From: an uncultured Clostridia bacterium | Lineage (GTDB): Bacteria > Bacillota > Clostridia > Christensenellales > Borkfalkiaceae | Reading direction: 5' to 3' | Assembly: GCA_930989535.1 (NCBI GenBank) | Contig: CAKNLK010000017.1 | Location: forward strand, 1 to 50,402 | DNA: 50,402 nt | Shown here: in pieces, positions 1 through 50,402 of the stretch | Numbering within the stretch: position 1 is the stretch's first letter | Layout: every line of letters begins with the position of its first letter | Translations under genes and position numbers: made by a program | Notes under the pieces: model-generated | Databases searched by the model: none | What the model was told of the DNA's origin: nothing | Seen by the model: the letters and a program-made list of their open reading frames with translations, nothing else

Positions 1-166
1 AGAGAAAACCCGCGGGCACGCGGCTTTGCCGCTGACCGCCTGTTTTCTCTCTTTGTGCGCTTTTTTAAAGGCTCTCTTATTATAGAGCGCGCACAAATTC
101 ACTCTTTCCGCATATGCCCTTCGGCATATTGAGGGCAAAAACGAAAATTGCGATTTCCGTTTTTGC
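1..166 (-). repeat. Structured repeat copy A, minus sense, cut by the window start
   Basis: Read on the minus strand this holds the same order of hairpins as the five other copies. P0' is a long A-rich/T-rich hairpin at 135-166 (14-base arms, loop TGCG/CGCA). P1 is TATGCC/GGCATA at 113-118 and 123-128 with a 4-base loop. P2 is TTGTGCGC at 53-60 paired with GCGCACAA at 89-96. P3 is AGAGAAAAC at 1-9 paired with GTTTTCTCT at 42-50. The terminal hairpin P4 would lie before base 1. The conserved blocks CAAT before P1 and GTGAA before P2 are present; the P2 loop is diverged. The single arm mismatch in P0' (144/157) is A-C on plus but G-T on minus, which favours minus as the RNA strand. It abuts copy B head to head through AGTTG (168-172)/CAACT (186-190). 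Confidence 0.75.
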
Positions 167-190
167 AAGTTGTTATTATTACAATCAACT

Positions 191-364
191 GCGCGTTCCA
201 AAATCGCTATTTTGGATTGGCGCACTCAATTTGTCGCATACCTGCGACCTCCGCGGGTGAATGCGCCGCGCGTATTTTGGTGTGCCCTTAAATTGCGCGG
301 CGCAGAGGGAAGAGCCCTCAAACTCACGAAACTTTGTTTTGTCAGCTCAAAACAAAGTTTGTGA
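191..364 (+). repeat. Structured repeat copy B, plus sense
   Basis: Hairpins in order: P0' TCCAAAAT (197-204)/ATTTTGGA (209-216), 8 perfect pairs with loop CGCT; conserved CAATTTG; P1 TCGCA (234-238)/TGCGA (243-247) with loop TACC; conserved GGGTGAA; P2 TGCGCCGCGC (262-271)/GCGCGGCGCA (295-304), 10 perfect pairs, with a loop carrying GTGCCCTTAAA; P3 GAGGG (305-309)/CCCTC (315-319); P4 324-364 with matching arms around a TCAG loop. The last base of P4 is 10 bases from the stop codon of the convergent rubrerythrin gene. The whole 1-374 gene-free stretch is taken up by copies A and B; no ORF there has a ribosome binding site or a recognisable product. Confidence 0.8.
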
Positions 365-374
365 ACAAGTTTTA

Positions 375-920
375 TTAATAGTTCTCCGCCTTCAGCTGGA
401 AATATGCCTTCGGGTGCGAGCAGACGGGGCAGATTTCGGGCGCCTTTTTGCCGATGACGATGTGCCCGCAGTTGGAGCACTGCCAGATGCACTCTTCGTC
501 GCGCGAGAATACCAGCCCCTCTTTCACGTTGTCCAAAAGGGCGAGGTAGCGTTTTTCGTGCTCCTTTTCGATTTCTCCCACCTTTTCGAACAGGAAGGCG
601 ATGTGGTCGAAGCCCTCTTCCTTCGCCTCTTTCGCAAAGCGAGCGTACATATCCGTCCATTCGTAGTTTTCGCCCGCCGCCGCGTCGATTAAATTCTCCT
701 CGGTGGAGGGGACGTCGCCGCCGTGCAGCAGCTTGAACCAAATTTTCGCGTGCTCCTTTTCGTTGTTTGCGGTCTCTTCAAAGAGGTTGGCAATCTGTAC
801 GAAGCCGTCCTTTTTTGCCTTGCTCGCATAATATGTATATTTGTTCCGCGCCTGCGATTCGCCGGCGAACGCCGCCTGCAGGTTTGCTTCCGTCTTGGTG
901 CCTTTGAGTTCCTTTGCCAT
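375..920 (-). CDS. rbr: Rubrerythrin
   Basis: 181-residue peroxide-reducing diiron protein of the cytoplasm. The N-terminal ferritin-like four-helix domain (about 1-140) carries the repeated E...ExxH iron ligands ([28 protein letters not shown]). The C-terminal rubredoxin-like knuckle has C148xxC151 and C164xxC167. Together these use electrons from rubredoxin or NADH oxidoreductases to reduce hydrogen peroxide. The ATG is preceded by GGAGG with about 8 bases of spacing and follows the PerR-type regulator gene after 3 bases, so the two form an operon read from the Fur-box promoter at 1349-1376. The length is normal for classical rubrerythrin. Identification is very secure; the peroxide-stress role is inferred from the family and the neighbour. 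Confidence 0.96.
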
Positions 921-923
921 TTT

Positions 924-1316
924 TTAATCCTCCGTAGTTTTTTTATAGCAGCCGGGGCACAGCCCGACAAACTCGATATTGTGGTCTTCCACCATGAACC
1001 CGCCCGTGTCGCCGAGCAGCTGAACAGGGGAGAACAGCGGCGCCATCGGCGCATCGAATATCTTCCCGCAGGCGCGGCACCGCATGTGGTAGTGCTTGTC
1101 CGTGCGGCAGTCGTACCGCTCGGCGCCCTCACCGGGGCAGACTCTGCCGATTTCTCCCTGCTCGGCAAGCAGGTTCAGATTTCTGTATACGGTCGCTTTT
1201 CCGATGCACGAATCCGCGCGCGACACGGCGGCGTACACCTCCTCCGCGCTCGGGTGGTCGAGCGCGCGCACCGCCTCGGCAACCAATTGCCTCTGTTTTG
1301 TGTTTCTTCGATTCAT
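924..1316 (-). CDS. Fur-family peroxide/iron regulator, PerR-like
   Basis: 130-residue metal-dependent repressor. The winged helix spans about 1-80 (HPSAEEVY, then GKATVYRNLNLL as recognition helix). The metal-sensing and dimer region follows. C80xxC83 and C120xxC123 form the structural zinc site. H75 and H77 with D69 match the regulatory site; an Asp at the D69 position (RYD) is the residue that marks PerR rather than Fur (Glu). The N-terminus is short, lacking the extra helix of some Fur proteins. It sits first in an operon with rubrerythrin, the classic PerR target, and its own promoter overlaps a perfect palindrome, so autoregulation is likely. A ferric-uptake role remains possible because the operator is of the TGATAATnATTATCA type. 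Confidence 0.88.
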   Translation of the reverse strand: MNRRNTKQRQLVAEAVRALDHPSAEEVYAAVSRADSCIGKATVYRNLNLLAEQGEIGRVCPGEGAERYDCRTDKHYHMRCRACGKIFDAPMAPLFSPVQLLGDTGGFMVEDHNIEFVGLCPGCYKKTTED

Positions 1317-1326
1317 AATCCTGCTT

Positions 1327-1345
1327 ATTGATAATTATTATCAAT
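1327..1345. promoter_or_regulatory. Perfect 9-1-9 Fur/PerR operator
   Basis: ATTGATAAT (1327-1335), T, ATTATCAAT (1337-1345) is an exact inverted repeat. Its core, TGATAATTATTATCA at 1329-1343, is the classical 7-1-7 Fur-family box. It lies 3 bases downstream of the minus-strand -10 element and 10 bases before the regulator's ATG, where bound repressor would block open-complex formation. Confidence 0.9.
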
Positions 1346-1348
1346 TAT

Positions 1349-1376
1349 ATTATATCATAGATTTTCTTTTTGTCAA
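1349..1376 (-). promoter_or_regulatory. Promoter of the perR-like/rbr operon
   Basis: On the minus strand TTGACA (1371-1376) is followed after 16 bases by TATAAT (1349-1354), with TGA directly upstream of the -10 as an extended element. The Fur-type operator follows immediately. Confidence 0.85.
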
Positions 1377-1404
1377 TAGTTTTTCCAAAATTTTTCCGCA
1401 GATA

Positions 1405-1434
1405 TTGACAAATGCCCCTGTTCTGTTTTATAAT
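1405..1434 (+). promoter_or_regulatory. Sigma-A type promoter of the ATC-hydrolase-like gene
   Basis: TTGACA at 1405-1410 and TATAAT at 1429-1434 with an 18-base spacer, 47 bases before the gene at 1482. It is divergent from the perR-like promoter. Confidence 0.85.
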
Positions 1435-1481
1435 AGTGTTAAACAAAATCGCGGAAGCGGAGGAACAGGTCGGAAAGCAGT

Positions 1482-2090
1482 ATGAATTACGACAAAACGG
1501 AGCTGAATTTTTTAGAAAAGGACGTAATCAGGGCGTTCGGCGAAGAGGAGGGCAGAAAGATTTTTCTGCGCGCGTCCAAACTGTACGCGGAACTCGCCGT
1601 TACGACTGATTATCAGAAGAGCGCCACCTTCGAGCGCCAGCTCCGTATGCTCGTATACCCCGTAATCGCTTATTACAAGACGCTGCTCGCGTTCGGGTAC
1701 AAGACGTCTTCCGCGCTGGGGCTTGTCCGCAACGAAACGGAGAAGGCGGCCGCGGCCTGTGCCGACGTGCTCGCCAGCCAGATGCGCCCTGTGTTCCCTT
1801 ATCACGCGTTTAAACGCAACATCAAAAATTTTATCGAATATAAATTCCCCGGCAGGGGCTGGAGCGTGGCCGATTTAAAGGCGCGGGGGCGGAAGATTAC
1901 CTTCCATATCCGAGAATGTCTGTACTGCACCGTGTGCGATAAGTTCGGCTGTTCCGAGCTGCGCGAGGTGTTCTGCGATTACGAGCGGACAGCCTTCAGC
2001 AAGGGGCTCGGCTCCGCCCTCACGTTCGACTGCGGAGACAGAATCGCCACCGGGCATGACAAGTGCGAATTTGTCTTTGCGAAAAAATAA
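1482..2090 (+). CDS. L-2-amino-thiazoline-4-carboxylic acid hydrolase-like protein
   Basis: 202-residue cytoplasmic protein that resembles the ATC hydrolase family: a helical N-terminal half and a Cys-rich C-terminal block (C146, C149, C152, C157, C165) followed by ATGHDKCEF. In characterised pseudomonads the family opens a thiazoline ring on the way to L-cysteine. In Clostridia members are widespread and their substrate is unproven, so only the family is claimed. The clustered cysteines could hold a metal or be redox active. The start is set by a purine-rich site (CGGAAAG) before the ATG and by the promoter upstream. It is monocistronic and ends at the strong terminator at 2095-2135. Confidence 0.68.
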   Translation: MNYDKTELNFLEKDVIRAFGEEEGRKIFLRASKLYAELAVTTDYQKSATFERQLRMLVYPVIAYYKTLLAFGYKTSSALGLVRNETEKAAAACADVLASQMRPVFPYHAFKRNIKNFIEYKFPGRGWSVADLKARGRKITFHIRECLYCTVCDKFGCSELREVFCDYERTAFSKGLGSALTFDCGDRIATGHDKCEFVFAKK

Positions 2091-2094
2091 CGGA

Positions 2095-2135
2095 GATAAA
2101 AGAAAACCCCGCACTCCGCGGGGTTTTCTTTTATC
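2095..2135. terminator. Bidirectional intrinsic terminator
   Basis: 18-base perfect stem, arms 2095-2112 and 2118-2135, with a 5-base loop. It has an A-rich 5' edge and a T-rich 3' edge, so it can end both the plus gene (stop at 2090) and the convergent minus gene, whose stop codon (2131-2133) lies inside the stem. Confidence 0.92.
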
Positions 2136-2562
2136 GTTTTTTATACACAATGATTTCGGGGACTCCGGCGGGGCCGGTTTTGCACACGAGCAGAAACAAA
2201 TCGCCGGCGGCGACGTTATAGCAGGCGTCGCTGCCCGGTATTTCCGCCCTGTTGCCCCAATACACGTCGTTATCCCGCAGGAATTTGACCGTCTGCCCGT
2301 TCGGGAGGGGATATTCCAAATTGATATATCCGCCGAGGAGCAGGTGCAAATCGTTCAGGGCAAGGTTTTCGATGCCCAGCGCGTTTATTTCGGCGATGAG
2401 CGCTTGTTTTGCGCGCTGCAATCCGTCCGGCCCGCTCCGCTTCACGCGCTCCGCGGCGATGCATGTTCCGCCGAAAGGATGCCCGCCGGCCCTTTCACAG
2501 CCGCCGCATTCCTCCCGCCGCTCGCACGCCGCGCAGCAGTCTGAACCGCAAATAGAGGACAT
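2131..2562 (-). CDS. Small protein with N-terminal Cys cluster, DUF3795-like
   Basis: 143 residues. The N-terminus holds C5, C9, C10, C13, C19, C22 and C34, a pattern like the cysteine-rich head of DUF3795 proteins, which may bind a metal or iron-sulfur centre. The rest looks like a small folded domain with no motif I recognise. The stop codon is inside the shared terminator with the upstream convergent gene. It lies 42 bases downstream of fba, so it may be the second gene of an fba transcript. The family call is moderate and the function unknown. Confidence 0.6.
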   Translation of the reverse strand: MSSICGSDCCAACERREECGGCERAGGHPFGGTCIAAERVKRSGPDGLQRAKQALIAEINALGIENLALNDLHLLLGGYINLEYPLPNGQTVKFLRDNDVYWGNRAEIPGSDACYNVAAGDLFLLVCKTGPAGVPEIIVYKKR

Positions 2563-2604
2563 GGCAAAACCTCCGTGCCGCCGAAAACGCCGGCGGTTAT
2601 TCCG

Positions 2605-3540
2605 TTACGCCTTGTCGTTGCTGCCCAAAACGTCGATGATTTTGTGCTTGACGAGCTCTTTGACTGCCGCGCGCGCGTCGCCGAGGTATTGGCGGGGGTC
2701 GAAATGGTCGGGGTGTTCCGCAAAGTGCTTGCGCACCGCCGCCGTGCACGCCACGCGCAAATCGGAGTCGATGTTGATTTTGCAGACCGCCATCGAAGCG
2801 GCTTTGCGGAGCATCTCCTCGGGGATGCCGATGGCGTCGGGCATTTTGCCGCCGAACTGGTTGATGACGGCCACCTTGTCCTGCGGCACGGAAGAAGCGC
2901 CGTGCAGCACGATGGGGAAGCCGGGCAGGCGCTTGCCGACCTCTTCGAGGATGTCGAATCTGAGCTGCGGCTTCTGGCCGGGCTTGAACTTATACGCGCC
3001 GTGGCTGGTGCCGATGGCGATGGCGAGGGAGTCGCAGCCCGTCTTCTGGGTGAACTCGCAAACTTCGTCCGGCTGGGTGAAGCAGGCGTCCTCCGCCTTC
3101 ACGTTCACCGCGTCCTCGATGCCGGCGAGCTGCCCCAGCTCCGCCTCGACCACGACGCCGCGGTCGTGCGCAAATTCGACGACTTTTTTGGTGATTTCGA
3201 TGTTCTCTTTGAAGGAGTGGTGCGACGCGTCAATCATGACGGAGGTGAATCCGTCCTCGATGGCGGCCTTGCAGGATTCGAAATCCGCGCCGTGGTCGAG
3301 GTGCAGCACGATGGGCAGACCGGTCGTCTCCTCGGCGGCGAGCACGAGGTGGCGCAGGTATACGGGGTTGGCGTATTTGCGCGCGCCCGCCGAAACCTGC
3401 AGGATGAGGGGGGAATTGCATTCCTTGCCCGCTTCCACGATACCCTGAATGGTCTCCATGTTGTTCACATTGAAAGCGCCGATGGCGTAGCCGCCGGCAT
3501 ACGCTTTTTTAAACATTTCGGTTGAAGTTACCAAAGGCAT
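2605..3540 (-). CDS. fba: Class II fructose-bisphosphate aldolase
   Basis: 311 residues, full length. Zinc-dependent cleavage of fructose-1,6-bisphosphate to DHAP and glyceraldehyde-3-phosphate in glycolysis, and the reverse in gluconeogenesis. Visible landmarks are LHLDHG with catalytic D82 and zinc ligand H83, EAELG (E134 region), GTSHGAYK with H180, HGASSVP with H213, and NIDSDLR, which contacts phosphate. The ATG has GGAGG 7 bases upstream. The promoter at 3682-3710 leaves a 5' leader of roughly 130 bases that contains a CGCTTTTCC/GGAAAAGCG hairpin (3618-3642). With gap 1.6 kb away on the other strand, this is lower-glycolysis territory. Secure. Confidence 0.96.
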   Translation of the reverse strand: MPLVTSTEMFKKAYAGGYAIGAFNVNNMETIQGIVEAGKECNSPLILQVSAGARKYANPVYLRHLVLAAEETTGLPIVLHLDHGADFESCKAAIEDGFTSVMIDASHHSFKENIEITKKVVEFAHDRGVVVEAELGQLAGIEDAVNVKAEDACFTQPDEVCEFTQKTGCDSLAIAIGTSHGAYKFKPGQKPQLRFDILEEVGKRLPGFPIVLHGASSVPQDKVAVINQFGGKMPDAIGIPEEMLRKAASMAVCKINIDSDLRVACTAAVRKHFAEHPDHFDPRQYLGDARAAVKELVKHKIIDVLGSNDKA

Positions 3541-3681
3541 ATAGATTGAACCTCCGAATAAAATTTCTTTTCAAACGAACGGGAGGGCGATGCCGCGCGC
3601 ACGCGCGGCTTTGCGGCGCTTTTCCCGGTTCGGAAAAGCGGAGGCGCCCCGTAATTCTTTTTGAATCGCAATACACTGAAT

Positions 3682-3710
3682 ATTGTACACTAAAACCGGG
3701 CAAAAATCAA
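3682..3710 (-). promoter_or_regulatory. fba promoter
   Basis: Minus-strand TTGATT (3705-3710), 17-base spacer, TACAAT (3682-3687). The 336-base gap 3541-3876 between fba and the aminopeptidase holds this promoter, the fba leader hairpin at 3618-3642 and, on plus, an AT-rich stretch near 3728-3766 with TATAAT-like words that probably drives the aminopeptidase. Confidence 0.7.
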
Positions 3711-3876
3711 TTATTTTGAAAAATATCTTGAAAACGCTTTATAATTTTTTCGGAGGGTATTATAATTATAAGAGGAAATATTTTAAATCAATCGTACGGG
3801 GCGGAACGGGTTCGGCGCCGCCGCAAAGGGAAAGCGCGGCCGCTTCGGCCTTTTCCGCAGCGAAAGGAGGCATACT

Positions 3877-4992
3877 ATGAGGGATTCGAGAATCGATAAA
3901 CTGGCGGACGTATTGGTCAACTATTCGGTGCACTGCCAGAAAGGAGAAAAGGTGCTCATCGAGGCGCGCGGCATCGACGCGGAGCTCGTCAAGGCGTGCA
4001 TCGAAAAGGTGTTCGCGGCGGGAGGGTATCCCTTTGCGGACGTCATCGATTTGAGCGTGGAGCGCGCCCTGATGCTGGGCACGGGCGAAGAGCACTGCAA
4101 ACTCCGCGCGAAGTACGCGAAGTACCGCATGGAGGACATGGACTGCTACATCGGCATCCGCGGCGGCTCGAATACCTTTGAGCTGTCCGACGTCCCCGCG
4201 GAGAAAACGCAGATATACGACAGGCTCTTTTCCTTCCCCGTACATCATGAGACGCGCGTGAAAAAGACAAAGTGGGTGGTTCTGCGCTACCCGAACCCGT
4301 CGATGGCGCAGAACGCGGGCGTCTCCACCGAAAAGTTCGAGGACTTCTATTTCGACGTGTGCACCCTCGACTATTCCAAGATGGACAGGGCGATGGACGC
4401 GCTCAAAGCGCTCATGGACAGGACGGACAAGGTGCGCCTCGTCGCGAAGGATACCGACCTCACCTTCTCCATCAAGGGCATCCCCGCCATCAAGTGCGCG
4501 GGGCACATGAACATCCCCGACGGCGAAGTGTACACCGCGCCCGTCAAGGACAGCGTCAACGGCGTCATCACCTACAACGCGCCCACGCTGGAGAACGGCA
4601 TCAAGCACGAAAACGTGCGGCTGGTGTTCAAAGACGGCAAAATCGTCGAGGCGACCTCCTCGAACACCGAGGCGCTCAACGCGGTGCTGGATACCGACGA
4701 GGGCGCGCGGTATGTGGGGGAATTTGCTATCGGCGTCAACCCCTTTGTCACCGCGCCCATGCTGGATATCCTGTTCGACGAAAAGATTTCCGGCTCCATC
4801 CATTTCACGCCCGGCTGCGCCTACGAGGACGCGTTCAACGGCAACAAATCGAGCGTGCATTGGGACATGGTGCTCATTCAGACGCCCGAGTGGGGCGGCG
4901 GCGAAATCTGGTTCGACGGCGTTTTAATCCGCAAGGACGGCAGGTTCGTACCCGAGGAATTGCAGTGCCTCAACCCCGAAAATTTGCAGTAG
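3877..4992 (+). CDS. Aminopeptidase, M29 family (AmpS/PepS type)
   Basis: 371 residues, the usual length for M29 metallo-aminopeptidases, which remove N-terminal residues from peptides with a dinuclear metal centre. Family landmarks are visible: [21 protein letters not shown] (Glu ligand) in the second half, the GEFAIGVNP block, SVHWDMV with a His ligand, and GGGEIWFDG near the C-terminus. No signal peptide is seen, so it should be cytoplasmic. Start choice rests on AAAGGAGG about 8 bases before the ATG. It is flanked by glycolysis genes in separate transcription units, so peptide turnover is a housekeeping role. Confidence 0.93.
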
Positions 4993-5068
4993 GGGGCGCC
5001 CCTGCCCGGGCAAAAAAGTTAAAATTTGCAAAAATTCGCAAAATCGAGGGGAGTTTTTGCGCAAATCA

Positions 5069-5097
5069 TTGACTAACTTTCCGCGATTTGCTATAAT
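5069..5097 (+). promoter_or_regulatory. gap promoter
   Basis: TTGACT (5069-5074), 17-base spacer, TATAAT (5092-5097), 55 bases before the gap start codon. Confidence 0.9.
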
Positions 5098-5152
5098 GGT
5101 ATCGCTGACAAAACGGTCAAAATTTCAGTTTTATAAATGGAGGACTATTATC

Positions 5153-6169
5153 ATGGCTAATGTAAGAGTTGCGATTAACGGGTTCGGCCGCATCGGCCGC
5201 CTCGCGTTCCGCCAGATGTTCGGCGCCAAGGGCTACGAAGTCGTCGCTATCAACGACCTCACCAGCCCCGCGATGCTCGCGCACCTTCTCAAGTACGATT
5301 CCGCGCAGGGGCGCTATGCCTTGGCGGACAAGGTCACCGCGACGGAAAATTCCATCATCGTCGACGGCAAGGAAATCAAAATCTATGCCGAGAAAGACGC
5401 GAAGGATTTGCCCTGGAAGGAAGTCGGCGTAGACGTCGTTCTCGAATGCACGGGCTTCTACTGCTCCAAGGCGAAGAGCCAGGCGCACATCGACGCCGGC
5501 GCGAAGAAGGTCGTTATCTCCGCTCCCGCGGGCAACGATTTGCCGACCATCGTCTACAGCGTCAACGAAAAGACGCTGAAGCCCACCGACACCATCATTT
5601 CGGCGGCTTCCTGCACGACGAACTGCCTCGCTCCCATGGCGAACGCGCTCAATAAGTTCGCGAAAATCAAGAAGGGCTACATGACCACCATCCACGCTTA
5701 CACGGGCGACCAGATGACGCTCGACGGGCCTCATCGCAAGGGTGATCTGCGCCGTGCGCGCGCCGCTGCGGTGAACATCGTTCCCAACAGCACGGGCGCT
5801 GCGAAGGCTATCGGCCTCGTTATCCCCGAACTCAACGGCGTTTTGGACGGCTGCGCGCAGCGCGTTCCCGTTCCCACCGGCTCCCTCACGCAGCTCATCG
5901 CAATCGTCGAGGGCGAAGTGGACAAGGACGGCGTGAATGCTGCGATGAAGGCGGCGGCTTCCGATTCCTTCGGCTACACCGAGGACGAAATCGTCTCCTC
6001 CGATATCATCGGCATCACCTACGGCTCGCTGTTCGACGGCACGCAGACCAAGTGCATGCCCATGGGCGACGGCTCCACGCTCGTAAAGGTCGTTTCCTGG
6101 TACGACAACGAGAACTCTTACACCAGCCAGATGGTTCGCACCATCAAATACTTCGCCGAATTGAAGTAA
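5153..6169 (+). CDS. gap: Glyceraldehyde-3-phosphate dehydrogenase
   Basis: 338 residues. NAD-dependent oxidation and phosphorylation of glyceraldehyde-3-phosphate. The Rossmann start is NGFGRIGR (10-16). N34-D35 after the second strand fit NAD rather than NADP preference. Catalytic C154 lies in [12 protein letters not shown] and H181 in TTIHAYTG. The C-terminal signature WYDNENSY is intact. The ATG at 5153 is chosen over an upstream in-frame start because it begins the conserved [12 protein letters not shown], lies downstream of the promoter and has GGAGG 9 bases upstream. It is transcribed alone from its own strong promoter to the terminator at 6199-6230. Confidence 0.98.
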
Positions 6170-6198
6170 TTCGCCGCGAAGTTCCAAAGAAAAACACG

Positions 6199-6230
6199 GC
6201 GCCGTTCCGCTTTTGCGGAACGGCGCTTTT
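6199..6230 (+). terminator. gap terminator
   Basis: GCGCCGTTCCGC (6199-6210), loop TTTT, GCGGAACGGCGC (6215-6226) followed by TTTT. Confidence 0.88.
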
Positions 6231-6325
6231 GTATGCCGGTTCGCCCGAAAAATTGCCTTATAAGCCGCTTTTTGCCCCGAAAAGCGGGCAATCGGCACGA
6301 CTTGCCGCCACTGCGGGAGAAAAAT

Positions 6326-6354
6326 TTGACTTTCCGTTCCCGCTATGGTATAGT
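6326..6354 (+). promoter_or_regulatory. Promoter of GNAT-MFS pair
   Basis: TTGACT (6326-6331), 17-base spacer, TATAGT (6349-6354), 36 bases before the GNAT start. Confidence 0.85.
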
Positions 6355-6390
6355 AACTCTGCTGTGCAAAACAGAGAATAGGAGATTGAG

Positions 6391-6840
6391 ATGATTCGCA
6401 GGATAACGCAAGCGGACAGGGAGGATTTTCTGCGCCTGTCCGAAGAATTTTATGCCTCGCCCGCGGTGCTGCACGCGGTGCCGCGGAGCTACCACGAGGG
6501 CGCCTTCGCAGAGCTGATGCGCTCGGACGAGTACGCGGAAGGGTTTATGCTGGAGGCGGACGGGAAGATTGTCGGCTTCGCCTTGACGGCAAAAACCTAT
6601 TCGCGCGAGTCGGGCGGGAAGGTGCTTTGGCTGGAGGAGCTGTATATTCTTCCCGAATACCGCAGCCGCGGTTTGGGGAGGGAATATTTCGCCTTTATCG
6701 AGGAATACGCGCGGCAAAACGGCTTTGCGCGCATCCGCCTGGAGGTGGAGGAGGAGAACGTGCGCGCCCGCGCGCTGTACGCGCGGCTCGGCTATCTCCC
6801 GCTCGAATATTGCCAGATGATAAAGGACTTGCGCGGCTGA
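6391..6840 (+). CDS. GNAT-family N-acetyltransferase
   Basis: 149 residues, a single GNAT domain. The acetyl-CoA pyrophosphate loop is seen in EYRSRGLGREYF (about 91-102), followed by EVEEENVRARALYARLGY, the typical motif B with the conserved N and Y. The acceptor substrate cannot be told from sequence. The start is supported by AGGAG 7 bases upstream. The downstream MFS gene begins 18 bases after the stop, so the two are co-transcribed and may share a role in export or detoxification of one compound; that link is inference. Confidence 0.85.
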   Translation: MIRRITQADREDFLRLSEEFYASPAVLHAVPRSYHEGAFAELMRSDEYAEGFMLEADGKIVGFALTAKTYSRESGGKVLWLEELYILPEYRSRGLGREYFAFIEEYARQNGFARIRLEVEEENVRARALYARLGYLPLEYCQMIKDLRG

Positions 6841-6858
6841 GGCAGGGGTGAGAGAAGT

Positions 6859-8073
6859 ATGAAAAAGCTCGGCTCGGGGCACACGCTCGCGGCTTGTTTT
6901 GCCGGCTATATCACGCAGGCAATCGTCGTCAACTTTGCGCCGCTCTTGTTTTTGACTTTCAATCAAAGCTACGGCATATCGCTCACGCTCATCGGCCTGA
7001 TGATTACGGTCAATTTCGGCGTGCAGCTCACCGTCGATTTGCTCGCGACGAAGTTTGTGGATACAATCGGCTACCGCCCCTGCGCGGTGGCGGCGCACGT
7101 GTTTTGCTGCGCGGGGCTGGTGCTGCTCGCCTTTCTGCCGGACGTTCTGCCCTCGCCGGCGGCGGGGCTGTTTATCGCGTCCGCCGTGTATGCGGCGGGC
7201 GGCGGCTTGATCGAAGTGCTCATCAGCCCCATCGTGGAGGCATGCCCCTTCGAAAGGAAAAAATCGGTCATGAGCCTGCTCCATTCCTTTTACAGTTGGG
7301 GGCAGGTCGCCGTCGTCGCGCTGTCCACCCTGTTTTTTGTATGCGCCGGCATCGAAAATTGGAGCATTCTCGCCCTCGCGTGGGCGGCAATCCCGCTTCT
7401 GAACGCAATCTATTTCCTGTTCGTGCCCATCTATCCGCTGGTGGAGGAGGGGCAGGAACCGGTAAAACTGCGCACCCTTTTGCGCTCGGGCATGCTGTGG
7501 CTTTTTATCCTGCTCATGCTCTGCGCGGGCAGTGCGGAACAGTCGGTCAGCCAGTGGGCGTCTGCCTTTGCGGAAGCGGGGCTGGGCGTTTCGAAAACGC
7601 TGGGCGATTTGCTCGGGCCGTGCATGTTCGCGGCGATGATGGGCGCGTCGCGCCTGCTGTTTGCGAAATTCGGCGAAAAGATGCAGCTGCATACCGCCCT
7701 GTTAGTCGCGGCGTGCGGCTGCGTCGCGGGGTATCTCTTGTGCGCGTTTTCGCCGGTCGCGTGGCTCGGCCTTGCCGGGTGCGCGCTGGTCGGGTTTTCG
7801 GTCGGTATCCTCTGGCCGGGCACGGTTTCCTTTGCGTCCGCACGCATGCCCCGCGGCGGTACCGCGCTGTTCGCCCTCCTCGCCCTCGCGGGAGACGTCG
7901 GCTGTATGGCCGGCCCCTCCGCCGTCGGGGCGATTGCAGACGCGTTTTCGGGCGATTTGCATACGGGCATCGCGTTCGGGCTGGCTTTCCCCGCGGCGAT
8001 GGCAGTTGCGCTGTTTATCTTCCGCTTTCAAAAGAGCGGAAAGGCGCTTTTGAACGGCGAAAATCTGCAGTAA
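6859..8073 (+). CDS. MFS transporter, sugar/FucP-like
   Basis: 404 residues with about 12 hydrophobic segments in two six-helix halves separated by a charged loop near residues 195-205 (YPLVEEGQEPVKLRTLL). An A-loop-like charged stretch (TKFVDTIGYRP) follows helix 2. The overall pattern is of proton-coupled sugar or drug carriers of the inner membrane. The N-terminal GHTLAACFAGYITQAIVVNFAPLLF resembles members annotated as sugar MFS transporters; substrate is unknown. Its start ATG follows GGGGTGAGAG and lies 18 bases after the GNAT gene. Confidence 0.8.
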   Translation: MKKLGSGHTLAACFAGYITQAIVVNFAPLLFLTFNQSYGISLTLIGLMITVNFGVQLTVDLLATKFVDTIGYRPCAVAAHVFCCAGLVLLAFLPDVLPSPAAGLFIASAVYAAGGGLIEVLISPIVEACPFERKKSVMSLLHSFYSWGQVAVVALSTLFFVCAGIENWSILALAWAAIPLLNAIYFLFVPIYPLVEEGQEPVKLRTLLRSGMLWLFILLMLCAGSAEQSVSQWASAFAEAGLGVSKTLGDLLGPCMFAAMMGASRLLFAKFGEKMQLHTALLVAACGCVAGYLLCAFSPVAWLGLAGCALVGFSVGILWPGTVSFASARMPRGGTALFALLALAGDVGCMAGPSAVGAIADAFSGDLHTGIAFGLAFPAAMAVALFIFRFQKSGKALLNGENLQ

Positions 8074-8109
8074 ATACGCCCCGCACCCTTTTGCTGAAAA
8101 AAAGAAGAA

Positions 8110-8140
8110 TTGCCCCGCCGCATGAGAAACGGCGGGGCAA
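8110..8140. terminator. Stem-loop after the MFS gene
   Basis: TTGCCCCGCCG (8110-8120) pairs perfectly with CGGCGGGGCAA (8130-8140). A T-run follows only on the minus strand, so as a plus terminator it is imperfect. Confidence 0.55.
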
Positions 8141-8217
8141 AATACTGCCCTGCGGCATAGAATAGAAGTAGGGGAGGGAAAACTTCCCGCGTATTCTACA
8201 AAGGGGACGAAACAAAG

Positions 8218-8592
8218 ATGTTTTTACTGTATTCCATATTGTTCGGCGAATGTTGCTGCAACAACGGCTGGAACCGCGGCGGCCAAAACTGCGGCTGCGA
8301 GCGGAACTGGCAGAACTGCGGCTACGGGCGCGATGACCGCGGCGGTCAGAATTACGGCTGCAACAACGGCTGCGGCCGTACGCGGCAGTGCTGCGGCGAT
8401 TCGTTTGCGGCGGAAACGGAGTTTTTCAGCAACGATTGCTGCTGCAACGACCGCTGCTGCAGCGGGTTCGGGCGCCACGGCGGATTCAGCGTCTGTTGCG
8501 ACGAGGAGTATTACAACCGCCAGTATGCACTGTGCCGCTGCTGCAAGTGCAACAGCCGCAATTCCTGCGGCTGCCGCGGCAATAACCGTTAA
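8218..8592 (+). CDS. Cysteine-rich small protein, unknown function
   Basis: 124 residues with 23 cysteines, many as CC or CCC (GECCCNN, NDCCCNDRCCSG, CRCCKCN), plus many Gly, Asn, Arg and Gln. The N-terminal third repeats a loose GGQNxGC unit. There is no membrane span or recognised domain. AAGGGG sits 11 bases before the ATG and a strong terminator follows, so this is a real transcription unit rather than a chance ORF in GC-rich DNA. The composition resembles cysteine-rich coat or metal-binding proteins of spore formers. A spore-coat role would fit the sigma-K gene in this window, but that is only a guess. Confidence 0.65.
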   Translation: MFLLYSILFGECCCNNGWNRGGQNCGCERNWQNCGYGRDDRGGQNYGCNNGCGRTRQCCGDSFAAETEFFSNDCCCNDRCCSGFGRHGGFSVCCDEEYYNRQYALCRCCKCNSRNSCGCRGNNR

Positions 8593-8601
8593 AATCAAAC
8601 G

Positions 8602-8628
8602 AAGCGCGCGGCCGAGCCGCGCGCTTTT
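8602..8628 (+). terminator. Terminator of the Cys-rich gene
   Basis: AAGCGCGCGGC (8602-8612), loop CGA, GCCGCGCGC (8616-8624) then TTTT. It begins 10 bases after the stop codon. Confidence 0.85.
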
Positions 8629-8643
8629 ATGCGGAAATGCGAT

Positions 8644-8670
8644 AGCCCCGCCCGTAAAAGGGCGGGGCTT
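8644..8670. terminator. Stem-loop 3' of tRNA-Leu
   Basis: AGCCCCGCCC (8644-8653), loop GTAAAA, GGGCGGGGCTT from 8660. It lies 13 bases beyond the tRNA 3' end on minus and may end the tRNA transcript, although the T-run is poor in that direction. Confidence 0.55.
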
Positions 8671-8682
8671 TGCGATTGAATC

Positions 8683-8765
8683 TGGTGCGGATAACAGGAT
8701 TTGAACCTGCACGGTTGCCCACAGGATTCTAAGTCCTGCGCGTCTGCCAGTTTCGCCATATCCGC
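8683..8765 (-). tRNA. tRNA-Leu(UAG)
   Basis: On the minus strand the acceptor GCGGATA pairs with TATCCGC, followed by A and an encoded CCA (8683-8685). The anticodon arm is CAGGA-CTTAGAA-TCCTG, giving anticodon TAG, which reads CUA and other CUN leucine codons. The long variable arm and GGTTCAAATCC T arm fit a class II leucine tRNA of 83 nt. It has its own promoter and is not part of a tRNA cluster. Confidence 0.95.
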
Positions 8766-8767
8766 AT

Positions 8768-8785
8768 GGGATACTTTCGTATCCC
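8768..8785. other. Hairpin in the tRNA-Leu 5' leader
   Basis: GGGATAC (8768-8774), loop TTTC, GTATCCC (8779-8785): 7 perfect pairs that end 3 bases before the mature tRNA 5' end. It probably affects RNase P recognition or leader stability. Confidence 0.6.
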
Positions 8786-8789
8786 GAAT

Positions 8790-8818
8790 ATTATAAACTA
8801 TTTTCCGGAAAAAGGCAA
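8790..8818 (-). promoter_or_regulatory. tRNA-Leu promoter
   Basis: Minus-strand TTGCCT (8813-8818), 17-base spacer, TATAAT (8790-8795). Confidence 0.75.
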
Positions 8819-8887
8819 TCAAATGGGCGGCATTGCCGCGACGGGGCGCATTTTGCGGTTTATTCGCCCTCTTTTGCATGCAACGGC

Positions 8888-8916
8888 TTGTAAAAAGCTG
8901 TTTTTTTTGCTATGAT
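8888..8916 (+). promoter_or_regulatory. Promoter of the DUF4422 gene
   Basis: TTGTAA (8888-8893), 17-base spacer, TATGAT (8911-8916). The ATG inside this -10 cannot be the start codon, which supports 8954 as the true start. Confidence 0.7.
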
Positions 8917-8953
8917 ATTAAAAGAGATACGTTGCTTTCAAGAGAGGAACGCT

Positions 8954-10357
8954 ATGGACGAAGAGATTCAGATTTTTATATCCTGCCATAAGCCCTGCGA
9001 GCGCGCGGAGAGCGCCTGCGTGCGTGCGGTTATGCAGGCGGATATCGTGCGCTCGCTTTCCGCCGGCGGCGAGGCGGATTGCTTTATGGCCGCGCGCGCG
9101 AACGAGTTCTGCGAACTTTTAACGCAGTATTGGGCATGGAAAAACTGCGATGCCGACTATATCGGATTCGGGCATTACCGCCGCTATTTCGCCTTTGCGG
9201 AGGGGATAAAGGCGGACGGAGACGGCATCGTGCGCCGCCTCTTCCTCAACGAAGACACCGCGCGCGAGCTGTCCCTCGCCGACGATGCCGCCATCGCCGC
9301 CGCGCTGAACGGGTGCGACGTGCTCGCCCCGTATCCCGTGGAGTACCCCGTCGGCTCGGCGTACAGCCAATTCAAAAATTCAGACGTCCTGAACGTCGAA
9401 GACCTCGACATCGCGCTCGATATCATCGAAAAGGAGTTCCCCGACTACCGCGCCGCCGCAAAGAAATACATGCGCGGGCGGCGGCTGTACTACTGCAATA
9501 TGTTCGTCATGCGGCGGGAACTCTTCCGCGCGTACAGCGAATGGCTGTTTGCGATTTTGCGCCGCTTTTATGCGAGGAAGGATATGCGCGCGGCGGGCTA
9601 CACCGCGGCGCAGCTGCGCACGCCCGGGCACCTCGGCGAGCGGCTGTTCGGCATCTGGCTCACGCACCTGCAAATGCAGGGCGGCGCGAAGGTTCGCCAC
9701 TGCCGCATGGCGGTGTTCGAGAGCGCGGATCTCGTTCCGCCCCTCCTGCCGAAGGAAGGGGCAAATCCGCTCTTTCTGCCCGCAGACGCCCGCTCGGCGC
9801 CCTTTGCCGCGGCGGCGCTCCGCTCGGCGGCGCGCACGGCAAAGCAAAAAATCGACGCCGTGCTTTTGGAAAACGGCATTTCGGCGGAGGATAGGGAGAA
9901 GCTCGCCGCGAGCGTCGGCGGCTGTGCCGCCGTTTCCGTGCGCTTTGCCGACGCGGCGCGCGTTTTTGCGCCCTGTGCGGCGGCAAGGGAAGATGTTAAA
10001 ATCGATTTAGCGCAGCTGCCCGCGCTTTTTCCCGCATTCGGGCGAATACTTTGGTCGGACGGTTTTTCCCTTTTTAAGGAGGACGTATGCGCGGCGGGAG
10101 GGGAGAACTCCTTGGATATTTCTCCGCAGGGCGAGCGGATGCCCGCCCGCGCCCATCGGGAGTACTACCCGACGAAGGGATACTCCGATTATTTTTGGGA
10201 GGTATTCCGTCAAACGCCATTCTACGGGGAGACGGGCAGGGCAAAAAAATACGGCGGCGAGCGCAACCCCCTTTGGCGGGCGGCGTTCCGCCTGTTCCCT
10301 GCGGGAGGAAAATTCGGCAGTTTTTTGCGCAAGGCGCGGCGGCATTTGGGGAAATAG
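8954..10357 (+). CDS. DUF4422 domain protein, probable glycosyltransferase
   Basis: 467 residues. The N-terminal half (about 1-265) matches the DUF4422 pattern: IFISCHKP at the start, the conserved LTQYWAWKN, then DYIGFGHYRRYF, and a later YYCNMFVMRR block. DUF4422 proteins occur in polysaccharide loci and are taken to be glycosyltransferases with a GT-A-like fold, acting on surface glycans. Residues 270-467 have no family I recognise and may be an acceptor or oligomerisation region. The start at 8954 has GAGAGG 6 bases upstream. No polysaccharide gene cluster surrounds it, so its pathway is unclear. Confidence 0.8.
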   Translation: MDEEIQIFISCHKPCERAESACVRAVMQADIVRSLSAGGEADCFMAARANEFCELLTQYWAWKNCDADYIGFGHYRRYFAFAEGIKADGDGIVRRLFLNEDTARELSLADDAAIAAALNGCDVLAPYPVEYPVGSAYSQFKNSDVLNVEDLDIALDIIEKEFPDYRAAAKKYMRGRRLYYCNMFVMRRELFRAYSEWLFAILRRFYARKDMRAAGYTAAQLRTPGHLGERLFGIWLTHLQMQGGAKVRHCRMAVFESADLVPPLLPKEGANPLFLPADARSAPFAAAALRSAARTAKQKIDAVLLENGISAEDREKLAASVGGCAAVSVRFADAARVFAPCAAAREDVKIDLAQLPALFPAFGRILWSDGFSLFKEDVCAAGGENSLDISPQGERMPARAHREYYPTKGYSDYFWEVFRQTPFYGETGRAKKYGGERNPLWRAAFRLFPAGGKFGSFLRKARRHLGK

Positions 10358-10461
10358 GTTAAAATTGGAGCGTGCAATCGGCCTTTGCGCCGCGGCGGAG
10401 GAGCCGCAGTGCTTATAAACCGACAAAAAATCGCGCATACTGACGGCAGGAGGTACAAACG

Positions 10462-10695
10462 ATGTTTGTTGCAAATTTAGTTTCTTACATCCTCGTGCTG
10501 CTCGGCGCGGTCAATTGGGGATTGTACGGCATTTTCAACTTCAACCTCGTATCGGCGATTTTTATGGGGGACAGGAGCGTCGGCGCCATCATTGTCTATT
10601 GCCTGATAGCGCTTGCGGCGATTTGGTTGATTATCTACACGGTGTTTTCGGGCGGAATTATCCGCCTGCTCCCGCACAGAAAGGAGCACGTTTAA
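10462..10695 (+). CDS. DUF378 family small membrane protein
   Basis: 77 residues with two membrane helices (about 5-27 and 40-65) and the family hallmark LLGAVNWGLYGIFNFNLV. It ends with a basic tail (PHRKEHV). Function is unknown for the family. GCAGGAGG lies 8 bases before the ATG, and the gene ends at the terminator 10701-10734. Confidence 0.88.
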   Translation: MFVANLVSYILVLLGAVNWGLYGIFNFNLVSAIFMGDRSVGAIIVYCLIALAAIWLIIYTVFSGGIIRLLPHRKEHV

Positions 10696-10700
10696 AAAAG

Positions 10701-10734
10701 GAAACAGGGAACGGCAAGCGCCGTTCCCTGTTTC
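10701..10734. terminator. Bidirectional terminator
   Basis: 15 perfect pairs, arms 10701-10715 and 10720-10734, loop AAGC, with AAAAAAG before and T-rich sequence after. It separates the DUF378 gene from the convergent HTH regulator. Confidence 0.9.
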
Positions 10735-10748
10735 TATATTCAATCAAT

Positions 10749-11258
10749 TTAATTTGTTCTGTCGTCCGTTCTCCCGAGGAGATAGTCGGGTGATACGTTA
10801 AAAAAGTCGGCAAGTTGGAAAACATATTCTATGGCAGGAATATTTTTTCGTTTGAGCCATACATGGATCGAATTGCGAGAAAAAGTTATCTTCGGATTAT
10901 TTGTAATATCCGATATTTTTAAGCCCTTTTCATGAATCAGTTCTAAAAGGCGCACATGAAAAGTGGCAGGGTGTTCAGATTTTTCAAAAGCGGAATTATC
11001 TGTTTTTGCCAAAATATATTCAATCGATTTATTTTTGTAATCGGCAATTTTAATAAGAGATAGAGTGGATGGAATTATACCGTGGGCGGTAATGTTTGAA
11101 ATAACGGTTTTGCTGACACCGACCCGCATAGCAAATTCCGCATTGCTGCATTTTTTGCCCTCATCGGAACCTTCGACTTCCTCGTCCGCGATAATTTCCT
11201 TTATTCGGTTTTGGAATGCAGCAGAGGTTTTGATGCTGTCCTCGGGCATTTTTGACAT
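10749..11258 (-). CDS. Regulator with two XRE-type HTH domains
   Basis: 169 residues from the ATG at 11258 (a TTG 15 codons upstream is possible but has no good ribosome site). The first helix-turn-helix is near residues 38-80 (SNAEFAMRVGVSKTVISNI). The second is in the C-terminal half (IHEKGLKISDI...SIHVWLKR) and ends in the XRE hallmark LADFFNVSPDYLLGRTDD. Two HTH units in one chain suggest binding to two half-sites without dimerisation. It is divergent from three small ORFs, the usual arrangement of a phage- or element-type repressor, and its DNA is visibly more AT-rich than its surroundings. Target and inducer are unknown. Confidence 0.8.
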   Translation of the reverse strand: MSKMPEDSIKTSAAFQNRIKEIIADEEVEGSDEGKKCSNAEFAMRVGVSKTVISNITAHGIIPSTLSLIKIADYKNKSIEYILAKTDNSAFEKSEHPATFHVRLLELIHEKGLKISDITNNPKITFSRNSIHVWLKRKNIPAIEYVFQLADFFNVSPDYLLGRTDDRTN

Positions 11259-11328
11259 AATTATATAAAAACTCCCTTTTTTCGACAAAAAAAGTGTTGA
11301 CAAAAGATGAGCATATCAAATTATTTTA

Positions 11329-11337
11329 TGATATAAT
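11329..11337 (+). promoter_or_regulatory. Extended -10 promoter with candidate operator
   Basis: TGATATAAT (extended -10, TATAAT at 11332-11337) drives the small ORFs to the right. An inverted repeat TATCA (11314-11318)/TGATA (11329-11333) overlaps it and could be the operator of the divergent two-HTH regulator. No good -35 is present, as expected for an extended -10. Confidence 0.6.
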
Positions 11338-11443
11338 ATATGAGCTATATCCGATACAATAAGAATAGCTTATTTTTTATTATCGTGTGTTAACTAAAAC
11401 GGTATGGTTAACAATAAAATTTAAGAATACAAAGGAGGGCACC

Positions 11444-11593
11444 ATGACAGACGAAGGAGTGCAACAAAAGTATCGCCGGGCTTTTGATTTTTTATCCCGA
11501 AAGGGAATAACGGAGCTTCGCTCCTACGGGCGTGCGTTCGGCGTCCGCGCGCCGACGGCAAAACACAAGAGCGAACTGATTGCGACATTATAA
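11444..11593 (+). CDS. 49-residue protein with Rho-N/SAP-like motif
   Basis: A strong AAAGGAGGG site 4 bases before the ATG fixes this start. The C-terminal half (ITELRSYGRAFGVRAPTAKHKSELIATL) has the helix-extended-helix spacing of Rho N-terminal/SAP motifs (L..L...gv...K.ELI..l), which bind nucleic acid. The N-terminus is a short basic helix. Such tiny proteins are common in integrative elements; this one is next to a divergent repressor. The motif call is by eye and modest in confidence. Confidence 0.6.
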   Translation: MTDEGVQQKYRRAFDFLSRKGITELRSYGRAFGVRAPTAKHKSELIATL

Positions 11594-11619
11594 AAATTGC
11601 GGCGGGGCTGGAGCCGAAG

Positions 11620-11850
11620 TTGCCCCAAACGAACAAGGGCGCGCGCGTCCGCGCAAAGCCGGTTACCCCCGACGAAATGGAGGAATTGCGGCGCATGGTT
11701 CAGGAAAAAGCCGAATCATCGCCCCGATCTTCGGAAGAGGATATTTTCTTAAAAGCCGGGCAGGGGACGTATACCCTGCGCGGAAAATTGGACATCCGCA
11801 CGGACGGCTCGTTCCGTCTGTCGCTCGAAGGGGATATAGAAAAATCGTAA
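11620..11850 (+). CDS. Small hypothetical protein with TTG start
   Basis: 76 residues starting at TTG with GGAG 6 bases upstream. It begins 26 bases after the previous ORF and ends 31 bases before the next. The N-terminal half is charged (TPDEMEELRRMVQEKAE); the C-terminal half (GTYTLRGKLDIRTDGSFRLSLEGDI) looks like three short beta strands. I do not recognise a family. Regular spacing within a run of three small ORFs supports it as a real gene. Confidence 0.5.
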   Translation: MPQTNKGARVRAKPVTPDEMEELRRMVQEKAESSPRSSEEDIFLKAGQGTYTLRGKLDIRTDGSFRLSLEGDIEKS

Positions 11851-11881
11851 CAAAATTATTTACAAAGGAAGGAGCAAAATC

Positions 11882-12193
11882 GTGAAAGTGAAAATTGAAT
11901 TGGAGGAGGAAGAGCTGACGCATCTGATGCGGCTCGTGTTTTTGGGCAACTACGCTGTCAACGGCATCCGCGGGGAACAGGAACAAATCGCGGAATATAA
12001 CGCGCTGGCGGAAAAGCTGGCGCGCCTGCAATACGAAGCGGCATTCGGCATCTCCGGCGAAGAAGCGGAGGAAAACGAACTTGCCGACCTGCGCGACCGC
12101 ACCTATGACGCGGTCCGCGGCTATTTGGAGGCATTCGAGGAGGACGCTTTCCGGGAAGTTTTAAAAAGTAAAGAGCGCCGCCCGTCTGTGTGA
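11882..12193 (+). CDS. Small acidic helical protein, GTG start
   Basis: 103 residues starting at GTG after AAGGAAGGAG. It is highly charged and mostly helical (KIELEEEELTHLMRLVFLGNYAVNGIR... AEKLARLQYEAAFG). The stop codon lies inside the hairpin at 12176-12202, a compact gene end. Similar proteins with an LVFLGN-type core occur as uncharacterised ORFs in Clostridia; no function can be given. It is the third gene of the small accessory run. Confidence 0.6.
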   Translation: MKVKIELEEEELTHLMRLVFLGNYAVNGIRGEQEQIAEYNALAEKLARLQYEAAFGISGEEAEENELADLRDRTYDAVRGYLEAFEEDAFREVLKSKERRPSV

Positions 12194-12202
12194 CGGGCGG
12201 CG
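12176..12202 (+). terminator. Stem-loop ending the small-ORF run
   Basis: CGCCGCCCGTC (12176-12186), loop TGTGT, GACGGGCGGCG (12192-12202), followed by AATAATTTATT. The TGA of the upstream gene is in the loop/3' arm. Confidence 0.7.
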
Positions 12203-12247
12203 AATAATTTATTCGCATAATTTTCACATTTTTTCGGCATACACTCA

Positions 12248-12276
12248 TTGACAAATCTCCCGCAATGGAATATAAT
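12248..12276 (+). promoter_or_regulatory. Promoter of the ABC-MarR-MntR operon
   Basis: TTGACA (12248-12253), 17-base spacer, TATAAT (12271-12276): consensus. The leader to the ATG at 12386 is about 100 bases and AT-rich, room for binding by the operon's own regulators. Confidence 0.92.
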
Positions 12277-12385
12277 AAAAGCGTAAAAAGTTATTAGTGA
12301 TAAATATTTTTACTATTGTCATAAATTTCCGTTACGGAAAATTACAGCGAAATGACTTTGTATGACATTGCAGGAGGCTTTAATT

Positions 12386-13087
12386 ATGAGTTTTGTCGAA
12401 TTTCATGACGTGAGCAAGTTTTACACGATGGGCAGCACGCAAATCAAGGCGGCGGACAAGGTGAACTTCACGATTGAGCAGGGGGAGTTCTGTGTCATCG
12501 TGGGGCCGAGCGGCGCGGGCAAAACGACCGTGCTGAACATGCTCGGCGGCATGGATAAGGTGAGCGAGGGCACCATCCTCGTCGACGGGGCAAAGGTGAG
12601 CGCCTTCAACGAGCGCCAACTCACCGACTACCGCCGCTACGACGTGGGGTTCGTGTTCCAGTTCTACAACCTCATCCAGAACCTCACCGCCAAAGAAAAC
12701 GTGGAGATCGCCTCCGAAATCTGCAAAAACCCGCTCGACGCGGCGGAAACGCTGAAAAACGTGGGGCTTTCCCAGCGCATGGATAACTTCCCCGCGCAGC
12801 TTTCGGGCGGCGAGCAGCAGCGCGTTTCCATCGCGCGCGCCATCGCCAAAAACCCCAAACTCCTCCTGTGCGACGAGCCGACGGGCGCGCTCGACTACGA
12901 GACGGGCAAAAGCATCTTAAAATTGTTGCAGGATATCTGCCGCGACGGGAAAAAGACGGTCATCGTCATCACGCACAACCAGGCCATCACGCAGATGGCG
13001 GACAGGGTGATTCACGTCAAAAACGGCCGCGTGGAATCGGAAATCGTGCAGGAAAACCCCGCAGACGTATCCACCATCGAGTGGTAA
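12386..13087 (+). CDS. ABC transporter ATP-binding protein, MacB/LolD type
   Basis: 233 residues. Walker A GPSGAGKT (40-47), Q-loop FVFQFYNL (near 92), signature LSGGEQQR (139-146), Walker B LLLCDE (159-164) with D-loop GALD, and H-loop ITHN are all intact. This matches the FtsE/LolD/MacB group that powers FtsX-like permeases. The ATG at 12386 follows GGAGG with 10 bases and starts the conserved beta strand; an upstream in-frame ATG at 12362 lacks a site. The partner permease follows after 69 bases. Substrates of such pairs in Firmicutes include antimicrobial peptides; here none can be named. Confidence 0.93.
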
Positions 13088-13156
13088 CGCGGCGGGCGCG
13101 CCGCTATGGGCGAGCGGCGAAAAAAGAGGCTTTTTGCGAATCGAGCGGAGGGCATT

Positions 13157-15820
13157 ATGCGTAAATTCAACAAAAACATCGCAAAGGAATTTAAAACGAG
13201 TTTCGGGCGGTTCATCGCCATCATGGCGATCATCGCGCTGGGCGTCGGGTTTCTGATCGGCGTCACGCAGGCCACGCCCGACATGAAAAATACGATGAGC
13301 ACCTACCTCATCGACAATCAGGCGTACGATATCGATGTCAAGGGTACCTACGGCCTGACGCAGGCGGATATCGACGCAATCCGCGCTTTGAAAGACGACA
13401 ACGGCGACGCGCTCGTCGAATCGGTCACGCCCGTCATCTCGACGGACGCGGTTGTCACGGCGGGCGGGCACGAGGACGTGGTGGGGCGCTTCATCGGCAT
13501 CGAAAACTTAAAGGAGTACGCGGACGCGGATACGGATGCCGCGAGCGGCAACCTGAATACGCTCACCCTCGTCGAAGGGGAATGGCCGGATGCCGCGGGC
13601 GAGGTGGTCGTGGCGCAGCCGACCAACTATTTCGAACGGGTGAACGTCGGCGATACGATCACTCTGCCCGAAACGGTCGAAACGTCGCAGGCGACCTACG
13701 GCGACGTATATGCGATGAAGGAGTTCAAGGTGGTCGGTATCGTTTCCTCGCCCGACTATTTTTACAGGGATGCGCGCGAAGTTACCACGCTCGGCTCGGG
13801 CGTAATCGGCTGCGTCATCTACGGCGAGATGAACGAATTGTATGACTTACAAAAATCGGGCATCTTTTCCTATTTGAGCAACGAATCGATTATGGGCATC
13901 ATCGGCGCGGAGCCGATTGCCGTACAATACACCGATTGCTATATAAAACTGCGCGATTCAGAAAATTACGAGCGGTTTACCGACGGCTACAAAAACTTTG
14001 TGTTGGAGGGGGCGGAGTCCCTCGAAACGCTGGGCAAGGATCAAATTAAAGTGTTCACCGATTTGATTGCCAAAGCGGAGGAAAACGGATTCGGGAGCAT
14101 CATCGCCGGCATGGGGCTGTCCGCCGACAGTGTGCAGTGGCTCGTGCTCGACCGCGCGAATACCAACGTCAGCTACGTCAGCTACGACATGAACGTGGAA
14201 AAGGTCGAGGAAATCGCGGGCATCTTCCCCATCTTCTTCATCGTGGTGGCGGCGCTCGTCGCGCTCACTTCGATGACGCGCATGGTCGAGGAAGACCGCA
14301 TGCAGATCGGCACCTTCAAGGCGCTCGGCTACGGGCCGGGGCGCATCATGTCGAAGTACCTCATCTACTGCTGCCTCGCGAGCATCATCGGCTGCGTGGC
14401 GGGCATCCTTATCGGCTTCAGCCTGCTCCCGTCCATCTTCTGGCAGGCGTATGGCTCGCTGTATATCCTGCCCGGCCTCATCCTCGCATTCAGCCCGTGG
14501 TTTGCGCTTATTGTCTTTGCGGTGGCGCTGGCGGGTACCGCGCTCGTCACCTGGGCTACCTGCCGCAATTCGCTGAAGGAGAAGCCCGCCAAACTCATGC
14601 AGCCCAAGGCGCCCAAGCCGGGTAAGCGCATCTGGCTGGAGCGGATCGGCTTCATCTGGAATCACCTCAAATTCAAGTGGAAGGCGACCGTGCGCAACAT
14701 CTTCCGCTATAAAAAGAACATGATCCTGACCATCGTATCCGTCATGGGCTGCACGGCGCTCATCCTTACCGGCTTCGGGCTGAACGATTCGGTCGTCGCC
14801 GTCACGGATATTCAGTACGGCAAGGTATTCCTCTACGATACCGTCATCGAATACTCGGGCGACCTCGCCGATTTGCCGTCGGACAGCGCGCTGAAAACCT
14901 TTTTGAACGACGCGGGCGAGGGGAACAGCGTCGGGCTGTACACCGAGAGCGGCACCCTCGTTTTGGACGGAAGCAAGAGCGACGGCCGCGAGAGCGTCGA
15001 CCTGTACGTCGTGCGCGACGGCACCGCCGAACAATTTCGTTCCTTTATTGACTTGCATGAACGGAAAAATTCTGCTATAATAGATGTAACGGAAGGGGGT
15101 GACAACGTCATCGTCATTCCCGAAAATATCGCCGTCGTCTACGGCATCGAGGCGGGCGATACGGTGACGTACAACGGAACGGAGTTCACCGTGCACGCCG
15201 TGTGCGAGAGCTACACGGGCACCTACGCCTACATGAGCGAGGCGGCGTACGAAAAGGCGTTCGGGGATATCGCTTCGGATAACACGCTCCTGGTCAAGTC
15301 GGGCATCGCGGAGAGCGATGTGGACGGCGCGACGGAAAAGCTCTTGTCCGACGCGAATGTTTCCGCGGTCGAATTCATATATTCTTCCCTCGGCACTTTC
15401 TCGGGATTGGAATCGACGATGGGGCTGGTCATCGCGGTGCTCGTGCTGTGCGCGGGCGCGCTGGCGGCGATCGTGCTGTATAATCTGACGAACATCAACA
15501 TCGACGAACGGCGCAGGGAAATTGCGACGCTGCGCGTGCTCGGCTATCGGCGGTACGAGGTGGCGGGGTATATCTACCGCGAAAGCGCGATTCTGACGCT
15601 CGTCGGCACGCTGCTGGGGTTGGGGCTCGGGTTCCTGTTGCACTGGTTTATCGTCTCGCGCGTGAACAGCGTGGCGATGATGTTCGGCCGCGCAATCGGC
15701 GGGCTGAGCTATCTGTGGGCGTTCCTGCTCACGGTTGCGTTCGCGGTAATCGTATACGCGTTCATGCTTATCAAGCTGAACCGAATCAATATGGCGGAAT
15801 CGCTCAAATCCAACGAGTGA
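13157..15820 (+). CDS. FtsX/MacB-type ABC permease
   Basis: 887 residues. A first membrane helix (about 18-40, FIAIMAIIALGVGFLIGV) precedes a large extracytoplasmic MacB_PCD-like domain, then three helices in an FtsX core (about 355-480). A second helix (AILTGFG region), a second extracytoplasmic domain and a final three-helix FtsX core complete the double-length form typical of Firmicutes. It acts in the cytoplasmic membrane with the ATPase just upstream. The ATG at 13157 has GGAGGG before it; the earlier in-frame start at 13106 is not supported. It continues into marR after 27 bases. Confidence 0.92.
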   Translation: MRKFNKNIAKEFKTSFGRFIAIMAIIALGVGFLIGVTQATPDMKNTMSTYLIDNQAYDIDVKGTYGLTQADIDAIRALKDDNGDALVESVTPVISTDAVVTAGGHEDVVGRFIGIENLKEYADADTDAASGNLNTLTLVEGEWPDAAGEVVVAQPTNYFERVNVGDTITLPETVETSQATYGDVYAMKEFKVVGIVSSPDYFYRDAREVTTLGSGVIGCVIYGEMNELYDLQKSGIFSYLSNESIMGIIGAEPIAVQYTDCYIKLRDSENYERFTDGYKNFVLEGAESLETLGKDQIKVFTDLIAKAEENGFGSIIAGMGLSADSVQWLVLDRANTNVSYVSYDMNVEKVEEIAGIFPIFFIVVAALVALTSMTRMVEEDRMQIGTFKALGYGPGRIMSKYLIYCCLASIIGCVAGILIGFSLLPSIFWQAYGSLYILPGLILAFSPWFALIVFAVALAGTALVTWATCRNSLKEKPAKLMQPKAPKPGKRIWLERIGFIWNHLKFKWKATVRNIFRYKKNMILTIVSVMGCTALILTGFGLNDSVVAVTDIQYGKVFLYDTVIEYSGDLADLPSDSALKTFLNDAGEGNSVGLYTESGTLVLDGSKSDGRESVDLYVVRDGTAEQFRSFIDLHERKNSAIIDVTEGGDNVIVIPENIAVVYGIEAGDTVTYNGTEFTVHAVCESYTGTYAYMSEAAYEKAFGDIASDNTLLVKSGIAESDVDGATEKLLSDANVSAVEFIYSSLGTFSGLESTMGLVIAVLVLCAGALAAIVLYNLTNINIDERRREIATLRVLGYRRYEVAGYIYRESAILTLVGTLLGLGLGFLLHWFIVSRVNSVAMMFGRAIGGLSYLWAFLLTVAFAVIVYAFMLIKLNRINMAESLKSNE

Positions 15821-15847
15821 GGTGCGGGCGGTTCAAAGGAGAATACT

Positions 15848-16318
15848 GTGGATAAAAGAGAGTTGCGAGTGGGATTGATGCAAGAACTTTGGCGCATGAA
15901 CAAAATCGATTTGATGCTGAGCCTGCGCGAATTTGTCGAGGGCGAAACGGCCGCTCTGTGGTATCTTCATTCCTGCGGCTCGGAGCGCGTTTCTCCTTCG
16001 CAAATCAGTGAAAATCTGCACGTAAGCCGCGCGCGCGCGGCGAATATTCTGCGCTCCCTGCGCAGCAAGGGCTACGTCGAGATGGAAATTTCGCCCGACG
16101 ATCGCCGCAAGATGGACGTATTCTTTACCCCCAAGGGGAAGAAGTTTTTGGAGGAGAAGTACGATTTCCTCGTCCGCTATTTCGACTTGTTCGTTGACGT
16201 GCTGGGCGAGGCGGATATCCTGGAGCTCACCCGCCTTTTGAAGCGGGTGTCGGACAGCGACAGGCTGCTCAAACCCGAACGGGAGAGGCGGAACCTGACG
16301 CGGGAGGAGGACGTATGA
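15848..16318 (+). CDS. MarR-family transcriptional regulator
   Basis: 156 residues starting at GTG with AAAGGAG 7 bases upstream. The winged helix is at about 45-100: PSQISENLHVSRARAANILRSLRSKGYVEMEISPDDRRKMDVFFTPKG, with the D-R-R wing motif typical of MarR. N- and C-terminal helices form the dimer. As third gene of an efflux-type ABC operon it probably represses that operon and responds to the exported compound. It overlaps the next gene by ATGA at 16315-16318, so the two regulators are translated together. Confidence 0.9.
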   Translation: MDKRELRVGLMQELWRMNKIDLMLSLREFVEGETAALWYLHSCGSERVSPSQISENLHVSRARAANILRSLRSKGYVEMEISPDDRRKMDVFFTPKGKKFLEEKYDFLVRYFDLFVDVLGEADILELTRLLKRVSDSDRLLKPERERRNLTREEDV

Positions 16319-16674
16319 TTGATAACGAATCGGGCGAAGATTACCTGGAGGCAATCCTGCGCCTTTCGGCGGGTGAAAAGGACGTACATTCTGTCGACGT
16401 CGCGCGCGAGTTGGGCGTTTCCAAGCCCGCCGTGACCAAGGCGATGCGCATCCTCACGCAGAAGGGGTACGTGCAAATCGTCGACAATCATATCCATTTT
16501 ACCCAAGCGGGGGAAGCGTACGCGCGGGAGGTCTACGCGAAGCACCGTACGCTGACCGATTTCCTGAAAAAACTCGGCGTCGACGACGCGGTTGCCGAAG
16601 CGGACGCCTGCCGCATGGAGCACCTGGTCAGCGAAGAGACGTATGCGGCAATCCGCAGGTTTATGGAAAAATAA
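16315..16674 (+). CDS. DtxR/MntR-family metal-dependent repressor
   Basis: 119 residues, the short two-domain form without the SH3-like third domain. HTH: HSVDVARELGVSKPAVTKAMRILTQKGYV (about 25-53). The metal-binding stretch EADACRMEHLVS (about 97-108) has the Glu, Cys, Glu and His ligands of the family. MntR-type proteins sense manganese or iron. Its translational coupling to marR is unusual; either the transporter handles a metal-related compound or the regulator governs other loci. Homology is secure, the metal is not known. Confidence 0.9.
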   Translation: MIDNESGEDYLEAILRLSAGEKDVHSVDVARELGVSKPAVTKAMRILTQKGYVQIVDNHIHFTQAGEAYAREVYAKHRTLTDFLKKLGVDDAVAEADACRMEHLVSEETYAAIRRFMEK

Positions 16675-16720
16675 CCGGGCGCGCGGTTTGCTGCGCTTCG
16701 CTGCGGAATAGTTTGATTTG

Positions 16721-16746
16721 CGGGTACGGACGGCAGTTCGTACCCG
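16721..16746 (+). terminator. Probable terminator after the DtxR/MntR-family gene
   Basis: CGGGTACG (16721-16728) pairs with CGTACCCG (16739-16746), then TTTCCCTCTCATTTT. The rest of the 257-base gap to sigK holds no further clear signal apart from CATAGACTA at 16893-16901, a sigma-K -10-like word without a well-spaced -35. Confidence 0.6.
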
Positions 16747-16931
16747 TTTCCCTCTCATTTTCGGAGCATGACCGGGTTTTGGCGGGGGCGGAAGTGCGCT
16801 CTATTCGCCGCCCGGCAAAAATGTTCCGCATTTCGGCATATTTCTTTGCGGTATTTTTGGTGCGGCTCCTGCATTGTACAAGCTGCGGATTTCATAGACT
16901 AATGATATCCTGAAAATGCGGGGGAACGCCT

Positions 16932-17630
16932 ATGCTGTTCGATTTTTTATGCGCCCTGTTGGGCAGGTTCGTATTTTTTACTTCCGCCGTGGGAGGCAAG
17001 GGTTCCTTTCCCAAGCCACTCCCGCCCGAAGAGGAGGCGCGCTGTTTAAAGCTCGCGCGCGAGGGGGATAAGGCCGCGAAGGATAAGCTCATCCGCCACA
17101 ATATGCGCCTCGTCGCGCACATCGTCAAAAAATACAGCGGCGCGGCGGAAACGGACGATTTGATTTCGGTGGGGAGTATCGGGCTCATCAAAGCGGTCAA
17201 TACCTATCAGGAGGGGCGGGGCACGCAGCTCGCGACCTATACCGCCCGCTGCATCGAAAACGAAATCCTCATGCTCATCCGCAGCAACAAAAAGCACAAG
17301 AACACGGTGTACCTTTCCGACCCCGTGGGCGTGGATAAGGAGGGGAACGAGCTCACGTTGATGGATTTGCTGTTCGAAAAAGAGGACGGCGTATTCAAAA
17401 AAGTGGAGTCGAACCTGGTCAAGGAAAAGTTCATGCACATGCTCAGGGAGACGCTGTGCGAGCGGGAATACACCGTGCTGTGCCTGCGCTACGGGTTAAA
17501 GGGCGGCGCGCCCATGCCCCAGCGGGAGGTCGCCGTGTTTTTAAAAATTTCGCGCTCCTACATATCCCGCATCGAAAAGCGCGCCATCGAAAAGGTGCGC
17601 GCCCGCGTAGACCGCGGCGATTACATGTAG
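16932..17630 (+). CDS. sigK: Sporulation sigma factor K, full-length precursor
   Basis: 232 residues. It directs late mother-cell transcription (coat, spore maturation). The N-terminal 20 or so residues (MLFDFLCALLGRFVFFTSAV) are hydrophobic like the pro-sequence that SpoIVFB removes, followed by FPKPLPPEEE as in other sigma-K proteins. Region 2 is HNMRLVAHIVKKY...DLISVGSIGLIKAV...LATYTARCIENEIL; region 4 ends MPQREVAVFLKISRSYISRIEKRAIEKV. The gene is contiguous, with no skin-type interruption. It lies upstream of mcsA but mcsA has its own promoter. Secure identification and the best evidence that the organism makes spores. Confidence 0.93.
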   Translation: MLFDFLCALLGRFVFFTSAVGGKGSFPKPLPPEEEARCLKLAREGDKAAKDKLIRHNMRLVAHIVKKYSGAAETDDLISVGSIGLIKAVNTYQEGRGTQLATYTARCIENEILMLIRSNKKHKNTVYLSDPVGVDKEGNELTLMDLLFEKEDGVFKKVESNLVKEKFMHMLRETLCEREYTVLCLRYGLKGGAPMPQREVAVFLKISRSYISRIEKRAIEKVRARVDRGDYM

Positions 17631-17743
17631 CGCGGCTTGCAATATCTTGCGCGGCCGCCCTTGCCGCGAGTTCCGGACAGCCGCCCGATGGCGGCGCCGG
17701 GGCGCGCGGAGAGGAAAATTTTGCCGCAATCTTTCAGCAACGG

Positions 17744-17772
17744 TTTACAACGCGGGCGGGGCATGGTATAAT
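17744..17772 (+). promoter_or_regulatory. Promoter of mcsA-mcsB-clpC
   Basis: TTTACA (17744-17749), 17-base spacer, TATAAT (17767-17772). The leader to the ATG at 17899 is about 120 bases and GC-rich. One GGTCAAA half-site (17885-17891) just before mcsA resembles half a CtsR heptad; the second half is missing. Confidence 0.85.
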
Positions 17773-17898
17773 AGAACAAACGAAGGCGCCGCCGTGCGCC
17801 CGCGCGGACAAGCCTTTTGCCGCGCAAGGGCAGCCGCTTCCGTGCCGCGGCGCGCCGGATGGAAGCAATTCGACGGAGAAAAAGGGGTCAAAAGAGGC

Positions 17899-18378
17899 AT
17901 GCTTTGCAGCAACTGCAAAAAAAAGTTCGCCGTGCATACGGTCAAAGACGGCGACGGCGAGATACATCTGTGCGGCGATTGCTACGAGCGTTTGGGATAT
18001 GCGGCGGAGTTCGTAGGGGAGGATATTTTTGCCGCCTTCCGCAAGCCGGGGCAGGCGGAGGAAAAGCGCTGCTCTTCCTGCGGCACGTCCTTTTCCGATT
18101 ATTCGCGCACCGGCCTTTTGGGGTGCGCGGAGTGCTACGAGGTGTTCAGTGAGGAGCTGATACCATCCATCCGCATGCACGGCAAAACGCAGCACATCGG
18201 CAAGCGCCCGCTGGGAGACGACGTGCTGTTCGAGCTCCGCGCCGAGCAGAAATCTCTGCGCGCCGAGCTGGAATTGGCTATCAAGGAAAAGCGCATGAAG
18301 GACGCCGAGCGCATCAACCGCGCGATTCGCGAGATTACCCGCGCCATATCCGAAGATTTTGGAGGCGGCGATGATTAA
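17899..18378 (+). CDS. mcsA: McsA, activator of protein arginine kinase
   Basis: 159 residues. Two zinc-binding treble-clef pairs: C3xxC6 with C25xxC28, and C58xxC61 with C76xxC79. A C-terminal UVR-like helix pair follows (about 125-150, LRAELELAIKEKRMKDAERINRAI). McsA binds and activates the kinase McsB. The ATG at 17899 begins the conserved LCSNC motif; a longer in-frame extension upstream would run through the promoter leader. It overlaps mcsB at its stop codon. A ctsR gene, usually directly upstream in Firmicutes, is absent here. Confidence 0.92.
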   Translation: MLCSNCKKKFAVHTVKDGDGEIHLCGDCYERLGYAAEFVGEDIFAAFRKPGQAEEKRCSSCGTSFSDYSRTGLLGCAECYEVFSEELIPSIRMHGKTQHIGKRPLGDDVLFELRAEQKSLRAELELAIKEKRMKDAERINRAIREITRAISEDFGGGDD

Positions 18379-19402
18379 CAATATCGAAAGTACGGTCGCT
18401 TCCACGCGCGTGCGCCTGGCGCGCAACCTTGCGGGCTATCATTTCCCGAACCGGCTCGAACCCGCCGTCGGCAAGGAAATCGTGCGCACCGTGTCGGACG
18501 AGGCGTGCCGCCTGCATCCGTTCAACCTGTATTCGATGGACGAAATTTCCGAAAACGTGGCGCAGGCGCTGTGCGACGACCACCTCATCTCCGCGGGGCT
18601 TGCCGCCAACCGCGCCTGCGGCGCGGCGCTCATCGACGAGGAGGACGAGGGGGTAGACGGCCCGCGCGGGAAGTATTCCATCATGATTAACGAGGAAGAC
18701 CACCTCCGCGAGCAGTATATCATCCGCGGGCTGAACCTCATGCTCGCCTACCGCCGCCTGTCCGCGCTGGACGACGAGCTTTCCAAAACCATTCGCTTTG
18801 CCTTCGATAAAAAGCTGGGGTATCTCACCGCCTGCCCGACGAATTTGGGCACGGGGCTGCGCGCCTCCGTCATGCTGTTCTTGCCCGGGCTTACGCGCAC
18901 GAAAAAGATGAAAACGGTCGCGAATATCATGTCCGGCCTGGGGCACACGGTGCGCGGCGTATACGGGGAGGGCAGCGCCGCCGACGGGTACATGTACCAA
19001 ATCAGCAACGAAGTTACCCTCGGCGTGGACGAAAATTATATCCTCACGGAAGTGCAGCGCGCCGTTTTGGAGGTCGTCAAGCTGGAGGCGCTCGCGCGCG
19101 AAAACATGCTCGACGCCGACTTCGACGGCGTAAAAGACGAGTGCATGCGCGCCTACGGCATCCTTACCAACTGCTATATGATTTCGTTCGACGAATTTCT
19201 GCGCCTCATTTCGGCGGTCAAGCTGGGGGCGGCAATCGGATTTTTGTCCGTCAAAAATTTCCCCGCGCTCGACGATTTGATTGCGGAGGTGCGCCCCGCC
19301 AACATCGGCTTGAATTATGAGGAGCCTCTCACCCCCGGCGAGCGGGATAAGCGCCGCGCGGCGAAGGGCAGGGCCGCATTGAAGAAGATTGTCCGCGGCT
19401 GA
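18371..19402 (+). CDS. mcsB: McsB protein-arginine kinase
   Basis: 343 residues with a phosphagen-kinase catalytic domain. STRVRLARNL (about 15-24), NEEDHLREQ (near 105-115, guanidino-group side), CPTNLGTGLRASVMLFLPGL (about 155-174) and the later nucleotide-binding arginines are present. McsB phosphorylates arginines on misfolded proteins and marks them for ClpCP. GGAGG lies 5 bases before the ATG. It overlaps mcsA by 8 bases, so translation is coupled, and is followed after 65 bases by clpC, its functional partner. Confidence 0.94.
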   Translation: MINNIESTVASTRVRLARNLAGYHFPNRLEPAVGKEIVRTVSDEACRLHPFNLYSMDEISENVAQALCDDHLISAGLAANRACGAALIDEEDEGVDGPRGKYSIMINEEDHLREQYIIRGLNLMLAYRRLSALDDELSKTIRFAFDKKLGYLTACPTNLGTGLRASVMLFLPGLTRTKKMKTVANIMSGLGHTVRGVYGEGSAADGYMYQISNEVTLGVDENYILTEVQRAVLEVVKLEALARENMLDADFDGVKDECMRAYGILTNCYMISFDEFLRLISAVKLGAAIGFLSVKNFPALDDLIAEVRPANIGLNYEEPLTPGERDKRRAAKGRAALKKIVRG

Positions 19403-19467
19403 AAAAGCCGGACGCCGAAAGAATAAATATTTCCAGAACGATACGGGCGGCAGCCCGCAGGAGACTT

Positions 19468-21966
<2,499 letters not shown>

Positions 21967-22071
21967 GGTTTGCCCGAAGCGCCTGCGCGCAAAAGAGCCT
22001 GTCCGAACATTTAAAAATAAAAATAATTTCGGCGGAGATACCGCCAATATATATATACGGGAGGAATCGTT

Positions 22072-22602
22072 ATGCGTATTGAAATCATCGAGAAGAACTG
22101 CAAGGCAAGCGAAAAACTTACGGGAGTGGTGACAAAAAAGGTGTCCCGTCTGGAGAAATATTTCGATGAAAACGACCTTTGCTCCATCTATCTCAAGCAG
22201 GAAAATAAGTTTGTAAAGGCGGAACTCACCGTCTATTACAAGGGCAACATGGTGCGTGCGGAAGTTACGGCGGAGAATTTTTACGACGCCATCGACGAGG
22301 TGCTGCCCAAGCTGGAAAAGCAGATTTACAAGCATAAGACCAAGCTCGAATCTAAACTCAAAAAGGGTGCGTTTGCGGAGAAACAGCTGTTCTTCGGCGA
22401 GGCGGAACTCTCCGAGAGTAAGCTCGTCAAAACCAAGACCTTCGCGCTCACGCCCATGACGACGGAGGAGGCGGTCGAGCAGCTCGATTTGCTGGGGCAT
22501 TCCTTCTATATCTTTCAAGATGCGGAAACGGGCGAGGTGCGCGTCGTCTATCTGCGCGACAGCGGAGACGTCGGCTTGATTATCCCCATGAAGGCGAAAT
22601 AA
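22072..22602 (+). CDS. hpf: Ribosome hibernation promoting factor, long form
   Basis: 176 residues. The N-terminal HPF/YfiA domain (about 1-95) has the beta-alpha-beta-beta-beta-alpha pattern (IEIIEKNCKASEKL...VKAELTVYYKGNMVRAEVTAENFYDAID). The C-terminal domain (about 120-176, KTFALTPMTTEEAVEQLDLLGHSFYIFQDAETGEVRVVYLRDSGDVGLI) dimerises ribosomes into 100S particles. GGGAGGA lies upstream of the ATG. It follows clpC by about 105 bases and ends at a strong terminator, so it may be read with the clpC operon or separately. Confidence 0.95.
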   Translation: MRIEIIEKNCKASEKLTGVVTKKVSRLEKYFDENDLCSIYLKQENKFVKAELTVYYKGNMVRAEVTAENFYDAIDEVLPKLEKQIYKHKTKLESKLKKGAFAEKQLFFGEAELSESKLVKTKTFALTPMTTEEAVEQLDLLGHSFYIFQDAETGEVRVVYLRDSGDVGLIIPMKAK

Positions 22603-22641
22603 GCAAAAATAAGTTGGTTCAAATATAGAGATACGTATCAT

Positions 22642-22677
22642 AAAAAGGGAGTTCGGATTTTTCCGAACTCCCTTTTT
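22642..22677 (+). terminator. hpf terminator
   Basis: 15 perfect pairs, arms 22642-22656 and 22663-22677, 6-base loop; the 3' arm ends in TTTTT. Just downstream AGGGAAAA-A-TTTTCCCT (22681-22697) is a perfect 8-1-8 palindrome of unknown use. Confidence 0.93.
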
Positions 22678-22724
22678 ATGAGGGAAAAATTTTCCCTCGC
22701 AAAAAACTTATTTTAGAGCGGATA

Positions 22725-22753
22725 TTGACAAAAATGTGTGAATATGATACAAT
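22725..22753 (+). promoter_or_regulatory. Promoter of the zinc-ribbon pair
   Basis: TTGACA (22725-22730), 17-base spacer, TACAAT (22748-22753). Confidence 0.85.
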
Positions 22754-22842
22754 AAAGAAAACGTTCATTGAACGGCCGCGGCCGTTTTCTTTTCCGTAGA
22801 AAAGAAAAATCCAATTGGCTGCGCGCAAAAAAGAGAGAGGAT

Positions 22843-23322
22843 ATGTTTTGCAGGCATTGCGGTAAAGAACTGCCCGAAGGGGCGCAGTTTTGCCCTTCTT
22901 GCGGAAATGCGGCGCCCTCTGCGGAGAGCGGAACCGGTGCGCAGAGTGCGCAGCAGGGGAACGGGCAAAACGGTTATAACGGCGGCAGCGGCGGTTATTA
23001 CGGAGTCAACGGCTACGGCGGCGGGGCGCAGCCGGGAGGGTATCCTCCTCCGCCCCGCCCGTACCCGAACCCGCAGGACGTGTACAGCGGCGGCTGGATT
23101 GCGCTCGGGTTTTTCTTTCCGCTCGTCGGGCTGATTTTATACCTTGTTTGGCAGACAGAGCTGCCCAACCGTGCGCGTGCGTGCGGCAAGGGCGCGCTTA
23201 TCGGCGTCATCGTATATGTGGCATTAGTCGTGCTGATGTTTATCTTTGTATTCATCATCTTTGCCATCGTAGCGTCTGCGGGGCCGTATTATGCGGGAAT
23301 CGGCGCCATCTTCGCAGCCTGA
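22843..23322 (+). CDS. Zinc-ribbon membrane protein, paralogue 1
   Basis: 159 residues from the ATG at 22843 (AGAGAGG before it). N-terminal zinc ribbon C3xxC6...C17xxC20 (CRHCGKELPEGAQFCPSC). Then a flexible Gly/Tyr/Pro linker (about 45-75). Two membrane segments follow (about 82-102, GWIALGFFFPLVGLILYLVW, and about 120-145), with a cytosolic loop TELPNRARACGKGALIGV. Proteins of this build are common and uncharacterised. The next gene is a diverged copy with the same loop and helices, so this is a tandem duplication. Confidence 0.8.
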   Translation: MFCRHCGKELPEGAQFCPSCGNAAPSAESGTGAQSAQQGNGQNGYNGGSGGYYGVNGYGGGAQPGGYPPPPRPYPNPQDVYSGGWIALGFFFPLVGLILYLVWQTELPNRARACGKGALIGVIVYVALVVLMFIFVFIIFAIVASAGPYYAGIGAIFAA

Positions 23323-23488
23323 CGGAAGGGCAGGGGAACATTTCTTTTGCCGCGTCGGCAATATCCCGGAGCCGTGGTTTTCCGGGTTGCAATTGTGCGC
23401 GGCGATGCGGTGCCGGGATTCTTGGAAAATCCTATTCTTTCGTTGGGGAGAATAGTTGAAAATCATAGTTATAAAGGAGAATTGGAAA

Positions 23489-24010
23489 ATGGTTTGTAAA
23501 AATTGCGGCGGGGCTTTGAGCGAAGAAGATCGTTTTTGCCCGAACTGCGGGGCGGCCGTCGAGGCTTCCGGGCAGGGTGCAGCGGAACAAAAAAGCGAAA
23601 ACGTTTGCAAAAATTGCGGCACAGCCCTGCAGGAAGGCGCGCTTTTTTGCCCGCATTGCGGCGCAAATGTCGCAGGGAAGGAACAGGGCGGAGCAAATGC
23701 GGGAAGTGCGGGGGCCTGGCAGCCCGCGCCGCCGTACACGGCTCCGCAATACGGGCAGACGCCCCCTGCGCCGCAGACGGTTGACGCGCCGAGCGGAGGC
23801 TTCTTCGCGCTGGGTTTTTTCTTTCCGGTGATTGGGTTAATTTTGTTCCTCGTGTGGAAAGACCAGTTGCCTATGCGAGCAAAATCCTGCGGCAAGGGCG
23901 CGCTCGTCGGCGTTATCGTTTGGTTTGTTTTGGGCTTTGTCCTCGGCATTATTGCCGGCATTGCGGGTGCATCGCAGTACGCAAGCGCGGCGGCCATCAT
24001 GCTGGCTTAG
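23489..24010 (+). CDS. Zinc-ribbon membrane protein, paralogue 2 with two ribbons
   Basis: 173 residues from the ATG at 23489 (AAAGGAG 9 bases before). Two zinc ribbons, C3/C6/C17/C20 and C40/C43/C54/C57, then a Pro/Ala-rich linker and two membrane helices (GGFFALGFFFPVIGLILFLVW and GALVGVIVWFVLGFVLGIIAGI). The membrane part matches the preceding gene almost residue for residue around LPMRAKSCGKGAL, while the ribbon is doubled. 166 bases separate the two and hold no ORF. It is probably on the same transcript and ends at 24045-24071. Confidence 0.8.
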   Translation: MVCKNCGGALSEEDRFCPNCGAAVEASGQGAAEQKSENVCKNCGTALQEGALFCPHCGANVAGKEQGGANAGSAGAWQPAPPYTAPQYGQTPPAPQTVDAPSGGFFALGFFFPVIGLILFLVWKDQLPMRAKSCGKGALVGVIVWFVLGFVLGIIAGIAGASQYASAAAIMLA

Positions 24011-24044
24011 GGGTGAACAGAATCAGAACTGCATAAAACAAAGC

Positions 24045-24071
24045 GGGGCGCTTCCATTTCGGAAGCGCCCC
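24045..24071. terminator. Terminator between zinc-ribbon gene and ktrA
   Basis: GGGGCGCTTCC (24045-24055), loop ATTTC, GGAAGCGCCCC (24061-24071), followed by ACACTTTTG. It serves convergent genes. Confidence 0.8.
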
Positions 24072-24132
24072 ACACTTTTGCCGTTTTTAATAAATTTCCG
24101 TATGCAAGCAAACGCTGTTTTTCCCGTTTTTA

Positions 24133-24777
24133 TCAATGCACGAGTTTATCCACGTCGGTGCGGCGGCACATCACGATGAGCCGTTCCGCACTGCTGAAAA
24201 CGTAGTCGGGCGCGGGCAGGGGGACGAGGTTGCTTCCCCGCTTGATTGCCAAAATATTTAAGTTATATTTGGCGCGCACGCCCTTGTCGCGGATGGTCTT
24301 ACCCTCCCACGATTTTGGGGTGGGAATTTCGTAGATGGCGTATTCGGGGGTGAGCTGAATGTAGTCGAAAATGTTGTTCGCGCTGTACTTTACGGCGAGG
24401 CGCTCCGCCATCTCCTTTTCGGCGAACACCACTTCGTCCGCGCCGTTGCGCAGCAAAAACTTCGCCTGGATTTCGGTAGACGCGCGGGAAAGCACATATT
24501 TTGCGCCCGCCTCTTTCAAAAGGGAAGTCGCCTCCAGCGAAGCCTGAAAGTTTTCGCCCACGGATACGACGCAGATATCGAAGTTGTCGATGCCGAGCGA
24601 TTCGAGCACGGCGGCCTTGGTTCCGTCGCCGATCTGCGCGCTGGTCACATAGGGGAGAATCTCGTTAATTTTTTCCTCGTCGTTGTCGAGCACCATTACG
24701 TGGTTGCCCAGCTCCGTAAACTTTCTTGCCATGTATGTGCCGAACCGACCTAATCCGATAATCAGTATTGATTTCAT
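24133..24777 (-). CDS. KtrA/TrkA-type potassium channel regulatory subunit
   Basis: 214 residues. An RCK_N Rossmann domain (IIGLGRFGTYMARKF, about 5-19; acidic D at the end of strand 2 in VLDNDEE) binds nucleotide; the RCK_C domain (about 135-214) is the place where c-di-AMP binds in homologues. It gates the KtrB channel whose gene lies upstream on the same strand. The ATG at 24777 has AGGAG upstream. The 306 bases between the two genes hold structured repeat copy C plus the hairpin at 24803-24834, so the operon is interrupted by the repeat. Confidence 0.92.
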   Translation of the reverse strand: MKSILIIGLGRFGTYMARKFTELGNHVMVLDNDEEKINEILPYVTSAQIGDGTKAAVLESLGIDNFDICVVSVGENFQASLEATSLLKEAGAKYVLSRASTEIQAKFLLRNGADEVVFAEKEMAERLAVKYSANNIFDYIQLTPEYAIYEIPTPKSWEGKTIRDKGVRAKYNLNILAIKRGSNLVPLPAPDYVFSSAERLIVMCRRTDVDKLVH

Positions 24778-24802
24778 ATTCGCTCCTATTAAAATTTTTG
24801 TT

Positions 24803-24834
24803 ACAATTTGTTTTATCGGTTGAAAACAAATTGT
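24803..24834. other. Hairpin upstream of ktrA
   Basis: ACAATTTGTTTT (24803-24814) pairs perfectly with AAAACAAATTGT (24823-24834). It lies between repeat copy C and the ktrA ribosome site and could block read-through or stabilise the ktrA mRNA 5' end. Confidence 0.7.
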
Positions 24835-24847
24835 CTTTCCCGTCAAA

Positions 24848-25078
24848 TCGCGGAAATTCGCAGGCGACAGCTCGCCGAGAATTTCGCGAGCTTAATAATA
24901 TTTGCGCGTCCGAAAACCACGCTTTTCGGAAAGCGCACCCAATTTGTCGCATACCTGCGACCTCCGCGGGTGAATGTGCGCGAGTTAATAATATGCGTGC
25001 CCTTATAAATCGCGCACAAAGGGCAGAGCCCTCAAAATCACGAAATTTTGTTTCAACAGCTTGAAATAAAATTTGTGA
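24848..25078 (+). repeat. Structured repeat copy C, most complete copy, plus sense
   Basis: Order: a 5' hairpin (24848-24889) with arms TCGCGGAAATTC.../...GAATTTCGCGA and a CAGC loop; P0' TCCGAAAA (24909-24916)/TTTTCGGA (24923-24930); CAATTTG; P1 TCGCA (24947-24951)/TGCGA (24956-24960), loop TACC; GGGTGAA; P2 TGTGCGCGA (24975-24983)/TCGCGCACA (25010-25018) with loop AATAATATGCGTGCCCTTA; P3 AGGGC (25020-25024)/GCCCT (25028-25032); AAAATCACG; P4 25038-25078, 18 pairs with a bulged G at 25042 and loop CAGC. The only non-Watson-Crick pair in P4 is 25050/25067, G-T on plus. P4 ends 5 bases from the ktrB stop codon; on the ktrB-ktrA transcript the element is antisense. Confidence 0.85.
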
Positions 25079-25083
25079 ACAGG

Positions 25084-26454
25084 TTACCCGATTCTCACCT
25101 TTTCCAGCGGCAGTTCAGCCGCGGGAGCGTTGGGCGTGTGCCACGAGAGCATCACGGTCATACAGCCGGCGCGCCCCAAAAACATCAGTATGCACAGTAC
25201 GATTTGCGAGCCGACGGTCAAATAGGGGGTAATGCCCATGGTCAGCCCGACCGTTGCAATTGCGGAAACGACTTCGAAGAGCGCTTCAACGGCGCTGACG
25301 CCCTGCAGGTTAGGATCATCGGGATGCAGATGGTTGTGTTCTTCAAAAATGCAAAGCAATATAGTCCCCAGAACGATGAGAGACAAAAACACAGTGACGA
25401 ATTGCGCCGCGTTTTTCACGTTGTTTTCGTCGATGCGGCGGCCGAAACACTCCACCGAGCGCTTTCCCCGCACGAGCGAGAACACGGAGAGAAAGAGCAC
25501 TGCAAGCGTATTCGTCTTTACGCCGCCCGCCGTCGAGCCGGACGAGCCGCCTATGAACATGAGTATAATCGTCAGGAAAAGCGTTACCGATTTAATACTT
25601 CCCGCTCCCGCAAGGGGCAGAACGTTGAAGCCTGCCGTGCGGGGGGTTACCGCCGTAAAAAAGGAGGAAAATACGCGTTCTTTCCAAGGCAAATCGTCCT
25701 CCGCCAGCATAATCAGGAGCGTGGGAACGACGACGAGAATCGCCGTCATGATGAGAACGAGTTTTGTGTGCAGCTCGTATTTGCGGAAATGGTGGCGGTT
25801 GCGCTTGATGTCCTGCCAGACGAAAAAGCCGAGGCCGCCGACAATGATGAGCAGGGGAATGGTAATGCAGACGATAGGATCTCCGGAATAGGAAGTCAGG
25901 GAGGAAAATTCGCCCGTTTTTTCGCCCATCAAATCGAACCCGGCGTTGCAGAAGGCGGAAACGGCAGTAAAAACAGCCATCCATAATCCGTCGCTCCAAC
26001 CGTAATCGGGAACGAACCGAAAGGAGAGAACAAAGGCGCCGAGCGCTTCAAAGATGAGCGTGCCGATGAGAATAGTCGAGGTGAGCTTGCCCATGCCCGC
26101 GATGGTCGGCGCGCTGACCGACTCCTGCATGAATGCGCGCTCTTTGATTCCGATTTTTTTGCCGCCCAGCTTCCAGATCGTATAGATAACGGTCATAAAG
26201 CCGATGCCGCCGATCTGAATGAGCAGAAGAATCACGATTTGCCCGTAAATCGTCCAATGCGTTGCGGTATCCTGTACGATAAGGCCCGTCACGCAGGAAG
26301 CGGAAACGGTGGTAAAGAGGGCGTCCATAAAGGACGCAGAGCCCGTTATTTTGGACGAAAAGGGCAGAATTAGCAGAATCGTTCCGATGATGACGACGCA
26401 CAGATACCCCAATGCCAGAAGGCGTACGGGCGTCAGCCGAATTTTGCGTTGCAT
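25084..26454 (-). CDS. KtrB/TrkH-type potassium transporter
   Basis: 456 residues, a membrane protein with four M1-P-M2 repeats. The four selectivity-filter segments are visible in order: SASCVTGL, SAFCNAGF, TPRTAGFN and SAIATVGL, each with the key Gly. GGSSGSTAGGVKT follows the third repeat as in KtrB/TrkH. It forms the ion path that KtrA gates. GGAGAG lies before the ATG, and the 5' leader carries a GAAAGCGAA/TTCGCTTTC hairpin (26476-26496). The promoter is at 26518-26545. Confidence 0.95.
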   Translation of the reverse strand: MQRKIRLTPVRLLALGYLCVVIIGTILLILPFSSKITGSASFMDALFTTVSASCVTGLIVQDTATHWTIYGQIVILLLIQIGGIGFMTVIYTIWKLGGKKIGIKERAFMQESVSAPTIAGMGKLTSTILIGTLIFEALGAFVLSFRFVPDYGWSDGLWMAVFTAVSAFCNAGFDLMGEKTGEFSSLTSYSGDPIVCITIPLLIIVGGLGFFVWQDIKRNRHHFRKYELHTKLVLIMTAILVVVPTLLIMLAEDDLPWKERVFSSFFTAVTPRTAGFNVLPLAGAGSIKSVTLFLTIILMFIGGSSGSTAGGVKTNTLAVLFLSVFSLVRGKRSVECFGRRIDENNVKNAAQFVTVFLSLIVLGTILLCIFEEHNHLHPDDPNLQGVSAVEALFEVVSAIATVGLTMGITPYLTVGSQIVLCILMFLGRAGCMTVMLSWHTPNAPAAELPLEKVRIG

Positions 26455-26517
26455 AATCTCTCCGAAAATATTTTTGAAAGCGAACGCTTCGCTTTCAGTC
26501 GCATTGATACCATAGCA

Positions 26518-26545
26518 ATTATACCATATTCGCTATGTTTTGCAA
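26518..26545 (-). promoter_or_regulatory. ktrB promoter
   Basis: Minus-strand TTGCAA (26540-26545), 16-base spacer, TATAAT (26518-26523). Confidence 0.75.
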
Positions 26546-26662
26546 GCGATTACGGCAGGTTTTGTAAAATTCGGCAAAGTGCTACGCAGGCGGTCGGATT
26601 TTTTATACATAGGCACAATTTTTCATAATTCCCCTTATAATGGAATAAGGCGGAGGAAGTGT

Positions 26663-27337
26663 ATGAAAATTCGGTTTGTGACGGAAGGCGGGTTAAACGA
26701 GTATTGGGAAGGGGCGAAGCGCGAAGACTGCGATTTGCTCGTGTTCGGTTTCGAGGGCTTGGGAGAGGTGGATTACCGCCGGGAACTCGCGGGGGAAACC
26801 TCCAAACTCGAGGATATGGCGATTTTAAGCCGCGAGGCGGGCTGTACCGTCGTGGCGGGGTGCTATACCGATTCGCGCGGGGTGCGCCGCAAGAGCGCCG
26901 CCGTCGCCGAAAGAGGGAGAATTTTGGGCGTCGCGGATATGCTGCACGTCACCGAGCCGAGCGAATTCAAGGGCGGCGCGCACCTGAAAGTGTATGAGAC
27001 GGGCGCGGGGAAAATCGGCGTCTGCGTGGGGGAGGATTTGTTCTTTCCGTCGGTGTGCGAGTCGTTGGCGCTGTTCGACGCGGACGTCATCGTCAGCGTG
27101 TTCGGGCCGGTGGAGGACTTCGTGCCCCAGTTGATGGCGCGCGCGTGCGCCTTTTGCTCGGGTGTAAATGTGTGCATGTGCGCATCGGGCGTGGCGCAAA
27201 TCGCGTCGCCGGACGGGGAAATGCGCATGCGCGCCGCGAAAAAGGAGTGCGATTTTGAATTTGCCCCCGCCCGCGAATACCGCCTGACCACCGTGCGCAC
27301 CCGGGGATTGGCGAGGAAGGTGCGGGAGGACTACTAA
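26663..27337 (+). CDS. Nitrilase-fold protein lacking catalytic Lys and Cys
   Basis: 224 residues. The carbon-nitrogen hydrolase fold is seen in LLVFGFEGLGEVDY (Glu position E31), the ILGVADMLHV strand and GKIGVCVGEDLFFPS. In active members the second motif has Lys (RKxHL); here the position is M93. The nucleophile in GxxxCxD is Cys; here it is G123, with a Cys two residues earlier that does not align. The protein is also shorter than usual (260-300). It is therefore unlikely to be an amidase and may bind a ligand or partner. The start has GGAGGAAG upstream. Repeat copy D begins 8 bases after the stop. Confidence 0.72.
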   Translation: MKIRFVTEGGLNEYWEGAKREDCDLLVFGFEGLGEVDYRRELAGETSKLEDMAILSREAGCTVVAGCYTDSRGVRRKSAAVAERGRILGVADMLHVTEPSEFKGGAHLKVYETGAGKIGVCVGEDLFFPSVCESLALFDADVIVSVFGPVEDFVPQLMARACAFCSGVNVCMCASGVAQIASPDGEMRMRAAKKECDFEFAPAREYRLTTVRTRGLARKVREDY

Positions 27338-27345
27338 AATTTTCT

Positions 27346-27600
27346 CGCAGATTTTGTTTTAAGCAGATAAAACAAAATCTTGCGAATTGGAGGGGAAACC
27401 CGAACGTTTTTCCCCTTACAGCGGCATTTTTAAGGGCACACATATTATTATATTGCCGCTGTTTCACCCCTTCCGTGAGCCGAGGTATCGGCAAATAGGG
27501 GTGCGCAGCGCAAAAGCGCGGTTTTGCTTGCGCGAAAGATAATTATAAAATATAAAACCGCAAATTCACGGAAAATCGTAGCGGAGCGAGATTTTCGTGA
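27346..27600 (-). repeat. Structured repeat copy D, minus sense
   Basis: Read on minus: hairpin 27566-27600 (arms of TCACGGAAAATC/GATTTTCGTGA type); P0' GCAAAA (27510-27515)/TTTTGC (27522-27527) inside GCGC/GCGC; CTATTTG; P1 CCGA (27480-27483)/TCGG (27488-27491) with loop TACC in element sense; GGGGTGAA; P2 27418-27426 with 27454-27462, 9 perfect pairs around a loop with TGTGCCCTTAAA; P3 AGGGGAAA (27391-27398)/TTTCCCCT (27409-27416); P4 27346-27384 with one bulged base. P4 starts 8 bases after the stop of the nitrilase-fold gene. It fills most of the 332-base gap before the CBS gene, whose promoter follows. Confidence 0.82.
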
Positions 27601-27622
27601 ACAAGGATTTTCAAAAAAACTC

Positions 27623-27651
27623 TTTTCAAATGCCCCGCGGCGTGGTATAAT
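27623..27651 (+). promoter_or_regulatory. Promoter of the HEPN-like/CBS gene
   Basis: TTTTCA (27623-27628), 17-base spacer, TATAAT (27646-27651), 18 bases before the start codon. Confidence 0.65.
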
Positions 27652-27669
27652 GGAAAAAGGAGAAATACT

Positions 27670-28392
27670 ATGGATATCAGCAACGCCACGGAGTTTATTG
27701 CCTGTTACAACAAAATCGATTCGCAGCTGCGCGATTTGTACGGCTTCAAACCCTCGCAGCCTTTTACCGACGTGGTGCGGCGCAGCGCGGAAAAGAACGC
27801 CGTCGTCCGCAAGTACGAAAACGAGCTCGCCGACTACGCGCGCCTGCGCAACGCCATCGTGCACCAAAGCACGGACGGCCGCATCATCGCCGTGCCCTGC
27901 GACGACGTGGTGGAGAATATCCGCCTCATCGAGCGCCTGCTCTGCTCCCCGCCCACGGTGGGGGAAACGCTGGAGGATAAGCGCATCGTCAGCATCGAGG
28001 CGGAGCTTTCCCTCAGGCAGGCGGTCATGCTCATGGCGCGCACGGGTTATTCCAACATCCCCGTCTACCGCGGCAAGCGCATGATTGGGATTATCAACAA
28101 CCGCCGCGTGCTGCGCGAGCTGGGCGATGTCCTCGCGCAGGGGCGCAGCGCCGACGCGTGGCTCTCCGAAACGCCCGTTGCGGACATTCTCGCCGAATCC
28201 GACCTCTTTGTCTATTATAAATATATCGGCAAAAAAGATTCCGTGCAGGCAATCGTCGACGCCTTCGAGGAGAACCGCAAACTGCTCGCCGTGTGCGTGT
28301 CCGAAAACGGCAGGGCGGGCGAGCGCATCGTCAATTTCGTCACCTCCGCCGACCTCCCGCGCATCAATAAGCTGTTGGAAGATTATCAGTAG
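27670..28392 (+). CDS. HEPN-like domain fused to a CBS pair
   Basis: 240 residues. The N-terminal 95 residues are helical and contain RLRNAIVH, where R60-N61-x3-H65 fits the Rx4H (polar after Arg) motif of HEPN domains, many of which are RNases or nucleotide-binding. The C-terminal part has two CBS motifs (about 108-165, ending YSNIPVYRGKRMIGIINNRRVLREL, and about 172-232), which usually sense adenine nucleotides. AAAAGGAG lies 9 bases before the ATG. It is a single-gene unit between repeat copy D and the ileS T-box. The CBS call is secure; HEPN is by eye. Confidence 0.78.
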   Translation: MDISNATEFIACYNKIDSQLRDLYGFKPSQPFTDVVRRSAEKNAVVRKYENELADYARLRNAIVHQSTDGRIIAVPCDDVVENIRLIERLLCSPPTVGETLEDKRIVSIEAELSLRQAVMLMARTGYSNIPVYRGKRMIGIINNRRVLRELGDVLAQGRSADAWLSETPVADILAESDLFVYYKYIGKKDSVQAIVDAFEENRKLLAVCVSENGRAGERIVNFVTSADLPRINKLLEDYQ

Positions 28393-28455
28393 CCCGCGCG
28401 CGGGCGGCAATCCGCCGCGTTCCGCCGAAAATTCGGGCGGGGCGGGTAAAATCGC

Positions 28456-28484
28456 TTTACAAACGCGGCGATTCCTGTTACAAT
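28456..28484 (+). promoter_or_regulatory. ileS promoter
   Basis: TTTACA (28456-28461), 17-base spacer, TACAAT (28479-28484). Transcription would start near 28491, leaving a leader of about 270 bases. Confidence 0.8.
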
Positions 28485-28490
28485 AACAAC

Positions 28491-28734
28491 AATATAAATA
28501 CAGGCGATTACAAAGGACAAGCCCTTTGCGATTCCGCTCCACAGAGAGCCGCGGCAGGTGAAAGGCGGCGGGCAGGGCGCGAACGGGTATCCCCTTTCAG
28601 CCCGCCGGGCGAAATTTATAAAAGAGTAGCCCCGCGCGCGGTTATTTCCACCGCGTTACCAACAGGGGCGTATGTCAGTATGTTTTGGTGGGCCCTTTTG
28701 TTTCCGAAAACGAGAGGGCTTTTGTTTATTTTGT
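28491..28734 (+). promoter_or_regulatory. T-box leader with isoleucine specifier and terminator
   Basis: T-box landmarks in order: AAAGGACAAG near the 5' end, AGAGAG (28543-28548) and GGTGAAA of the stem I apex, specifier codon ATC (28589-28591, Ile) in a GAACGGGTATC loop, AGTAG (28625-28629) and CGTTACC (28654-28660) of the central stem. An intrinsic terminator (28692-28703 with 28708-28719, then TTTTTGTTTATTTT) ends 25 bases before ileS. CAACAGGG (28660-28667) can pair with CCCTTTTG (28693-28700) as antiterminator. The candidate tRNA-end-binding bulge is TGGTG (28686-28690), not the full consensus UGGNACC. Uncharged tRNA-Ile should raise ileS expression. Confidence 0.78.
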
Positions 28735-28759
28735 AAGCTATTCCGCAAGGAGAAAACGC

Positions 28760-31700
28760 ATGGATAAAGAGAAGAAAATGTATTCCAAGGTCGATACCTC
28801 GATGAATTTCGTCGGCCGCGAGCAGGAAGTCATCGATTTCTGGAACGAGAACCGCGTCTTTGAAGACAGCATCAAAGAGCACGAGGGAGGGGAGGAGTTC
28901 TCCTTCTACGACGGCCCCCCGACGGCGAACGGCAAGCCGCACATCGGGCATATCCTCACGCGCGTCATGAAGGACATCATCCCCCGCTATCAGACGATGA
29001 AGGGCAAGCACGTCCTCCGAAAGGCGGGCTGGGATACGCACGGCCTGCCCGTCGAGCTGGAGGTGGAAAAGCTCCTCGGCATGGACGGCAAGCAGGACAT
29101 CGAAAAGTACGGCATCGAGCCGTTCATCAAAAAGTGCAAAGAGAGCGTCTGGAAATACAAGGGCGAATGGGAGAAAATGTCCGAGCGCGTCGGCTACTGG
29201 GCGGACATGGAGAACCCGTACGTCACCTACGACGACAAGTACATCGAGTCGGTGTGGTGGGCGCTCAAAGAAATCTGGAAAAAGGGGCTTCTGTACAAGG
29301 GGCATAAAATCGTCCCGTACTGCCCGCGCTGCGGCACCGCGCTCTCCTCGCACGAGGTCGCACAGGGGTACAAGGACGTCAAGGAGACCTCCGTCTTTGT
29401 CCGCTTTAAGCGCAAGGGCCTGGAAAACAGCTATTTCCTTGCGTGGACGACTACGCCGTGGACGCTCCCGTCCAACGTGGCGCTGTGCATGAACGCCGCC
29501 GAGGACTACGTCGAAATCGAGGCGGAGGACGGCGCGCATTACGTCTTGGCGCAGGCGCTCGTTCCCTCGCTGTTTGAGGAGGGGACGTATAAAACGCTGT
29601 CCGTCAAAAAGGGCAAGGACTACGAATACGCCGAATACGAGCCGCTCTTCCCGTACGCGGAGGGCAGCTACCGCGAAAAGGCGCACTACGTCGTGTGCGA
29701 CGGGTACGTCACGCTGACGGACGGCACGGGCATCGTACACATCGCGCCCGCCTTCGGCGAGGACGACTACCGCGTCGGGCAGAAGTACGGCCTGCCCGTC
29801 GTCAACATGGTGGACGAGCGCGGCTGTTTCAAGCCCGCCGTCACCGATTTCGCGGGTACGTTCGTCAAAAAAGCGGACAAGGGCATCATCGCCATGCTCA
29901 AAGAGAAGGGGCTGCTGTTCAAGGAACTCATGTACGAACACAGCTATCCGCACTGCTGGCGGTGCGACACGCCGCTCCTGTACTACGCCCGCGAGAGCTG
30001 GTTCATCAAGGTCACGGCGGTCAAGGACGAACTCATCAAGGCGAACAATTCCGTCAACTGGATGCCCGAAACGATCAAAACGGGGCGCATGGGCAACTTC
30101 CTCGAAAACGTCATCGACTGGGGGCTCTCGCGCGACCGCTACTGGGGCACGCCGCTGCCCGTTTGGGTATGCGAAAAGTGCGGCAAGGTGCACGTCATCG
30201 GCAGCAAGGCGGAACTCAAGGAAAAGTGCGGCATTTCGGGCGACATCGAACTGCACCGCCCGTACATCGACAACTGCACCTTCGGGTGCGAGTGCGGCGG
30301 CACGATGAAGCGCACGCCCGAGGTCATCGACTGCTGGTTCGATTCCGGTTCCATGCCCTTCGCGCAGTACCATTACCCGTTTGAAAACAAGGACTTATTC
30401 GACGAAACTTTCCCCGCCGACTTCATCTCCGAGGCGGTCGACCAGACGCGCGGCTGGTTCTACACCCTGCTCGTCATCTCGACGATTTTGTTCGGCAAGG
30501 CTCCCTTCAAAAACTGCATTGTTTTGGGGCACGTGAACGACAAAAACGGCGTCAAAATGTCCAAGCACAAGGGCAACGTCGTCGACCCGTGGAGCGTGCT
30601 CGACAAGCAGGGCGCCGACGCGGTGCGCTGGTATTTCTACACGGCGAGCGCGCCGTGGATTCCTTCCCGCTTCTATCCCGAGGCGGTTTCGGAGGCGCAG
30701 CGCCGCTATATGGGCCCGCTGTGGAACAGCTACGCCTTCTTCGTGCTGTATGCGGACATCGACAAATACGACCCGAGCAAGTACGACCTCAAAAAGTGCA
30801 AACTCACGCTGATGGATAAGTTTATCCTCAGCAAGCTCAATACCCTCATTCAGACGGTGGACAAGGGGCTGAACGAGTACGACATCACCGACAGCGCCCG
30901 CGCATTGCAGGATTTTGTGGACGTTCTCTCCAACTGGTACGTGCGCCGCGGCCGCGAGCGGTACTGGGGCAAGGAGATGACGGAGGACAAGGCGGCGGCG
31001 TACACCACGCTGTACACCGTTCTCGTCACCCTCGCCAAGCTCACCGCGCCGTTCACGCCGTTCATCGCCGAGCAGATGTACCAAAACCTCGTGCCGAACT
31101 TCTATAAGGACGCGCCCAAATCGGTGCATATGTGCGCCTTCCCCGTCTGCGACGAGTCCGCCATCGATAAAGAGCTCGAAAAGGGCATGGATTCGGTGCT
31201 GGAAGTGGTCGTTTTGGGGCGCGCCGCGCGCAACGCGGGCAACCTCAAAAACCGCCAGCCGCTCGCAGAGATGGTCGTGGCGACCGAGCGCGACCTCGAT
31301 TTGAACGACGAACTGAAGGGAGTCATCCTCGACGAGCTGAATATCAAAAAGATGACGGAGGCGAAGGACGCGTCCGCGCTCGTAACCTATAAATTAAAGC
31401 CGCAGATGAAGACGCTGGGGCCCAAATACGGCAAACTTTTGAACGGCATCCGCTCCTTCCTCGAAACGTGCAACGGCGCCGAGGTCGTGGCGGCCGTACG
31501 AAACGGCGGCACCTTTAAAACGGAGATTTCCGGCGCGGAAGTGGAGCTTTGCGAGGAAGATCTGCTCATCTCCACCGAGAGCGCGGAGGGCTACATCTCC
31601 GCGAGCGATAAGGGAATCACCGTCGCGCTGGATACAAAACTCACGCCCGAACTCATCGACGAGGGCATCGAGCGCGAGCTCATCTCCAAATTGCAGACGA

Positions 31701-31915
31701 TGCGCAAGGAGGCGGGCTTCGAGGTCACCGACCGCATCCGCGTGTACTACGCGGCGGAGGGGCAGGCTGCCAAGGTGCTCGAAGGGCATAAAGACGCCAT
31801 CGCCAAGGTCGTTCTGGCGGACGGCATTGAGGCGGGCAGCGCCGAGGGCTACACCAAGGAATGGGATTTCGGCGACGAAAAGGCGACGCTGACGGTTGTA
31901 AAATCGGCTCGGTGA
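28760..31915 (+). CDS. ileS: Isoleucine-tRNA ligase
   Basis: 1051 residues, class I aminoacyl-tRNA synthetase. HIGH is at 60-63 (GKPHIGHIL), the CP1 editing domain is in the middle, and KMSKH at 599-603. A Cys-rich C-terminal zinc finger is not evident. The length and sequence style (GWDTHGLPVELEVEKLLG) fit the longer IleS2/eukaryote-like type rather than the 920-residue IleS1; IleS2 enzymes are often less sensitive to mupirocin, which is family knowledge, not seen here. The ATG at 28760 has AAGGAG 7 bases upstream; the earlier in-frame start lies inside the T-box terminator. Control is by the T-box. Confidence 0.96.
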   Translation: MDKEKKMYSKVDTSMNFVGREQEVIDFWNENRVFEDSIKEHEGGEEFSFYDGPPTANGKPHIGHILTRVMKDIIPRYQTMKGKHVLRKAGWDTHGLPVELEVEKLLGMDGKQDIEKYGIEPFIKKCKESVWKYKGEWEKMSERVGYWADMENPYVTYDDKYIESVWWALKEIWKKGLLYKGHKIVPYCPRCGTALSSHEVAQGYKDVKETSVFVRFKRKGLENSYFLAWTTTPWTLPSNVALCMNAAEDYVEIEAEDGAHYVLAQALVPSLFEEGTYKTLSVKKGKDYEYAEYEPLFPYAEGSYREKAHYVVCDGYVTLTDGTGIVHIAPAFGEDDYRVGQKYGLPVVNMVDERGCFKPAVTDFAGTFVKKADKGIIAMLKEKGLLFKELMYEHSYPHCWRCDTPLLYYARESWFIKVTAVKDELIKANNSVNWMPETIKTGRMGNFLENVIDWGLSRDRYWGTPLPVWVCEKCGKVHVIGSKAELKEKCGISGDIELHRPYIDNCTFGCECGGTMKRTPEVIDCWFDSGSMPFAQYHYPFENKDLFDETFPADFISEAVDQTRGWFYTLLVISTILFGKAPFKNCIVLGHVNDKNGVKMSKHKGNVVDPWSVLDKQGADAVRWYFYTASAPWIPSRFYPEAVSEAQRRYMGPLWNSYAFFVLYADIDKYDPSKYDLKKCKLTLMDKFILSKLNTLIQTVDKGLNEYDITDSARALQDFVDVLSNWYVRRGRERYWGKEMTEDKAAAYTTLYTVLVTLAKLTAPFTPFIAEQMYQNLVPNFYKDAPKSVHMCAFPVCDESAIDKELEKGMDSVLEVVVLGRAARNAGNLKNRQPLAEMVVATERDLDLNDELKGVILDELNIKKMTEAKDASALVTYKLKPQMKTLGPKYGKLLNGIRSFLETCNGAEVVAAVRNGGTFKTEISGAEVELCEEDLLISTESAEGYISASDKGITVALDTKLTPELIDEGIERELISKLQTMRKEAGFEVTDRIRVYYAAEGQAAKVLEGHKDAIAKVVLADGIEAGSAEGYTKEWDFGDEKATLTVVKSAR

Positions 31916-31922
31916 AAGCAAA

Positions 31923-32238
31923 CACGGAAAATCGCAGGCAACAGCTTGCCGAGATTTTCGTGAGGTGTATCTGTAACAGAGAAAGCGCGGCACATTTATA
32001 AACAGAATTTTATAAAAAATCGCGCAAGGAAAATCACATTTTTCCGCGGCGCACCCCAACTTGCAAACGCTTTTGCTTTTGCGGGAAAGGTGAGCCGAGC
32101 GAATTAAAAATTTGAGTGCCCTTAAAACTCGCGAGGCGAGGAAAACCCTGCGGATAGCCCGCAAGGCGGGCGTGCCCGCGGGGTTGTCCTGAATCACGGA
32201 AAATCGCAGGCAACAGCTTGCCGAGATTTTCGTGAGGT
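31923..32238 (+). repeat. Structured repeat copy E with identical terminal hairpins
   Basis: Bounded by two identical 44-base direct repeats, 31923-31966 and 32195-32238, each a hairpin with arms CACGGAAAATC/GATTTTCGTG and loop CAGC. Between them: P0' GGAAAA (32028-32033)/TTTTCC (32040-32045) within GCGC/GCGC; CAACTTG; P1 GCAAA (32053-32057)/TTTGC (32062-32066); P2 GCC-GA-GCGA (32094-32102)/TCGC-GA-GGC (32129-32137), in which a tandem GA/GA mismatch interrupts 7 pairs; an enlarged P3 with AGG/CCT, AACCC/GGGTT and GCGG/CCGC (32139-32190). It starts 8 bases after the ileS stop and ends 7 bases before the methyltransferase start, filling the 330-base gap. Confidence 0.85.
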
Positions 32239-32245
32239 AAAAACC

Positions 32246-33103
32246 ATGCATATCGCAGAAGATTGGAAAGATTATAAAATCATCGCCACGGGCGACGGCT
32301 ACAAACTGGAACAGTGGAAGGACGTCGTTCTCCTGCGCCCCGACCCGCAGGTCATTTGGGCGGCGCAGCGCGACCTCTTTGCCTACCCCGGCATCCACGC
32401 CGTCTACCGCCGCAGCGACAAGGGCGGCGGTGCGTGGGAATACCGCAAGCAGATGCCCGCCGAGTGGGAGGTTGCCTATAAAGACCTCCATTTCAAGGTC
32501 AAGCCGATGGGCTTCAAGCACACGGGGCTGTTCCCCGAACAGGCGGCAAACTGGGAGGTCATGTCCTCGCTCATCAAAAACGCGGGGCGCAAGATCAAGG
32601 TTTTGAACCTCTTCGCCTATACGGGCGGGGCGACGGTCGCCTGCACCAAGGCGGGCGCGGAAGTCACGCACGTCGACGCGGCCAAGGGCATGGTCGAGCG
32701 CGCGGGCGAAAACGCGCGGCTCTCGGGCATTCACAGCGGCATCCGCTACATCATCGACGACTGCAAAAAGTTCGTTCTGCGGGAAATACGGCGGGGGAAC
32801 AGGTACGACGCAATCATCATGGATCCGCCCTCCTACGGCCGCGGCCCGGGCGGGGAAATGTGGAAAATCGAGGAGAGCCTCTTTCCCTTCGTGCAGCTGT
32901 GCGAGCAGGTGCTCTCGGACGAGCCGCTCTTTTTCCTCATCAACAGCTATACGACGGGCCTGCAGCCCGCCGTCCTATACAATATATTAAAACTGTGCCT
33001 GCGGGGGCGGCAGGGGAGCATCGACGCTTACGAAGTCGGGCTTCCCACCGAGGAGGGAATCCCCCTTCCCTGCGGCGCGGGAGGGATTTATATTCATGGA
33101 TGA
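32246..33103 (+). CDS. Class I SAM methyltransferase, RlmI/RlmL-like
   Basis: 285 residues. A small N-terminal region, then a Rossmann methyltransferase: motif I LNLFAYTGGATVAC (about 119-132), HVDAAKGMVERA as motif II, DDCKKFV as motif III, and the catalytic IIMDPPSYGRG (about 191-201). This DPPxY arrangement is typical of 23S rRNA m5C/m2G methyltransferases. It overlaps the following pseudouridine synthase gene by 8 bases, so two RNA-modifying enzymes are translationally coupled. The exact nucleotide modified is unknown. Confidence 0.88.
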   Translation: MHIAEDWKDYKIIATGDGYKLEQWKDVVLLRPDPQVIWAAQRDLFAYPGIHAVYRRSDKGGGAWEYRKQMPAEWEVAYKDLHFKVKPMGFKHTGLFPEQAANWEVMSSLIKNAGRKIKVLNLFAYTGGATVACTKAGAEVTHVDAAKGMVERAGENARLSGIHSGIRYIIDDCKKFVLREIRRGNRYDAIIMDPPSYGRGPGGEMWKIEESLFPFVQLCEQVLSDEPLFFLINSYTTGLQPAVLYNILKLCLRGRQGSIDAYEVGLPTEEGIPLPCGAGGIYIHG

Positions 33104-33791
33104 ACTCAACATCTTGCATGAGGACAACCACATCATCGTCGTTTTAAAGCCGCAGGGCGTTCCGACCTGCGGCGACGAGAGCGGCGACGACAGCCTGCTC
33201 GAACAGGTGCGCCGCTACATCAAGGAGACGTACAACAAGCCCGGCAACGTATACGTCGGGCTCATTCACCGTCTGGACAGGCCGACGGGCGGCGTCATGG
33301 TGTTTGCCAAGACGAGCAAAGCCGCTTCCCGCCTCGCCGAGCAGATGCGCAGCGGCGACTTTGAAAAGCGCTACCTCGCCGTTCTGGCGGGCGTGCCCAA
33401 AGAGCCGCAGGCAAAGCTCGTCAACTACCTCAAAAAGAACGCCGTCAACAACATGGTCTACGTCTGCCCGCCCACCACCGACGGGGCGAAGATGGCGTCG
33501 CTGGAATACTTCGTCAAAGAGGAAAAGGGGGGCTGCGCGCTCGTCGAAGTCAAGCTGCACACGGGCAGAACGCATCAAATCCGCGTGCAGATGGCGAACA
33601 TCGGCGCGCCGGTGTATGGAGATATGCGTTACGGCGGCGAAAATGCCAAAAAGGGCAACCTCGCGCTGTGGGCGTATTCGCTCACGTTCACCCATCCCGT
33701 CACCAAGGAGCGGCTGCGCTTTATGGCCGGCCCGCCCGAAGACGGCTCGCCCTGGAAGCATTTTGACCTCTCCAAAATCTACGATTTGTGA
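33096..33791 (+). CDS. RluA-family pseudouridine synthase
   Basis: 231 residues. Catalytic motif HRLDRPTGGVMVFAKT with Asp D61; C-terminal GRTHQIRVQMANIGAPVYGD is the second family signature. There is no S4 domain at the N-terminus (it starts with NILHEDNHIIVVLKPQGV), as in RluA/RluC-like short forms. It isomerises uridines in rRNA or tRNA; position unknown. Its start lies inside the end of the methyltransferase gene. Confidence 0.92.
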   Translation: MDELNILHEDNHIIVVLKPQGVPTCGDESGDDSLLEQVRRYIKETYNKPGNVYVGLIHRLDRPTGGVMVFAKTSKAASRLAEQMRSGDFEKRYLAVLAGVPKEPQAKLVNYLKKNAVNNMVYVCPPTTDGAKMASLEYFVKEEKGGCALVEVKLHTGRTHQIRVQMANIGAPVYGDMRYGGENAKKGNLALWAYSLTFTHPVTKERLRFMAGPPEDGSPWKHFDLSKIYDL

Positions 33792-33859
33792 TTGTTTGGT
33801 AAAAACTGGAAAAAGCGGGCGCAAAAAGTTAAAATTTTGGCGAAAGGGAAAAAATGCGT

Positions 33860-33888
33860 TTGACAAAAGCCCGCATATAATGTAAAAT
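33860..33888 (+). promoter_or_regulatory. Promoter of the surface protein gene
   Basis: TTGACA (33860-33865), 17-base spacer, TAAAAT (33883-33888). The 3' end of the upstream pseudouridine synthase gene has no clear terminator. Confidence 0.8.
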
Positions 33889-33973
33889 ATTCAAGTACAT
33901 GTAATTTACGGGGAGGAGTGCGCCCGTGCGTGCCCGCCCCGCTAACACTAATTTGCGATTTGGGAGCAAAGGA

Positions 33974-36181
33974 ATGAAGAGGCATTTGATTCGTACATTT
34001 TCATTGACCGCCGTACTCGCACTGTTGTTGTCGGCGATGAGCGCAATCTTTCTGTGCGTGGGCGCGGTCGATAATACGTCGATATTCTATTCGACGAATG
34101 CGGAAAATACCACGGAAAATGGGGGATACCTCACCTATCTGTTGGATGAAGACAGCGATAGCGTAACTTTCCGCCGCAATCTCGCGCTCAAGTGGTTTGC
34201 GCCGGCAGGGGAAGATTCGCTCGATAAAACACAAGAGTACTTCACCCTTTCCCTGGGGTTTGTGAATACGGATTTTAAATCTTTCTCCGTCGCTTTGCAG
34301 ACTTCGCAGTTCTCCATGAGCAAGGAAGGCAAAACGACGAACACGCTCACATTCACGAAAAACGACAGCGACGGCTTTACCGTCTCCGTCAACGGGAACG
34401 ATACGACCACCGCTCTGACGGCTTCGCAGATGGAGAGCTTTACCCTTTCCCTCGGCGACGACGATACGTACGGTTCGTTCGGCGTCTATATTGACGGCAG
34501 CCTCCTCGCCGCCGCGAATGCGGAAGAGAGCGTCCGTTTTACCAACATCGGCCAATACTATGCGCGCTATGCGTCCGCTACGGCGACCACCCCGATAACC
34601 CCGCTCACGTTCAGCGCGACGGGCATCGGCGAGAACGGCGCGGAATTTAATATCCGGAGCCTCAACGGGCAGGAAATGCAGACGGATGCGGAAGGCGCCA
34701 TCGCCGATACTACCGCTCCCGTGCTCGTCGTAAACAGCGATATCCGCCAAATCTATTTCGGCACGGAAATCGATTTCGATACGGTGTCCATCGACGTGTG
34801 TACCTCTTCGGGCATCACGACGGACGAGTATTACTATTACGAAAGCCTCGGCGCAACGGTCGACGAGGACAATGCGGATGCGACACTCGTGTACGGCGGC
34901 AGAACGTATGCAGAACTCGCATCGGATACGTGGTTCTCTCCCGAAGACTTTGATGAGAACGAAATCCCGCAGGTGAGCTTCGCTTACCGCGTCAAAGAGG
35001 GGGATAACGAGGCGGTGTATCTCATCGACTGGTCGGCGCAGACGAATGCGGAAGGGTATATTCCCATTGTCAACGCCAACGACGTCACCGAAACGCCTTC
35101 CACGACTTTTGTGACCTATGAAAAGGACGGCAGCGGCAACATTACGCTGAACGCACCCGACCAGGCGCAAATCGGCGCGTATCAGGAAAAGGTAACCGCC
35201 GCTTCGTATAAGGACGGCGACGAGGCGAACGGCAGCATCCAGGTTGGATCGGGCGCGTACTATTATATTCCCGCATTTAAAGAATACATTGAAGACAGCA
35301 CCTGCGGTTACACCGACATGCAGTTTACCGTCTATTACAGGACGGATTCTTCCACGTCGGTCAGCACTGTCAGCGGCTCGTACGACGAGCTGCGCATCGA
35401 GCTGACGGCGGAAGGGCGCTACCAGTTCCGCATCGTGCCCACCAACAGCGCGGGCAACGATATGGTCGGTATATTCGCTTCCGGCACGGACGATAATCCC
35501 CGCTATCGCGAAGCGGAGATTTCGTCGAGCAACGTGTTCGACGCAAAGAACCTCGCCACCTTCGAATTCAGTGTGCAGTATAACGGGCCGACTATCGAAA
35601 AGCCCGAGGATGATGACGACACCGGTTACGTCGACGCGACCTATACCGTCGACGACTTCGAAATTATCGGCATCAGCGACACCTACACGACGCACTATCG
35701 CCTCTACTATTTCGAGCAGACGGATACCTCGCGCGTATATACGCCGGCGAAACTCCGCGAGGCGGACGAGAACGGTACCCTCTCGCAAATCGGCAGCTGG
35801 AGAGCGATTAACGTCTACGATGAAACGCTCGACGACGAAGATCCCGAAAACGATAACGAGTATTCGTGGAATCCTTCGTCTACGCTCAGCTTTATCCCGC
35901 AGGAGCGCGGTTTCTATAAAGTGGAAGTGTTGGTAAGCACGACCAATATGGGCGTCGTAAAGGAAGCCAGGTACATTGAAATTGTTTCCGACGCAGACGT
36001 AATTCCGGGCGAAACTTACTGGCTGGAGAACAACATTCTCTCCGTAGTATTCTTGGGCGTCGGCATTCTCTGCCTAATCGGCATCGTCGTCATTCTGCTC
36101 ATCAAGCCGAAGAATAAGGCGGCAGACGCGGCGAGCGCAGATAAGGCGGAACTCAAAGAAAAGCGCAAAAACAGAAAATAA
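33974..36181 (+). CDS. Large membrane-anchored surface protein, unknown function
   Basis: 735 residues. Signal peptide (MKRHLIRTFSLTAVLALLLSAMSAIFLCVGA, cleavage near residue 32). The long extracellular part is rich in Asp, Thr, Ser and Tyr and looks beta-rich, with Ig-like segments near 470-600 (GRYQFRIVPTNSAGN... GFYKVEVLVSTTNMG). A C-terminal membrane helix (about 690-712, SVVFLGVGILCLIGIVVILLI) is followed by a basic cytosolic tail ending EKRKNRK, so it is a single-span anchored protein rather than LPxTG-sorted. The ATG at 33974 has GGGAG 8 bases upstream. No recognised enzymatic motif is seen. It ends at a 16-pair terminator. Confidence 0.8.
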   Translation: MKRHLIRTFSLTAVLALLLSAMSAIFLCVGAVDNTSIFYSTNAENTTENGGYLTYLLDEDSDSVTFRRNLALKWFAPAGEDSLDKTQEYFTLSLGFVNTDFKSFSVALQTSQFSMSKEGKTTNTLTFTKNDSDGFTVSVNGNDTTTALTASQMESFTLSLGDDDTYGSFGVYIDGSLLAAANAEESVRFTNIGQYYARYASATATTPITPLTFSATGIGENGAEFNIRSLNGQEMQTDAEGAIADTTAPVLVVNSDIRQIYFGTEIDFDTVSIDVCTSSGITTDEYYYYESLGATVDEDNADATLVYGGRTYAELASDTWFSPEDFDENEIPQVSFAYRVKEGDNEAVYLIDWSAQTNAEGYIPIVNANDVTETPSTTFVTYEKDGSGNITLNAPDQAQIGAYQEKVTAASYKDGDEANGSIQVGSGAYYYIPAFKEYIEDSTCGYTDMQFTVYYRTDSSTSVSTVSGSYDELRIELTAEGRYQFRIVPTNSAGNDMVGIFASGTDDNPRYREAEISSSNVFDAKNLATFEFSVQYNGPTIEKPEDDDDTGYVDATYTVDDFEIIGISDTYTTHYRLYYFEQTDTSRVYTPAKLREADENGTLSQIGSWRAINVYDETLDDEDPENDNEYSWNPSSTLSFIPQERGFYKVEVLVSTTNMGVVKEARYIEIVSDADVIPGETYWLENNILSVVFLGVGILCLIGIVVILLIKPKNKAADAASADKAELKEKRKNRK

Positions 36182-36189
36182 AACATTAT

Positions 36190-36224
36190 AAAAAGATTCT
36201 TTCGCCGAGCGAAAGAATCTTTTT
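36190..36224 (+). terminator. Terminator of the surface protein gene
   Basis: 16 perfect pairs (36190-36205 with 36209-36224), loop CGA, 3' arm ends in TTTTT. Confidence 0.94.
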
Positions 36225-36288
36225 GTATGGAATGGCGCCGTATGGTTTTGCGGGCTGCTTTGACAGCTGCGCCCGTGCGTACCCGTGC

Positions 36289-36317
36289 TTGACATTTTGG
36301 GGCGGCTGTGGTATATT
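36289..36317 (+). promoter_or_regulatory. Promoter of the 58-residue gene
   Basis: TTGACA (36289-36294), 17-base spacer, TATATT (36312-36317), 19 bases before the ATG at 36337, so the leader is very short. Confidence 0.82.
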
Positions 36318-36336
36318 TTTGACGGGAGGACGGAAC

Positions 36337-36513
36337 ATGACGATTCATCACGATAAAATGGCATACGGCAGGCTGGCTTCCCTGCGGGAAGATTTTTCGG
36401 AGGAGCGGCTGGAAGCGATGGCGAAACTGCTGTCGGAAAACGCGGAGGAAGAGCCGGAGAGTGCCGCAACCGAAAAGGGTAGCAAGGATATAGATGACGA
36501 TAAGCACAAATAA
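36337..36513 (+). CDS. 58-residue charged helical protein
   Basis: Starts MTIHHDKMAYGRLASLREDFSEERL with GGGAGGA 7 bases before the ATG. The central part (SEERLEAMAKLLSENAEEE) is an amphipathic helix and the C-terminus is very charged (GSKDIDDDKHK). Promoter, ribosome site and terminator (36518-36548) are all close and good, so the gene is real. I recognise no family. Confidence 0.7.
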   Translation: MTIHHDKMAYGRLASLREDFSEERLEAMAKLLSENAEEEPESAATEKGSKDIDDDKHK

Positions 36514-36517
36514 AAAG

Positions 36518-36548
36518 CGGCGGGGCGCCTACAGAGGGCGCCCCGCCG
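36518..36548. terminator. Terminator after the 58-residue gene
   Basis: CGGCGGGGCGCC (36518-36529) pairs with GGCGCCCCGCCG (36537-36548); AAAAA precedes it. It is better in the minus direction, where it may also serve the end of the radA transcript. Confidence 0.7.
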
Positions 36549-36675
36549 TGCGTATATCTGCAAATTATTTTGTTGAGCATATCTTTGCTGCGCGCCGCAG
36601 AGCGATTGTTTATCGGCGCGCCATGCTGTTTCGCTGTAAGCGCCGTTGTTGCCGCGAGAGCTCATTTTGTGCGCT

Positions 36676-38076
36676 CTATTGTTCTCCGCCCTGCGGCTGG
36701 GCCCGCTCGTCGGGGAACAATTTTTTTATCATCTGGTTTACGAACTGTACGGGGACAAGCTGTATCTTGTCCTCGTATTTTTTTACGCTCTTAAAGTTTT
36801 TGGCGGGGAACACCACCCGCTTGAAGCCCATCTTCACGCACTCGTTCACCCGCTTTTCGGCAAACGTCACGCCGCGCACCTCGCCCGTCAGGCCAACCTC
36901 GCCGAACACGGCGGTGTCCTTGTCGATGGGTGCGTTTTTATAGCCGCTCGCGAGCGCCGCGCATACGGCGAGGTCGACGGCGGGCTCGTTCAGCTTGATG
37001 CCGCCCATCGCATTGAGGTACACGTCCTGGTTGAAGAAGGGCAGTCCGCACCGCTTTTCGAGCACGGCGATGAGCAATACCAGTTTGTTGTACTCAATGC
37101 CGAGCGGCATTCTGCGCGGCAGGCCGTAGGCGGTCTTTGCCATCAGCGTCTGAATTTCTACCATCATACAGCGGTTGCCCGTCTCGGAGGGGGTTACGCA
37201 GCTTCCCGCCGCCTCCCCGCGCGTTTCGGAGAGGAAGATCCCCGAATAGTCGGAAACGCCGTAGATGCCTTCGCCCGTCATCTCGAACACGCCCACCTCC
37301 TGCACCGAGCCGAAGCGGTTCTTGTATGCGCGCAGGATTTTAAAGTTTTCCTCCCGCTCGCCCTCGAAATAGAGCACCGTGTCCATGATGTGCTCCAAAA
37401 CCTTCGGCCCCGCGAGCGCGCCCTCTTTGGTCACGTGCCCGACGATGAAGAAGGTGATGCCCCGCCCCTTGGCGATGCGCTGGAGCTTGCCCGCACATTC
37501 GCGCACCTGCCCGACGGAGCCGGCCGCCGAGGAAAGTTCGCTCGTGTATACCGCCTGAATGGAGTCGATTACCACGAATTTTTCGTCCGCAATCGCCTCC
37601 TCGATGTCTTCGAGGCAAGTTTCATTCAGGAGCAGCAGATTGGAGGAGTCGAGCTTTAAGCGCGAACAGCGCATCTTTACCTGCGAGCAGCTCTCCTCCG
37701 CGGAAACGTATAAAACTTTCTGCGTGCGCGACAGGTGGGCGGAGACCTCCGTCAAAAGGGTACTCTTGCCGATGCCGGGGTCGCCGCCGATGAGCACGAG
37801 CGAGCCGGGCACGATGCCCCCGCCGAGCACGTTGTCCAGCTCCGCGATGCCCGAGGACACCCGCTCGAATTTTTCCTCGCGCACCTCATTCAAAGGGACG
37901 GGGCGGGCGGAGAGAGCGGAACGCTCGCGCTTGGGCTCCTTTTTGGCGGCAGGGGCCGCCTCCGCAAGTTCCTCGACCAATGTTCCGAATTTGCCGCATT
38001 GCGGGCATTTGCCCAGCCACTGCGGGGTTTGCGCTCCGCATTCGGAGCATACGTATACCGATTTCGATTTTGCCAT
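36676..38076 (-). CDS. radA: DNA repair protein RadA (Sms)
   Basis: 466 residues. Zinc finger C10xxC13...C24xxC27; RecA-like ATPase with Walker A GGDPGIGKST (97-106); the RadA-specific KNRFGS motif (AYKNRFGSVQEVG, near residue 250); C-terminal Lon-protease-like domain (MGGIKLNEPAVDLAVCAALASGYKN). It is a branch-migration helicase in recombination. It lies 26 bases downstream of the CAT-like gene and is last in the minus-strand run. Confidence 0.97.
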   Translation of the reverse strand: MAKSKSVYVCSECGAQTPQWLGKCPQCGKFGTLVEELAEAAPAAKKEPKRERSALSARPVPLNEVREEKFERVSSGIAELDNVLGGGIVPGSLVLIGGDPGIGKSTLLTEVSAHLSRTQKVLYVSAEESCSQVKMRCSRLKLDSSNLLLLNETCLEDIEEAIADEKFVVIDSIQAVYTSELSSAAGSVGQVRECAGKLQRIAKGRGITFFIVGHVTKEGALAGPKVLEHIMDTVLYFEGEREENFKILRAYKNRFGSVQEVGVFEMTGEGIYGVSDYSGIFLSETRGEAAGSCVTPSETGNRCMMVEIQTLMAKTAYGLPRRMPLGIEYNKLVLLIAVLEKRCGLPFFNQDVYLNAMGGIKLNEPAVDLAVCAALASGYKNAPIDKDTAVFGEVGLTGEVRGVTFAEKRVNECVKMGFKRVVFPAKNFKSVKKYEDKIQLVPVQFVNQMIKKLFPDERAQPQGGEQ

Positions 38077-38102
38077 AAATACTTGTCCTTAAAAGCAGTC
38101 CT

Positions 38103-38744
38103 TTATCGTCTGTTTGCGCGCCGATTTGGTTTCAGCGCGTCGATTTCCCGCTGCAGCCGTTCCAAAAATTCCGCGGCGTCGTTGCCGTCCATCTGCGCGT
38201 GGTGGAATTGGAAGGAGAGGGGAAGCCGCGCCCTGCAAAAATGCTTCCGGTACTTTCCCCAAATCAGAAAGGGGTTATTGTAAACGCCCGCATAGATGTT
38301 CACCGCGCCGTCGATGTCGTATTTTGCGAGGGCAGAGGTGCCGATCACCATGTAGTCGCCGCCGAGTTCGTGCGCCTGCCCCGTCTTCGCAACGCGCGCA
38401 GTCAGCTCATCATAGTCGCGCGCAAACTGCGACAAATCGTCGGAGAAGGGGATATCGCACGTTTCGATGCCGCCGTCATTGACGGTTACGACGACGTTTA
38501 CGGCGATTTTTTCGAACCGAAACAATTTGCCGCCTGCGGGCAGGAGGTAAAATTCCTCCGTGCGCGCGGCCGCCCTGCCGATGCACCAACACAGCAGCAT
38601 GTTGAATTTGCATCCGCGGCGGGCGAGCTTTGCCAGATTCGTCACGTCTATGGTTTTGAAGAGCGTCACCATCGGCATGGGCGCGTCCTTCCACAGAGCA
38701 AATGCCTTTGCCCGATTTGTTTCGGCAGGGTATACCTCTCTCAA
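38103..38744 (-). CDS. Chloramphenicol acetyltransferase-like protein, TTG start
   Basis: 213 residues when started at TTG (38742-38744), which overlaps the stop of the upstream gene as TTGA and has GAGGAG 8 bases before it; longer starts upstream run into the neighbouring gene. The catalytic motif FHHAQMDGND (180-189) keeps the HHxxxDG of the CAT/BAHD-like trimeric acyltransferases, with catalytic H182. Length and the PLSFQFHHAQMDG context fit CATA-like enzymes. Many clostridial members are not resistance genes, so the substrate (chloramphenicol or another hydroxyl compound) is undecided. Confidence 0.82.
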   Translation of the reverse strand: MREVYPAETNRAKAFALWKDAPMPMVTLFKTIDVTNLAKLARRGCKFNMLLCWCIGRAAARTEEFYLLPAGGKLFRFEKIAVNVVVTVNDGGIETCDIPFSDDLSQFARDYDELTARVAKTGQAHELGGDYMVIGTSALAKYDIDGAVNIYAGVYNNPFLIWGKYRKHFCRARLPLSFQFHHAQMDGNDAAEFLERLQREIDALKPNRRANRR

Positions 38745-39589
38745 TTGTATTTCTCCTCGTTCAATAATTGTTCGGTCATTCCGCCGAGCAGGGGAGCGAT
38801 GTCGGCGAGCACGCTCTCCTCGCTGTCGTACAGGCTGACAGACCCATTCGCTGCATCCCAAGAGGCATATGCTGCAAAAATATCAATTTCTTCCTCGTCC
38901 GATTCGATGTATAGTTTTTCATAAATGTAAGAATAGCAGCCGTCGTCGCGCAAAAATACCGTCACGCGGCGGATGCCGTCCTCACTAAAAAATACCCGCC
39001 CATTTTCCGGCTGATCCTTTCTGCGGTAGAGAAATATGACCGCCTCTCGCGGAATTGTTGGCAATGGAGGAACAACAAAATCGTTGCGCGGACTCCACAA
39101 TTTCAAAAATAGCAGATACAGCAATAAGCCAACGCCCTCCATAATGCTCCCGCATACCAAAAATTCATTCGATAAAATTCCGCCGAGATGGAGGAAGGTA
39201 AAAAGCAAACCGCAAATTATTGCGGCAAGACTGACGATGGCGAGAACTAAAAATAAAACAGATAACTTTTTGCGCGGTTTTTGCTGCGGTGGCGCGCCGT
39301 GCATTACGGGCACAAAGCCGAACAAATTTTCCGTCCGAGCGGCGATGTCGGCGAGCACGCTCTCCTCGCTGTCGTAAAAGCTGAGTTCGTTGTCCGTTCC
39401 CCGCCACCAATATTCCTGCTCGTATTCGTCAAAGGTCAGTGTTTGGTCGGTGTAGGAATACGTTCCGTCCTTGCGGCTGTAGACGAGAATCCGCCGCTCT
39501 CTGTCTTCGCTGAAAAAGGCGCGCACGATATTCGCGCCTTCGGGCATGCTGCGCCATAAAAGGACATCGGAATATTTATAGTGTTGCAT
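38741..39589 (-). CDS. Membrane protein with duplicated soluble domain
   Basis: 282 residues. Two copies of a domain of about 95 residues (1-100 and 190-282) flank two membrane helices (about 108-130 and 140-165). Each copy runs: a start with FFSEDG/FFSEDR, a SYSY/CYSY strand, and an end with the same words SLYDSEESVLADIA or SFYDSEESVLADIA. The corresponding DNA is identical over 35 bases (38796-38830 and 39342-39376). AAAAGGAGG lies 6 bases before the ATG. It is coupled to the CAT-like gene by a 4-base overlap. No known family; the repeated domain probably binds the same ligand twice at the membrane's inner face. Confidence 0.7.
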   Translation of the reverse strand: MQHYKYSDVLLWRSMPEGANIVRAFFSEDRERRILVYSRKDGTYSYTDQTLTFDEYEQEYWWRGTDNELSFYDSEESVLADIAARTENLFGFVPVMHGAPPQQKPRKKLSVLFLVLAIVSLAAIICGLLFTFLHLGGILSNEFLVCGSIMEGVGLLLYLLFLKLWSPRNDFVVPPLPTIPREAVIFLYRRKDQPENGRVFFSEDGIRRVTVFLRDDGCYSYIYEKLYIESDEEEIDIFAAYASWDAANGSVSLYDSEESVLADIAPLLGGMTEQLLNEEKYN

Positions 39590-39628
39590 GGCTGCCTCCT
39601 TTTTTGCGGCTAGAGGAAAAATTGGGCA

Positions 39629-40138
39629 CTATCGGGCAAGGGGTTTTACATAACGCACAGAGTGCGGCTTATTGGAAAAATTTTCTGTTTTTGTTTTTCC
39701 GTCGGGGGCAAAGCCGAATTTTTCGTAAAACCGCCGTGCGCGGGCGTTTTCTTGAAGTACCCATAGAGCCGCTCCTGCATACTGCGGCTGAATTTCGTCA
39801 AGCGCCTTTTCCGTCAGCGCCCGCCCCAACCCGCTGCCCCAATATTTTTGCAGGGTATAGAGAGCGACAATTTCGGCATAATCGGACAAATCTTCGTCGC
39901 GGGCGGGGCAAAATAAGAGCATGCCGCAGGGAATGCCGCCGCAGTACGCGACCAAAAACGTGTTGGCGCGGTTTTGCGCCATGGAAGTAAAAACGGCGGT
40001 GTAGCGCTCTTTGTCTGCGGCGCTGTCCAATTCCGCTGTCGGCAAAATGTGCGCATATGCCTCCTTCCAAGACTGCGTCAGTATTGCCGCAAGTGCGGGC
40101 GCATCATTTTTATCCGCTCGCCGAATGCAAAAATCCAT
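39629..40138 (-). CDS. GNAT-family N-acetyltransferase
   Basis: 169 residues. Opens with IRRADKNDAPALAAILTQSWKEAYAHI, typical of GNATs of the YjaB/PhnO-like type; acetyl-CoA loop YWGSGLGRALTEKAL (about 99-113), then LWVLQENARARRFYEKFGFAPDG. The acceptor is unknown. It begins 9 bases after ispDF and ends 39 bases before the duplicated-domain gene, consistent with one minus-strand operon. Confidence 0.88.
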   Translation of the reverse strand: MDFCIRRADKNDAPALAAILTQSWKEAYAHILPTAELDSAADKERYTAVFTSMAQNRANTFLVAYCGGIPCGMLLFCPARDEDLSDYAEIVALYTLQKYWGSGLGRALTEKALDEIQPQYAGAALWVLQENARARRFYEKFGFAPDGKTKTENFSNKPHSVRYVKPLAR

Positions 40139-40147
40139 TTGTCACTC

Positions 40148-41281
40148 CTATACCGAACGCAACAGCGCGTTCGCGATCACCGTGATGCCTTCGCCGCGGC
40201 CGAGGTAGCCGAGGCCCTCGTTCGTTCCCGCCGAAATTCCCACGGCGCGCTCCGAAATCTGCAACACGTCCGCAATATTTTGCTTCATTTTTTGGATATG
40301 GGGCGCGAGCTTCGGCGCTTCCGCGACGATCGCCGCCGAAATATTTCCCACAGTAAATCCAACGCTTTCGACGAGCGCGCGCACCTTGCCAAGAAGCGCG
40401 AGGCTGTCCGCTCCCTTATACTGCGAATCGGTGTCGGGGAAGTAATGCCCGATGTCGGCAAGACCTGCGGCGGAGAGCAGGGCGTCCATCACCGCGTGGC
40501 ACAGCACGTCGCCGTCGCTGTGCGCGAGCAGCCCGCGCGCCGCGGGGATCTTTACGCCGCCGAGCACGATATAATTTTTATCTCCGCCGAAGGCGTGCGT
40601 ATCGACGCCGATGCCCGTGCGCGTTTCGTTCATCGCAAAGTCCTCCCGAAAGGTCAGTTTAATGTTGCGCTTTTCCCCCGAGAACAAAAAGGGCGGCGCA
40701 ACGTATTTCGCGTACACGCCCGAGTCATCGGTAAAGCTGTCTGCGGGCGTGATTTTGCGGTATGCCGCCAAAAGCTCGGCAAAGCCGAAGCCCTGCGGCG
40801 TCTGCAATGTGAACGCCGTTTCGCGGTCGTAGCTCCCTGTAATTATGCCGTTCTGCGCGTGTACGAGGGTGTCGGTGCAGGGCAGGGCGCACACGGCGCT
40901 CCCGTGCGCGCGTACCGTTCTGATGCAGTCGTCGATAATTTTTTGCGACACGAAGGGCCGCGCCGCGTCGTGCACGAGCACATAGTCGGGCGGGCAGGGG
41001 AGTGCGGCGAGAACTTCCAAAGCGTTTTTTACCGATTCGGTGCGCGTACTGCCGCCGTCGGCATAGAGCACCTTGGCAAAGCCGCGCAGCTCGCGCTCGA
41101 TTTCCGCGCGCTCGTTTTTGTTTGCACACACGGCGACGCCCGCGATGTTTTCGTTCCGCGCAAAGGCGGAAACGGTGCGCCAAAGCACGGAAGCGCCGCC
41201 CACCTTCTGCAATATTTTATTTTTTTCGAACCCCGCGCGCGAGCCTGCGCCCGCCGCGGGAATCACGGCATAGATGTTCAT
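40148..41281 (-). CDS. ispDF: Bifunctional IspD/IspF, isoprenoid (MEP) pathway
   Basis: 377 residues. IspD part (about 1-220): VIPAAGAGSRAG nucleotide loop, DAARPFV, LQTPQGF; transfers CMP to methylerythritol phosphate. IspF part (about 222-377): RTGIGVDTHAF with metal ligands D and H, GLLAHSDGDVLCHAVMDALL, DIGHYFPDTD; cyclises to MEcPP. The fusion puts two non-consecutive MEP steps in one chain, as in Campylobacter and some other bacteria. The ATG at 41281 (AGAGGAAAG upstream) starts the conserved NIYAVIPAAG; a longer reading frame upstream overlaps the GNAT gene and is not supported. Confidence 0.95.
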   Translation of the reverse strand: MNIYAVIPAAGAGSRAGFEKNKILQKVGGASVLWRTVSAFARNENIAGVAVCANKNERAEIERELRGFAKVLYADGGSTRTESVKNALEVLAALPCPPDYVLVHDAARPFVSQKIIDDCIRTVRAHGSAVCALPCTDTLVHAQNGIITGSYDRETAFTLQTPQGFGFAELLAAYRKITPADSFTDDSGVYAKYVAPPFLFSGEKRNIKLTFREDFAMNETRTGIGVDTHAFGGDKNYIVLGGVKIPAARGLLAHSDGDVLCHAVMDALLSAAGLADIGHYFPDTDSQYKGADSLALLGKVRALVESVGFTVGNISAAIVAEAPKLAPHIQKMKQNIADVLQISERAVGISAGTNEGLGYLGRGEGITVIANALLRSV

Positions 41282-41330
41282 ATACTTTCCTCTGCCGAAC
41301 GGGCGCTGCGCCCGCCGGAATTTTGAATTT

Positions 41331-41927
41331 CTATAAATCGCACTCGAGCTGGCGGTCGAACGGTTCCCGTTCGGCGTGCTCCCCGTCGATTTCCCGCGCA
41401 TCTGTGCAGCCCATAGCCGCATAAAATGCCTGGCTCTCCACGGCGGAGTGAGAGGAGATGTACAGCTTTTTCGCTCCCTGCGCCTTCGCCCAGGTTTTAG
41501 CGCACGCAAACAGCTTTCGCCCGATGCCGTACCCGCGAAGCTCCTCGGAAACATGGATAGAGGTCAGATCGCGGTAGTCGCCTGTTTTGCCGAGCGGTTT
41601 CGCCTCGACGGACGCAAACCCCTTCAAGGCGCCGCCGATGAACGCGCCGAACACGATACCGCCCAGCCGCACGGTCCGGCGCAGGCATTCGGCGAGGAAA
41701 GTGTAGTCCTCCTCGCTCCAATCGTCGATAAAGGGCGCTTCCGTTTCCATCCATTTCCCGCCGACGTTGCGCAGACACTTTTTCACCTCCTGCCGCCGCG
41801 TAAAGGAAGAAAACAGAGAAATATCTATCTCGCTTTCCGCGAGAGGACGGATTTCGGCGCGCGTTTCGGTTGCCCGCTGTTCGGTCGCGCGCGGTTTTGT
41901 AGGGCGGCTATTCTCCGATGATTTCAT
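41331..41927 (-). CDS. GNAT-family N-acetyltransferase
   Basis: 198 residues from the ATG at 41927 (GGAGAG about 11 bases upstream). An N-terminal charged stretch of about 35 residues precedes the domain. Acetyl-CoA loop: SEELRGYGIGRKLFACAKTWAK (about 132-153), then KLYISSHSAVESQAFYAAMGC. The C-terminus DAREIDGEHAEREPFDRQLEC resembles GNATs that act on small molecules. It lies 49 bases upstream of ispDF. Repeat copy F separates it from the RqcP gene. Confidence 0.86.
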   Translation of the reverse strand: MKSSENSRPTKPRATEQRATETRAEIRPLAESEIDISLFSSFTRRQEVKKCLRNVGGKWMETEAPFIDDWSEEDYTFLAECLRRTVRLGGIVFGAFIGGALKGFASVEAKPLGKTGDYRDLTSIHVSEELRGYGIGRKLFACAKTWAKAQGAKKLYISSHSAVESQAFYAAMGCTDAREIDGEHAEREPFDRQLECDL

Positions 41928-41984
41928 AGAGTGAAGCACTCTCCTTCGAATTTGTCGCATGTATACAATTTTAATTAGTAGTCT

Positions 41985-42171
41985 GCAAGAGCAAAAATCG
42001 CATTTTTTGCTCTTGCTCTCAATTTGCCGACACCTCGGCTTACGGAAGGGGTGAAGCGGCGGCATTATGCAATATGCGTGCTCTAAAAGATGCCGACGCA
42101 GGGGAAAGCCGCTCGGGTTTCCCCTTAAAATCACGGCTTTTTCTTTCAACAGCTTGAAAGGAAAAGCGTGA
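41985..42171 (+). repeat. Structured repeat copy F, plus sense
   Basis: P0' is the longest in the family: GCAAGAGCAAAAA (41985-41997)/TTTTTGCTCTTGC (42004-42016). CTCAATTTG; P1 CCGA (42027-42030)/TCGG (42035-42038), loop CACC; GGGGTGAA; P2 GCGGCGGCAT (42056-42065)/ATGCCGACGC (42090-42099), one G-A mismatch, loop with ATATGCGTGCTCTAAAA; P3 AGGGGAAA (42100-42107)/TTTCCCCT (42118-42125); AAAATCACG; P4 42131-42171 with loop CAGC and one T-G pair (42142/42161). P4 ends 2 bases before the stop codon of the convergent RqcP gene. With the 246-base gap it separates rqcP from the GNAT gene. A 12-base fragment AATTTGTCGCAT at 41949-41960 matches the P1 region of copies B and C. Confidence 0.85.
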
Positions 42172-42173
42172 GT

Positions 42174-42413
42174 TTATATTATTTCATAGAGTGAGGAAGC
42201 CTCTTCCTTTTTCACCGTTTCCTTGAGCGCGAGCACGCGGAACTTTAAGGAGCCGCTGGAAAATTTCAGCTCCACCTCGTCGCCCACCTTTAAGGAATAG
42301 GCGGGCTTGACGTCTTTGCCGTTCACGCTCACCTTGCCCGCCTTGCACGCCTCGCCGGCGACGGTGCGGCGCTTTAAGATGCGCGAAACTTTTAAAAACT
42401 TGTCGATTCTCAT
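42174..42413 (-). CDS. rqcP: S4-domain RNA-binding protein, RqcP-like
   Basis: 79 residues, all S4 fold: MRIDKFLKVSRILKRRTVAGEACKAGKVSVNGKDVKPAYSLKVGDEVEL. RqcP (YabO) helps RqcH and the 50S subunit add alanine tails during ribosome rescue. The ATG at 42413 has GAGGTGAT upstream; a longer frame upstream is GC-shadow. It is read first in the minus-strand run ending at radA. It has the expected size and motif, so the family call is secure; the role is inferred from homologues. Confidence 0.9.
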   Translation of the reverse strand: MRIDKFLKVSRILKRRTVAGEACKAGKVSVNGKDVKPAYSLKVGDEVELKFSSGSLKFRVLALKETVKKEEASSLYEII

Positions 42414-42428
42414 AGTATCACCTCGCAA

Positions 42429-42446
42429 TGCCCGCCGCGGCGGGCA
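42429..42446. repeat. 18-base perfect palindrome in the rqcP leader
   Basis: TGCCCGCCGCGGCGGGCA reads the same on both strands, next to a run of seven A on plus. It lies 15 bases before the rqcP start and could be an operator or a leader hairpin. Confidence 0.6.
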
Positions 42447-42560
42447 AAAAAATCGCGCGGCGGAAGTTGCCGAGCCGCGCCGTATTTTCGCTTTTTTTGC
42501 CGAATTGAAAAAATTTTGTACGATTTCCGCGAATTTGTTTTTCGGCGGAATCAAAAGCAG

Positions 42561-42589
42561 TTGACTTTTCTTCGGAATTTTTATATAAT
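42561..42589 (+). promoter_or_regulatory. rpoB promoter
   Basis: TTGACT (42561-42566), 17-base spacer, TATAAT (42584-42589). It leaves a leader of about 275 bases before rpoB. The gap 42414-42871 also holds the rqcP leader, a GC-rich inverted repeat near 42450-42482 and the small ORF at 42780. Confidence 0.85.
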
Positions 42590-42779
42590 GTTAAACTGTA
42601 TCATTATGGAGTATAATGTGGTTTTTGCCCTTTTTTCGCTGTTCGGGCGGGGCAAAAGAGCGGTGCGCGGCTTCTCTTTTTATAATATTGTTTATAAAAG
42701 GGGAAGAAAAACCGTTCGCCTTATACCGCTGCCATCATTATACAGCAAAAATCCAAAGTTGTAAAGAGGCGGAGGATAA

Positions 42780-42871
42780 ATGAGCGGAAAAATTTTTTTT
42801 CGCGTCTGCCGGAGCTGCCGCGGTTTTTCGCTGACCATGGAAACGAAAAATTTTTCAGGAGCGTGTGTTCA

Positions 42872-42875
<4 letters not shown>
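42780..42875 (+). CDS. 31-codon leader ORF coupled to rpoB
   Basis: ATG at 42780 with GGCGGAGG 4 bases before it, a better ribosome site than that of rpoB itself. It reads [18 protein letters not shown]... to TGA at 42873-42875, which overlaps the rpoB start as ATGA (42872-42875). It is basic and Cys-containing with no known family. The arrangement suggests translational coupling or a leader peptide that sets rpoB expression. It is not proven to be translated. Confidence 0.55.
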
Positions 42876-46918
<4,043 letters not shown>

Positions 46919-46936
46919 GCAAACGGGAGGTAAATT

Positions 46937-50402
<3,466 letters not shown>

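Follow-up and report, generated by a model that had tools for sequence, protein, structure and literature searches.

A mosaic multi-hairpin repeat in the intergenic DNA of a Borkfalkia-like Clostridia genome looks more like a mobile element than a conventional RNA gene

Six intergenic elements found in a 50,402-nt stretch of Clostridia DNA (hereafter the window) belong to a repeat family whose features resemble those of a mobile, mosaic genome repeat more than those of a conventional RNA gene. In our judgement the family is probably a non-coding, non-autonomous mobile repeat, a mosaic of several hairpins that is recognised by its fold. A repeat of this kind, mobile, mosaic and conserved in shape, fits more of the evidence than a reading in which it possibly functions as RNA.

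Anatomy, copy number and distribution of the repeat

The window is the entire contig C17 of genome G000 (2.12 Mb in 36 contigs, 91.6% complete), a Candidatus Borkfalkia-like genome from the chicken gut. Relatives of the TrkH protein encoded beside one of the copies come from uncultured Clostridia and from Candidatus Borkfalkia (several species), and some of these records are from chicken. We used a covariance model built from 38 copies (R1), and the nearest relative searched was genome G017, about 91% identical in one housekeeping stretch. The six copies, A to F, are present where the original prediction had placed them, A and D on the minus strand and B, C, E and F on the plus strand, and both the order of the hairpins and the arms that it quoted are correct (its P1, P3 and P4 are our H2, H4 and H5). 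Since the window is a whole contig, copy A is truncated at the contig end. The features of the window are as follows.

1..166, minus strand: copy A, truncated at the contig end and facing copy B head to head (sequence, R1 match)
191..364, plus strand: copy B, ending beside the rubrerythrin stop at 375 (sequence, R1 match)
24848..25078, plus strand: copy C, an upstream hairpin and one full unit, between trkH (stop 25084) and trkA (start 24778)
24848..24889, plus strand: upstream CAGC hairpin of copy C, oriented as H5 but with different arms (sequence)
24890..24902, plus strand: AT-rich spacer ahead of H1 in copy C
24903..24937, plus strand: H1 of copy C, loop core CCACGC, inner AAAA/TTTT kept
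24936..24974, plus strand: CACCC-CAATTTG, H2 (TCGCATACCTGCGA) and GGGTGAA of copy C
24975..25018, plus strand: P2 of copy C, TGTGCGCGA/TCGCGCACA, loop containing GTGCCCTTATAAA
25020..25032, plus strand: H4 of copy C, AGGGCAGAGCCCT
25038..25078, plus strand: H5 of copy C, with foot TCAC/GTGA, bulged G, arms and loop CAGC
27346..27600, minus strand: copy D, its H5 beginning a few bases past the stop (27337) of a CN_hydrolase gene
31920..31966, plus strand: left hairpin of copy E, 98% identical to the right hairpin
32020..32149, plus strand: unit core of copy E (R1 match)
32192..32238, plus strand: right hairpin (H5) of copy E, running into GAGGTAAAAACCATG of the next gene
41921..41934, no strand assigned: target duplication of copy F, first copy, ATTTCATAGAGTGA
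41985..42171, plus strand: unit of copy F, missing from G017
42181..42194, no strand assigned: target duplication of copy F, second copy, in the last codons of an S4-domain gene

Copy C scores 131.2 bits with R1, and the genes that flank it encode TrkA and TrkH domains (Pfam TrkH). Throughout the family, a unit is about 200 nt long and its parts follow a fixed order: AT spacer, H1, H2, GTGAA, P2, H4, H5. The majority letters of the AT spacer, taken from the column composition of 150 units, are TTTAATAAT; H1 has AAAA/TTTT and a CCRCGC-like loop, H2 stands between CACCC-CAATTTG and GGGTGAA, P2 has a large loop containing GTGCCC, and H4 comes in several types, starting with AGGGC, AGGGG, AGGAA, AGGGA or AGAGA. 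H5 was detected in 84 of the 150 units, with a CAGC loop in 78 and CTGC in 6. Its foot, where paired as TCNN (82 units), is TCAC in 46, TCTC in 20, TCGC in 11, TCGT in 3, TCGG in 1 and TCTT in 1, and in these same 82 units a single unpaired purine follows the foot in 78 (63 G, 15 A), one unit having none and three being unclear. The conserved blocks had been described as unpaired, which is borne out, and they are kept across families as well; the claim that no protein gene travels with the element holds in so far as none was recognised inside the units read.

Other sequences accompany the units. A second repeat of about 150 nt, GGGGCCCCCGAAAATCGCAACGCGCG...CTTGTTGCGACGAGCGC, occurs 13 times by core pattern in the G000 stretches examined (C10:19848, C20:12653, C3:107759, C5:111647, C13:58779, C29:13373, C8:64710 and six more). 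In three cases traced by eye, at C10, C20 and C5:111533, it sits inside the P2 loop and the 3' arm of P2 resumes after it; it is either a nested element or an optional domain. At least four units (C10:19536, C10:52894, C13:16738, C13:19636) carry in their H2 region an insert of about 55 nt, CATCTGCCGTTTCCCGTAAACGGGAACCCTCGGCAG..., which is missing from G017 at C13:16638. The module GCATTGCTCGCTTCCGCCTCGGCTCCGCCGCCTTGTTCACG, with small changes, adjoins the upstream hairpin in several clusters (L008 at C7:22550, L007 at C3:35694, L188 at C30:7367), and a dispersed sequence, GAGATTTCTC...GCGCG...GTCGAAATGAC or CTCGAAATGAC, recurs near units, as in the flanks at C4:56808, C5:105827 and C15:64179.

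A blastn search with copy C gave 60 matches in G000 at E<=0.01, and R1 gave at least 151 at the same threshold, some of them partial units. The 150 listed R1 matches fall in 103 clusters (66 single, 28 double, 8 triple and 1 quadruple). Neighbouring units within 500 nt of each other form 47 pairs, 28 in the same direction and 19 head to head, with no tail-to-tail pair among them; 12 of the 19 head-to-head pairs are spaced by 20-29 nt, and in about ten of the same-direction pairs the units overlap, a truncated one passing directly into its neighbour. Contigs C6, C9, C11, C12, C16, C19 and C21 (478 kb together) bear no listed match and C1 (184 kb) bears one; the density of clusters per 100 kb is about 16 on C18 and 14 on C22. 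The G+C content is lower in some sampled stretches of the contigs without units.

At E<=0.001, R1 matches were found in 35 of 37 same-genus genomes (G000 included), the two without a match being G002 and G005, and in one of 24 further genomes. Twelve genomes of an order-wide sample of 200 match at E<=1e-4: besides G000 there are eight from two other genera of its family, one from g14 and two from g6. In G041, a genome of g6, 21 matches at E<=0.01 are full-length. Outside the genus, the loci read (8 and 13) have the core parts in the same order; their arms differ, as do most of their end hairpins, and the units of g28 and g14 are shorter. The search of the whole genome and of its relatives thus reveals a family far larger than six copies, with diverged relatives in other genera and families. 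A phage, plasmid or viral origin was rejected: copy C has no match among plasmids and phages, nor does one exact 24-base pattern among viral contigs. Among the papers listed by searches of the open-licence PMC literature, those on Borkfalkia included, none concerned this repeat.

Pairing, covariation and wobble

When 38 copies are aligned by MAFFT without regard to structure, 93.4% of the cells of 15 pairs of H1 and P2 are paired, against 71.8% in shuffles. The covariation score of these pairs is 0.486 (0.130 shuffled), a value that none of 500 shuffles attained under a null that ignores kinship, and slid registers score at most 0.087. RNAalifold, applied across genera and families to 26 chosen sequences (12 from G000, 6 from genus g26 and 8 from g6), predicted 22 pairs, 17 of them with a kept double change, H2 included; the pairing of H4 is supported by eye and by complementarity. 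Covariation beyond the shuffles and double changes kept across families show that the structure is real, and the original prediction was right that the stems are compensated though the arms vary, for H1 and P2 by the shuffles and for H2 by the changes across families.

A different coupling was found between the purine tract of H2 and the 3' strand of H4 (z=14.3, 71 units), the same tract giving z=0.4 with its own H2 partner strand (67 units). The mean complementary run between tract and H4 strand is 4.23, as compared with 3.86 in shuffles and a maximum of 4.04 among 200 of them. This is suggestive of a second, alternative fold; a few co-inherited subtypes could also produce it.

In a molecule that folds as a single strand, whether RNA or DNA, and evolves one step at a time, G.U should be tolerated more than A.C. 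We sought an excess of G.T over A.C among the 150 units, leaving out those without a stem passing score and using an aligner that gives all mismatches the same score. H5 has 4 G.T and 4 A.C among 1,550 pairs (84 units), P2 has 10 and 14 among 1,464 (128 units), and H1 has 21 and 20 among 1,810 (141 units). Together, the 4,824 pairs of the three stems comprise 4,524 Watson-Crick pairs, 35 G.T, 38 A.C and 227 other mismatches, that is, no G.T excess. As a wobble control, tRNAs were sought, and none was present in 60 loci.

These counts bear on the possibility of a structured non-coding RNA family, in which the unit would be transcribed from the AT spacer to H5, act alone or within an mRNA, and be kept for its function as RNA. 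In its favour are the compensatory changes in H1 and P2 and, between families, in H2, together with the unpaired blocks kept across families and the -10-like AT stretch directly ahead of H1, where the promoter-like score of the 150 units is 6.87 forward, 5.62 shuffled and 4.82 reverse. We consider it rather unlikely, given that G.T is not above A.C, that 39 of the 51 single units found between co-directional genes lie antisense to these genes, and that orthologous sites bear different versions. The AT stretch itself has no common -35, and a promoter was rejected in spite of the forward enrichment. An exact TAATAAT or TATAAT is found in the 30 nt ahead of the core in 52 of the 150 units and, outside the genus, in 1 of the 21 loci read. 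The original prediction had taken the covariation for the mark of selected RNA structure. This part of it is not supported as worded: besides the lack of a G.T excess, whole hairpins or their tips are exchanged in matched sets when orthologous sites are compared, sites vary in presence or absence of the element, two of them have long target duplications, and matches number about 150 in 2.1 Mb. Its statement that no named RNA class has this architecture agrees with Rfam, which gave no family: at E<=5 (5 loci) and E<=1 (7 loci) every match fell below the gathering score of the family concerned, and a gathering scan of the window returned nothing but a tRNA gene (8686-8765, minus strand).

Near-perfect Watson-Crick arms with equal counts of G.T and A.C might also arise with no selection on pairing at all, if the arms were corrected by intrastrand template switching and the compensation were a mutational by-product of palindromes. 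Such correction should erase asymmetries, yet H5 retains its purine bulge in 78 of 82 units, and loops and order are kept across families; this explanation seems to us improbable.

Movement, exchange of arms and placement at gene ends

Both flanks were sought in G017 for 68 clusters and for window copies C-F. They were found together at 37 sites, 35 of which were compared (C8:39860 and C13:19536 being left out), and G017 has an R1 unit between the flanks at 26 of these and none at 9. As most sites are shared, movement would be slow. Among the nine, three are empty in G017 (F, C3:41670 and C4:21844), one (C2:42012) has another small ORF instead of the element, and five retain hairpins or pieces (E, C5:81524, C4:46794, C10:7303 and C25:6558). 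Thirteen non-empty sites were aligned and read (C, D, E, C4:18907, C4:46794, C5:81524, C13:16638, C4:36647, C3:127113, C2:818, C10:7303, C25:6558 and C3:112620), and the remaining unit-bearing G017 sites were judged from R1 alone.

At these orthologous sites the flanks agree and the contents often differ, from which it seems that swapping of parts contributes more to the change of units than slow point substitution does. The hairpins at C4:46794 and C5:81524 lie at the same point and have quite different but matched arms, and at C4:36647 the arms differ in a matched way between similar flanks. At C2:818 the unit is nearly identical with its H5 tip exchanged, at C13:16638 there are matched changes in P2, and at C4:18907 H1 is chimeric. 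The site of copy D has two units in G017, and that of copy E one similar hairpin without a unit.

Copy F is flanked by a 14-bp duplication of a sequence that G017 has once, with one change; the S4-domain gene now has its stop (42174-42176) inside the inserted DNA and, judged by eye, is two codons shorter at this end than its counterpart in G017. The element at C4:21844 is flanked by a 21-bp repeat, single in G017, that spans an overlapping stop and start, and both genes remain whole. The third empty site, C3:41670, has no clear duplication. Element sequence aside, the 14- and 21-bp repeats, which differ in length, are the two longest flanking repeats among the 103 clusters. Random flank pairs reach at least 13 bp in 8 of 515 cases, some via element sequence; a 14-bp match alone is thus not rare, and the duplication at F counts only together with the empty site in G017. 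In the trkH-trkA spacer, read by eye in 22 genomes, elements are present in 6 and absent from 16.

If the family is a mobile repeat, as we favour, its unit would consist of five consecutive hairpins whose order is fixed, and units occur singly, in tandem or head to head. An agent encoded elsewhere would read the folded single strand, with its unpaired blocks and the H5 bulge, more than the sequence of the arms, and each copy that it inserts would be accompanied by a long staggered duplication. Whole hairpins or tips would be swapped between copies through recombination or template switching, so that arms would change as matched pairs, and copies would persist in the gaps between genes because they are located at or just outside gene ends. 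Several points tell against this: no enzyme was found among Y1_Tnp and RVT_1, the families searched; the duplications are unequal, with none clear at the third empty site; the unpaired blocks kept across families would suit an RNA too; and insertion alone would not necessarily leave most tails facing a stop codon, as they do. Only tentatively would we go on to propose a class of mobile elements defined by fold, whose arms are swapped as pairs and which a shape-reading enzyme inserts at gene ends. That members of such a class keep the unpaired blocks, the H5 purine bulge and the order, with order and core blocks extending across families of the order, is a suggestion made with similar reserve.

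A Y1 transposase was rejected as partner, since its distribution among 38 genus genomes does not follow the repeat and is not positively associated with copy number: Y1_Tnp is present in 21 of the 38, is absent from 5 of the 8 genomes with at least 55 R1 matches (G000, G015 and G017 have it), and is found in both same-genus genomes without the repeat. Nor does a reverse transcriptase track the repeat, RVT_1 being found in 4 of 38 genus genomes and giving no match in G000 (91.6% complete). The same hairpin recurs on either side in copy E and in the g26 loci L231 and L240, and long hairpin repeats across whole clusters also at C18:45977 and C25:1609. Duplication of a target hairpin was rejected as a general mode, the same hairpin lying within 130 nt upstream in just 2 of the 84 H5-bearing units of G000.

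Most of the 103 clusters (80) lie between co-directional genes, 14 between convergent and 6 between divergent ones, 3 being undecided; four were called inside a gene, the clusters as a whole being mostly intergenic. Gene calls and stop distances are those of a simple homemade gene finder. Between co-directional genes, single units have their H5 end toward the stop of the upstream gene in 39 of 51 cases (p=2e-4), and 12 face the other way. Sixty-three of the 84 H5-bearing units face a stop codon and 21 a start codon, and nine were called as overlapping a gene by 7-25 nt. The H5 foot lies at -2 to +11 of the stop in 47 of the 63, and at 5-8 (4-7 nt between) in 30. The direction of units is correlated about equally with GC skew (r=-0.51) and with gene direction (r=-0.53); an insertion orientation set by replication was rejected, the two correlations not being separable.

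The tail orientation and the spacing could reflect a 3'-end mRNA element, like stop-proximal REPs, in which H5 slows ribosomes or blocks exonucleases and selection holds the distance. When an E. coli REP lies no more than 15 nt from a stop codon, it is reported to lower translation or to stall ribosomes (PMC12306157). We find this explanation doubtful, as it has to account for the 12 of 51 single units facing the other way and the 21 of 84 H5-bearing ones facing a start codon, and it leaves H1-H4 unexplained. The distances depend on the homemade gene finder, and the insertions at C4:21844 and F lie 16 nt and 2 nt past the stop, so the spacing is not fixed at insertion.

Relation to known repeats

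To judge from the excerpts cited, REPINs, REPs and BIMEs are closest in kind to the mobile repeat that we propose. The description of REPs and REPINs as high-copy extragenic palindromes applies to it, and it resembles them in its compensatory changes, which the REPIN authors report in a DNA hairpin (PMC3116915), in its composite arrays and in the position of some copies near stops (PMC3116915, PMC12306157). REP palindromes have GTAG or CGTC at one end (PMC3733652), whereas the H5 feet here, the hairpin examined, are TC..GA, and neither motif was seen in 82 of them. Unlike a REP pair, the unit has five hairpins, about 200 nt and mostly variable arms, and unlike RAYT-associated REPs it has no Y1 transposase following it from genome to genome, the Y1 proteins not being typed as RAYT or IS200. 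The bcr repeats of the Bacillus cereus group are interspersed and intergenic, some of them MITE-like and some with conserved secondary structure (PMC3446304). Compared by description, ours is likewise an interspersed intergenic repeat of Gram-positive bacteria, and the arm replacement and cross-family spread that we see are absent from the excerpted account of bcr (PMC3446304). With MITEs it shares a non-coding, repeated nature and flanking duplications at two sites that are empty in the relative; it differs in having hairpins rather than plain terminal repeats and unequal duplications, and searches for Y1_Tnp and RVT_1 found no parent transposon.

Double-hairpin elements are also known from organelles, Allomyces being one case beside sponges and Volvox. 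According to the parts of the sponge and Volvox papers cited, these hairpin repeats of intergenic DNA are tandem or nested, as here, and the Volvox authors think them selfish (PMC2800124, PMC2670323). They are smaller, organellar and mostly of one or two hairpins, whereas the unit here has five, and sponge elements have conserved stems and differing loops, whereas here the stems vary and the loops are kept.

The family thus combines strong covariation, the usual signature of a functional RNA, with the lack of a wobble signature and with wholesale hairpin differences between orthologous sites, and this bears on the treatment of repeats in structured-RNA surveys. It is countable and changing, has hundreds of natural variants, and suits the question of whether a mobilising enzyme reads sequence or shape.

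Apart from the repeat family, the window contains at 8218-8592 (plus strand) a 124-aa reading frame without a Pfam match, which contains a tandem DNA repeat and is rich in Cys, Asn and Gly (CCCNNGWN..., NYGCNNGCG...).
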